Shown: piece after piece, positions 1-26,895 of the stretch | Numbering within the stretch: position 1 is the stretch's first letter | Layout: each line of letters starts with the position of its first letter | Source of the DNA: a virus | DNA length: 26,895 nt | Direction: 5' to 3' (one strand) | Virus record (IMG/VR): IMGVR_UViG_3300046004_001028 | Span: 1-26,895 of that record | Program-made: the position numbers and the translations under genes | Notes under the pieces: model-generated | Database searches by the model: none | Told to the model about the DNA's origin: nothing | The model's input: the letters and a program-made list of their open reading frames with translations, nothing else

Positions 1-4
1 ACTG

Positions 5-904
5 ATGGAACAGCTTACGTTGAGCAAAGAATCAATTAAGGCTTCGGGCGTTGCCCCATATATAATCAAAGCTAGTGCCGATATGCTAGAAAGTACTAAC
101 ATTACGGGCGTAGGCTTAGAAGGCATTAACCCTGAAAACGTTGGATATATCCCATTGAAGGGCGATAACTCATCTAGTATCTTGGATTATCTACCGAAAG
201 TTAGCGTGAATAGCGCAACGGTGGTGATAACGAACGAGGTTAGCGATGATGGCACACCTGATATAGTATACGAGGGTGATGGTAAACCACAGATAGACTT
301 CGATGATAACGTATCTAAACCTACATTGAAGAAGTTTGCGGGGTATATCAAGATTAGTGAGGAAATGATTAACGATATATCGTTCATGGATTCACAGATT
401 CGTGGGGTATTGATGCGTAGACTACGTAACACAATAGCTGATTCGTTCATGGCTGATTTGTTAGCTGCAACGCCTACATACGATGCAGGTGACTTGACGG
501 CAGGTACTACGGGTACGCTAGTTAAGGACATACCACCTGCGGTAACGGCTGATATGCAAGATTTAGGGGGTTATAGCATGAATCTATGGATGTTACCACA
601 ACCATACTACGCTAAAATGTTCAACGAAGCGGGTACGAATTTCCTATGGTATGCGTTAAACGAACCTACGATTATGAATAACAACAACGTAACTGCGGGT
701 AACATCGTAGCTATTGATAGTTCTATGTTCCCATTGTATGTGTACAAGGATATGGCGATAACGTTTGGTCGTGAGGGTGACGATATGACTAAGAATATGA
801 TTACGGTACGTTGTGAATCACGTATTGGGTGGAACTTGGCAGGTAATAGCTTGAAGGCGATTTACAACGATACAATATCAGCAACATTGGCAGCTATACT
901 ATAA
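5..904 (+). CDS. HK97-fold major capsid protein 1 (probably 5'-partial)
   Basis: A capsid shell subunit of the HK97 fold. The C-terminal third has the family layout: a negatively charged strand, then TKNMITVRCESRIG, then an aromatic tail, equivalent to the HK97 gp5 end (DNFVKNMLTILCEERLA). It is a clear paralogue of the capsid protein at 1805-2983: both have DGTP, then EGDGKPQIDFD / EAGAKPAIDFD, then ISEEMINDISF / VSDEMLDDISF. The reading frame is open to the left edge, and residues 1-15 (through SIKASG) align with the point where protein 2 passes from its scaffold domain into the shell domain. The visible ATG may therefore be internal, with a scaffold domain upstream of the window. Capsid function is secure; the true start is not. 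Confidence 0.85.
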   Translation: MEQLTLSKESIKASGVAPYIIKASADMLESTNITGVGLEGINPENVGYIPLKGDNSSSILDYLPKVSVNSATVVITNEVSDDGTPDIVYEGDGKPQIDFDDNVSKPTLKKFAGYIKISEEMINDISFMDSQIRGVLMRRLRNTIADSFMADLLAATPTYDAGDLTAGTTGTLVKDIPPAVTADMQDLGGYSMNLWMLPQPYYAKMFNEAGTNFLWYALNEPTIMNNNNVTAGNIVAIDSSMFPLYVYKDMAITFGREGDDMTKNMITVRCESRIGWNLAGNSLKAIYNDTISATLAAIL

Positions 905-906
905 CT

Positions 907-1002
907 ATGAAAGAACTAACGAAAGAACAGCTAGAAAGCCTAGAGAAGTCTAAGAAAGAAAAAGCGAAGGTTATTAAATCTAAGAAAATTGTAAAGAAAT
1001 GA
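907..1002 (+). CDS. 31-residue Lys-rich peptide of unknown function
   Basis: A short ORF (MKELTKEQLESLEKSKKEKA..., ending KKIVKK) with 12 Lys and a predicted single helix. It starts two bases after the capsid stop and its TGA overlaps the ATG of the protease (ATGA), the same coupling seen throughout this operon, which is the main reason to believe it is translated. A comparable small Lys-ending ORF sits after the second capsid gene (3496-3663). No family is recognised; function is unknown. Confidence 0.5.
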   Translation: MKELTKEQLESLEKSKKEKAKVIKSKKIVKK

Positions 1003-1802
1003 CACATCAAGAAGCATATCAACGTAAGTCTGAATTAATCGCACTAAAAAAAGTTGGGTTAAAGAAAACTGATGCTATTAGTGTATACTCTTATGCTAAA
1101 GATTTTGATGTTGTAAAGGCTAAGAAGCAGAATGCACAAGGTATTGAGGTAGATTCAGCGATGGTTGAAGTTATAGCTAATACATATTATTGGCTAGATA
1201 GTCATGGAGATGTACACGTAAAAGGTACGTTTACTAAATCTATAAAAGAAAACATTAAAAATATTTACCATTTAGATAATCACAACCATTTATTTAGTGG
1301 CGTTATTGGGAAAGTGCAAGAAGTAAAGGAAATATCTAAGTCATGGAAAGATTTAGGCGTTGATAAGGATGGGCAAACTATTTGCGTTTATGGCAAATCT
1401 GAAATAAGCGAAGAATACAATATGCAAGCAGTTGATTTATACGCTAATAAGTTAGTTTATAATCATTCAGTCGGTATGGTATATATAAATATCGATTTAG
1501 CTATAAAAGAAAAAGGTCCTGCTTACGTAAATGAAAACAAAGCGTGGGATGAAGTCTACCCATTGCTAGGCAATCCCGAAAAAGCAGATGAGAATGGGTG
1601 GTTTTGGGTTATTAGAGAAGCTAAATTAAAAGAATTTTCGGGGTTATTATGGGATGGAAGCAACCAATTAACGCCTACCGAATCAGTAACATCAGAAATA
1701 GAGGAAGCCGATGAAATAATCACTTCTACTAAAATAGAGCCGTTGCAAGACACTCCGAAGCCTATGGATTGGGCAAAGATTATTAACAATATAAAAATTT
1801 AA
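999..1802 (+). CDS. Prohead maturation protease (HK97 type, peptidase S78/U35-like)
   Basis: Serine-type protease that matures the procapsid by cutting the scaffold domain from capsid subunits. Family landmarks: the strand VIANTYYWLDSHGDVHVKG (55-75), a His cluster HLDNHNH (91-97) supplying the likely catalytic His, NHSVGM (155-160) whose Ser157 matches the nucleophile of the family SVG[MF] motif, and KLKEFSGLLWDGSN (209-222) matching the conserved E-x-S strand. Length (267 aa) is normal. It lies directly upstream of a capsid gene with a scaffold-like domain, the classic HK97 order, but here another capsid gene also lies upstream. Its DNA looks more A-rich than the flanking capsid genes. Alternative identity is unlikely. 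Confidence 0.85.
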   Translation: MTHQEAYQRKSELIALKKVGLKKTDAISVYSYAKDFDVVKAKKQNAQGIEVDSAMVEVIANTYYWLDSHGDVHVKGTFTKSIKENIKNIYHLDNHNHLFSGVIGKVQEVKEISKSWKDLGVDKDGQTICVYGKSEISEEYNMQAVDLYANKLVYNHSVGMVYINIDLAIKEKGPAYVNENKAWDEVYPLLGNPEKADENGWFWVIREAKLKEFSGLLWDGSNQLTPTESVTSEIEEADEIITSTKIEPLQDTPKPMDWAKIINNIKI

Positions 1803-1804
1803 AA

Positions 1805-2983
1805 ATGACACAAGAAGAATTACAAGCACAAGAGGCATTGACCTTGAAGATGCAAGAAGCCACTAAAGGTTTTGTAAAACAAGATGCCATCGATACTGCA
1901 AAGGCAGAAATTCAAGCATCACAAGAAACAGCGATTAAGTCGTTGGAAGATGTATTAGTTGAGCAAGGTAACTTAATTAATGAGTTAAAAGAAGCTAAGG
2001 TTAAAGCCGAAGCACCTAAGACTATCATTGGTGAAATTACCGAGTTGGTTAAGACAGCTAAGCAAAACGATTACAACGATTTCAAAGCTAAGAAAGCACC
2101 TATGAAAGTGCAATTGAAGTCTGCGGGCGATATGACTATCGCTACAAACGTAACGGGCGAAACTACATTGTTGCCAACTGCGACTATGTTAACGGGTTAC
2201 AACCCATATCGTTGGAATCCTGCTACGTTTTGGGATTATGCAAACGTAAGACGTACCGCTGCACAGACTATCTCATGGGTAGAAGAAGTTAACCCTGATG
2301 GTACGCCTGCGGTTGTATCTGAAGCTGGTGCTAAACCTGCTATTGATTTTGATTTGTTAGTTGAGAAGTCAAGTGCGATTAAAATTGCCGACAACTTGAA
2401 AGTATCAGATGAAATGTTAGACGATATTTCATTCATTGGTAGCGAAATTCAAAGCAACTTGGTTGACCGTGTACGTTTAGCTACAAGTTCAAACATTTAC
2501 ACGTATATTACTACGTTGTCAGGTATTTTAACTGCGGTTGATTCAACTTTAGATGGCATGGGCGGTTCAGCACCTACTATGTGGCAGTTGATTTCAGCAG
2601 CTAAGACAACAATATTGAAGAACAACCACCGTTGTACTCATATCTTCCTTAATCCAACCGATTATGGTCGTTTATTGTTGACTAAAGGCGTTGATAACTA
2701 TGCAGTTCACTTGAATTTGAGTGCTATCGTAGTAGATGGCGTGAATATCGTAAGTTCTAACGCAGTGCCAGTTGACAAGTTCTTAGCTTGTGACTTGACT
2801 AAGTTGAATGTTTACACGTATATGCCTCTTGAAGTTGAAATGGGATGGGTTAATGCCGATTTCACGAACAACATGAGAACATTCGTAGGTGAGCATCGCA
2901 TACACAGATTCATTCGTGGTAACGACAAGACTGCGTTCTTGTATGGTGACGTAACAGATTCATTAACAGCATTAACACTCTAG
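1805..2983 (+). CDS. HK97-fold major capsid protein 2 with N-terminal delta-like scaffold domain
   Basis: Residues 1-95 are charged, Gln/Glu/Lys-rich and coiled-coil forming, like the HK97 delta (scaffolding) domain. QLKSAGD (103-109) resembles the HK97 cleavage site (Lys|Ser-x-Gly), so the protease encoded just upstream probably cuts near K105|S106. Residues 110-392 are the shell domain, with the same blocks as capsid protein 1: DGTP, AKPAIDFD, VSDEMLDDISFIGSEIQ, and the C-terminal NNMRTFVGEHRIHRF. At 392 aa it is the normal size for an unprocessed subunit. It starts two bases after the protease stop. It may be the main shell protein, with protein 1 a minor or specialised subunit, or the reverse; the sequence does not decide. 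Confidence 0.87.
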   Translation: MTQEELQAQEALTLKMQEATKGFVKQDAIDTAKAEIQASQETAIKSLEDVLVEQGNLINELKEAKVKAEAPKTIIGEITELVKTAKQNDYNDFKAKKAPMKVQLKSAGDMTIATNVTGETTLLPTATMLTGYNPYRWNPATFWDYANVRRTAAQTISWVEEVNPDGTPAVVSEAGAKPAIDFDLLVEKSSAIKIADNLKVSDEMLDDISFIGSEIQSNLVDRVRLATSSNIYTYITTLSGILTAVDSTLDGMGGSAPTMWQLISAAKTTILKNNHRCTHIFLNPTDYGRLLLTKGVDNYAVHLNLSAIVVDGVNIVSSNAVPVDKFLACDLTKLNVYTYMPLEVEMGWVNADFTNNMRTFVGEHRIHRFIRGNDKTAFLYGDVTDSLTALTL

Positions 2984-2990
2984 TAAAAAC

Positions 2991-3485
2991 ATGAAAAAGG
3001 TTTTTTTAGTTGCTCTCATAGCTTTAACGGCTATCATCAACACAAACGGACAAGGTAAGGCATTGGTAATGTCAGGTAGCCATACGACATTTGATACGGT
3101 AACGAATGCAGGTACAACGTACTTGACTTCACCTGCGTTGAATGCTTACGAAACGGGTAAATTTGCATTGACTTTGTACACGACTAACATTAGTGGCACA
3201 TCGACATACAAAGCTATCGTTCAAGGTAGTAACAATGGCGGTACTTCATGGGAGGATGTGTATCAAGTAGCGGGTACTGATGGTATTCAATGTGATACTT
3301 TGCAAGTAACGGCTGCTGCACCTGCGGTTCATTCATGGAACTTACAACCACAAGCGGTTCGTAGCGTATCATCAAGCACATTCCTATATACGGGTTGTAC
3401 TAGATTCTTACAACTACGTGTAGCGTGTGTCGGTACAGGTACACAATCGACTAGAGTATCAGCTTTACTTTTACCAATAAAATAA
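2991..3485 (+). CDS. Secreted-looking beta-rich protein in the head gene cluster
   Basis: 164 aa. The N-terminus is a standard signal peptide: KK, a hydrophobic core (FLVALIALTAII), then a polar end NTNGQGK, with the Gln just after the probable cut site typical of Bacteroidota. The rest is Gly/Thr/Ser-rich and predicted all-beta, ending in a strand pattern (LQLRVACVGTGTQSTRVSALLLP) seen in small phage surface proteins. It lies 7 bases after the capsid gene and before the connector genes, the position of head decoration proteins. A Sec signal on a virion protein is unexpected because virions assemble in the cytoplasm. It could instead be an exported accessory protein. No exact family is recognised. 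Confidence 0.7.
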   Translation: MKKVFLVALIALTAIINTNGQGKALVMSGSHTTFDTVTNAGTTYLTSPALNAYETGKFALTLYTTNISGTSTYKAIVQGSNNGGTSWEDVYQVAGTDGIQCDTLQVTAAAPAVHSWNLQPQAVRSVSSSTFLYTGCTRFLQLRVACVGTGTQSTRVSALLLPIK

Positions 3486-3495
3486 ATTACCACAC

Positions 3496-3663
3496 ATGAA
3501 GGTCAGAATTATTAAGAAGCATTACAATTACGCCGTAGATAAGATAGTAGATACCAATGATGTTATCGCAGAGAAACTTATCAGACTTGGTGTAGCGGTA
3601 AACGCTGATGAACCAACAGAAGAAACATTAGAAGAAAAGCCTAAAACGACTAAGAAAAAGTAA
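3496..3663 (+). CDS. 55-residue head-region small protein
   Basis: Begins MKVRIIKKHYNYAVDKIVDTNDVIAEKLIRLGVA, the pattern of small phage proteins often encoded between capsid and connector genes: a short beta segment, then an '...A..LI..GVA' helix that reads as a Rho-N/KOW-like minidomain. The tail is acidic, then Lys-rich (KTTKKK). The stop TAA shares its last base with the next ATG (TAATG), so translation is probably coupled. Function is unknown; a role in head completion is inferred from position only. Confidence 0.65.
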   Translation: MKVRIIKKHYNYAVDKIVDTNDVIAEKLIRLGVAVNADEPTEETLEEKPKTTKKK

Positions 3664-4262
3664 TGGCATACGCAACACGATATGGCAACTTTGTAGGGCA
3701 AATGGCAATACCTAACTTGTCTACGGATAGACCTGATGGGCAGTTGATAAATACTCTCATAGAACGTATTGAACCTGATTGGCTCGATACGTTCTTTGGA
3801 GTACCAACTGCAATATTAGTTCAAGATGAAATAGACAACCAAACGGGCAATACTCCGTATGCGGAAATTGTCAATGGTGCTACATTTGTTGACTTGCAAG
3901 GCGACACTCAAATATGGGTAGGACTAATTAATACTAAGAATTTCAACCCGATAGCTAACTACATTTATTGTGAATACCTTAAAGACAAGGAAATACCGCT
4001 AACTAATATTAGTGGTGTAAAGCAAGCAAATGAAAATGGCGTTAGAGGCGATATGAGTATGAAAATGTCACGAGTTTGGGCGGACATGGTTAAGATGAAT
4101 TTCACGTTACACGATTACTTAGTTTCAATAAAAGGAACTTATCCAACGTTTGATAGTGAATACATTGGATTCAAGTACGACCCATACCGAATACCATATT
4201 ATCGTGCCGACTTGTACCCTAATCAACTATTGTTTCAGAACTTAAATCAATTTGGTATCTAA
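3663..4262 (+). CDS. Putative head-tail connector (adaptor) protein
   Basis: 199 aa. The region NPIANYIYCEYLKDKE (about 99-114), flanked by Trp/Phe-rich helices and followed by NENGVRGDMSMKMSRVWADMV, resembles the all-helical connector proteins that many Bacteroidota phages encode just after the capsid and small-protein genes. N-terminal helices (LINTLIERIEPDWLDTFFG) fit the same fold. It overlaps both neighbours by one base (TAATG on each side). Position and helical pattern support an adaptor that binds the portal ring. The family assignment is from memory of the pattern, not a search. Confidence 0.55.
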   Translation: MAYATRYGNFVGQMAIPNLSTDRPDGQLINTLIERIEPDWLDTFFGVPTAILVQDEIDNQTGNTPYAEIVNGATFVDLQGDTQIWVGLINTKNFNPIANYIYCEYLKDKEIPLTNISGVKQANENGVRGDMSMKMSRVWADMVKMNFTLHDYLVSIKGTYPTFDSEYIGFKYDPYRIPYYRADLYPNQLLFQNLNQFGI

Positions 4263-5191
4263 TGCCTAAAACTTATACATATTTACCACAAGATATACCT
4301 AGCATTATAGGCAATATCGTTGAGCAGTTGAGTGTAAACTTAGCTACTCAATTAGGGCATAGTGTCGATTTCTTACATGGCACTTGGCATTCTATTGAGG
4401 GTAGAATTATAGATAAGTCAACGGGTACGGTTACTAAGGATTCAACGTTCCCATTGATATGCTTGATACAAGTATTTGAGGAACGATTCAAGGCTGATAC
4501 GGAGTATAGCGATGTAACGTTAACGTTGTTGTTCTGTAACATAAGCGAACCATCATGGTATAGTGAGGATAGATATGCTAACAACTATCTACCAACGTTA
4601 TACCCGATGTATGCGGAGTTCATGCAACTACTAAACGAAAGTCCGTACTTTGTAGGTTACAACGTGCTATATCCCGAACATACTAAAGTAGACGATTTGC
4701 ACCTGCCCGAAGATAACACGAACAAGCTACCTGCTTGTCTTGATGGCTTATGGGTACGTGATTTGAAACTACGAGTAGATAACAAGTGTTTGCCCGTTGA
4801 GAATTGGGTAAGTACGGAGTTAGTGTTAGGTACGATTACGTATAACGACCCTACTATTGACATTCAGACTAGAATCGTATTCGATACGTTGGATGGATTC
4901 AAGAATGATAGCTTGTTTAGAGTATTCTATACGGCAGACAATGGGAGTGCGGTAAGTGCAGTTGTAGCGTCAGGGCAAGGCTATGAATACTTATCTAGGG
5001 TAGGTAATACGCTAACGTTTAAGGTAACAGATGTTACGCTATTGACTAAAACAATAGTGTATACGTCTACGATACCATACGTTGCAGGTCAACCACCCGA
5101 AGTACTAGTAACGGGTAAAGTAAGTTCTATGTCAAATCTAAGACCTTTGTGGGTAAATAAAAACAACATTCAAGATAGTATAACAACTTAA
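4262..5191 (+). CDS. Putative head-closure or tail-completion protein
   Basis: 309 aa. Residues 1-190 look like a compact alpha/beta domain of the size of a tail-terminator protein (helix QDIPSIIGNIVEQLSVNLA, strand FPLICLIQVFEE, strand VTLTLLFCNIS). About 110 further residues are beta-rich (YTADNGSAVSAVV...TLTFKVTDVT) and could be an appended surface domain. It follows the connector directly and precedes the tail-tube candidate, exactly where head-completion and tail-terminator genes sit in siphophages. The role is inferred from gene order; no catalytic motifs or membrane segments are visible. Confidence 0.5.
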   Translation: MPKTYTYLPQDIPSIIGNIVEQLSVNLATQLGHSVDFLHGTWHSIEGRIIDKSTGTVTKDSTFPLICLIQVFEERFKADTEYSDVTLTLLFCNISEPSWYSEDRYANNYLPTLYPMYAEFMQLLNESPYFVGYNVLYPEHTKVDDLHLPEDNTNKLPACLDGLWVRDLKLRVDNKCLPVENWVSTELVLGTITYNDPTIDIQTRIVFDTLDGFKNDSLFRVFYTADNGSAVSAVVASGQGYEYLSRVGNTLTFKVTDVTLLTKTIVYTSTIPYVAGQPPEVLVTGKVSSMSNLRPLWVNKNNIQDSITT

Positions 5192-5203
5192 AAATAATTT
5201 AAA

Positions 5204-6160
5204 ATGAGATTCATTAATTTACAATGTGCAGGTGACAATATGAACACAGGCATACAATCATGCTCATGGAATCCTAGCAACATTACGGGTGCTATCCATG
5301 TGCCACACGGCAAAGCATATTCAGCTACCGATGTATCGGTATTATGGACTACTTTGCAAGCAGACCTAATTGAAGATTCTAAGACTAAGAGAATCTATCC
5401 AGTTGGTCCGTTCAAGGCTATTACCGACAACTCAACCGATGTTCAAATCGAAACAGATGGTTATGGCGGTCAAACTTTCGTACGTGATGGCGATTACAAT
5501 TGGACTTTTGAGTATAAGAATGGTATGTGCTTCTACAAAGCATTACGTACATTCCACACCAAGAATAGTTCATTTGATGTATTCTTCATTGACGAAGTAA
5601 ACAACGTGCTATGGGGTACTGAAAACGCTGATGGTGATTTAGTTGGGTTTAGCTTAGAATTGCTAATCGTACCTAACATCAAGATTAACACGGGTGATGC
5701 TTCAACTAAGTACATGATTACTTATGGCTTACAAGACCCAACCGAGTTAAACGACAATAGCTATGCGGTATCGTTCCCTAACAACCAAAAACTTATGAAG
5801 TTGTCAGGGTTACTTGATACTACATTGGTTGCAACGTCTACTATCAATGCGACTACTGGTGATGTCGATGTAACGTTGAACTCATCATGTAACGCAACGG
5901 ATTTAGCCGAGTTATTCCCAACGGAATTAGCGGACATTTCACCTGCACCTGCGTTCACGGTTTACAACGTAACACAAGCTGCTGCGGTAGCTATTACGGG
6001 TATCGTAGTAAATGGTAGCACGATTACGATTACAACCGATGCAACAGACCACGCAGCTGCCGATATTTGTACGATTCAGTTCGGTCCTATATCAGCTATG
6101 CAAGCGGTAGGTATTTTGGGGTATGCACAGTCTAACTTAGTAAATGTAACAGTAGCATAA
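5204..6160 (+). CDS. Putative major tail (tube) protein with C-terminal beta domain
   Basis: 318 aa. Residues 1-195 are beta-rich and contain the run TFVRDGDYNWTFEYKNGMCF followed by FHTKNSSFDVFFIDEVNNVLWGT and SLELLIVPNIKINTGD, consistent with a tail-tube fold. Residues 205-318 are Thr/Val/Ala-rich (INATTGDVDVTLNSS, FTVYNVTQAAAVAITGIVVNGSTITIT) and read as an added Ig-like or carbohydrate-binding domain, a common decoration of tail-tube subunits. It starts after a 12-base A/T-rich gap and lies between the head-completion gene and the chaperone/tape-measure genes, the normal place for the tube gene. Confidence 0.6.
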   Translation: MRFINLQCAGDNMNTGIQSCSWNPSNITGAIHVPHGKAYSATDVSVLWTTLQADLIEDSKTKRIYPVGPFKAITDNSTDVQIETDGYGGQTFVRDGDYNWTFEYKNGMCFYKALRTFHTKNSSFDVFFIDEVNNVLWGTENADGDLVGFSLELLIVPNIKINTGDASTKYMITYGLQDPTELNDNSYAVSFPNNQKLMKLSGLLDTTLVATSTINATTGDVDVTLNSSCNATDLAELFPTELADISPAPAFTVYNVTQAAAVAITGIVVNGSTITITTDATDHAAADICTIQFGPISAMQAVGILGYAQSNLVNVTVA

Positions 6161-6420
6161 TGGAAGTATTAAAATTCAATAATTGTAGCTTTAAGGTTGA
6201 CCACGTATTAAGTTACACACGCAAGAAGTTCATTAAGGCTTACTTAGGTCGTAACTACTTCAAGGGTGCAAATCAAGAGCAAAGATTAGACGATTTATAT
6301 TCTAAATGTATGGCAATAAGGGGGGTGAGTGATTCACCTCCCGAAATTGTTATCGAACAACCAATAGTAGATGACAATAGCACAAATGAATCGGAATTGG
6401 GCGAAGTTGGACTTGGCTAG
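6160..6420 (+). CDS. Small tail-region protein, unknown
   Basis: 86 aa. An N-terminal basic alpha/beta part (FKVDHVLSYTRKKFIKAYLGRNYF, then a helix with QEQRLDDLYSKCMAIRG) is followed by an acidic, probably disordered tail. The ATG overlaps the preceding stop (TAATG) and its 3' end overlaps the next gene by 35 bases in the +1 frame. This is where siphophages encode small assembly proteins, but no family is recognised. I checked the overlap for a frameshift signal and found none convincing. Confidence 0.55.
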   Translation: MEVLKFNNCSFKVDHVLSYTRKKFIKAYLGRNYFKGANQEQRLDDLYSKCMAIRGVSDSPPEIVIEQPIVDDNSTNESELGEVGLG

Positions 6421-6811
6421 TGAAGCATCATGGGTTATGTTGAATAATCGTGAGGCTATTGTTGAGTATAATCGTGAGCAGTTGAGCGAGGGCATACGTA
6501 GTGACTTGCAACAGATACGACCAGTGTATGTAGACCAATGGTATGCTAACATGAAGCAACGTATGAACGGAAAGCCTAAAAATGGTACGCCTGATTTGAA
6601 ACTAACAGGTTCGTTTTACGATGGGTTTGTAATCAAGATGCAAGGCTACAATAAGTATTCAGTTACTTCGATAGATAGTAAGACTAATGATTTGGTTAGT
6701 AAGTATTCAGTTAGTATCTTTGGGTTCACGCCACGTAGCAAGCAAATGATTACGGAGTTGATTATGCAAAGTGCATTGATAGAAAGATTAAAGACTAAAC
6801 TATTCCAATGA
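6386..6811 (+). CDS. Tail-region structural/assembly protein, unknown
   Basis: About 141 aa from ATG 6386 (MNRNWAKLDLASEASWVMLNNREAIV...). An ATG five codons upstream (6371) is also possible, but begins right after two in-frame stops. The pattern LTGSFYDGFVIKM... SKTNDLVSKYSVSIFGFTPRSKQ resembles a conserved small protein of Bacteroidota phages near the tail-tube gene, with a strand pair and a terminal helix. The stop overlaps the next ATG (ATGA). A tail-completion role is plausible from order only. Confidence 0.6.
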   Translation: MNRNWAKLDLASEASWVMLNNREAIVEYNREQLSEGIRSDLQQIRPVYVDQWYANMKQRMNGKPKNGTPDLKLTGSFYDGFVIKMQGYNKYSVTSIDSKTNDLVSKYSVSIFGFTPRSKQMITELIMQSALIERLKTKLFQ

Positions 6812-7035
6812 GTAGGTGTATTCCATGCGAAGCTAAGGCGGAACTAAATAAGCAAAAAATGTCGTTTCTATTTGCGAAAGGGGTAGAAAGGGCGAAACAA
6901 AATAATACCGATTATGTTATCTATGAGGATTCAGAGGATTATATCTACAAACTTTCTACGTTTGATGAAGCCATCAAGAGGAATGACAGAATCATACTCA
7001 ATATATCAAGATTTGAAGGAACTACCACTTTATAA
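6808..7035 (+). CDS. Small Cys-motif protein upstream of the tape measure
   Basis: 75 aa starting MSRCIPCEAKAELNKQK, with a CxxC pair at residues 4 and 7, a Lys-rich helix, then a small beta part (TDYVIYEDSEDYIYKLSTF). Small N-terminal CxxC proteins are often found before the tape-measure gene in Bacteroidota phages. It is coupled to the previous gene by ATGA and overlaps the next gene by 53 bases in another frame. Two cysteines alone are not a full zinc site. Function is unknown. Confidence 0.55.
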   Translation: MSRCIPCEAKAELNKQKMSFLFAKGVERAKQNNTDYVIYEDSEDYIYKLSTFDEAIKRNDRIILNISRFEGTTTL

Positions 7036-7600
7036 ATTCATCAAGTGCTATTGCTACAAAGAATATAAAGAGTTAATTATACAAGGCAAACCAAGCGAAG
7101 AAATAATAAGCGATAATTGGCATAAGTTACTACAAGATTACATAGAATTGATAGGTGGTGATGAATACAAAGATAGCGTTTCAATGGTAGATAATATTAA
7201 CGATAGCACGTTAAGAGTTACACGAATAGAATCATTGCTTGAAGTTATCAACGTAGCACCTAGCGAGGGGTTATTTGAGGCTTTATATACGTTTGGGTAC
7301 GAATTACCTAAGTTGCCATACAACGAAGCGAATATCGAAAGATTATCTAAGGTAGTTGTAGCGAATATGAAAAGGGATGTGAGTAATATCATGTTATGGA
7401 AACAAATCATTGAAGAAAAGAATCCAACGAATGAGAATAAGATAACCGATGAAGTGTTCTACACAACATTGGTAGATTTGTCAGAATCGTTTGGAGTATT
7501 ACTAGATGAAAAAACGATTAGCGTATATACCTACGTTATGTACATTAAGAAGTACAGAAAGAAACTAGAACGAATGGCTAAACAACAACATAAAGTATGA
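6983..7600 (+). CDS. Putative tail assembly chaperone-position protein
   Basis: About 205 aa from ATG 6983 (MTESYSIYQDLKELPLYKFIKCYC...). An ATG 23 codons upstream is in frame, but that N-terminus is unlike the family. The pattern YQDLKELPLYKFI...ELIIQGKPSEEI, a long helical middle and SVYTYVMYIKKYRKKLE near the end matches a conserved helical protein that Bacteroidota siphophages place just before the tape measure. By position it is a candidate tail-assembly chaperone, which coats the tape measure during tail formation. Most chaperones come as a -1 frameshift pair; here the upstream ORF overlaps by 53 bases in the +1 frame. Confidence 0.6.
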   Translation: MTESYSIYQDLKELPLYKFIKCYCYKEYKELIIQGKPSEEIISDNWHKLLQDYIELIGGDEYKDSVSMVDNINDSTLRVTRIESLLEVINVAPSEGLFEALYTFGYELPKLPYNEANIERLSKVVVANMKRDVSNIMLWKQIIEEKNPTNENKITDEVFYTTLVDLSESFGVLLDEKTISVYTYVMYIKKYRKKLERMAKQQHKV

Positions 7601-7746
7601 TAGTAGCAGGAATTATAGGATATGTATTAGGTGTGTTATCATTGATGGCATTACGAGTAGTATTGTTTCGATTAATGGTAATGTCCGAAATGTTTAAGAT
7701 AGAAAACCTTAAAAACAAATACGAGCAATGGCGAACGAATTTATAG
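7597..7746 (+). CDS. 49-residue single-pass membrane peptide
   Basis: Begins MIVAGIIGYVLGVLSLMALRVVLF (hydrophobic span at about residues 2-24), followed by a basic/charged tail (KIENLKNKYEQWRTNL). The ATG overlaps the previous stop (ATGA) and the last 19 bases overlap the tape-measure start, so both ends fit the coupling seen in this operon. The hydrophobic run with a positively charged flank suggests an N-out/C-in membrane peptide. Why a membrane peptide is translated just before the tape measure is unclear. Confidence 0.6.
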   Translation: MIVAGIIGYVLGVLSLMALRVVLFRLMVMSEMFKIENLKNKYEQWRTNL

Positions 7747-10352
7747 ATAATATTGTCAGTCAGAAAGCGTTTGACCAAGTAGCGGATATGCGTAAGGCAT
7801 TAGCCGACTTAACTAAGCAATACGCTGATTTGATTAAGGTAATCAATACAACTACTACGTCAGGTAGCGGTGGCGGTGGTAACACGCAAGCATTGACCGA
7901 AGAAGCTAAGATACAACGTGAAATACTCCGCACTAAAGAACGTATTGTGGCATTGGATAGCGTGGCATCAAGTGGCAATAAGTTAGGGCAAGAACTTAAC
8001 GATGTCAAGCAAGATTTAAAAGATATAAATAAGGAGTTGAAGAACACCAATGTAATTAGCGATTCATTGGCTGGGATGCGATTAGAACTAGCAAAGTTAG
8101 AGAAGCAATATACGTTATTAGGTAAAGCCGCAAGAGAAAGTACAGGCGGTCAACAAATGTTGAAAGACTTACAAGCGCAACAAACTGCGGTATCTAAGTT
8201 AGAGCAACAAATGGGGAACTACAAGCGCAACGTAGGTAACTACTCCAACGCTACATTCCAACTATCTCAGTCACTAAGAGAATTGCCTGCGTTTGCATTC
8301 TCTGCACAGACAGGTATATTGGCATTGTCGAATAACCTACCGATGTTAGTGGATTCGTTTAATGAGGTAAAGAAGTCAGCAGGTGGGGCGGGTAATGCAT
8401 TGGCTGTGTTTGGTCGTTCTATATTTACGTTTACAAACTTGTTTACTATTGCATTAGGGTTGTTTACGGTATTTTACAAGGAGATAACAGAGTTCGTGGT
8501 TGGGGTAAACCATGCAAAAGAAGCAACAGATTCATTAGCTAAATCGTTAAAGGATGGGGCATACGAAGAAGCAGTGGAAACATTAGATAAACTAATAAGA
8601 ACCGTAGATTATGTAAGAGAAGGTAAGGTAAAAGCTAAAGACGCATTAATACTATATAACGAAACATTAGGCAAAACATTAGGTGCGGTAAATAGTTGGG
8701 AACAAGCTGAAGATAATATAATGAAAAAAGGTGCTCTGTGGCTAAAATACATTCAATTAAAAACAGAATCACAAGCTATGTTTGCAGAAGCGGCAGATGC
8801 GTCTGCGCAAATGGTAGCAAAAGATTTTGAAGGCAACTCATTTGCTCAAAAAACTAAAGCTGCATTAATAGCCACATTTAGTTTAACGGAATGGAGCGCG
8901 GAAGAAAGAATGAAATTGTACGACGAGGTATTGGGAAAAGAATTAAATAAAGATAAAGTTCATTTAGAAAATAAAAAGAAAATTTATACTGATGCGGGCA
9001 AGAAAATAGAAGAAGAGATGTTAAAAATAGCTGAAGCTCTAGGGGTTATAGACCCTATTGGTGATGGGGAAGACCCTAAAACTAAACCCCCAAAAAAAGA
9101 AAAAGAAGTAAACAGAATTGAAGAAATTAAGCGTTTATACGAACTAGAAAAGAATTTACTTGAAACTAAGTTTAACGATGGACTAATTAGCGAGAAGCAA
9201 TACTACATGGATAGTATGGCATTAGCTGATAGGTATAGAAAAGAACGTGAAGGGTTAAGTAAAAAAGAATATGAAACAGAGGTTGATTTCAATAAGTTAC
9301 TATCTAAGGATAAGCTAACAGCTAGAGAAGCTAATTTAAAATCTTTGTTGGCACTTGACAAAGAAGTAGCCGACATGGAAGATAAGGCAGCGCAAGAAGC
9401 TATCAAACGTGCGACTACAATGTGGGAGAAGCGTATGGCATTGAATCGTAAGTATACACAAATGCAAACAGATTTGGTGGCAGCCTATATTCAAGCGGAA
9501 GATGCGTATTTCGATAATATAGAAAATGAGCGAGTTCAGAAGTTAGAGAGCCTAGTAGAAACATTAGGGATGGTTAGGATGGGGTTATCTGAATTGAATA
9601 ATCTTAGTAGCCAATTAAGTGCCAATGATAATGCTGATTTAGATTATAGAATAGAAAAGCAAAACGAATTATTTGAACTTGAAGAATCCCAAATTAAACA
9701 AATGGGATTATCTAAGGAAGAAGAAGCTAAAAGATTAGCTAAATTAGAGGCTCAACGAGGCGCACAAGAAAAGATAAATGCCGTTGAACGTAAGAAGATA
9801 CAAATTGAAGAAGCTAGACGTAACAAGGCATTTGCGATAATGAATATTATGCTATCTACAGCAGAGTCGGTAATAAGTGCATTAGCTATGAAGCCATCAA
9901 ACGTACCACTAGCTATAGCAAATGGGATAGTTGGTGGTATTCAGTTAGCTACTGCCATCGCTACACCTATTCCACAATTTGCAGAAGGTACGGACAATGC
10001 ACCCGAAGGTTATGCAATAGTCGGGGAGAAAGGTACTGAGTTAGTAACCGAACCTGATGGTAAGCAATGGCTAACACCTGCAAAGGACACATTGACTTAT
10101 TTAAAGAAAGGTTCTAAGGTAACTACCAATGACGAATTAATGGAGATGGTTAAGAATAGTGCATACGTTACGTTAGCCAACATGAATAAGCCTATAACTA
10201 CTGATTTGTATTCAAAGGTATTGATAGAAAAGTTCGAGGAAAATACGAATGAACTACGAGCGTTGAAGAATATAATGAAAGATAAAAACATGAGTACCAA
10301 AATAGTAGGTAACTTTGACCATTATATGCACGTTCAGAAAAACATTAGATAA
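7728..10352 (+). CDS. Tail tape measure protein
   Basis: 874 aa, the longest gene here. It sets tail length and is ejected into the host envelope. Visible: long coiled coils (55-165, 470-720), a Gly/Ser linker (TTTTSGSGGGG, 41-51), the block GNYKRNVGNYSNATFQLSQSLRELPAFAFS (163-192) characteristic of Bacteroidota phage tape measures, a hydrophobic segment at about 224-250, a second hydrophobic patch near 690-750, and the C-terminal FAEGTDNAPEGYAIVGEKGTELV (about 750-773), the 'GEKGxELV' motif shared by many tape measures. The ends look like the rest of the operon in base use, while about 8500-9350 is markedly A-richer, suggesting an exchanged segment. It overlaps its neighbours on both sides. 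Confidence 0.9.
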   Translation: MANEFIDNIVSQKAFDQVADMRKALADLTKQYADLIKVINTTTTSGSGGGGNTQALTEEAKIQREILRTKERIVALDSVASSGNKLGQELNDVKQDLKDINKELKNTNVISDSLAGMRLELAKLEKQYTLLGKAARESTGGQQMLKDLQAQQTAVSKLEQQMGNYKRNVGNYSNATFQLSQSLRELPAFAFSAQTGILALSNNLPMLVDSFNEVKKSAGGAGNALAVFGRSIFTFTNLFTIALGLFTVFYKEITEFVVGVNHAKEATDSLAKSLKDGAYEEAVETLDKLIRTVDYVREGKVKAKDALILYNETLGKTLGAVNSWEQAEDNIMKKGALWLKYIQLKTESQAMFAEAADASAQMVAKDFEGNSFAQKTKAALIATFSLTEWSAEERMKLYDEVLGKELNKDKVHLENKKKIYTDAGKKIEEEMLKIAEALGVIDPIGDGEDPKTKPPKKEKEVNRIEEIKRLYELEKNLLETKFNDGLISEKQYYMDSMALADRYRKEREGLSKKEYETEVDFNKLLSKDKLTAREANLKSLLALDKEVADMEDKAAQEAIKRATTMWEKRMALNRKYTQMQTDLVAAYIQAEDAYFDNIENERVQKLESLVETLGMVRMGLSELNNLSSQLSANDNADLDYRIEKQNELFELEESQIKQMGLSKEEEAKRLAKLEAQRGAQEKINAVERKKIQIEEARRNKAFAIMNIMLSTAESVISALAMKPSNVPLAIANGIVGGIQLATAIATPIPQFAEGTDNAPEGYAIVGEKGTELVTEPDGKQWLTPAKDTLTYLKKGSKVTTNDELMEMVKNSAYVTLANMNKPITTDLYSKVLIEKFEENTNELRALKNIMKDKNMSTKIVGNFDHYMHVQKNIR

Positions 10353-12511
10353 TGCAAGTAGATAATTTTAAGTTTTATATACGAGGATGGGATGTTGGAA
10401 CGGCATCATATTTCTATTACTATGTCGATAGCATAGGCGATGTATTGACTACATTTACAAAGACGCCTATTAACTTCGCCCCTAAAGGGTGGAAGGATAT
10501 GCAACTGCAATGGGAACGTGGCTATACTTACTATGGGGTGTTTACCAACTATACTAATCCGTTTGAGTTTACCGAAGATGGTGCAAGGATTTTACGTTGG
10601 TTATACTATACGTTAGGGGTTGAGAATGAATCGCAAATACTAATCGAGAAGCATACGTTAACAGTAGCTACGTGGGGTTATGCCGAGTACTACAAAGGTG
10701 ATTTAGATTTCAGTAGATTCTTAGATAAGAAAAACTATGTCGTAGTCGAGTGTATGGAAGGTGGGTTGATGGCAGAACTAAAAGCTAAGGAATCAACCGA
10801 CTATGAAATACCTATAGACCAAAACCCTGATGTTATTTATGTTAGGATGGATGGGATAGATTTGGAAGCACAAAGATATTGGACTGGGTTGAAAGGCGAA
10901 ACTATGGATAACGATACCATATTTAAGACCCCCGTATATTCTAGCGTAGATTTAATTGAAGGTCCAAACTTTTATTTAACTACAAGAGACCAAACACCGC
11001 AAATAGGGCAATACGTTATAATAGAAAACAATACTTCGGTGTCTAGGGTTGTAACGCTTACGCATGATTACAATTACAACGTAGATAACGTAACCCAAGA
11101 TGGCTACTTTGGGGTAGGGTATGCCGAAGGATTTGCATGGGATGTGAGCGCAGTATCAGCTACAGCGTTCTATTGGATATACCAATCGGCAGTTCAATTA
11201 TTAGTAGGGCAGTCAGCTACTTATGTCGGTACTAATACCCAAACTATAACTATCCCTTCTGGTAAATCTATAAGACTAGCGATAGGGATGTGGCAAGATG
11301 CAGGGTTTACTATAACTAACTCCCCAAATAACTATGAAGTAGACCAATTAGGTAGTGACATCGATATGTACATACTCAATAAAGTACCCGAAACCTACAT
11401 ACCCGCCATACGACCTATAACACTAGGGCAAAACTTAATCGACAAACTTACAACAGGTTATACATTCATATCCGACCAATGTAGTACGTACGAGAATTAC
11501 GTACTAGCTAGTGGTGATTCTTTGCGTGGATTATCGAACTCCGTAGCTAAGACTAATTTCAAGGATATGTTTGACGCATTCAATTGTATGTTCAATGTAT
11601 CGTTTAGTCACGACCCGATTCTACTTAAAGCGTTCATGGACACTAAATCTAGTGTGTTCGATTATCTTAGTACACCATATCAACTAGGCGAAGTGGCATC
11701 GTTAGATGTCATGCCTTTAACATCACAAATGTTTGCCAAGTTAGATATTGGCTATCGTGAGTATAGCTATGATGAAATAAATGGGAAGGAAGAATTTAAT
11801 ACTAGATATACGTTTCAGTCAGAAATGAAACGTGTAACCAATACGCTAAACTTAGTTTCACCATATCGTGCTGATATGTATGGCATTGAGCTAACTAGGG
11901 CAAACTTAGATGGCAAGACCGAAGCGGACAACGAAACCGATAACGATATATTTTGGCTTGATATTGAGACCACATCGGCAGGTACAATACCAAGTGGACC
12001 ATACGCAGGGCAACCATACTACGACTTGTATCGTGACGACCCAACGTATATTCAAGCAGGGTTAATGTCGCCTACAACAGCGTTTAACTTGCGTCTTAGT
12101 CCTAAACGCAGAATGAACGAACATGGGTACATGATTAAGTCTTTCTTATATCCTAACTTGTCACAAATACTTACGTTTGCTTCATCAGCTAAGACTACCG
12201 ATGGTGGGGTTGGCTTAGAGTGGGACAATGGTAGCCAAGTTTACAATGAAAAAGATAGTGAGCAAGTGTCGGACTTGATAGATAGTCCTTACTTCTACCC
12301 AGTATTGTTTAAGATTAAAGTTAAGATACCACACAATATTCTTAGTGTATTAAATACTAATCCATATCGAAGGATGTCATTTATTTATAAAGGATTAACT
12401 TTGTACGGATTCTTAATTAAGATGTCAGACGTACCTGCATTCCCACAAGAACAAGAATATGAACTACTTTGCTCAACCGATAACACACTAACTGATTTAA
12501 TAGATATATAA
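10352..12511 (+). CDS. Distal tail/baseplate structural protein
   Basis: 719 aa, starting on the last base of the tape-measure stop (TAATG). The N-terminal 150 residues (FKFYIRGWDVGTASYFYYYV... PKGWKDMQLQWERGYTYYGVF) are aromatic- and beta-rich, like the first large gene after the tape measure in Bacteroidota siphophages, where distal-tail/hub proteins lie. The middle (about 165-320) has Thr/Val beta repeats; the C-terminus includes RYTFQSEMKRVTNTLNLVSPYRADMYG and ends in a beta region. No hydrolase motif is seen. The baseplate assignment rests on position, length and composition. Confidence 0.65.
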   Translation: MQVDNFKFYIRGWDVGTASYFYYYVDSIGDVLTTFTKTPINFAPKGWKDMQLQWERGYTYYGVFTNYTNPFEFTEDGARILRWLYYTLGVENESQILIEKHTLTVATWGYAEYYKGDLDFSRFLDKKNYVVVECMEGGLMAELKAKESTDYEIPIDQNPDVIYVRMDGIDLEAQRYWTGLKGETMDNDTIFKTPVYSSVDLIEGPNFYLTTRDQTPQIGQYVIIENNTSVSRVVTLTHDYNYNVDNVTQDGYFGVGYAEGFAWDVSAVSATAFYWIYQSAVQLLVGQSATYVGTNTQTITIPSGKSIRLAIGMWQDAGFTITNSPNNYEVDQLGSDIDMYILNKVPETYIPAIRPITLGQNLIDKLTTGYTFISDQCSTYENYVLASGDSLRGLSNSVAKTNFKDMFDAFNCMFNVSFSHDPILLKAFMDTKSSVFDYLSTPYQLGEVASLDVMPLTSQMFAKLDIGYREYSYDEINGKEEFNTRYTFQSEMKRVTNTLNLVSPYRADMYGIELTRANLDGKTEADNETDNDIFWLDIETTSAGTIPSGPYAGQPYYDLYRDDPTYIQAGLMSPTTAFNLRLSPKRRMNEHGYMIKSFLYPNLSQILTFASSAKTTDGGVGLEWDNGSQVYNEKDSEQVSDLIDSPYFYPVLFKIKVKIPHNILSVLNTNPYRRMSFIYKGLTLYGFLIKMSDVPAFPQEQEYELLCSTDNTLTDLIDI

Positions 12512-14226
12512 TGGCATATACATTTGACTTCTCACCACTTAACCCTATCAAGTTCTATCCATTATCGGATAAGCTACCCGCCTATAACGCATTAGATGTA
12601 TTCAAGAGTTTCGATGCTAACTTAAACTACCGACCATTCGACCAAGATTTCTTTTACCAAAACATACCTTCATGGGAAGATAAGCGTTGGTATGCACAAC
12701 CATATCAACAAGGCGATACGATACGGCTACAATGGCTAGGGCAAGGCGATATTAGTCCTACGTATACAGTCTACTTACTTGATTGCCAAATGAATCGAGT
12801 TAAGACATACGCAACTACTTCACCAACGCTAACTACTATCGGTGGGTTAACGATATTTGAAGTTACTATACCGCTATGGAATATACCCGAAGCCGAGTAT
12901 AGATTACTTATTAGGTATCGTGGTATTCAGACACCTACTCCACCGATGAACTACTTGATTTCAGAACCTATTGATGTCCGTAAGACACATGATAATTCTA
13001 TCTTAGTTGAGTATACAAATACTAAGAATACACAAGGTATAATCTTTGAGTATGGCATCAAGTTTCAAAAACGATTATATGGTGCGGTGCGTGACTTAAG
13101 CCCTGATAGTGAGTTCTATACATACGAAGATGAACCACTAAACATGGTATTGTTATCGGGTACGCCATATCGTAATTGGCTATTACAAGTAGGTGCTGAT
13201 GGCAATGGCATACCACAATACGAAGCGGACATACTCAATAGAGTAACACTATGCGATACGCTATCAATAGATTCTATATTCTATACACGAGATACGGATG
13301 CAAAGTTAGAAGCTAACAAGAAAGAGAACGTACCTATTGCATCGTATTCAATGAAACTACGTGAGCGTTACAATGACAATTCAGTATACATTGAGCAATA
13401 CCAGAAGCCGTTAGTTATGAATACGACCGTTGTAGGTGCTACGTATATCTATGCACATGACATGACATACGCAACATCTTCTACGTTACAGATTCGTAAG
13501 GTATTCAATGGGTATAGTAACCTAATTGAATACTTGAATAGTGTAGTTAGGCTAACATTGTCAATGCGGGGGTTATTCGCTATCAATGAGAATAATGCAA
13601 TAGTTTACGTTCCTGCATCTTCTACGGAAGTAACGGCATACGCTAACATAACAATAAACGAAATATACCCATACGGCTTGAAGTTCGATATTTATTCAAA
13701 TGGTGCAGAAGATTTTGAGTTTGACTATGAAAACATTGCAGGTACGACAAAATATGTCGTAAGCTATGATAACCTAGCTACATTCACTAAAGGTTCGTTT
13801 AGTGCTACTATCAATACATTCAATAACACATTTGCAAAAGGTTTTCATACGGTTTATATTGTTGTAGATGATACAAACTCAATAGGCAATACAAACGATA
13901 ATGTAGTTGAGGTAATCAATGTAGAAGGTGATTTGCCACCTAGTATTATAGGCATGGGAGTTAATCTATGCAAAACTAAATACATTGGCGATTTGTTTAG
14001 ATATACAAGCGGGTCGTTTAACTTATTCCAAGTAGCATCGAATAACATAACATCGAATAACATAGATAAGCTAATCAAATCATTGTACGATGCGCCTAGA
14101 TTAAAGTTTGTAGCGTTCACTATTGACTTGTCGGGGCAAACTCCACTAGCACCCCCTAGCGAGCAGATACAAGACGTAATTATCCCTTTACTAACAAAAG
14201 GTGGCGGAAGTTTAACAATTGACTAA
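12511..14226 (+). CDS. Tail tip / baseplate protein
   Basis: 571 aa, coupled to the previous gene by TAATG. Residues 1-145 form a beta domain with repeated Trp/Tyr (SWEDKRWYAQPYQQGDTIRLQWLGQGD...), resembling Bacteroidota phage or prophage baseplate components. The middle (GTPYRNWLLQVGADGNGIPQYEADILNRV) is a conserved-looking core and the end carries an extra beta region (about 370-470). This gene ends the virion operon; a promoter box for the fibre gene lies directly after its stop. Role in host contact is inferred from place; no enzymatic residues are evident. Confidence 0.6.
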   Translation: MAYTFDFSPLNPIKFYPLSDKLPAYNALDVFKSFDANLNYRPFDQDFFYQNIPSWEDKRWYAQPYQQGDTIRLQWLGQGDISPTYTVYLLDCQMNRVKTYATTSPTLTTIGGLTIFEVTIPLWNIPEAEYRLLIRYRGIQTPTPPMNYLISEPIDVRKTHDNSILVEYTNTKNTQGIIFEYGIKFQKRLYGAVRDLSPDSEFYTYEDEPLNMVLLSGTPYRNWLLQVGADGNGIPQYEADILNRVTLCDTLSIDSIFYTRDTDAKLEANKKENVPIASYSMKLRERYNDNSVYIEQYQKPLVMNTTVVGATYIYAHDMTYATSSTLQIRKVFNGYSNLIEYLNSVVRLTLSMRGLFAINENNAIVYVPASSTEVTAYANITINEIYPYGLKFDIYSNGAEDFEFDYENIAGTTKYVVSYDNLATFTKGSFSATINTFNNTFAKGFHTVYIVVDDTNSIGNTNDNVVEVINVEGDLPPSIIGMGVNLCKTKYIGDLFRYTSGSFNLFQVASNNITSNNIDKLIKSLYDAPRLKFVAFTIDLSGQTPLAPPSEQIQDVIIPLLTKGGGSLTID

Positions 14227-14234
14227 AATTTAAT

Positions 14235-14242
14235 TATATTTG
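14235..14242 (+). promoter_or_regulatory. Bacteroidota-type -7 box (TATATTTG) for the fibre gene
   Basis: TATATTTG matches TAnnTTTG exactly. The expected start, about 7-8 bases past the centre, falls at 14246-14247, so the mRNA would be nearly or fully leaderless. No TTG is found at the ideal 19-20 base spacing (one lies 13 bases upstream). Confidence 0.55.
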
Positions 14243-14246
14243 CACT

Positions 14247-16070
14247 ATGAAGCTATATAAAAAGCTACTTATATTGTCATCAGGTGTAGCCACGGACGGC
14301 AACGCACCCGTTAACACAGTACCACCTTCGATAAGTGGAACTTTGGTTGTTGGGAATGTATTGACAACTACGAACGGAACTTGGACTAGCGACACAGGAA
14401 TAATACCACCATACACATATCAATGGTATAGAGGAGTAACATTGCTAGTAGGCGAAACGAATAATACTTACACCTTAGTTCAAGCGGATGCAGGGCAAAA
14501 CATTAAATGTGTTGTTACTGCGTGTGATAGCGATGGTTGTACGAATGCCAATAGTAATTCAGTATACATCATTGACGCAGAAGCGCAAGCACACTTCAAT
14601 AGAGTTGTCGCTGATGGTGGTACTATACCATTAGGATTAACAGCATTGAATGAGTTTATCGTTTCGGTTAAAAACAACTATTCCGTTGCTAGTGTTAACA
14701 CAGCTATGTGGGCGTTAAAGCCACATTGGGGTATATCAGGAATAAAAACAGCATCAGGCACAGGCGCAACGGCAGGCGGTCGTGCTACATCGGTGTTGTA
14801 CGACATTTGCGGTGTTAATGGTGACTTTATACAAACAACAGCAAGCGCACAGCCATTGGCGTTGGTGCATAGTGGGGTGAATTATTATTGGGGCAGTGGT
14901 GTTGCAAGTAATTTTATGAGTACACCTAATGCGGTGGCTAATCAGATTACAGGGGATATTGAGATAATAGCTAAAATAAATACTACTAGCTTTTCTGCTG
15001 ACCAAGCAATATTCACAAAAGCAAGTACTTCAGGAACTACATTTGGTTATAATTTATTTGTAAACGCTTCGGGTGGTTTGAGTTTCGCTTATAACCCTAT
15101 GGGTGCTGTAGGTAGCAGAATAACATCGGCTAGCACTGCAAGTTTAGCAAGTGCGGGTTATGCTATAAACACAACATTTTGGATAAAAGCTAACAGAAAT
15201 TCAACTACAGGGGATATAATGTTTTATACTTCATCAGACGGAGTTACATATATACAATTAGGTACTACAATTTCAACATCACCTGCTAATATGTACAATT
15301 CAACAGAAAGTCTTATTGTAGGGGCGTGGAACGGTATACTTCATTTATTTCAAGGTCAAATCTATCGTGCCACCATATCCAACTCAATAGGCGGTGCGCC
15401 CGTTGTAGACTTTAACCCATCCTCATATAACCAAGCAACCTCCCAAACATCATGGGTATCGGCAACAGGTGAAACTTGGACATTAAACACAGCAAGCACC
15501 AACAACGCATTAAAAGCATGTATTGTTGACCAAACTCTTATAATGGGGAACGGGACTAGCTACGGTATGCGTGCACCAAGTTTAAATATCAATGATACTG
15601 CTATAACTAGCTATACGGTGTTTAGAAAGTTTGTGAATACGGTGGGTGCGCAGATTATTAACGAATTGGGTGCTGATGCAAGTGCTAATCAAGGTAAGGC
15701 GTTGTTGATACACAACAATGCAAGTAGGGAAACGTTACTTATTAGGTCTAATATAGGTCTTAATCAAAGCCAATTTTCATCTGCATCATTATCGTTAAAA
15801 GTAGCAACTGGGATAAATAATATCGCTAATGCAAATGAATCAGAACCATTTTTAATCAATAATGTTAGCCAAACATTATTAATAAATACCCCTAATAGTA
15901 ACAACACAACCGCTATGAACGGAACAGGTTACAACTTTTTAGCACGAAACAATGCAGCAAGTGCATGGGCAAACGTAATCGCAACAGGAGACATAGTGGT
16001 CAAAGGTGAAGATGATAATACTAAACGCACAGCAATGTATAATCTATTGAAAACTTTAAGTAATATATAA
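14247..16070 (+). CDS. Tail fibre / adhesin with Ig-like and LamG-like regions
   Basis: 607 aa. Residues about 20-108 are a bacterial/phage Ig-like domain of the type P-S-I-S-G-x(4)-VG-x-x-L-T-x(4)-GTW ... YQWYRG ... TYTLVQADAGQNIKCVV, found in virion surface proteins. Residues about 230-385 (DIEIIAKINTTSFSADQAIFTKAS, LFVNASGGLSFAY, TTFWIKANRNSTTGDIMFYTS, SLIVGAW) have the strand pattern of a LamG/concanavalin-like carbohydrate-binding domain. A second Asn/Ser/Ala-rich beta part follows. It is probably the receptor-binding fibre. It has its own promoter box, unlike the other virion genes, so its timing or level may be set separately. Ligand unknown. Confidence 0.7.
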   Translation: MKLYKKLLILSSGVATDGNAPVNTVPPSISGTLVVGNVLTTTNGTWTSDTGIIPPYTYQWYRGVTLLVGETNNTYTLVQADAGQNIKCVVTACDSDGCTNANSNSVYIIDAEAQAHFNRVVADGGTIPLGLTALNEFIVSVKNNYSVASVNTAMWALKPHWGISGIKTASGTGATAGGRATSVLYDICGVNGDFIQTTASAQPLALVHSGVNYYWGSGVASNFMSTPNAVANQITGDIEIIAKINTTSFSADQAIFTKASTSGTTFGYNLFVNASGGLSFAYNPMGAVGSRITSASTASLASAGYAINTTFWIKANRNSTTGDIMFYTSSDGVTYIQLGTTISTSPANMYNSTESLIVGAWNGILHLFQGQIYRATISNSIGGAPVVDFNPSSYNQATSQTSWVSATGETWTLNTASTNNALKACIVDQTLIMGNGTSYGMRAPSLNINDTAITSYTVFRKFVNTVGAQIINELGADASANQGKALLIHNNASRETLLIRSNIGLNQSQFSSASLSLKVATGINNIANANESEPFLINNVSQTLLINTPNSNNTTAMNGTGYNFLARNNAASAWANVIATGDIVVKGEDDNTKRTAMYNLLKTLSNI

Positions 16071-16306
16071 TGGAAACTACATACCCAACATATTACCCAT
16101 GTTCAACGCCTGATGAATGGAAGGAATTAAACGATTTAGCAAGTGAGCAATTAGGCTATGCAGACGAAAACGCACAAACGTACTCAATGCCACTAATCGA
16201 CAAGAATGGAACGTATCATTTTATAGTTAACCAAGAGGTATCGGAGTTGGTAGATTTAGAAAAGTGTATTGAGTTTGACCAAATAGAATTTAGCAATGAA
16301 ATTTAA
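16070..16306 (+). CDS. Small acidic protein after the fibre gene
   Basis: 78 aa, strongly acidic (METTYPTYYPCSTPDEWKELNDLASEQLGYADENAQTYS...). The ATG shares a base with the fibre stop (TAATG) and the 3' end overlaps the next gene by 11 bases. Small genes directly after the fibre are often fibre chaperones, but no family pattern is recognised, so this is only a positional suggestion. Confidence 0.6.
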   Translation: METTYPTYYPCSTPDEWKELNDLASEQLGYADENAQTYSMPLIDKNGTYHFIVNQEVSELVDLEKCIEFDQIEFSNEI

Positions 16307-16739
16307 ACTACTTGTCATATTACTTTTACTATCCCTTAGCGCTTCGGCACGTTGGGAGTATCGTATTACCAAGCAAAAAGCCATTGGATTTGGCTTAGTT
16401 GGTTTAGGCGGTGCTAGTTATGGATTTCGTGAAACTTTACTATGGCATTACCCTAAATTCAAAGCGGTTCACCCGAATGCTAATGATAAGTTTTGGTGGT
16501 GGAAGGTATCATATAAAAATAAGTATTCAAGCAAAATACCATTCGCTACAACTGCAATGGTATGGACTACGGATGGTGTTCATTTGACTAATACAATACA
16601 CAAGACTTTAATGTTAGGCGGTGCAATAACAATTGGGCAAGGTAAACGTAAATTTCGCTACTATTTAGCTGATTTTGCATTGGCTTCGCTTAGTTACAAC
16701 TTAGGTTTCCATACAATTTATTCAGGCATTTACAGATGA
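16296..16739 (+). CDS. Exported protein of the lysis region, unknown function
   Basis: 147 aa. MKFKLLVILLLLSLSASA|RWEY is a clear signal peptide with signal peptidase I cleavage after residue 18. The mature part has Gly-rich hydrophobic stretches (AIGFGLVGLGGASYGFRE, TLMLGGAITIGQG, LADFALASLSYNLGF) separated by basic/aromatic segments, compatible with membrane-associated hairpins. It sits before the holin candidates and the endolysin, so an envelope role such as a spanin-like or lysis accessory protein is reasonable. No family identified. Confidence 0.65.
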   Translation: MKFKLLVILLLLSLSASARWEYRITKQKAIGFGLVGLGGASYGFRETLLWHYPKFKAVHPNANDKFWWWKVSYKNKYSSKIPFATTAMVWTTDGVHLTNTIHKTLMLGGAITIGQGKRKFRYYLADFALASLSYNLGFHTIYSGIYR

Positions 16740-16984
16740 TGCGATTAATAGCCATATTAACCCTATTAGCAACTTCATTACAAGCGCAAAGATATACACC
16801 GATGTTAGGTGTCAATTATCGCTATGCACACAAGCAAAGACCTAATTTCATGCAATGGTCACGAATGGACTTTGCACCTACATTTGGTTTAGACCATAAA
16901 AAATACATGGTAACGTATTCGTTTACTACAACCAATGTGTCACATAATTTACAAATACTATATAAATTTAAAAGGATAAAATGA
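16736..16984 (+). CDS. Small exported beta-rich protein, unknown function
   Basis: 82 aa. MMRLIAILTLLATSLQA|QRY is a signal peptide with the A|Q cleavage context typical of Bacteroidota. The rest (PMLGVNYRYAHKQRPNFMQWSRMDFAPTFGLDHKKYMVTYSFTTTN... LQILYKFKRIK) alternates like amphipathic strands of an outer-membrane protein, and ends in a basic strand. ATGA coupling joins it to the upstream gene, and it overlaps the next by 4 bases. An outer-membrane lysis partner is possible but unproved. Confidence 0.6.
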   Translation: MMRLIAILTLLATSLQAQRYTPMLGVNYRYAHKQRPNFMQWSRMDFAPTFGLDHKKYMVTYSFTTTNVSHNLQILYKFKRIK

Positions 16985-17331
16985 CAGGCGAATTACTCAC
17001 GGAATTATTAAAGCAAGGCGTATTAGCTGGGTTGTTAGGCTTTATTGGATGGACATTATGGAAACGATACGACACAAGGATGAAAGAAACATCGCTTGAA
17101 TTATTGTCACTTAGAAAGCGATTTGAAGATGAACTACTTGACGAGCGAACGGAAATGAAATTGATTATCAAAGAAACGAATCAAATCAATTCTAAGATGG
17201 TCGATTCAATGTCGAAATTTAGCGAGTTCATTCAGAAGCAAAATGAGATAACAAACACCAATTTAAGACGTAACTCAACGGTAATGGAGTGCTTGACTAG
17301 TGAGATAAAAAAATATAAAAAAGTTGCATAA
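16981..17331 (+). CDS. Holin-like / membrane-anchored coiled-coil protein
   Basis: 116 aa. A single transmembrane segment near the N-terminus (GVLAGLLGFIGWTLW, about residues 13-27) is followed by a basic stop-transfer region (KRYDTRMK) and a long charged coiled coil (30-85). This layout (short periplasmic N-terminus, one membrane span, cytoplasmic coiled coil) resembles BhlA/UviB-type holin-like proteins. It starts 4 bases inside the previous gene and lies in the lysis region. An inner-membrane spanin part is an alternative. Its stop codon lies in the A-tract that serves as the U-tract of a minus-strand terminator. Confidence 0.6.
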   Translation: MTGELLTELLKQGVLAGLLGFIGWTLWKRYDTRMKETSLELLSLRKRFEDELLDERTEMKLIIKETNQINSKMVDSMSKFSEFIQKQNEITNTNLRRNSTVMECLTSEIKKYKKVA

Positions 17332-17379
17332 AAAAAGCGGGTATTTCTACCCACTCCAAAACTAAACCAAATCCATGCG
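17331..17379 (-). ncRNA. Candidate minus-strand small RNA (about 50 nt)
   Basis: The 86-base gap between two lysis genes holds a full minus-strand transcription unit: a consensus promoter (17383-17413), about 26 nt of single-stranded sequence, then a GGGTA-GAAA-TACCC hairpin (17352-17339) followed by GC and seven U (plus-strand A330-A336). Expected start is about 17379. The 3' end is antisense to the last codon and stop of 16981-17331. The RNA contains only a 4-codon ORF, so a regulatory role is more likely than coding. Confidence 0.5.
17339..17352 (-). terminator. Minus-strand intrinsic terminator
   Basis: Five-base-pair stem GGGTA/TACCC with a 4-base loop. On the minus strand it is followed after two bases by seven T. 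On the plus strand the A-tract precedes the hairpin, so it cannot act as a standard plus-strand terminator. Confidence 0.55.
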
Positions 17380-17382
17380 GTA

Positions 17383-17413
17383 CAAAGATATAAATAATTC
17401 ATCAAAAAACAAA
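17383..17413 (-). promoter_or_regulatory. Minus-strand consensus promoter (TTTG - 19 nt - TATCTTTG)
   Basis: Read on the minus strand, TTTG (plus 17413-17410) is followed by a 19-base spacer and TATCTTTG (plus 17390-17383). Both elements and the spacing match the Bacteroidota primary-sigma consensus. This is one of the three best promoters in the window and the only clear one pointing left. Confidence 0.6.
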
Positions 17414-17417
17414 TAAT

Positions 17418-17654
17418 ATGAAAATTAGTTTAAGCAATTGGAATAAAACAGCTAGTAACGGATTAGTTATTGCAACTGGTATTATTGGCAATTTGACCAT
17501 TTACGCACCACAATTCTTATCAGTATTGCACGAAGCCCCAATAGAAATACCTATGGTAGTCGATGAATGGGTAACGTGGACATTGAAAATAGCAACGGGT
17601 GTATTGACTTTGTTAAGCGTATTTACAAAAAAAGAAGTGAAAGAGTTGGAATAA
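17418..17654 (+). CDS. Two-span holin candidate
   Basis: 78 aa with two hydrophobic segments (GLVIATGIIGNLTIYAPQFLSVL, about 15-37; WVTWTLKIATGVLTLLSVF, about 51-69), a short acidic linker between them and a charged C-terminus (TKKEVKELE). Small two-span proteins next to an endolysin are typical class II holins. The start follows an A/T-rich stretch (AAATAATATG) with no SD. It lies between the other holin-like gene and a non-coding block, with the endolysin 640 bases downstream. Confidence 0.65.
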   Translation: MKISLSNWNKTASNGLVIATGIIGNLTIYAPQFLSVLHEAPIEIPMVVDEWVTWTLKIATGVLTLLSVFTKKEVKELE

Positions 17655-17659
17655 TATAG

Positions 17660-17667
17660 TATATTTG
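17660..17667 (+). promoter_or_regulatory. -7 box (TATATTTG) of a non-coding transcript
   Basis: Exact TAnnTTTG match 6 bases after the holin stop. Expected start is about 17671. No TTG lies at 19-20 bases, so strength is uncertain. The next ORF starts over 200 bases away, beyond two terminators, so the product is probably a small RNA. Confidence 0.5.
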
Positions 17668-17670
17668 CGA

Positions 17671-17770
17671 TAACAGTACCTTTGTTGCTTACCATTAGAA
17701 CAGCTCATTGGTCTTATAAGATGCCCTCTATGCCTCTTTTCAATGCACACTTAGGGGGTTTTCTCTTTTT
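17671..17770 (+). ncRNA. Candidate small RNA in the lysis region
   Basis: About 100 nt between a -7 box and a terminator. Visible helices: TAACA/TGTTG (17671-17675 with 17683-17687, loop GTACCTT); ACCA/TGGT (17691-17694 with 17709-17712); the terminator stem. CATTGG (17706-17711) can pair with TCAATG (17740-17745, one G-U) in the terminator loop, which would be an alternative or tertiary contact. The only ORF is 27 codons and looks non-coding. It may be a lysis-timing regulator, but no family is recognised. Confidence 0.45.
17724..17770 (+). terminator. Intrinsic terminator with large loop
   Basis: CCCTCTA (17724-17730) pairs with TAGGGGG (17752-17758) with one U-G. A 3-bp TGC/GCA hairpin lies inside, and a T-rich tract (TTTTCTCTTTTTT) follows. 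It would end transcription from the virion/lysis operon as well as the small RNA. Confidence 0.6.
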
Positions 17771-17786
17771 TATCCAAACTATTCAC

Positions 17787-17794
17787 TATCTTTG
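17787..17794 (+). promoter_or_regulatory. -7 box (TATCTTTG) of a very short transcription unit
   Basis: Exact TAnnTTTG match. The start would be near 17798. A strong terminator follows within 55 bases and the next promoter box lies after that, so the transcript would be only about 50 nt. Confidence 0.45.
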
Positions 17795-17823
17795 CGACTC
17801 ATAGTTTAGTTTTATTTAGTTAG

Positions 17824-17850
17824 ACCTATCAGCAATGGTAGGTTTTTTTA
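17824..17850 (+). terminator. Intrinsic terminator
   Basis: ACCTATC (17824-17830) pairs with GGTAGGT (17837-17843, one U-G), loop AGCAAT, followed by seven T. A standard strong terminator placed directly upstream of the promoter for 17878-18144. Confidence 0.7.
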
Positions 17851-17865
17851 TTTCAAAATGTTTGT

Positions 17866-17873
17866 TATCTTTG
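17866..17873 (+). promoter_or_regulatory. -7 box (TATCTTTG) for the endolysin operon
   Basis: Exact TAnnTTTG match ending 4 bases before the ATG at 17878. The predicted start is at about 17877, giving a leaderless mRNA for a three-gene unit that ends with the M15 peptidase. Confidence 0.55.
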
Positions 17874-17877
17874 TGAA

Positions 17878-18144
17878 ATGCACCTCGAAATAAAACAAGA
17901 ACTATTTGACGAACTCCCAATTGAGGGTAAGTTTAACTTCCAGTACGAGTTTGAACGTGCTTATAACCAAGTAGTAGGGCATAACCCTATAATCACTAAA
18001 GATGTAGCAAAAGAAGCTATTAAGGCTATTCTAATCGACAAGTTGAACGCTAATGCCAATGCAGAACATAAGACCTTATTTGGTAGAATATTTGCGGTAG
18101 TTAGTAAGGTTGGGGCGGTTTTGCTTAAATTTATTAAGATATGA
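17878..18144 (+). CDS. Small helical protein upstream of the endolysin
   Basis: 88 aa, mostly helical (KQELFDELPIEGKFNFQYEFERAYNQVV... DVAKEAIKAILIDKLNANANAEHK), with a hydrophobic C-terminus (IFAVVSKVGAVLLKFIKI) that could contact the membrane. First gene of the unit from the box at 17866; its stop overlaps the next ATG (ATGA). No family recognised. The hydrophobic basic tail would allow a lysis role, but this is inference. Confidence 0.6.
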   Translation: MHLEIKQELFDELPIEGKFNFQYEFERAYNQVVGHNPIITKDVAKEAIKAILIDKLNANANAEHKTLFGRIFAVVSKVGAVLLKFIKI

Positions 18145-18293
18145 CAACTATCATACAAGGCAAACTAATTACCTACAACGGAATGCAACACCGAGTTATG
18201 CGTGTATTCGATTACAAAGGTGATTTGAAAGTTGAACTTAAGAATCTACATAATAACAACCAATTTATAATCTTTTTATCTGAATTAGAATGA
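18141..18293 (+). CDS. 50-residue small beta protein
   Basis: MTTIIQGKLITYNGMQHRV... DYKGDLKVELKNLHNNNQFIIFLSELE: alternating strands read as a small SH3-like barrel. Both ends overlap neighbours by 4 bases (ATGA), so it is probably translated together with the endolysin. Function unknown. Confidence 0.6.
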   Translation: MTTIIQGKLITYNGMQHRVMRVFDYKGDLKVELKNLHNNNQFIIFLSELE

Positions 18294-18766
18294 AGCCTAA
18301 AATATTCACACAAGCCGAAATGGTCAAATACTTTGGCGAAGCTAATGCACAAGGAACGTATTTAGTTACAATAGATTTGCCTTATACGATGTATTTTGAT
18401 AAGCAACCAGTAAAACGTATGCGATGCCATAAAAAGGTCGCTAATGCGTTTCTAAATGTGTTTAAAGACCTATTGGCTACATACGGCGAAGCTAGATTAA
18501 ATCAATTAGAAATAACTGATTTTGGCGGTTGTTTTAATTACCGATTAATGCGTGGTTCAAGAACTCAATTATCTAAGCATAGTTGGGGGACTGCTATTGA
18601 TTTAGATGCAAATAGAAACACATTAAAAGAAACAAGCGCAACGGCTCGATTCGCACGACCTGAATATAAGCCTATGATAGATATATTTGAGAAACATGGC
18701 TTTGCATCACTTGGTAGGCTTAAAAACTACGATTGGATGCACTTTGAATACGGATTACCTATATAA
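18290..18766 (+). CDS. M15-family peptidase endolysin
   Basis: 158 aa. A zinc-dependent peptidase of the M15 (VanY / D-Ala-D-Ala carboxypeptidase or L-Ala-D-Glu endopeptidase) type that cuts peptidoglycan cross-links or stems. Motifs: GGCFNYRLMRGSRTQLSKHSWGTAIDLDANRN (79-110) with zinc ligands H97 and D104, and DWMHFE (148-153) with H151 as third ligand. No signal peptide, so release by a holin is expected; two holin candidates lie upstream. Length is normal for a single-domain enzyme. A strong terminator follows. Confidence 0.88.
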   Translation: MKPKIFTQAEMVKYFGEANAQGTYLVTIDLPYTMYFDKQPVKRMRCHKKVANAFLNVFKDLLATYGEARLNQLEITDFGGCFNYRLMRGSRTQLSKHSWGTAIDLDANRNTLKETSATARFARPEYKPMIDIFEKHGFASLGRLKNYDWMHFEYGLPI

Positions 18767-18788
18767 TTTTCTTTCTTCATTTCTATAC

Positions 18789-18817
18789 GCCTGACTTGTC
18801 TAAGTCGGGCTTTTTTT
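18789..18817 (+). terminator. Strong intrinsic terminator after the endolysin
   Basis: GCCTGACTT / AAGTCGGGC stem (9 bp, one U-G), loop GTCT, then seven T. Ends the late/lysis unit. Confidence 0.85.
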
Positions 18818-18846
18818 ATTTATTTTTATTATTTTTGATAATTATA

Positions 18847-18878
18847 TTTGATTATATGAAAATGGCGTATTACATTTG
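18847..18878 (+). promoter_or_regulatory. Consensus promoter (TTTG - 20 nt - TACATTTG)
   Basis: TTTG at 18847-18850, a 20-base spacer and TACATTTG at 18871-18878 match the Bacteroidota consensus. The expected start is about 18882, giving a 23-base leader for 18905-19162. A second TATATTTG (18843-18850) overlaps the -33 element. Confidence 0.65.
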
Positions 18879-18904
18879 CTGTAGATTAAACTAAAAATAT
18901 AAAA

Positions 18905-19162
18905 ATGAACACAATACAAAGAATTATTGAAATACCATTGTTTGAAATACAAACAAAAAAAGCTAGAAATATGGATATATCTATTTCTAGTTGTTGCTGC
19001 ATTTGCGGTAATAAAATAAAAGACGCATCAAAATCTAAAATGGTTCAACTATTAACCAATGGTAATATAGTTTCAACTGACCAAGATTTGGAAGGCAGCC
19101 AAGGTTTTTTTAATGTAGGCTCTGAATGTCTTAAAAGATTAGTAATTAAATTCACATTTTAA
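18905..19162 (+). CDS. Small Cys-rich accessory protein
   Basis: 85 aa with a cysteine cluster CCCICG (30-35) and a later Cys (SEC, 75), plus the block SKMVQLLTNGNIVS and an aromatic GSQGFFNVGSECLKRL. The pattern recalls small Bacteroidota phage/plasmid proteins that bind metal through a CxxC knuckle, here probably C31 and C34. First gene of an accessory unit behind a good promoter. Function unknown; too short for an enzyme. Confidence 0.6.
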   Translation: MNTIQRIIEIPLFEIQTKKARNMDISISSCCCICGNKIKDASKSKMVQLLTNGNIVSTDQDLEGSQGFFNVGSECLKRLVIKFTF

Positions 19163-19170
19163 ACTTTAAC

Positions 19171-19371
19171 ATGATACAAGAACAAGTTATAAAACAAATC
19201 CGTAAAAGCAAATCGTGTAAACTACGCTTGCAGGTCGCACTTGACAGAAGCGCACCGACAATTCAACGCTACTTAGACGATAACGATATAATGCTGACAA
19301 CATCTAAGGCATTGGAAGTTATTAGAACGGAGTTTAAGTTGACTGATAAACAAATATTAATTAAAAACTAA
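19171..19371 (+). CDS. Small HTH DNA-binding protein (Cro-like candidate)
   Basis: 66 aa. KLRLQVALDRSAPTIQRYLDDNDIMLTTSKALEVI has the layout of a helix-turn-helix: a helix, a turn (LDRSA), the recognition helix APTIQRYLDDND, then a packing helix. Many Bacteroidota phages have such a short HTH protein at the head of the early region. It could act on the palindrome at 20634-20656, 1.3 kb downstream. Whether it is a repressor or activator cannot be told from sequence. Confidence 0.65.
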   Translation: MIQEQVIKQIRKSKSCKLRLQVALDRSAPTIQRYLDDNDIMLTTSKALEVIRTEFKLTDKQILIKN

Positions 19372-19375
19372 ATAA

Positions 19376-19486
19376 ATGGAACAACAACTATTAACCACCG
19401 CACTTATTTTAATCGTATTGGCATTCTCGCTATTGGCAGGACTAATCATTGGCTCTAACTCTAAAATGTTTGAAGATGAACTTTAG
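19376..19486 (+). CDS. 36-residue single-span membrane peptide
   Basis: MEQQLLTTALILIVLAFSLLAGLIIGSNSKMFEDEL: one hydrophobic segment (residues 6-26) and a short acidic tail. It starts 5 bases after the HTH gene and overlaps the next gene by 11 bases. Very short, so confidence rests on the spacing and clean membrane profile. Function unknown. Confidence 0.45.
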   Translation: MEQQLLTTALILIVLAFSLLAGLIIGSNSKMFEDEL

Positions 19487-19652
19487 CACCGCCACACTCC
19501 GCCAAGTCTTAGAAGTCAACCTCGAACTAGAACGTGAACGACTAAGCCGTGAAACTATCCCCGAAATGAAACGGGCAATTGAATTGCATATTAAGTCACT
19601 AGAACATAAACTATTGTTTGATGTGAGAGAATTTATTAATCAATTAAATTAA
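19476..19652 (+). CDS. 58-residue helical protein
   Basis: From ATG 19476: MNFSTATLRQVLEVNLELERERLSRETIPEMKRAIELHIKSLEHKLLF..., almost entirely helical and charged, probably a helical hairpin. A TTG start 9 codons upstream would add MALTLKCLK but would lie further inside the membrane-peptide gene, so ATG is preferred. It is directly followed by the AGCTAAAC site that begins the inverted-repeat region. No family identified. Confidence 0.55.
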   Translation: MNFSTATLRQVLEVNLELERERLSRETIPEMKRAIELHIKSLEHKLLFDVREFINQLN

Positions 19653-19709
19653 CGTTCCGCAGCTAAACGAGGTGGCTGATTAATACCTCGAAACTAAATA
19701 CGAAGAACA
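19653..19709 (+). repeat. First GCTAA-type site and 6-bp palindrome between accessory genes
   Basis: Contains CAGCTAAACGAGGT (from 19660), which resembles CAGCTAACGGGTT at 19955-19967, and a CGAGGT / ACCTCG inverted repeat (19668-19673, 19685-19690, 11-base loop). No T-tract follows, so it is not a terminator. Confidence 0.4.
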
Positions 19710-19961
19710 ATGGATGAAAGAGACCACAAAGCTATGAACGAAGAACTGAACCAGCCATCTTGTTTAGGTGCTGTTAGCTGCCGTATTATTCACGGTTGCT
19801 TTGACTGCCCATTCAATTATGAATACGATATGGCGGTTGGTTATGGTTGCAAATTAGATACTGAAAACAGGAGTATAAGGCAATCAAAGAAATATCAACC
19901 TATTACTCCCGATTGGTGTCCTGTTAAAAATGGTAGTGTAGTTGTCAAATATGGCAGCTAA
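19710..19961 (+). CDS. Cys-rich small protein in a repeat-bounded unit
   Basis: 83 aa with six cysteines (C18, C24, C30, C33, C47, C70) arranged as HGCFDCPFNYEYD... YGCKL... ITPDWCPVK, a likely metal-binding minidomain resembling small Bacteroidota proteins with a 'TPDWCP' ending. A 15-base inverted repeat (GTTAGCTGCCRTATT) lies inside the gene at 19773 and at its 3' end at 19948-19962, so the repeat contributes part of the protein. That makes the unit look like an inserted cassette. Function unknown. Confidence 0.6.
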   Translation: MDERDHKAMNEELNQPSCLGAVSCRIIHGCFDCPFNYEYDMAVGYGCKLDTENRSIRQSKKYQPITPDWCPVKNGSVVVKYGS

Positions 19962-19962
19962 C
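19773..19962. repeat. 15-bp inverted repeat (GTTAGCTGCCRTATT) around 160 bp
   Basis: GTTAGCTGCCGTATT at 19773-19787 and its complement AATATGGCAGCTAAC at 19948-19962 (one mismatch). The right copy ends in GCTAAC, which is also the left end of the next palindrome. Confidence 0.6.
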
Positions 19963-20049
19963 GGGTTGCGTATATGTGAAGTACGCATAGAAGAAACTTT
20001 AAAATTAAACACAAACCTTAATAGCGTATTTCACATATACGCTGTTAGC
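19957..20049. repeat. 93-bp imperfect palindrome bounded by GCTAAC ... GTTAGC (attC-like topology)
   Basis: GCTAAC (19957-19962), 5 extra bases, then a 19-base arm starting GCGTATATGTGAA (19968-19986); a 37-base loop; the complementary 19-base arm (20024-20042, one G-U), 1 extra base, then GTTAGC (20044-20049). Inverted outer boxes, inner arms and unequal spacers are the layout of an integron attC site. The boxes do not fit the canonical RYYYAAC/GTTRRRY exactly, and no integron integrase is in the window. Confidence 0.65.
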
Positions 20050-20255
20050 AAATCGTAAAATTATGACTGAACAAGATATTTTAAAATTAGTAGAAGAAAC
20101 ATTCGGTGAAGAGATTTCAACTTCTTGTGCTGAAACAGTATTAGGACTTGAAAGTTGGATTGATGGTAAAGAAGCGTTTATGGAAAAGTTAGCAGAGAAG
20201 TTGAAATTGTTATTTGATGAGAACGACTTATCTAAATAATTTTATGTTTGCTAAC
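20044..20255. repeat. Inverted repeat enclosing the 20063-20239 gene
   Basis: GTTAGCAAATCGTAAAATT (20044-20062) on the left and AATTTTATGTTTGCTAAC (20238-20255) on the right are complementary except in the 2-3 bases in the middle. The right copy overlaps the stop codon of the gene. Confidence 0.55.
20063..20239 (+). CDS. 58-residue acidic helical protein
   Basis: MTEQDILKLVEETFGEEISTSCAETVLGLESWIDGKEAFMEKLAEKLKLLFDENDLSK: a small acidic helical protein. It is the only gene of a unit flanked by inverted copies of GTTAGCAAA-3 nt-TAAAATT, ending in the GCTAAC at 20250. ATG lies 13 bases after the palindrome. No family identified; the cassette-like setting makes an accessory or defence-related cargo possible, but nothing in the sequence proves it. 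Confidence 0.55.
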   Translation: MTEQDILKLVEETFGEEISTSCAETVLGLESWIDGKEAFMEKLAEKLKLLFDENDLSK

Positions 20256-20299
20256 TCATCGCTTGGCGCAACCAACACGCACAAACTATTAATTATCAA

Positions 20300-20497
20300 A
20301 TGATTACAATACGAATTAAAAATAAAGAATATGACTTTAAGAAGCCTTATTACTTAGTGCCAAAAGATGAATTTAGATTAATAAAAGCAACAGTCAAAGG
20401 TTCAATTTTAGTATGGAATATCGAAGGGAAACAAATTACTTATAATCACTTAAAACAAACACAATGGAAAACGAAAACAGAACAGAACAAGCGTTAA
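20300..20497 (+). CDS. 65-residue small protein, unknown
   Basis: Begins MITIRIKNKEYDFKKPYYLVPKDEFRLIKATVKGSILVWNIEGKQITY..., a basic beta-rich sequence that could be a small OB- or SH3-like fold, with a basic tail. It follows the last GCTAAC site after 44 bases and overlaps the next gene by 34 bases in another frame. No family recognised. Confidence 0.5.
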   Translation: MITIRIKNKEYDFKKPYYLVPKDEFRLIKATVKGSILVWNIEGKQITYNHLKQTQWKTKTEQNKR

Positions 20498-20625
20498 TGC
20501 TTATAGCCAATGCACTATCAGCAACAGAAGTAAACAACATTATAGACCACTACAAAAAAGATGTGCTAGTCGAAGCCGAACATATCATTGACGCTGGGAT
20601 TAAACGAATTGAGGAACTATCTTAA
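20464..20625 (+). CDS. 53-residue helical protein, unknown
   Basis: MENENRTEQALMLIANALSATEVNNIIDHYKKDVLVEAEHIIDAGIKRIEELS: amphipathic helices. The 34-base overlap with the previous gene and a lack of start signals lower confidence. It ends 8 bases before the palindromic operator, so it is the last gene of the accessory unit. Confidence 0.5.
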   Translation: MENENRTEQALMLIANALSATEVNNIIDHYKKDVLVEAEHIIDAGIKRIEELS

Positions 20626-20633
20626 AATAAATC

Positions 20634-20656
20634 TTGAATAATACTTGCTTATTCAA
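20634..20656. promoter_or_regulatory. Palindromic operator candidate (TTGAATAA - 7 nt - TTATTCAA)
   Basis: A perfect 8-base inverted repeat with a 7-base spacer that itself holds the TTG -33 element. A dimeric repressor bound here would block the promoter. No T-tract follows, so it is not a terminator. Confidence 0.6.
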
Positions 20657-20674
20657 AATTAATAACTATCTTTA
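20645..20674 (+). promoter_or_regulatory. Early operon promoter (TTG - 19 nt - TATCTTTA)
   Basis: TTG at 20645-20647 and TATCTTTA at 20667-20674, spacing 19, one mismatch from TAnnTTTG. Predicted start is about 20678, 15 bases before the ATG of 20693. It drives the replication/recombination genes. Confidence 0.6.
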
Positions 20675-20692
20675 CATCCTAAACTAAAAATC

Positions 20693-21019
20693 ATGCAATT
20701 AAAAATCACACAACACACAGAAAAGTTAATCAACATTGAATTACCACTTTACTTCACAGTCGAAGAAAGCTACAAGAACACATTTACCGCAGTACTAAGC
20801 GAAAAACAAGCAATTGAGGTAACGACCTTCAAAGATGGTTCGTTATTCTACGTTGTTAAAGACCCTAAAACTTGCATACCGCAAAAGTATGACGAGATTA
20901 CACGTGAAGAATTTATGGTATTCGCTGACAAGGCATTAAGTAACGCCTATGATGCTTATGAAACCTTGTTTGATACCGCTAAGCATATTGAAGAATTAAA
21001 AACATCTAAAGAAGATTAA
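20693..21019 (+). CDS. First protein of the early operon, unknown
   Basis: 108 aa, alternating beta part (KLINIELPLYFTVEESYKNTFTAVLSEKQAIEVTTFKDGSLFYVV) followed by a helical acidic C-terminus (EEFMVFADKALSNAYDAYETLFDTAKHIEEL). It is directly controlled by the operator/promoter at 20634-20674. First genes of early operons are often host-takeover proteins, but no family is recognised here. Confidence 0.6.
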   Translation: MQLKITQHTEKLINIELPLYFTVEESYKNTFTAVLSEKQAIEVTTFKDGSLFYVVKDPKTCIPQKYDEITREEFMVFADKALSNAYDAYETLFDTAKHIEELKTSKED

Positions 21020-21021
21020 TC

Positions 21022-21324
21022 ATGAACTACGAATTTAAAGGAACGAAAACAGAATGGGTATCATCAGAAAACAAAATAATAAAAGGTGATATAGTAGTAC
21101 AAGATAATGATATAATCATTTGTAGACTATCATGTGCAGATTACAATACAGATAATGAAGCATTAGCAAACGCCAAACTCATATCATGTTCATTAGAAAT
21201 GTTTGAGATGTTGAATAAGGTACTAATATACGTTGATTGGAGTTATGAAAATTGGACATCTGATGATGGTTTAATTATTAAACAACAAATCGAACAACTA
21301 CTCAAAAAAGCAACAACAATTTAA
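21022..21324 (+). CDS. Small conserved phage protein, unknown
   Basis: 100 aa. The block NTDNEALANAKLISCSLEMFEMLNKVL is a variant of the 'EAxANAxLIAxAPEMLEAL' motif of small phage proteins found beside recombination genes. The N-terminal half is a beta hairpin region. It starts 3 bases after the preceding stop. Its function is unknown. Confidence 0.6.
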   Translation: MNYEFKGTKTEWVSSENKIIKGDIVVQDNDIIICRLSCADYNTDNEALANAKLISCSLEMFEMLNKVLIYVDWSYENWTSDDGLIIKQQIEQLLKKATTI

Positions 21325-21341
21325 TTAACTAAAAACTAATC

Positions 21342-22031
21342 ATGAGCAAAGAACTAACAACACCAACGAAGGCAACTATTACTTCGATATTCCAACAACT
21401 CAATTTTGATGTTGTACCATTGGAACAGCTTAACGTAATACTATCAACGCCACCACCTGCAACATGGGTTAAATCGCACCCTTACATTAAAGGCTACAAC
21501 TATCTACCAATTGACAAAGTAGAGTACTTACTACGTAGATGCTTTAAAAAATACCAAATCGAAGTTATCAAAACCGCTCAATTATTCAACGCAATTGAGG
21601 TAACAGTTAGAGTACATTATCTTAATCCTGCAACAAATGAAATGCTTTACCATGATGGAGTAGGCGCACAAGAACTGCAAACTAAAAGCGGAACTGGTAA
21701 TCTTAACCTTGATATGTCAAACGTCAACAAAGGTGCTGTAATGATGGCTTTACCTATTGCTAAAAGTATGGCAATTAAAGACGCTTGTGACCACTTTGGA
21801 GATTTGTTTGGCGCAAACCTTAACCGCAAAGATACGGTTCAATTTGCGGGTGATAATGAATTACTATCGAGTGAATCAGTACACAACTCAAAGGAACGTG
21901 AACGACTTGAAAAGTTTATCTTAGATGCTAAAGATACAAACGAATTATTAAGCGTTCATGAGTTAATCGACAAGCATAATTTGGTATCTATTTACGAATT
22001 AAAAAAACAAACTTTAGGAAATGGGAAATAA
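21342..22031 (+). CDS. Rad52/Sak-like single-strand annealing protein
   Basis: 229 aa. The core matches the phage Rad52-like layout: WVKSHPYIKGYNYLPIDKVEYLLRRCF (42-68), a strand pair ending in AIEVTVRVHYLNPATNEMLYHDGVGA (84-109), and GAVMMALPIAKSMAIKDACDHFGDLFGANLNRKD (131-164), the helix carrying the family's lysine/aspartate signature. The last about 60 residues are helical. Its stop overlaps the exonuclease gene by 11 bases, forming the annealing protein plus exonuclease pair known from phage recombination systems. It would anneal complementary single strands for recombination or end repair. Confidence 0.72.
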   Translation: MSKELTTPTKATITSIFQQLNFDVVPLEQLNVILSTPPPATWVKSHPYIKGYNYLPIDKVEYLLRRCFKKYQIEVIKTAQLFNAIEVTVRVHYLNPATNEMLYHDGVGAQELQTKSGTGNLNLDMSNVNKGAVMMALPIAKSMAIKDACDHFGDLFGANLNRKDTVQFAGDNELLSSESVHNSKERERLEKFILDAKDTNELLSVHELIDKHNLVSIYELKKQTLGNGK

Positions 22032-22713
22032 ACTATTATTCCGTTGTAGTGGTGTCGGTGCATTAATGACCGAGCCGAAACTTAAATCAGATAAAGACGC
22101 AGGGAACTTATCCGAAACCGCTAAGACATTTGTACAAGATAAGTGGTTATTCGATACATTCGGATTTAAAGAATCTATCAAAAATGACTACATGGATAAA
22201 GGAAATTTTTGCGAGCAGGACACAATGGCATTGGTGCAAGATGTTTTAGGCGGTGCATTCCGTTCACGATTTGCGACTAAGTTAGAGAATGAGTTTGTCA
22301 TTGGAACGCCTGATATAGTTTTGGCTGATGCAGTTGAGGATATTAAAACCTCATGGAATTTAAAGACGTTTTACAACGCTGAATTAACTAAAATGTACTA
22401 TTGCCAAGCGCAATGTTATATGTGGCTTACTGGCAAGGAAAACTATCGTTTAATCTATGGATTAGTACCAACGCCTCAACATTTGATAGCAAACGAAATG
22501 CAACGACTATCTTATAAATTTGGTGGTAACTACGACAACGAAGATTACATTGCTGAATGTCAACAAATCCAACGTAATACCGATTTGATTAACGATATAC
22601 CTAAAGAGAATAGGGTTAAGGTGTTTGAGTTTGCGTATGATGCAAACTACATTGAAACTTTGAAAGCTAAAATTGAGAAGGCTAGAGAATATTATTTAAC
22701 ACTAAAACTATAA
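22021..22713 (+). CDS. PD-(D/E)XK (YqaJ/lambda-exo-like) exonuclease
   Basis: 230 aa. Catalytic core in order: E65 (KGNFCEQD), D98 (VIGTPDIV), D107-I-K109 (VEDIKTSW), and Q129/Q131 (YYCQAQCYMWLTGK), the exact order of lambda exonuclease-type enzymes. At 230 aa the length fits. It would resect double-strand ends to give 3' single strands for the partner annealing protein, whose gene overlaps its start by 11 bases. The ATG at 22021 begins MGNKLLFRCSGVGALM, matching the family N-terminus 'RxSxxxxLM'. Confidence 0.78.
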   Translation: MGNKLLFRCSGVGALMTEPKLKSDKDAGNLSETAKTFVQDKWLFDTFGFKESIKNDYMDKGNFCEQDTMALVQDVLGGAFRSRFATKLENEFVIGTPDIVLADAVEDIKTSWNLKTFYNAELTKMYYCQAQCYMWLTGKENYRLIYGLVPTPQHLIANEMQRLSYKFGGNYDNEDYIAECQQIQRNTDLINDIPKENRVKVFEFAYDANYIETLKAKIEKAREYYLTLKL

Positions 22714-22715
22714 CC

Positions 22716-23084
22716 ATGCAAAAAGAAATCGAAACACACATCAACGAATTAAAAGCAAGTGACTACGAAGTAATATTGAAGATTTGTGAAATGTATCAAG
22801 TAAAAGAAGAAACGTTTTTTTCAAGCACTAGAAAGATAAACGTAGTCAATGCAAGACACATGGCAGCGTATTACTTCTACAACGTGCGAAGATACACGAA
22901 GTCAAAAATAGCTGAAATGGTATCAGTACCAAAGAAAGACCACACAACTATTATAAGTTCAATTAGAAAGTTTGGGAACTTCTTAGATACAGAACCATAC
23001 ACAGCCGACTTATACGCTACGTTATTAATGCCACGAATCGAATTTACATCACTTAAATACAAACCTAATGCAACTAGAATTTAA
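22716..23084 (+). CDS. Stand-alone DnaA domain IV-like DNA-binding protein
   Basis: 122 aa. Residues 19-88 match the DnaA C-terminal DNA-binding domain: helix EVILKICEMYQV, then RKINVVNARHMAAYYFYNV, the HTH TKSKIAEMVSVPKKDHTTIISSIRKF with the DnaA signature DHTT (75-78). The AAA+ part of DnaA is absent. It starts 3 bases after the exonuclease. It may bind DnaA-box-like sites at a phage origin, or compete with host DnaA. The C-terminal tail is basic. Confidence 0.75.
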   Translation: MQKEIETHINELKASDYEVILKICEMYQVKEETFFSSTRKINVVNARHMAAYYFYNVRRYTKSKIAEMVSVPKKDHTTIISSIRKFGNFLDTEPYTADLYATLLMPRIEFTSLKYKPNATRI

Positions 23085-23502
23085 TATAAAAACTATCTTA
23101 ACCAATGCGTCTATCGCTGCTAAGTATTGTGACGAAATAATCAGAAGTGAAGGGCTATCAATGACCGCTAAGAAGTTCTTTAGAGATATTGAGCGCAAAC
23201 TTATGTCCGTTGAGCGTGACGTTTGTGCGACTATTGCACCCGAAATGGCTAGTATTATCCGCAAAGAAATAAGTGAAAATTGGGAAACATTATCGTTTCA
23301 TAATATCAACACATTACTCCAAGCTATGACCGATGAGCAACGAATTAAAGTAGAAACGTATTGTACAAGTTTGCTCAATGCGAAACCGATAGATGAAGTT
23401 GAGAAAACGTGTCTTAATTGCAAGTATAGCGAACTAGATTCTGATTTATGGCCTTGTCAAAATTGCGACTTTACCCTTATTAATTTCACACCTAAAAACT
23501 AA
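23068..23502 (+). CDS. Zinc-ribbon-ended small protein
   Basis: 144 aa. A helical N-terminus (ILTNASIAAKYCDEII... ERKLMSVERDVCATI) and a C-terminal four-cysteine knuckle C115-x2-C118 ... C130-x2-C133 (TCLNCKYSELDSDLWPCQNCDF), a probable zinc ribbon. It overlaps the DnaA-like gene by 17 bases in another frame. Likely binds nucleic acid or a replication partner, by context only. Confidence 0.6.
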   Translation: MQLEFNIKTILTNASIAAKYCDEIIRSEGLSMTAKKFFRDIERKLMSVERDVCATIAPEMASIIRKEISENWETLSFHNINTLLQAMTDEQRIKVETYCTSLLNAKPIDEVEKTCLNCKYSELDSDLWPCQNCDFTLINFTPKN

Positions 23503-23506
23503 ACAA

Positions 23507-23740
23507 ATGACAAAAACAAACAAACAAAACCTAACATTCCAAACTATCCTCAATTGGATAGATTCATGTAGAACAGAACACCAACTACTCATCACTAAGG
23601 ATGCTATTTACGAACTCTACGACAATAGATTCAACCGACATAATGAACCTGATAGCGTGCTACTGCATGACAAGTGCAATACTAGAATAGTAACGATGCA
23701 AGAGGAAGTTGATATATTGGATATGAGTGGGGCGGATTAA
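23507..23740 (+). CDS. Small helical protein of the replication region, unknown
   Basis: 77 aa, NLTFQTILNWIDSCRTEHQLLITKDAIYELYDNRFNRHN... acidic end. It follows the zinc-ribbon gene after 4 bases and is the last ORF before the tRNA-like element. No family or motif recognised. Confidence 0.55.
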   Translation: MTKTNKQNLTFQTILNWIDSCRTEHQLLITKDAIYELYDNRFNRHNEPDSVLLHDKCNTRIVTMQEEVDILDMSGAD

Positions 23741-23747
23741 ATTAAAC

Positions 23748-23833
23748 GTGGTGCGTTTGGCTTAAATGAGAAGTTGGTTATCGATTACCTGAAAAGGTTG
23801 CCACTAGCATAGGTTCAAATCCTATCCACCACC
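23748..23833 (+). ncRNA. tRNA-like element (perfect T arm and acceptor, irregular rest)
   Basis: The 3' part is tRNA-like: T arm ATAGG-TTCAAAT-CCTAT (23809-23825) followed by CCACCAC (23826-23832), which pairs with GTGGTG (23748-23753) in 6 of 7 positions. The middle has AAGTTGGTTA (D-loop-like, 23771-23780) and a CTGAAAA sequence, but no canonical 5-bp anticodon stem. A TGGC/GCCA helix (23758-23761 with 23800-23803) encloses the centre instead. About 85 nt. It is either a decayed long-variable-arm tRNA or a distinct tRNA-like RNA, and may also relate to an attachment site. Confidence 0.4.
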
Positions 23834-23863
23834 TACATATATTTCACATTTTAAACAACAAAT

Positions 23864-24214
23864 ATGACACTAGAAATCAAAGGTCAAATCAAGGTTATCG
23901 GACAGCCTGAACAAAAATCCGAAAAGTTTACTAAGCAGGAAATCGTAGTCACTATTGATAGTGATACGAACTACCCACAGCACGTACCGATTCAACTTAA
24001 TCAGAAGTTGTTATCCGTTATTGGTCAATTTCAAGTAGGGCAACAAATCAAAGCTACGTGTAATATACGTGGTAATGAGTGGCAAACAAAGTATTTCCTA
24101 TCTATTGAGGCTTGGAAGTTGGAAAGTGAAGGTAATGCACCTGCGCAAGTACAACAAGCCGAATATAAAGTCGGTGCTAGTGTGGATGGTGGGGATAGTT
24201 CATTACCTTTCTAA
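23864..24214 (+). CDS. Single-stranded DNA-binding protein (DUF3127-like)
   Basis: 116 aa. An OB-fold-like strand series (EIKGQIKVIGQPEQKS... KQEIVVTIDSDTNYPQHVPIQLNQKLLSVIGQFQVGQQIKATCNIRGNEW) matches the Bacteroidota phage SSB type. A disordered acidic linker ends DGGDSSLPF, the SSB-type C-terminal tip (D-x-x-L-P-F) that recruits partner proteins. It would coat single strands made by the exonuclease and at forks. It sits behind the tRNA-like element and before a strong terminator. Confidence 0.82.
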   Translation: MTLEIKGQIKVIGQPEQKSEKFTKQEIVVTIDSDTNYPQHVPIQLNQKLLSVIGQFQVGQQIKATCNIRGNEWQTKYFLSIEAWKLESEGNAPAQVQQAEYKVGASVDGGDSSLPF

Positions 24215-24222
24215 ACCTTAAT

Positions 24223-24248
24223 GCGGTGGTGTAATGCCACCGCTTTTT
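24223..24248 (+). terminator. Intrinsic terminator after the SSB gene
   Basis: Perfect 7-bp stem GCGGTGG/CCACCGC, loop TGTAATG, then five T. It ends the early operon from 20678. Confidence 0.8.
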
Positions 24249-24255
24249 AATCCAC

Positions 24256-24423
24256 ATGAAACAATGTAAACAATGCCTTACACCTAAGCCTAAACACGAC
24301 TTCTACAAGGCTAAACGTATGCTCGATGGACTAGAACACCGATGTATTGAGTGCAAACGTAAGTATATGAGGCGAAGGTATTGGGATGAGAAAGAATTAG
24401 GTAAAATGATTAGGATATTATGA
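24256..24423 (+). CDS. 55-residue two-knuckle zinc finger protein
   Basis: MKQCKQCLTPKPKHDFYKAKR... EHRCIECKRKYMRRRYW: C4-x2-C7 and C30-x2-C33 form a compact zinc site with a basic helix after it, as in the N-terminal zinc module of endonuclease VII/HNH-like phage proteins. The nuclease part is absent. It starts 8 bases after the terminator, so expression requires readthrough or a weak promoter. Possibly a DNA-binding adaptor. Confidence 0.6.
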   Translation: MKQCKQCLTPKPKHDFYKAKRMLDGLEHRCIECKRKYMRRRYWDEKELGKMIRIL

Positions 24424-24433
24424 AAGTATGTAT

Positions 24434-24441
24434 TATATTTG
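24434..24441 (+). promoter_or_regulatory. -7 box (TATATTTG) of the structured RNA leader
   Basis: Exact TAnnTTTG match; start expected at about 24445. No TTG at the ideal spacing. It lies 11 bases after the zinc-finger stop and gives a 120-nt RNA ending in a strong terminator. Confidence 0.6.
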
Positions 24442-24444
24442 CAT

Positions 24445-24566
24445 TCAGTTCTTTAATTAACCGATGCTGTGAGAGGCGTCTAAACAATAACACTTTTTAA
24501 TACCCTTTGCAGGGTTGCCACCTACATACGTAGGCTCTCACTGGTAGTCCTGCAAAGGGATTTTTT
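24445..24566 (+). ncRNA. Structured leader or small RNA with kissing-loop, terminator-ended
   Basis: From the -7 box to the T-tract. Helices: P1 GATGC/GCGTC (24463-24467 with 24476-24480) with loop TGTGAGAG; an 11-bp perfect stem CCCTTTGCAGG/CCTGCAAAGGG (24503-24513, 24549-24559) extended by TTGCCA/TGGTAG; inside it CCTAC-ATAC-GTAGG (24521-24534). The unpaired CTCTCAC (24535-24541) is perfectly complementary to GTGAGAG in the P1 loop (24469-24475). It ends in six T, 5 bases before the ATG of the sigma4/alphaCTD gene. It is either a free small RNA or an attenuator; I do not recognise a known class. Confidence 0.6.
24503..24566 (+). terminator. 11-bp intrinsic terminator before the sigma4/alphaCTD gene
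   Basis: Perfect 11-bp stem with a structured internal region, followed by A and six T. Unless read through or opened, it would stop transcription 5 bases before the ATG at 24572. Confidence 0.75.
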
Positions 24567-24571
24567 ATTTT

Positions 24572-25360
24572 ATGAAAGAAGAAATATCAAAAAAACTAAA
24601 TGTAGACGAAAGGTCAGTAAAGCTAATTTTGTTGGATGAAGAATTATGTAAAAGGATTTTAAAAGAGAACCCTATAAGAATAAACGAATTTATTTTAAAA
24701 TATGGATTAAAATCAGGATTTGTACATAATCTAGCTAAAAGACGTATTATAAGTAGTTTTAGGAATAGCCATAAACAAGGCTCTCCACAATTTATATTTG
24801 AAGAAGAAGCGTTAAGATATGCCAAAGTAGATTATAATTCAAATAGTATGTACCATTCAATTGAAATAATAACTTTTTTATTTGTCCATGCTTGTAAAGA
24901 CATTTTATCTGAAAGAGAAAAAGAATGTATTTTAACTTATTTTAATAGACCTAGCTCAAACTTAGATGAATGGCATTTAACTAGAGAAAGAGTAAGGCAA
25001 ATTAGAATCGGGGCAGTTAAAAAACTTGCAAGATATTCAGATAGAATAAAAAAAGTAGATGAAATACTTACTTTAGAATGTAGATTAAAAGAATTGAATG
25101 ATTGCAAAAAAAGCGTTGAAAGAAAATCAAATAAAAATTTAATCAACAGCATTCAAGATAAGAATAAGAAAATAGATATAAGGGATTTAGATTTAAGTGT
25201 AAGAGCTTTCAATTGTTTAAAGGCTGCTAATATTAATACGGTTGGTGAAATAATTGAAGTTGGGTATGAAAAATTAAAAAGAATTAGGAATATGGGCAAT
25301 AGGTCATTAAAGGAAATATCAGAAACTTTAGAAGAATTAGGATTTACCCCTTTATATTAA
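24572..25360 (+). CDS. Sigma-70 region 4-like HTH fused to an RNAP alpha C-terminal domain
   Basis: 262 aa. Residues about 111-155 (LSEREKECILTYF... LTRERVRQIRIGAVKKLAR) match sigma-70 region 4, with an intact recognition helix TRERVRQI; the first HTH helix is shorter than usual. Residues about 200-260 (IDIRDLDLSVRAFNCLKAANINTVGEIIEVGYEKLKRIRNMGNRSLKEISETLEELGF) are an RNAP alpha-CTD; the DNA-contact residues equivalent to E. coli R265, N268, C269, G296 and S299 are R211, N214, C215, G242 and S245, and K298 is replaced by R244. Residues 1-100 are helical and unassigned. It probably acts on host RNAP at promoters. Its A-rich DNA and Lys/Ile content differ from neighbours, suggesting separate origin. 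Confidence 0.8.
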   Translation: MKEEISKKLNVDERSVKLILLDEELCKRILKENPIRINEFILKYGLKSGFVHNLAKRRIISSFRNSHKQGSPQFIFEEEALRYAKVDYNSNSMYHSIEIITFLFVHACKDILSEREKECILTYFNRPSSNLDEWHLTRERVRQIRIGAVKKLARYSDRIKKVDEILTLECRLKELNDCKKSVERKSNKNLINSIQDKNKKIDIRDLDLSVRAFNCLKAANINTVGEIIEVGYEKLKRIRNMGNRSLKEISETLEELGFTPLY

Positions 25361-25369
25361 GAATTTAAT

Positions 25370-25377
25370 TAACTTTG
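25370..25377 (+). promoter_or_regulatory. -7 box (TAACTTTG) of the second structured RNA
   Basis: Exact TAnnTTTG match, 10 bases after the sigma4/alphaCTD stop. The predicted start (about 25381) coincides with the first bases of the terminator stem, so the RNA's 5' end is locked in the helix. Confidence 0.55.
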
Positions 25378-25378
25378 C

Positions 25379-25438
25379 AACAATAAAGGTTGTGTAGGCA
25401 TACACGTAAAAGTTAGCGTTCTTCCCTTTGTTGTTTTT
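25379..25438 (+). terminator. Intrinsic terminator before the primase/helicase gene
   Basis: The 11-bp outer stem of the RNA above and its five-T tract. The stem is A/U-rich on one side, so it is weaker than the one at 24503-24566. Confidence 0.55.
25380..25438 (+). ncRNA. Second terminator-ended structured RNA/leader
   Basis: About 59 nt. An 11-bp stem AACAATAAAGG/CCTTTGTTGTT (25379-25389, 25425-25435, one U-G) joins the start to the end, with a GTGTA-GGCA-TACAC hairpin inside (25392-25405) and five T at 25434-25438. TTAGCGTT in the loop (25413-25420) is perfectly complementary to AACGCTAA at 25443-25450, downstream of the T-tract; only a read-through RNA could form that pseudoknot or alternative hairpin. 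It ends 27 bases before the primase gene. Confidence 0.55.
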
Positions 25439-25465
25439 AATCAACGCTAAATAAAAACACATTAT

Positions 25466-26895
25466 ATGATTACACTCGAAAGATGTTACCGACTGCTTGA
25501 TAGCGGATTATCATTAGCAACGCTAAACGATAAGAAACAAGCTAACTTCTCATGGAAGATAAATCAAACTACGCCACTTACAAAAGATGAGTTTAAGAAG
25601 CGTTATGAATACGTTGGTGGTATTACATTGAAGGATGGTACTGAAATGGCTGCCACATCAAACATAGCTTTGATAACTGGCTACAACAACATTGAAGTCA
25701 TAGACGTAGATTTAAAAGTATTCCCAACATTACCCGAACAAAATAAGTTTTGGGATGAACTACATGATTATCTTAAATCGAACATAGATGACTTTCATTT
25801 GAAGTTTGTTATCTACAAAACTAAGAATCAAGGCTACCACATTCTATACCGATGCAAGGTTATAGGTGGTAATTTAAAGATAGCCAAACTTAAAGGACAC
25901 AAAGAATGTGTTATAGAAAGCAGAGGCAATGGCGGTTATGTTGTAGTCTATGAGAACAAGATTAGCAAACTTGACTACTTAGAAATTCAAGAGATTACCG
26001 AACGTGATAGGCAAATCTTATGGGATATTTGTAAAACCTTCAACTATGTTGATGAAGAAACGATAATCGAACCCGAAAAGAAACAAGTTACGGAGTACAT
26101 TCAGTCGGACATAACCCCGTGGACTGACTACAACAACAAAACTAATATCTTTGACATCATAGGCGAAGATTTCAAGATAGTTAAGAAACTAGCTACACAT
26201 TACATTATCCTTAGACATGGCGCAACAAGCGTTCAAAGTGGGTATGTTTACATGAACTCAAATTGTATGTACTTATTCTCAACTGGTACGATTTACCCAA
26301 ATGAGAAGCTAGTAAGTCCATATATGGCATATACTATTAAGTATCACAAAGGAGATTTTAAAGCATCAGCTAAGGATTTATACGATAAGGGTTTTGGGTC
26401 GAGAATAGTTAAGAAGAAACCAACCGAAATAAAAGAAACTATCAAGATTAACCATGACCAACTATTGTTTCCTATTGACGTATTCCCAAAAGAAATACAA
26501 GAGTATATCATTGAATGTAACCAAACCTTAGATAGTTCAATAGATTACATGGGTTGTTCTATGTTATGGTTAATATCAGTTATCGTTGGTAATTCTATGC
26601 AAATCGAGGTTAAGAAAGGGTGGTACGAAATGGCTACGATATGGGTAGCGGTTGTAGGTCGTGCGGGATTAGGCAAAACACCTTCGATTAACAATATCAT
26701 ATACCCACTACAAAAGGTTAATTCAAAGAAGATTAAGGACTATATTAGGCAGTATGAGAAGTATGAGGCATATAGCGCATTGAAAGATGAAGAAAAGAAA
26801 CAACATGAACACATTAAGAAGCCTATAAAGCAACAATTCATAGCTAACGATATTACACTAGAGGCATTAATCGACCTTCATCAAGAATCTAACTC
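25466..26895 (+). CDS. Primase-polymerase / helicase protein (3'-partial)
   Basis: 476 codons with no stop at the window edge. Residues about 20-190 are a primase-polymerase-like domain: NNIEVIDVDLK with the metal-binding D80-x-D82, QGYHILYRC as motif II, and CVIESRGNGGYVVVYEN as motif III. Residues about 360-476 begin a P-loop helicase of the DUF3987 type, with VAVVGRAGLGKTPS giving the Walker A lysine K404 and T405. It would prime and unwind phage DNA. Its expression appears gated by the RNA leader at 25380-25438. The start ATG follows an A-rich stretch. Completeness cannot be judged. Confidence 0.8.
   Translation, partial: MITLERCYRLLDSGLSLATLNDKKQANFSWKINQTTPLTKDEFKKRYEYVGGITLKDGTEMAATSNIALITGYNNIEVIDVDLKVFPTLPEQNKFWDELHDYLKSNIDDFHLKFVIYKTKNQGYHILYRCKVIGGNLKIAKLKGHKECVIESRGNGGYVVVYENKISKLDYLEIQEITERDRQILWDICKTFNYVDEETIIEPEKKQVTEYIQSDITPWTDYNNKTNIFDIIGEDFKIVKKLATHYIILRHGATSVQSGYVYMNSNCMYLFSTGTIYPNEKLVSPYMAYTIKYHKGDFKASAKDLYDKGFGSRIVKKKPTEIKETIKINHDQLLFPIDVFPKEIQEYIIECNQTLDSSIDYMGCSMLWLISVIVGNSMQIEVKKGWYEMATIWVAVVGRAGLGKTPSINNIIYPLQKVNSKKIKDYIRQYEKYEAYSALKDEEKKQHEHIKKPIKQQFIANDITLEALIDLHQESN

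Follow-up and report, generated by a model that had tools for sequence, protein, structure and literature searches.

The DNA analysed here, called the window throughout, is a virus record of 26,895 bases whose recognisable genes all read rightward. Its source is a Bacteroidota virus. The head, tail, recombination and SSB genes match PHROGs families, the endolysin is about 61% identical to those of Flavobacterium phages, and TAnnTTTG is the expected host promoter of this virus. Our subject is an 86-nt gap (17332-17417) between two rightward genes. The minus strand of this gap carries TTTG-N19-TATCTTTG, a predicted start, a hairpin and seven U. The features of the locus are listed below.

16981..17331, plus strand: upstream gene, 116 aa, with an N-terminal hydrophobic stretch followed by a charged helix; no family match
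17330..17336, minus strand: U7 tract of the leftward terminator, overlapping the upstream stop codon (17329-17331) at its final two bases
17330..17378, minus strand: predicted 49-nt small RNA, GCAUGGAUUUGGUUUAGUUUUGGAGUGGGUAGAAAUACCCGCUUUUUUU; its start is taken from the position of the -7 box and its end from the U tract
17334..17357, minus strand: intrinsic terminator hairpin, 10 pairs, GAAA loop
17383..17390, minus strand: -7 element TATCTTTG, matching the Bacteroidota sigma-A consensus TAnnTTTG
17410..17413, minus strand: -33 element TTTG, located 5-8 nt before the downstream gene's start codon
17418..17654, plus strand: downstream gene, 78 aa, with two hydrophobic stretches; no family match
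18290-18766, plus strand: endolysin of the M15 type, near the pair of 116-aa and 78-aa genes

The preliminary description had called the upstream gene holin-like. This label is a weak one, drawn from one or two faint hydrophobic stretches, marginal by hydropathy, and from the nearness of the M15-type endolysin. Family searches gave no holin match for either the 116-aa or the 78-aa protein. Homologues of the two proteins were not found by peptide-pattern scans, tblastn or a whole-record search covering viral contigs, phages and genomes.

The leftward signal set first described for the gap could be confirmed in all its parts: TTTG-N19-TATCTTTG, 26 nt from the TATCTTTG box (17390-17383) to the hairpin on the minus strand, the hairpin itself and seven U. 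TAnnTTTG is the promoter consensus of Bacteroidota sigma-A (PMC7366714, PMC9723704), and the -7 box of this form, together with the -33 TTTG at the usual spacing, has the sequence of a sigma-A (sigma-ABfr) promoter. In flavobacterial transcriptomics the TAnnTTTG box occupies -12 to -5 (PMC9723704), and we therefore predict a start at about 17378 and an RNA of about 49 nt. Approximately 21 bases at the 5' end of this RNA are predicted to be unpaired. The hairpin reads GGAGUGGGUA-GAAA-UACCCGCUUU on the minus strand (17357-17334), with a GNRA-type loop. The GGGTA/TACCC stem noted earlier is present, although the full stem is longer, with 10 pairs of which 3 are G-U. This GC-bearing stem-loop followed by a U tract is an intrinsic (Rho-independent) terminator by its sequence. 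The folding energy is -13.5 kcal/mol on the minus strand compared with -7.5 on the plus strand, where the three G-U pairs become A-C mismatches and the U tract behind the hairpin is absent. The weaker fold and the absent U tract on the plus strand suggest that the element is built for a leftward RNA. The unit also contains a CATGGATTTGGTTTAG stretch, loosely similar to the TTTTTTCATA motif that often precedes terminators in the related phages (upstream TTCATA, 24 observed versus 3.2 expected). An Rfam search of the whole window gave zero matches above the gathering score and nothing for the leftward RNA.

Other candidate interpretations of these elements were tried as well. A plus-strand terminator was rejected on the absent U tract and the weaker fold, and programmed frameshifting at the A7 plus hairpin was rejected because the A tract comes after the in-frame stop. 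A scan for E. coli-type sigma-70 promoters was uninformative, with fewer promoter-like sites than in shuffles.

We quantified how often such a unit arises in shuffled and in real sequence. A terminator scan found one minus-strand terminator in the whole window, and a promoter together with a terminator arose in none of 300 dinucleotide-shuffled versions of the window. Among 20,000 shuffles of the gap, 397 (2%) contained the promoter, 12 the terminator and 1 both. As a real-sequence control, we surveyed 355 distinct same-strand (tandem) gaps, 38.9 kb, from the window and related viral contigs (given below by their L numbers), with the full promoter defined as TTTG-N18-20-TAnnTTTG. The survey returned 54 sense matches and two antisense matches, both of the latter inside the 17332-17417 gap. 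The spacing of the sense TTTG-TAnnTTTG pairs peaked at N19 (37 of 70), the same as in the leftward promoter. For terminators, the tandem gaps contained 65 in sense and 5 in antisense orientation. The sole gap with an antisense full promoter is also among the few with an antisense terminator, which would be a coincidence of about 1 in 70 if the two were independent.

One explanation is that the unit is a by-product or a matter of chance: an A-rich gap with a CAAA start-region motif would imitate a promoter, and the hairpin would be a feature of the plus-strand message. The sequence is low in GC, TAnnTTTG is common inside genes, and CAAA lies at most 14 nt before ATG in 70 of the 355 gaps. Because of this frequency, the leftward -33 box may also serve the 78-aa gene as part of its translation start region. 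Nevertheless, the shuffles and the gap survey speak against a chance origin, as do the weaker plus-strand hairpin and the U tract absent there, and we consider this explanation very unlikely. The preliminary description took the unit for the only leftward signal set in the window. As a promoter-terminator pair it is, no second one having been found in the window, but leftward promoter-like matches also occur inside genes. Since the unit is rare in both the shuffles and the gap survey, and its hairpin folds stably on the minus strand alone, it is likely to be a real 49-nt leftward unit, and judging from the sequence we have considerable confidence that a leftward RNA exists.

The antisense terminators bear on another explanation, an antisense insulator, in which the functional part is the leftward terminator alone behind the stop codon. 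It would block stray leftward transcription into the upstream gene, and the promoter would be weak or accidental. All five antisense terminators in tandem gaps (L011, L016, L024, L059 and the window) lie 3-9 nt after the upstream stop. Those of L016, L024 and L059, at 5-9 nt after stop codons, have no suitable promoter: L016 and L024 are without a -7 box, and the only box of L059 nearly touches the hairpin. These three cases keep the insulator alive as an explanation. On the other hand, the sole antisense full promoter of the 355 gaps falls in one of these few, in the correct order and with the commonest spacing, and the promoter alone appears in 2% of the gap shuffles. Overall, we regard the insulator as rather unlikely.

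Comparison with the relatives gave information on the history of the locus. Homologues of the upstream 147-aa gene are present in L003/L108, L084/L107, L109 and L110. L109 and L110 also contain a homologue (75% identity) of the 82-aa gene that adjoins the 116-aa gene. The next genes in the syntenic relatives encode 103, 98 and 77 aa and are closely packed, and no antisense unit was found in these relatives. Judging from this comparison, the 116-aa/78-aa module and the gap within it have the appearance of an exchanged segment. A DNA scan for the hairpin core found nothing, and BLAST of the gap against phages returned short, chance-level pieces only. A looser pattern, GTTTAG followed by the GTAGAAATA loop, matched similarly built terminators in 19 viral contigs. 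Several of these are in sense orientation, and the result shows a common terminator style and not homology. On the sense strand, several relatives (L002/L003, L025, L041-L047, L062 and L076) have promoter-terminator units of about 48-66 nt in the surroundings of the endolysin gene. On the minus strand, L011 (4045-4130) and L017 (3516-3600) carry near-identical units directly after the endolysin stop codon. The endolysin genes of these two contigs are 86.9% identical in DNA; L007-L009 lack the cassette, yet their endolysins are 91-92% identical to that of L011. The unit of L011 and L017 thus seems to behave like an exchangeable cassette. Their shared stretch reaches into the following terminator, and the exchanged piece may therefore be larger than the cassette. 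A conserved CTCGTTTTTTTCATAATTAAAATTTAG-like stretch also lies directly behind the endolysin stop, before terminators, in L006-L035.

These cassettes speak for a trans-acting role. In this explanation, the unit is a moron-like RNA gene whose roughly 21 unpaired 5' bases target other messages or proteins, of the phage or of the host, and its location in the operon is incidental. The cassettes of L011 and L017 are near-identical despite the lower identity of the endolysins, and relatives 92% identical to L011 are without one, so such cassettes appear to be gained or exchanged. The neighbourhood in the window also contains further candidate RNA units on the plus strand. However, target prediction within the phage was weak, the best start-region duplex reaching -21.6 kcal/mol with 3% of shuffles as good, and no homologous RNA copy was found elsewhere, the BLAST matches of the gap being at chance level. 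A trans-acting cassette is unlikely in our view. We are similarly doubtful of a broader generalisation, in which Bacteroidota phages would carry exchangeable minus-strand small-RNA cassettes of 80-100 bp behind lysis-region stop codons (as in the window, L011 and L017), tuning the lysis operon in cis or serving as RNA effectors in trans.

Several plus-strand candidates were observed in the window. An abiF-like RNA (RF03085) lies at 17724-17759, within a unit of about 17660-17772, in the lysis region 350 bases downstream of the leftward unit. It scored 32.9 bits against a gathering score of 37, that is, below the curated cut-off, with an E-value of 0.0067 over 9 kb and all families and 4.7e-6 for RF03085 alone on this record. 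TAnnTTTG boxes precede it and a T-rich stretch follows. An Abi_2 gene was not found in the record. In Clostridioides difficile, the AbiF toxin is neutralised by abiF RNA, and the system there is associated with lysis modules of phages (PMC12373285); cyanophage S-CREM1 is also reported to carry an abiF RNA (PMC9964418). An orphan abiF-like RNA would be a candidate RNA decoy against AbiF defence. A rightward unit at 17787-17852 has TATCTTTG, about 50 nt and an intrinsic terminator, with the 88-aa, 50-aa and endolysin genes downstream of it. A comparably placed unit occurs in L002 and L003. The unit of the window resembles the lambda pR'-tR' layout or a small RNA. At 17866-17878 (plus strand), TATCTTTG directly precedes ATG 17878 of the 88-aa gene, which suggests that the message of this gene is leaderless or nearly so. 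Further to the right, positions 24434-24566 (plus strand) contain TATATTTG and then a strongly folded non-coding stretch (-41.6 kcal/mol) ending in CCTGCAAAGGGATTTTTT, a candidate structured RNA with no Rfam match at gathering level. Positions 25370-25440 (plus strand) contain TAACTTTG and then a short RNA-like stretch; its 5' and 3' ends pair with each other ahead of a T run (CAACAATAAAGG...CCCTTTGTTGTTTTT).

Taken as a whole, the leftward unit is probably a phage intercistronic antisense RNA, that is, a known kind of RNA in a new phage group; in the literature searched, we found none described in this group. The best reading is an intercistronic antisense RNA similar to lambda OOP, which we put forward tentatively. 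Host sigma-A RNA polymerase would start leftward near 17378 and stop at the intrinsic terminator at 17330, and the product of about 49 nt would be complementary, with no mismatch, to the part of the rightward message that lies between the two genes. The RNA would pair with this intercistronic part, the duplex would be cleaved by an RNase III type of activity, and cleavage would uncouple or destabilise the messages on either side, which encode the small membrane-protein pair. Additional interference could come from the leftward polymerase and from the -33 box, which overlaps the downstream start region. The elements and how rare they are, the preference of the hairpin for the minus strand and the similar cassettes in relatives are direct observations; from them we infer transcription, pairing, cleavage and an effect on lysis.

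The OOP-like reading is favoured by the commonest promoter spacing, by the presence of an antisense full promoter in 1 of 355 gaps compared with 54 sense matches, and by the recurrence of promoter-terminator units of about 48-66 nt in relatives. Against it, the same gap was seen in no relative, the syntenic relatives having other genes and no unit; CAAA precedes ATG in 70 of the 355 gaps; and the predicted RNA leaves 40 nt between its end and the downstream start codon, which it would therefore not mask. The preliminary description had the 3' end antisense to the end of the holin-like gene and proposed a control of lysis timing. The first claim is hardly true, as the overlap covers merely 17330-17331, the last two bases of the TAA. 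Control of lysis timing by the leftward RNA is possible, but it is a further step, because the flanking proteins are only marginally hydrophobic and have no holin match. A paper combining antisense RNA, holin, phage and lysis timing was not found in the literature searched.

Most of what is known about antisense control in phages comes from lambda and from P22, where the sar RNA pairs with the translation start of ant. If our reading is true, such control would extend to Bacteroidota, with their different promoter code and no Shine-Dalgarno sequences. The reading also offers a precise prediction, an RNA of 49 nt running from 17378 to 17330. Lambda OOP is read leftward, from its own promoter to its own terminator (pO-oop-tO), and is complementary to a polycistronic message; it overlaps cII by 52 bases, and the RNase III cleavage sites lie outside cII (PMC5869508). 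The sar RNA of the P22 arc/ant region is likewise a small antisense RNA against a phage operon (PMC2629481). Similar to these systems, the present unit has its own promoter and terminator opposite an operon, and like OOP it would give a short leftward RNA at the junction of two rightward genes. Unlike them, it does not overlap the coding sequence or the start region of a controlled gene: two stop-codon bases are covered, compared with 52 bases of cII, and the predicted RNA does not come closer than 40 nt to the downstream start codon, whereas sar pairs with a translation start. Neither OOP-type coding overlap nor sar-type start blocking is therefore directly applicable. Since the RNase III sites of OOP lie outside cII, coding overlap is not essential (PMC5869508), and together with the full complementarity here, this makes an OOP-like action on an intercistronic target plausible. 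The unit also differs from OOP in having no sequence relation to it, a Bacteroidota sigma-A promoter and other neighbour genes, and it is known as a sequence prediction. In Bacteroides, DonS-type cis-antisense RNAs of 78-128 nt lie divergent to susC genes, and the canonical promoter accompanies about half of the cis-antisense RNAs in B. thetaiotaomicron (PMC7366714). The predicted RNA would resemble the DonS type as a Bacteroidota antisense RNA, and would differ from it in being of phage and not bacterial origin and in its predicted length of 49 nt.

Follow-up and report, generated by a model that had tools for sequence, protein, structure and literature searches.

The stretch of DNA analysed here (the window) is a virus record of 26,895 bases that carries tailed-phage genes of Bacteroidota type, among them those for a capsid protein, an exonuclease, a DUF3127 single-strand binding protein and a DNA primase. 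The leader RNA under study lies between a 55-aa open reading frame (ORF) on its 5′ side and a gene for a 262-aa protein on its 3′ side. The features of the locus are as follows.

24223..24248, + strand: simple, separate terminator that follows the DUF3127 gene and precedes the leader unit
24256..24423, + strand: 55-aa ORF with two CxxC motifs, immediately 5′ of the leader unit
24434..24441, + strand: −7 box TATATTTG of Bacteroidota type, 21 nt before P1
24463..24480, + strand: hairpin P1 (GATGCT-GTGAGA-GGCGTC), close to where the transcript is predicted to start
24469..24475, + strand: GTGAGAG, the P1-loop half of the kissing contact, a position that covaries in relatives
24481..24502, + strand: single-stranded, A/T-rich linker of 22 nt
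24503..24559, + strand: terminator hairpin with 18 outer pairs, five inner pairs and the tetraloop ATAC
24535..24541, + strand: CTCTCAC, the terminator half of the contact, an exact 7-nt bulge
24560..24571, + strand: T-tract ATTTTTTATTTT, reaching up to the start codon
24572..25360, + strand: downstream gene of 262 aa, with an RNA polymerase alpha C-terminal domain (alpha-CTD) at the C-terminus

The alpha-CTD of the 262-aa protein was located at residues 195–258 (E 4e-13), and a stretch weakly resembling sigma region 4 at residues 134–168 (E 0.25); the protein may be a fusion serving to redirect the host RNA polymerase. The 55-aa ORF has a 59% identical homologue in L154, where it is likewise found upstream of an element; its relatives lie in L161, which is L154's own contig, and in four distant loci, none of which gave a leader element in the scan. 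Further upstream, in the replication region, positions 22716–23084 encode a protein with a DnaA C-terminal DNA-binding domain. A tRNA-like stretch (GTGGTG...CCACCAC, T-arm ATAGGTTCAAATCCTAT) lies between genes at 23748–23832 and was called by neither ARAGORN nor Rfam. At the matching place, L030 2023–2109 scored 32.2 bits, above the Rfam tRNA cut-off, and received no ARAGORN call.

The box TATATTTG fits TAnnTTTG, which we take to be the Bacteroidota −7 consensus. In most relatives TAnnTTTG ends 1–6 nt 5′ of P1, compared to 21 nt in the window. The P1 stem pairs GATGCT (24463–24468) with GGCGTC (24475–24480), and the last G of GTGAGAG may serve either as a closing base of P1 or as part of the contact. 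In the minimum free energy (MFE) structure, the terminator consists of 18 contiguous outer pairs, G-U included, between 24503–24520 and 24542–24559, and an inner helix of five pairs (24521–24525 with 24530–24534); the bulged CTCTCAC is the exact complement of GTGAGAG in the P1 loop. The initial annotation had reported this complementarity as perfect, and the analysis agreed, the second half being precisely the 7-nt bulge of the terminator hairpin. Its '11-bp stem plus 6-bp and 5-bp helices' proved to be the MFE structure counted otherwise, and the −7 box and T-tract that it had placed on either side of the RNA are both there (TATATTTG at 24434–24441 and a T run at 24561–24566). The T run is followed by ATTTT and then by the ATG at 24572, the T-tract ending 5 nt before the ATG; L066, L024 and L139 have the same tail. 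The fold of the window RNA gave a z of −5.32 and was better than all 200 of 200 dinucleotide shuffles. A strict terminator scan left the 24503–24559 hairpin unflagged, probably because the bulge and the length are outside the limits of the tool. The chance that a 7-nt bulge matches a loop of 7–8 nt is estimated to be of the order of 1e-4, and a chance match is untenable because relatives keep the contact.

Single-protein scans with the regulator (the 262-aa protein) and with the primase found no relatives, the exact DNA piece of the RNA gave no match as a query, and ten capsid-matched records contained no homologue of the regulator. Loci were collected with the capsid protein (10 loci) and with an exonuclease alignment (80 loci), and DNA patterns also worked. 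Pattern scans of host genome contigs gave 0 matches once and, once, 4 isolated matches without the element. In L024 and L030 the neighbouring primase is 76–77% identical to that of the window, and a different small gene occupies the place of the window's regulator gene, preceded by GTCGCAT in the hairpin loop and ATGCGAC in the terminator loop. L066, found via its T-tract, has the contact CTCGCAC with GTGCGAG. The isolated Flavobacterium phages lillamy and hattifnatt pair GTGAGACG with CGTCTCAC, mumin and snusmum pair GTGGAACG with CGTTCCAC, and morran pairs GTGAGAAG with CTTCTCAC, while the Cellulophaga phages phi19:1 and phi10:1 have GTACGAC with GTCGTAC. Relatives fetched without use of the loops have a common plan of hairpin, A-rich linker, terminator hairpin, T-tract and gene. 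A scan based on the kiss itself, which looked for a 7-mer in a hairpin loop with its complement inside a hairpin followed by a T-tract, gave 42 matches in the loci and the window versus 16–25 in five Markov resamplings; matches with an ATG close behind numbered 24, versus 3–6 in resampled sequence.

Three collections were assembled by other means. Set 1 was obtained by scanning IMG/VR with a conserved sequence that lies 3′ of the RNA in three isolated phages, which gave 22 contigs, including those of the three phages themselves; one contig (L122) lacks upstream DNA. The results showed that P1, linker and terminator hairpin were present in 21 of the 21 contigs with enough upstream DNA (18 distinct). 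The covariance model R1 was built from 8 relatives with the stems of P1 and the terminator only, without the contact and without the window, and was run on 43 and on 42 sources, both times with the window. At 23.6 bits or more it recovered 21 distinct non-training elements, the window included (training sequences and their copies, L122 and the opposite-strand shadows L110, L112, L113 and L136 are left out of the count), and a loop contact of at least 6 nt was found in 21 of 21. Matches below 23.6 bits were mixed, with plain terminators (L106, L107 and others) as well as the true members L024, L131 and L132 at 14071. When R1 was run on the window alone, 24432–24572 (27.7 bits, E 0.0012) was the sole match at E values up to 10.

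The third collection, the clade of the window, comprises 19 IMG/VR contigs picked by a second conserved RNA motif. This motif lies directly 5′ of the primase gene (window 25371–25440) and has the box TAACTTTG, followed by an outer stem AAAGG/CCTTT around TTG-NNTA-GGCA-TANN-CGTAAAA, in which the NN positions pair by eye (once as G-U) in six versions across the window and the 19 contigs. No Rfam match to the second motif was found, and L021 has a looser homologue. At the orthologous place of the leader, members of the clade have GTGAGAG (window), GTTGCAG (L154), TTAAGGG (L139 and L142) or GTCGCAT (L147 and L148, which are the same contigs as L030 and L024); the element scan found none in 14 of the 19 contigs.

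The curated family has 35 members with 34 distinct contacts, each of 6–10 perfect pairs; five of these members (L064, L067, L111, L128c and L125c) come from the kiss-based scan only and are circular for the contact, and the tests by set 1, the 8-sequence alignment, R1 and the second-motif clade are not. Membership of L067 and of L111 (MW202710, no obvious Bacteroidota phage) is tentative. L027, which has an anti-repressor gene, was left out of the 35 for its doubtful P1, and near-duplicates (L026, L030, L110, L123, L124, L126, L136, L137 and others) were also omitted. L154 has a P1 of only three pairs, and the contact of L134 is either 6 nt long or interrupted. Across the 35 members, the own contact averaged 7.9 nt compared to 3.7 nt for swapped loops, which reached 6 nt in 70 of 1190 pairings, and none of 100,000 permutations reached the observed sum. 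The 14 non-redundant members of set 1 gave a similar result (7.6 nt own versus 4.1 nt swapped; 0 of 20,000 permutations). In a crude version of the comparison without structure, the own contacts averaged 8.4 and the swaps 6.1, with swap values up to 10. A chance origin of the contact was rejected by the resampling scan and the permutation tests.

In an alignment of 8 close Flavobacterium phage relatives, the contact of eight pairs was 100% paired, and changes on both sides were seen in five of the eight pairs; when the partners were slid along each other, 34–46% of cells were paired versus 97.3% unslid. P1 and the outer terminator stem were also 100% paired in this alignment, and the apical inner stem was weaker (81%). 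G-U pairs are used in both stems: columns 17–36 of P1 are U-A or U-G (U-G in 4 of 8 sequences), and columns 67–105 of the outer terminator stem are U-G in 7 of 8. The contact letters drift under strict complementarity, and therefore it is the fit that matters and not the letters. Fast divergence of the loops is not the rule. Between close pairs, changes in the loop versus the rest were 4/16 versus 6/97 and 2/16 versus 9/103 in two cases, and 0/16 versus 21/102 and 0/16 versus 17/97 in others; the idea was rejected, since two of six close pairs had no loop change at all. A conserved leader peptide was also considered and dropped, as AUG-AAG-UGA occurs in P1 of some members and is by eye missing in others.

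No family of Rfam 15 matched the RNA in the window, and in the relatives examined only tRNA genes were matched. The best weak match in the window stretch scored 19.1 bits against a cut-off of 45, and that in the lillamy stretch 19 against 46.5. The Rfam scan and the search for covariation in homologues had both been proposed by the initial annotation, which had named missing compensation in the contact as grounds for abandoning its claim of a structured RNA, not described before, whose loop contact is genuine. With compensatory changes in five of eight contact pairs and no such family in Rfam 15, that claim is strongly supported, and we are almost certain that a family of structured RNAs with a true loop contact is real.

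Several genomes carry more than one element. Hattifnatt has three, before genes for a helicase and an HNH nuclease and before a 70-aa gene that belongs to the primase operon. Contig L125 also has three, before genes for an HNH nuclease, a ParB-like protein and a 73-aa relative of the 70-aa gene product, as does L128, before two HNH nuclease genes and a 73-aa gene (in L125 and L128 the names HNH and ParB-like come from reading the translations, with no family search behind them). Contig L132 carries three elements as well. In each of these four, own pairing spans 6–9 nt and all six cross pairings span 3–6 nt. Elsewhere, a gene for a DUF6291-type protein follows the element in L037, L064, L066 and L085, one for a replication initiation protein in L002 and that for the alpha-CTD protein in the window. 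Replication-type genes follow in L037, L064, L066, L085 and L002, and none lies behind the element in the window, in L026 or in the HNH-linked copies of L125 and L128. As the downstream genes differ, the RNA is a module and not part of one gene. The initial annotation had set the RNA before the start codon of the regulator, and this stands for the window but not as a general tie, relatives having other genes there.

Copies directly 5′ of HNH nuclease genes were observed in L105 (13298–13395), L125 (7993–8098) and L128 (about 3690–3790 and 7120–7210); given this adjacency, element and nuclease may move together. In L116–L137 a small conserved hairpin, N-GG-TAATCTTWAAA-CC-N′, occurs right after the T-tract, 5′ of the 70-aa gene; its N and N′ form a pair, of three types overall, in all 16 distinct contexts, and the hairpin may serve as a binding site for a protein near the start codon.

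The sequence comparisons establish 24434–24571 as one member of a family of predicted promoter-proximal leader RNAs in Bacteroidota phages, with a plan that runs from a putative host-type promoter through P1, an A/T-rich linker, a terminator bearing the contact of 6–10 pairs and a T-tract to a protein gene. The ATG lies 11 nt from the start of the T-tract in the window and usually 8–20 nt (up to about 58 nt) in the family, and a start codon mostly 8–20 nt behind the T-tract start leaves no room for another promoter. An mRNA made from the element's own promoter must therefore carry the whole leader through the terminator, so that a promoter-proximal throttle is the simplest reading. We prefer the explanation that the element is an attenuator-type leader acting in cis, and give it an about even chance of being correct. 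Transcription would then start a few bases 5′ of P1, and the nascent P1 loop would capture the terminator loop upon its emergence. P1, contact and terminator would form a rod with the linker running alongside, most transcripts would stop at the T-tract to give a compact RNA of about 100–120 nt, and the downstream gene would be expressed only via read-through. The loop sequences would drift since only their mutual fit matters, and differing contacts among coexisting leaders would prevent cross-pairing between them. Candidates for raising read-through include a phage protein that reads the shape or the linker, the speed of RNA polymerase and phage dose.

The 5′ leader was also compared with the 5′ arm of the terminator, and no conserved, mutually exclusive antiterminator helix of the kind expected of a riboswitch or classical attenuator was found (mean z −0.07 in 25 elements; −1.97 in the window alone). 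A classical antiterminator switch was rejected, as no competing helix is conserved among the 25 elements. As no switch helix was found, any regulation of termination would fall to the kissing contact, to the linker or to a bound factor; the contact is compatible with a closed terminator, and its effect on termination is putative. Sensing of a ligand, a protein or the translation state, which the initial annotation had suggested, received no positive evidence from these data, and as the contact sequence is not conserved, no ligand or protein can read the contact as a fixed sequence. Upstream transcription could also feed the downstream gene; only 7 of the 33 elements had an identified terminator on their 5′ side, and two of the seven terminators were poor.

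The completeness of the transcription unit, which has a −7 box and a T-tract of its own, together with unrelated adjoining genes that let the RNA move independently of any one of them, would also suit an autonomous phage sRNA that has its own promoter and terminator and acts in trans, the close ATG reflecting a compact genome. However, both candidate seeds are locked in their mutual contact, 34 seed sequences in 35 members imply that no target is shared, the T-tract in most cases leads directly to the start codon with no promoter space, and one sRNA gene would not be expected in three differing copies per genome; we regard the sRNA explanation as unlikely, if worth keeping in view. Action in trans might also be directed at the element's own kind, much as in P4 immunity or in plasmids whose replication is under antisense control, the P1 loop of a terminated leader pairing with the terminator loop of a like nascent leader, or the reverse; this would make the feedback depend on dose and keep the specificity of co-infecting phages private. 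This would agree with the compensated differences between close phages of the same hosts (GTGAGACG, GTGGAACG, GTGAGAAG), with the mutual mismatch of contacts within a genome (3–6 nt cross versus 6–9 nt own) and with the fact that replication genes make up many of those downstream. Such mismatch of same-genome copies would fit insulation or private recognition alike, the linker permits pairing in cis, which should outcompete pairing in trans, and the loops do not generally diverge faster than the remainder. We consider it quite unlikely that each released leader recognises only its own kind, with several orthogonal circuits per genome that sense dose or exclude superinfection; in such self-addressed circuits, new specificities might arise through paired loop mutations.

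The retention of the geometry and of the linker (AAAAATATTA-like in many members) while the contact letters drift could mean that a phage or host protein, for example an antiterminator, an RNA-stabilising or an anti-defence factor, recognises the shape of the kiss together with the A-rich linker as a structural platform, with the terminator merely ending the RNA. No partner gene was seen travelling with the element, though, and the linker varies in length from 12 to 24 nt (17 elements measured), and we judge a platform improbable; it also overlaps with the attenuator, for which such a protein could be the missing regulator. As DNA, the two segments of 7–10 bp form a perfect inverted repeat near the promoter and might serve as the operator of a dimeric regulator, the RNA fold being incidental. 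Yet P1 and the terminator stems are kept paired via G-U, which is used by RNA only, the repeats are located in hairpin loops, and 34 differing sequences are too many for one protein. The operator reading is strongly disfavoured and has very little probability.

To our knowledge, little is known about gene control in phages of Bacteroidota. Six terms covering promoters, terminators and small RNAs are all absent from the text of PMC7077304, on Baltic Flavobacterium phages of the lillamy group, and the portion of PMC2864571 consulted, which reports 104 candidate RNAs and names Bacteroidetes motifs, holds nothing of this plan. Literature searches yielded nothing closer. By these searches and Rfam, the RNA family, which is comparatively well supported, is apparently undescribed. 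Isolated phages of Flavobacterium and Cellulophaga carry it, so that experimental tests are possible at once. A terminator built around a kissing contact, together with naturally occurring sets of orthogonal loop pairs, would offer a novel means of setting gene dose and a supply of insulated RNA regulators available for use.

The pistol ribozyme is like the element in having a P1 loop that reaches across an A-rich linker to pair with a strand inside a second hairpin. In the element, unlike the ribozyme, the second hairpin is a terminator, and the pistol ribozyme was absent among Rfam matches up to E 10. The P4 CI RNA and the HK022 put RNA are leaders that head early or replication operons; compared by description, they share with the element the character of a phage operon-head leader RNA acting on termination, and we know of no kissing terminator plan in either. 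In type III toxin-antitoxin systems, a leaky terminator stands between the RNA and the protein gene. The order of promoter, structured RNA and protein gene is shared with these systems and with AbiF/RCd22 loci, as far as the consulted part of PMC12373285 describes it. The element differs in having no toxin gene and no repeats, in being single at its locus and in the alpha-CTD gene downstream; the proteins downstream of its family are replication, nuclease and regulator proteins.

With the RNAI/RNAII pair of ColE1 the element has in common a kissing helix of 7 bp between hairpin loops, but in ColE1 the kiss joins two molecules and here both loops are in one RNA. The pT181-type attenuator likewise has, ahead of a replication gene, a leader with a promoter-proximal terminator governed by loop pairing; its switching depends on a countertranscript and a competing helix, whereas no competing helix was found in the element. 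In rep leaders of IncI-alpha type, the partner structure lies next to the start region of the replication gene and the loops define compatible groups. The pseudoknot of ColIb-P9 repZ activates translation, and an antisense RNA competes with it. As in the IncI-alpha, IncB and IncL-M leaders (ColIb-P9 repZ, in the part of PMC10724649 consulted), a 5′ hairpin loop of the element pairs at a distance, but its partner lies in a terminator hairpin, it has no known antisense gene and its downstream genes are varied. In its presumed action, the element resembles plasmid rep leaders with long-range loops, as that part of PMC10724649 presents them, and attenuators, and it is best filed under neither.

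Follow-up and report, generated by a model that had tools for sequence, protein, structure and literature searches.

A phage accessory gene behind a structured leader encodes a sigma region 4-like helix-turn-helix joined to an RNA polymerase α-CTD

The window, by which we mean the whole stretch of DNA analyzed, is a single viral record of 26,895 bases that includes head, lysis and replication genes (PHROGs), nearly all of its genes lying on the + strand. The gene considered here encodes a 262-aa protein and occupies a slot bounded by the terminator of an ssb-like gene on the upstream side and by the leader of a primase/helicase gene on the downstream side (Table 1). The Bacteroidota-type promoter consensus TAnnTTTG occurs 69 times in the window, compared with 35.7 expected from shuffles, an excess that fits a phage of Bacteroidota-type bacteria. 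Other short intergenic units, in which such a motif has a terminator-like hairpin or T-run close behind it, are located at 17660-17770 and 17787-17845 and precede the gene at 17878. TTTAATTAAC is the sole short motif seen to be shared; it was picked after inspection and is present in three copies (at 21320, 24452 and 25364; 0.33 expected), all on the + strand and just upstream of genes or within their leaders. Elsewhere in the window, two ORFs (5-904 and 1805-2983), separated by an ORF resembling a head maturation protease, both matched the major head protein family phrog_10, and a 122-aa protein (22716-23084) contains the DnaA C-terminal DNA-binding domain as its sole recognized domain (Bac_DnaA_C, 9e-12).

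Table 1. Features in and around the slot, in window coordinates.
Feature	Position	Strand	Basis or remark
ssb-like gene (DUF3127)	23864-24214		upstream neighbor of slot
Terminator 3′ of ssb-like gene	24223-24243	+	upstream edge of slot
Small zinc-finger-like ORF	24256-24423		between ssb-like gene and α-CTD ORF
Bacteroidota-type −7 promoter motif TATATTTG	24434-24441	+	TAnnTTTG consensus match only
5′ leader hairpin GAUGC-UGUGAGAG-GCGUC, loop GUGAGAG at 24469-24475	24463-24480	+	fold
Terminator-like hairpin, 7-nt bulge CUCUCAC at 24535-24541	24503-24559	+	z −7.0
U-run TTTTTTATTTT between hairpin and ATG	24561-24571	+	sequence; identical in L050/L051
262-aa α-CTD protein	24572-25360	+	ORF, Pfam, NCBIfam and PDB matches
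Residues 1-110 (HTH_17 or Cro/C1 HTH in several relatives)	24572-24901	+	pLDDT low
Sigma70 region 4-like HTH, residues 111-152	24902-25027	+	Pfam E = 0.0029, spacing, model
Long helical linker, residues 156-198	25037-25165	+	predicted structure
α-CTD, residues 196-258	25157-25345	+	Pfam 1.7e-21; fold Z 11.9
Promoter motif TAACTTTG and pseudoknotted primase leader	25370-25465	+	downstream edge of slot
Primase/helicase gene (Prim-Pol + DUF3987)	25466-26893	+	Pfam, PHROGs; truncated at window end

The C-terminus of the 262-aa protein is a complete α-CTD. Pfam RNA_pol_A_CTD (PF03118) matched residues 196-255 with E = 1.7e-21 and a score of 76.2 bits, compared with a curated cut-off of 23.8, the NCBIfam RpoA models matched with E down to 3e-20, and RpoA chains in the PDB matched with E = 3.9e-13. 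The RpoA models covered the C-terminal third only (positions 207 and up); the N-terminal dimerization domain of α is absent, and an HTH and a linker stand in its place. The first structure model, built from four sequences, was poor outside the α-CTD. A trimmed model was better, with pLDDT >90 across most of the α-CTD, which superposed on the B. subtilis α-CTD with a Z score of 11.9 and an rmsd of 1.5 Å over 67 residues, in line with the helix-hairpin-helix fold that the original prediction had placed in residues 200-260. Residues 203-258 could be aligned without gaps to residues 257-312 of E. coli RpoA (PDB 10ma_G). In this alignment, the five contact residues that had been proposed from the sequence, R211, N214, C215, G242 and S245, are all kept, corresponding to R265, N268, C269, G296 and S299 of RpoA, and R244 takes the position of K298. 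We take these six RpoA residues to be its DNA contacts (the 265 determinant). D205 and D207 fall at the positions of D259 and E261, presumably the acidic residues through which RpoA contacts sigma (the 261 determinant), so that the fold, the DNA-contact residues and the sigma-contact acids are common to the two proteins; acidic residues are absent from these two positions in some relatives. As also proposed, the gene is A-rich compared with its neighbors, with a GC content of 26.4% (GC3 16.7%) against 34-42% for most ORFs, and two further small ORFs are nearly as low.

The HTH upstream of the linker is less well preserved. Sigma70_r4 (PF04545) matched with E = 0.0029 and 17.5 bits, which is under the curated cut-off of 24.1. 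As in sigma70 region 4, there is an intact recognition helix (TRERVRQI), and a region 4.1-like helix is present in the trimmed model. However, the first helix of the HTH is shortened: compared with five relatives, the stretch before TRERVRQI lacks 2-3 residues, and it was modeled as coil. The structure matches listed for the trimmed model include no separate one to sigma region 4, but the α-CTD fills that list. R138, E139 and R142 of TRERVRQI correspond to the sigma70 residues that we take to be numbered R584, E585 and R588. These sigma70 residues are thought to contact bases of the −35 element (PMC2613000). Overall, the HTH is the weakest of its group, and in this copy it looks degenerate. 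The original prediction, a sigma region 4-like HTH and a complete α-CTD in one 262-aa chain with profile matches to both, thus held for the ORF, the α-CTD and the TRERVRQI helix, but the sigma part fell below cut-off and its partner helix is short.

The fit of TRERVRQI to the region 4.2 pattern, together with the modeled region 4.1-like helix, could be read as a genuine sigma factor, alternative or appropriated, whose region 4 docks on the RNAP β-flap. However, no Pfam match to sigma region 2 or 3 was found in the protein at E up to 10, so the part that reads the −10 element is missing, and the HTH itself is shortened. Because there is no region 2, the protein is not a sigma factor, and we regard this reading as very improbable.

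Proteins of similar design are found in other mobile elements. Those of human gut phage MT835636 (L002, ORF 3653-4651) and gut phage MT837876 (L011, ORF 948-1859) matched HTH_17, Sigma70_r4 and RNA_pol_A_CTD, all above cut-off, and have the sigma4-like HTH, linker and α-CTD in the same order as the window protein, but differ from it in their recognizable HTH_17 and C-terminal extensions, with about 20-28% identity. WP_124785686.1 is carried not by a phage but by a mobilizable plasmid of Chryseobacterium taklimakanense (NZ_CP034172); it is 28% identical to the window protein across 94% of the query, and its sigma4 HTH is full length (Sigma70_r4 3.8e-7, α-CTD 2.6e-15), while its annotation names the α-CTD only (“DNA-directed RNA polymerase subunit alpha C-terminal domain-containing protein”). 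The same layout occurs in three proteins (two gut phages, one plasmid); both Pfam cut-offs are passed by these three and also by two groups of viral proteins that diverge further. In L016 and L018, viral proteins of greater divergence, a Cro/C1 HTH, Sigma70_r4 and the α-CTD were very clear, and the viral proteins L019-L024 have Sigma70_r4 and the α-CTD without an N-terminal HTH (Pfam scan on L019 and L023). Alignments showed the order of sigma4-like HTH then α-CTD in one chain to be common to the window protein and several distinct groups. Since the relatives carry both domains, the pairing is not due to chance, and, judged by sequence comparison, the pair is a recurrent mobile-element module. 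Identity to Bacteroides RpoA is 57% for the L002 α-CTD, whereas the α-CTD of the window protein shows 41-48% identity to all RpoAs compared, and a weakly supported tree of 16 short sequences hints at repeated independent capture of the domain.

Pattern searches of IMG/VR and GTDB returned no relatives of the window protein. Among the candidates, H2, H3 and H6 were rejected as cellular rpoA genes inside “phage” records, and H49, H69 and H70 as ordinary rpoA genes followed by rplQ. Bacillus phage Goe8 c00050 and Microbacterium phage Mazun gp26 also bear a C-terminal α-CTD on a phage protein, but their N-terminal part looks unrelated, and no sigma4-like motif was seen in it. We found no description of a sigma4/α-CTD fusion in the open-access literature.

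Residues 1-110 of the window protein gave no Pfam match, including to HTH_17 and HTH_3, and a profile comparison of the N-terminal parts of the window and plasmid proteins with the HTH_17 part of L002 and L011 was not significant, the alignments being tiny. The N-terminal HTH found with Pfam in four relatives (L002, L011, L016 and L018), which the original prediction had missed, argues for site-specific DNA binding.

The 262-aa ORF is preceded by a structured leader (Table 1), whose promoter motif is found at the same place in two sister phages, L050 and L051. The 78-nt 3′ part of the leader folds with −34 kcal/mol (z −7.0), and its bulge is fully complementary to the loop of the 5′ hairpin. 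An equally good match to the bulge was present in 0.04% of shuffled 5′ parts, or in 5% when any interior segment was allowed to match. The L050/L051 leader is built alike but differs in its letters: the loop UUAAGGG faces CCCUUAA, for which the looser test gives 9%. This difference is suggestive of kissing-loop covariation between two independent sequences. Such an arrangement would be expected to yield a short terminated transcript, with limited read-through reaching the ORF. In the earlier proposal that transcription of the gene is gated by a structured RNA, the anatomy is borne out by the promoter motif, the hairpin, the U-run and the loop complementarity changing in step in the sister phages, while the gating itself is predicted.

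This anatomy of promoter, structured RNA and terminator just before an AT-rich ORF resembles that of an RNA-antitoxin/toxin-like pair, and the sister phages do have a different ORF behind the same leader plan. However, neither the tandem RNA repeats nor the ToxN-like protein of type III toxin-antitoxin systems were found in the leader or the ORF, neither slot ORF matches a toxin family, and the α-CTD protein looks regulator-like, which makes such a pair an extremely remote prospect.

The primase gene has a leader of its own, with a promoter motif, a terminator-like stem, a GGCA-loop hairpin, the sequence CGUAAAA and a strand that pairs downstream of the U-run. We compared the window leader with those of L050 (about 5886-6000) and of L052/L053 (before the primase gene). 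The hairpin and pseudoknot are kept in all three distinct leaders with the letters changed (UUAGCGUU:AACGCUAA, GCGUUU:AAACGC and GCACGU:ACGUGC). A pattern scan for this leader gave four true records; L058 and L059 were rejected as chance matches inside genes. Rfam contained no family for either this leader or that of the 262-aa ORF.

The primases of L050 and L051 are 80% and 77% identical to that of the window, and no α-CTD domain was found in these records (37 kb and 5.9 kb, possibly incomplete). Between ssb and primase they instead have an unrelated 160-aa ORF. In L050, this alternative cargo ORF (5403-5885) has a GC3 of 17.4%, close to that of the window ORF, and matched nothing in Pfam or PADLOC; a possible nuclease-like motif (PDI...IEI) was seen in it by eye. 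The more distant G019 (primase 59%) also lacks the α-CTD gene in a possibly incomplete record. Because sister phages without the gene carry an unrelated ORF in the slot, the gene is optional; this speaks against its being essential to the transcription program of this lineage. The 262-aa ORF is accessory cargo of low GC content, carried behind a structured leader, rather than a core transcription switch. This accessory nature, too, had escaped the original prediction, whose suggestion that the protein redirects host RNAP to phage promoters gains from the fusion being real and recurrent but is weakened by the sister phages whose records lack it and by the degenerate look of the HTH.

An optional low-GC slot that holds an unrelated ORF in sister phages might also house a host-takeover or anti-defense factor, competing with the host α-CTD for UP elements or activators, or acting as a decoy that draws off α-CTD-targeting proteins. 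Phage factors directed at R265 of α exist, as in T4 Alt (PMC2988021). However, the N-terminal HTH of the relatives points to site specificity more than to a decoy, and a plasmid carries a member too; we consider a takeover role decidedly unlikely.

On host promoters, sigma region 4 and the α-CTD bind the adjacent −35 and UP sites (PMC2613000), and entry 3n97 contains both on one DNA. As the DNA face and the sigma face are both preserved in the α-CTD of the window protein, action upstream of promoters is the natural inference. We favor, with a probability of roughly 0.5, a mobile-element transcription regulator that acts on promoter-upstream DNA via α-CTD, and perhaps sigma4, contacts. The minor-groove grip of the α-CTD would place the protein on AT-rich DNA just upstream of promoters, with specificity coming from the N-terminal part, the sigma4-like part, or both. 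Promoter use might then be altered through a contact with host sigma region 4 of the kind made by the host α-CTD, or through occupation of that site, and the protein could act as activator, repressor or decoy. Its own expression would proceed through, or past, the structured leader ending in a terminator. DNA binding, RNAP or sigma contact, promoter regulation and attenuation are all functions that we infer for this protein. T4 MotA/AsiA offer a functional analogy as phage proteins whose action involves sigma region 4 as well as upstream DNA (PMC2988021), but they are two proteins with no copy of the α-CTD and no demonstrated sequence relation to the window protein.

α-CTD-like domains are not confined to promoter regulators; PglW, for example, also has one. 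The window protein might be a plain site-specific repressor or a replication/partition-type DNA binder that uses the α-CTD as a helix-hairpin-helix grip and makes no contact with RNAP or sigma. The gene does adjoin a primase gene, the fusion gene of L024 is flanked by genes for primase and helicase, and the sigma4-like HTH is degenerate. However, the RpoA match (3e-20) is far better than that to PglW (5.6e-6), and the acidic D205 and D207, though not acidic in all relatives, are kept where a mere grip would not need them. A plain DNA binder is thus possible, but we hold it to be doubtful. In a bolder and rather unlikely form, the promoter-upstream regulator may represent an undescribed recurrent class in which the sigma region 4 and α-CTD surface is rebuilt in one chain and supplied in trans, steering RNAP to or from chosen promoters, and which here would be swappable cargo behind a kissing-loop leader.

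The α-CTD and sigma region 4 touch on host promoters, yet belong to different subunits. That they occur joined in one small protein, both in a plasmid and in several separate groups of phages, suggests the combination has been repeatedly useful to mobile elements, and it may provide a compact system for asking what the α-CTD/sigma4 pair does without the rest of RNA polymerase.

Follow-up and report, generated by a model that had tools for sequence, protein, structure and literature searches.

The primase locus and its leader

The stretch of DNA analyzed here (26,895 bases; hereinafter the window) represents a complete virus record, whose right end cuts off a gene coding for a Prim-Pol/DUF3987 primase-helicase (25466..26893, + strand; Pfam PF09250 and PF13148, PHROG 19930). 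The promoter type, together with protein families such as DUF3127, points to Bacteroidota as the host phylum. The gene upstream of the primase (24572-25360) codes for a protein that joins a weakly matching sigma-70 region-4-like stretch to an RNA polymerase alpha C-terminal domain (E 1.7e-21); it has no PHROG match and is a candidate phage transcription regulator adjoining leaders of the kind described below. Farther upstream (22716-23081), between the exonuclease and the DUF3127 single-strand-binding protein, we observed a protein matching the C-terminal DNA-binding domain of DnaA only.

In front of the primase, a -7 promoter box TAACTTTG (25370..25377, + strand), which is an exact match to the Bacteroidota sigma-A consensus TAnnTTTG, is followed on the same strand by a predicted structured RNA. 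Its outer stem P1 is formed by a 5' strand CAATAAAGG (25381..25389) and a 3' strand CCTTTGTTG (25425..25433), and can be extended by 25379-25380 and 25434-25435, respectively. Enclosed within P1 are a first hairpin, P2 (GTGT-AGGCAT-ACAC, 25392..25405), an invariant junction GTA (25406..25408), and a second hairpin, P3 (25410..25423), in which AAG (25410-25412) pairs with CTT (25421-25423) around the loop TTAGCGTT (25413-25420) in the fold of the window RNA; in most relatives P3 is 4–7 bp long. P1 is succeeded by a U-tract (25434..25438), a candidate termination site, and by site A (AACGCTAA, 25443..25450), which is the exact 8-nt complement of the P3 loop, provides the 3' strand of a pseudoknot, and ends 15 nt upstream of the primase ATG.

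The original prediction, made from the letters of the window, had recognized this 8-nt complementarity, raised the prospect of a stabilized read-through state or a pseudoknot in the primase leader, and pointed out that its downstream half can only be made after read-through; site A does lie beyond the U-tract, such that it would require read-through if termination occurs there. It had further described an 11-bp stem running from the predicted first transcribed base to the T-tract. The 11-pair stem is present (25379-25389/25425-25435, with one U-G pair, followed by T's to 25438), but with the canonical start it would not begin at the first transcribed base. In Flavobacterium psychrophilum the sigma-A box TAnnTTTG spans -12 to -5 (PMC9723704); given the box at 25370-25377, this spacing places +1 near 25382, so that about 8 of the 11 stem pairs would be transcribed. 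Within the window alone, the loop pairing could be due to chance: AACGCTAA occurs on either strand in five copies (12825, 18046, 25413, 25443 and 25519) against 1.2 expected, and the 61-nt short RNA reaches a folding z-score of just -2.2. Relatives were therefore needed to settle the matter. We dropped a role for the additional copy inside the primase gene (25519-25526) because two homologous loci, L035 and L012, do not keep it.

Homologous leaders define an RNA family

A scan of the viral collection for RecE-like exonucleases yielded 46 loci, about half of them with the same primase at 76–81% identity; direct scans of this collection with the window primase and the sigma-4/alpha-CTD protein gave no matches. 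A homologous leader is recognizable at five of these loci (L035, L012, L033, L003 and L046, which comprise three distinct leaders besides that of the window, plus L035), the leaders of the others being unrelated. The homologous versions share the pattern AAAGGUUG nnn AGGCAU nnn CGUAAAA, and elsewhere their differences preserve base pairs. Further members came from scanning the viral collection for the pattern and from a search with a Lin1244_N protein followed by a covariance model, bringing the family to 32 distinct leaders from 50 viral contigs (contigs counted by hand from their names). With this model (R1), members score 40–79 bits and anything else at most about 26 bits. The window leader, which has the family core of the P1/P2/P3 three-way junction with GGUU..AGGCAU..GUAAAA, scores 64 bits both with R1 and with a wider model, R2, for which the next match is at 16.7. 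Searching the remaining exonuclease loci, and most of the motif-free Lin1244 loci, with R2 recovered no extra members. The motif occurs once per record in the seven records that were searched whole. An outlying member (L198:7136-7212) scores 40 bits, and its loop match includes the AUG. Three loci with the motif letters and no corresponding structure (L053, L057 and L059) were excluded, as were the 19 matches of a pattern scan of genome contigs, of which those read were inside coding sequence or without structure (best 26 bits).

Samples of Bacteroidota genomes, namely 249 genomes of the family of one Flavobacterium and 395 genomes of its phylum, contained no member by model or pattern; control records were detected, but the model scored only 13–20 candidates per genome. 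Searches of Rfam 15 with the window and nine member loci returned no family at the gathering score and only chance matches at E up to 10, and comparison of the leader DNA with known phages found no similarity. In the literature searched, we found no paper on such an RNA family or on RNA control of replication genes in Bacteroidota phages. The family of structured RNAs is real and, to all appearances, hitherto uncatalogued; it is absent from Rfam 15.

Covariation supports a three-way junction with a pseudoknot

In an alignment by hand of eight leaders, the 24 pairs in four helices are paired in 93.8% of cases, and 14 of them change on both sides, against 8.9 in shuffled alignments (0 of 500 shuffles reach 14); in the pseudoknot, all seven pairs change on both sides. 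Among the 32 leaders aligned by the model, P2 covaries at each of its four pairs with 100% of cells paired, and two-sided changes are seen in 92 cells, compared with 25 in shuffles, in an alignment that itself leans towards the model; the count of pairs with two-sided change in this larger set is not above that of its shuffles. P1 has been rewritten repeatedly (e.g., AAAAGG/CCUUUU, AGUGGG/CCUACU, UAUCGGG/CCCGAUA and AGCUAAAGG/CCUUUAGCU). The conservation of the two 8-mers in related phages, on which the original prediction had staked its case, holds for the pairing and not for the letters. Chance pairing without function, to which the copy number of the 8-mer in the window had left some room, is refuted by this covariation along with the permutation results given below (0 of 5000), and its probability is negligible.

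At the level of the predicted RNA, the comparison of leaders shows that P1, P2 and P3 form a three-way junction whose core is constant, that a U-tract follows P1, and that the P3 loop and site A make up a pseudoknot. The 3' strand of P3 abuts that of P1, with at most one base between them, in nearly all members; P3 is therefore probably stacked on P1, with UU and GUA linking P2. The P2 loop AGGCAT, like the GTA junction, is invariant among all collected members, and the constancy of GGUU, AGGCAU and GUAAAA is in part a product of searching with these letters. The same core is found in the members of the primase clade, which were identified by protein homology, and in L098, L099 and L101-L103, identified by protein homology and the model. 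What had been claimed for the pairing is right and understated: beyond it, the relatives bring out P2, a junction whose core stays constant, the presence of homologous leaders ahead of replication genes of unrelated kinds and, at the start codon, a second site complementary to the loop in 28 of 32.

The promoter box and a candidate termination site

A box that matches TAnnTTTG exactly (6/6) lies upstream of 23 of the 32 leaders at a near-fixed distance from P1; the spacing between the box and the GG of P1 is 5–6 nt in most members and 9–11 nt in the primase clade, and two leaders (L003 and L046) have no box at the usual place. At the canonical start distance about three P1 pairs would be transcribed in most members, yet P1 covaries over six or seven; therefore, outside the window type, the start sites are probably closer to the box, or RNA from upstream also contributes.

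A run of at least four T's follows P1 in 30 of the 32 members (all but L193 and L198), compared with 7 of 32 in an upstream control stretch. This arrangement fits an intrinsic terminator built on P1, with termination predicted at the U-tract. P1 would make a weak terminator stem, since many members have two or three G-C pairs in it, and a strict terminator scan did not list the site in the window.

One loop with two complementary sites

In most members, we found a second complement of the P3 loop, site B, at the start codon of the downstream gene, ending 0–5 nt before the ATG. For 28 of 32 leaders, the loop:B pairing has a predicted energy of -5.6 kcal/mol or lower. Site B is absent from the window, L003, L012 and L035 (-0.6 to -2.0 kcal/mol, with -1.1 in the window); it is a common and not a family-defining feature, and the window is a variant devoid of it. 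Across 18 different loops, the match of each loop to its own start region has a mean score of 14.6, against 10.55 (sd 0.53) when the loops are permuted, and that to site A has a score of 18.6 against 11.1; in either case none of 5000 permutations reaches the real value. Sites A and B are mutually exclusive partners of one loop, and in 29 of 32 leaders the pairing with A equals or exceeds that with B in strength.

The loop and its two sites change together. For instance, L103 and L216 are identical at 40/40 upstream and 24/24 core bases and differ in the loop, A, B and the downstream gene, and conversely L052 and L058 have the loop, A and B in common before different genes; the loop/A/B set therefore moves as a unit that is not tied to the type of protein. 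By analogy, this joint change resembles the specificity of antisense and immunity RNAs.

As the loop, A and B amount to an inverted and a direct repeat beside replication genes, we considered whether they might be DNA-level sites, such as operators or origin elements of the replication protein, that mimic RNA pairing. G-U pairs are indeed sparse among the internal loop:A pairs (5 of 191), as would suit DNA repeats, but the covariation of P1, P2 and P3 is that of RNA helices (U-G pairs being frequent in P2), the distance from the end of A to the ATG varies from 14 to 22 nt, and the motif is independent of the downstream protein type, as in L052 and L058. We accordingly regard this explanation as very improbable.

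Functional implications of the leader RNA

The genes behind the leaders code for proteins of unrelated families: Prim-Pol/DUF3987 (window, L012), Lin1244_N (L048, L050, L052), DUF6291 (L058, L176 and others), DUF1376 by a weak match (L179 type), and DnaB (L205). With one exception they are replication genes or probable initiators of replication, and not members of one metabolic pathway; the exception is L198, where a 52-aa reading frame of no known kind lies downstream. The family probably controls the timing and amount of phage replication; a single RNA fold placed ahead of five or more kinds of replication protein would amount to a control device of general use. Two other roles were considered and set aside. 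Lysogenic immunity as the main role sits poorly with the absence of the integrase (PF00589) from 22 records, all of them fragments, and a plasmid-type countertranscript with the lack of any general antisense TAnnTTTG box in the leaders, four members of the L179 type being the exception.

As the leading model, we tentatively propose that 25381-25450, situated in the 5' leader of a phage replication gene, serves as a structured RNA regulator, from which a short terminated RNA acts in trans on the read-through mRNA and damps expression of that gene. Transcription from the TAnnTTTG box would have two products, a short RNA of about 57–65 nt ending at the U-tract and an mRNA that reads through into the replication gene. 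Within the mRNA, the P3 loop would be occupied by site A of the same molecule; the short RNA lacks A, and its loop would remain free to pair in trans with the mRNA, either at site B over the start codon, as in most members, or at site A, as in the clade of the window. Expression of the replication gene would then be damped as transcripts accumulate, amounting to a feedback or copy control that may also exclude related phages, with specificity carried by the changing loop/A/B set. The strongest argument for this proposal comes from the relative strengths of the two pairings: since loop:A is as strong as loop:B or stronger in nearly all leaders, A should win in cis, and B is best explained as the target of another molecule devoid of A, namely the terminated RNA. 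The IsrK and P4 CI RNAs and the IncI-alpha replication leaders, compared below, are precedents that lend the model plausibility. The case is weaker for the window itself because, in the absence of site B, only site A could be the target. The sign of the effect could also be the opposite, by analogy with IsrK, which activates.

The main rival to this trans-acting model is a switch in cis, in which the P3 loop would pair either with A, leaving the start open (on), or with B, covering it (off), and a ligand or protein bound by the core UU/AGGCAU/GUAAAA would set the balance, making for a possible translational riboswitch-like element. The constancy of core positions that are unpaired, in 32 leaders before unrelated genes, would fit such a sensor, although it stems in part from searching with that core; the mutual exclusion of A and B likewise suits a switch, and a precedent exists in the preQ1-III riboswitch, where a pseudoknot between a loop and the 3' tail is proposed to cover the ribosome site (PMC11625349). 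However, with loop:A matching or exceeding loop:B in nearly all leaders, B would seldom prevail within a single molecule; a ligand sensor would not be expected to have its loop, A and B replaced jointly between leaders that otherwise do not differ; and B is missing in the primase clade. On balance, we hold a cis switch to be rather unlikely.

Alternatively, the RNA might be a 5'-terminal knot that stabilizes the mRNA or tunes its translation without switching, or else an element that modifies the elongating RNA polymerase, as the put RNA of phage HK022 does. Its position at the very 5' end of the transcript, directly behind the promoter, in almost all members would agree with this, as would the universality of the pseudoknot as opposed to site B; yet such a knot explains neither the U-tract nor why 28 of 32 leaders have a second loop complement at the start codon, and we deem it improbable.

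Returning to the trans-acting RNA, it is conceivable, if somewhat doubtful, that these are trans RNAs of exchangeable specificity, whereby the matched loop/A/B set of each lineage would limit replication of its own phage and of others of the same type while sparing the rest. This would be akin to the same-type replication shut-off of plasmid incompatibility, here in phages without sign of an integrase. If joint replication of phages turned on their matched loop/A/B sets, superinfection relations would be readable from sequence and directly testable.

Other leaders of similar logic and comparison with known systems

Leaders of comparable logic were observed in other sequence contexts. The leader at 24434-24571, before the sigma-4/alpha-CTD gene, has a TATATTTG box and a terminator hairpin CCCTTTGCAGG..CCTGCAAAGGG-ATTTTTT directly before the ATG at 24572, and the hairpin loop CTCTCAC is complementary to an upstream GTGAGAG; this is probably the first terminator-ended RNA of the original prediction. 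In L013, L042, L044, L005, L043 and L016, an unrelated leader occupies the 130 nt upstream of the same primase, in which the loop of a 5' hairpin pairs with that of a CCCTCA..TGAGGG terminator before the ATG; its covarying sets (CTGGTAC/GTACCAG, ATGGTAC/GTACCAT and CTAGTCC/GGACTAG) reveal the same logic in a different RNA. Upstream of a Lin1244-type gene in L117 and L146, there is again a terminator just before the ATG, with the loops GTTCGCAG and GTTCGTA complementary to upstream CTGCGAAC and TACGAAC, respectively.

Control of replication genes by structured RNAs is known from plasmids and from the phage elements P4, IsrK and c4 of Proteobacteria. The c4 antisense RNA of phages P1 and P7 (Rfam RF01695) is transcribed in the sense direction along with its target, and its pairing takes place close to the ribosome site of the gene downstream. 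It differs from the present family in having two recognition loops in place of one and in targeting antirepressor genes, and the leaders have no Rfam match.

In IsrK of the Salmonella prophage Gifsy-1, the short form of the RNA has as its target in trans the isoform made by read-through (PMC4825925). As in our model, a phage leader gives both a short terminated RNA and a read-through mRNA, with the short acting on the long; unlike it, IsrK activates an antirepressor operon rather than a replication gene, and no three-way junction with a constant core is described for it. The two were compared by description, and we saw no relation in sequence or structure. The CI RNA of phage P4 pairs with seqA and seqC and thereby holds off the replication genes (as cited in PMC4825925); it is cut from a longer transcript. 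It similarly derives from a leader and has two complementary sites in its own transcript, as in 28 of 32 relatives here (one site in the window); its sites, however, flank the RNA and act by early termination, whereas here both lie downstream, one of them at the start codon.

Plasmids of the IncI-alpha and IncB groups have rep mRNAs controlled by a pseudoknot with which an antisense Inc RNA competes (as cited in PMC10724649). The likeness is that the leader of a replication initiator contains a pseudoknot and that loop bases set the specificity; in contrast, the regulator there comes from an antisense gene of its own, whereas in our set only the four L179-type members have an antisense TAnnTTTG box. 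The preQ1-III riboswitch, whose stem-loop is proposed to pair with a 3' tail near the translation start (PMC11625349), differs in consensus and in the genes controlled, the leader family matching no Rfam entry. The family may be regarded as a variant of leader-encoded control RNAs, the mechanism set out above being our proposal for how it may operate.
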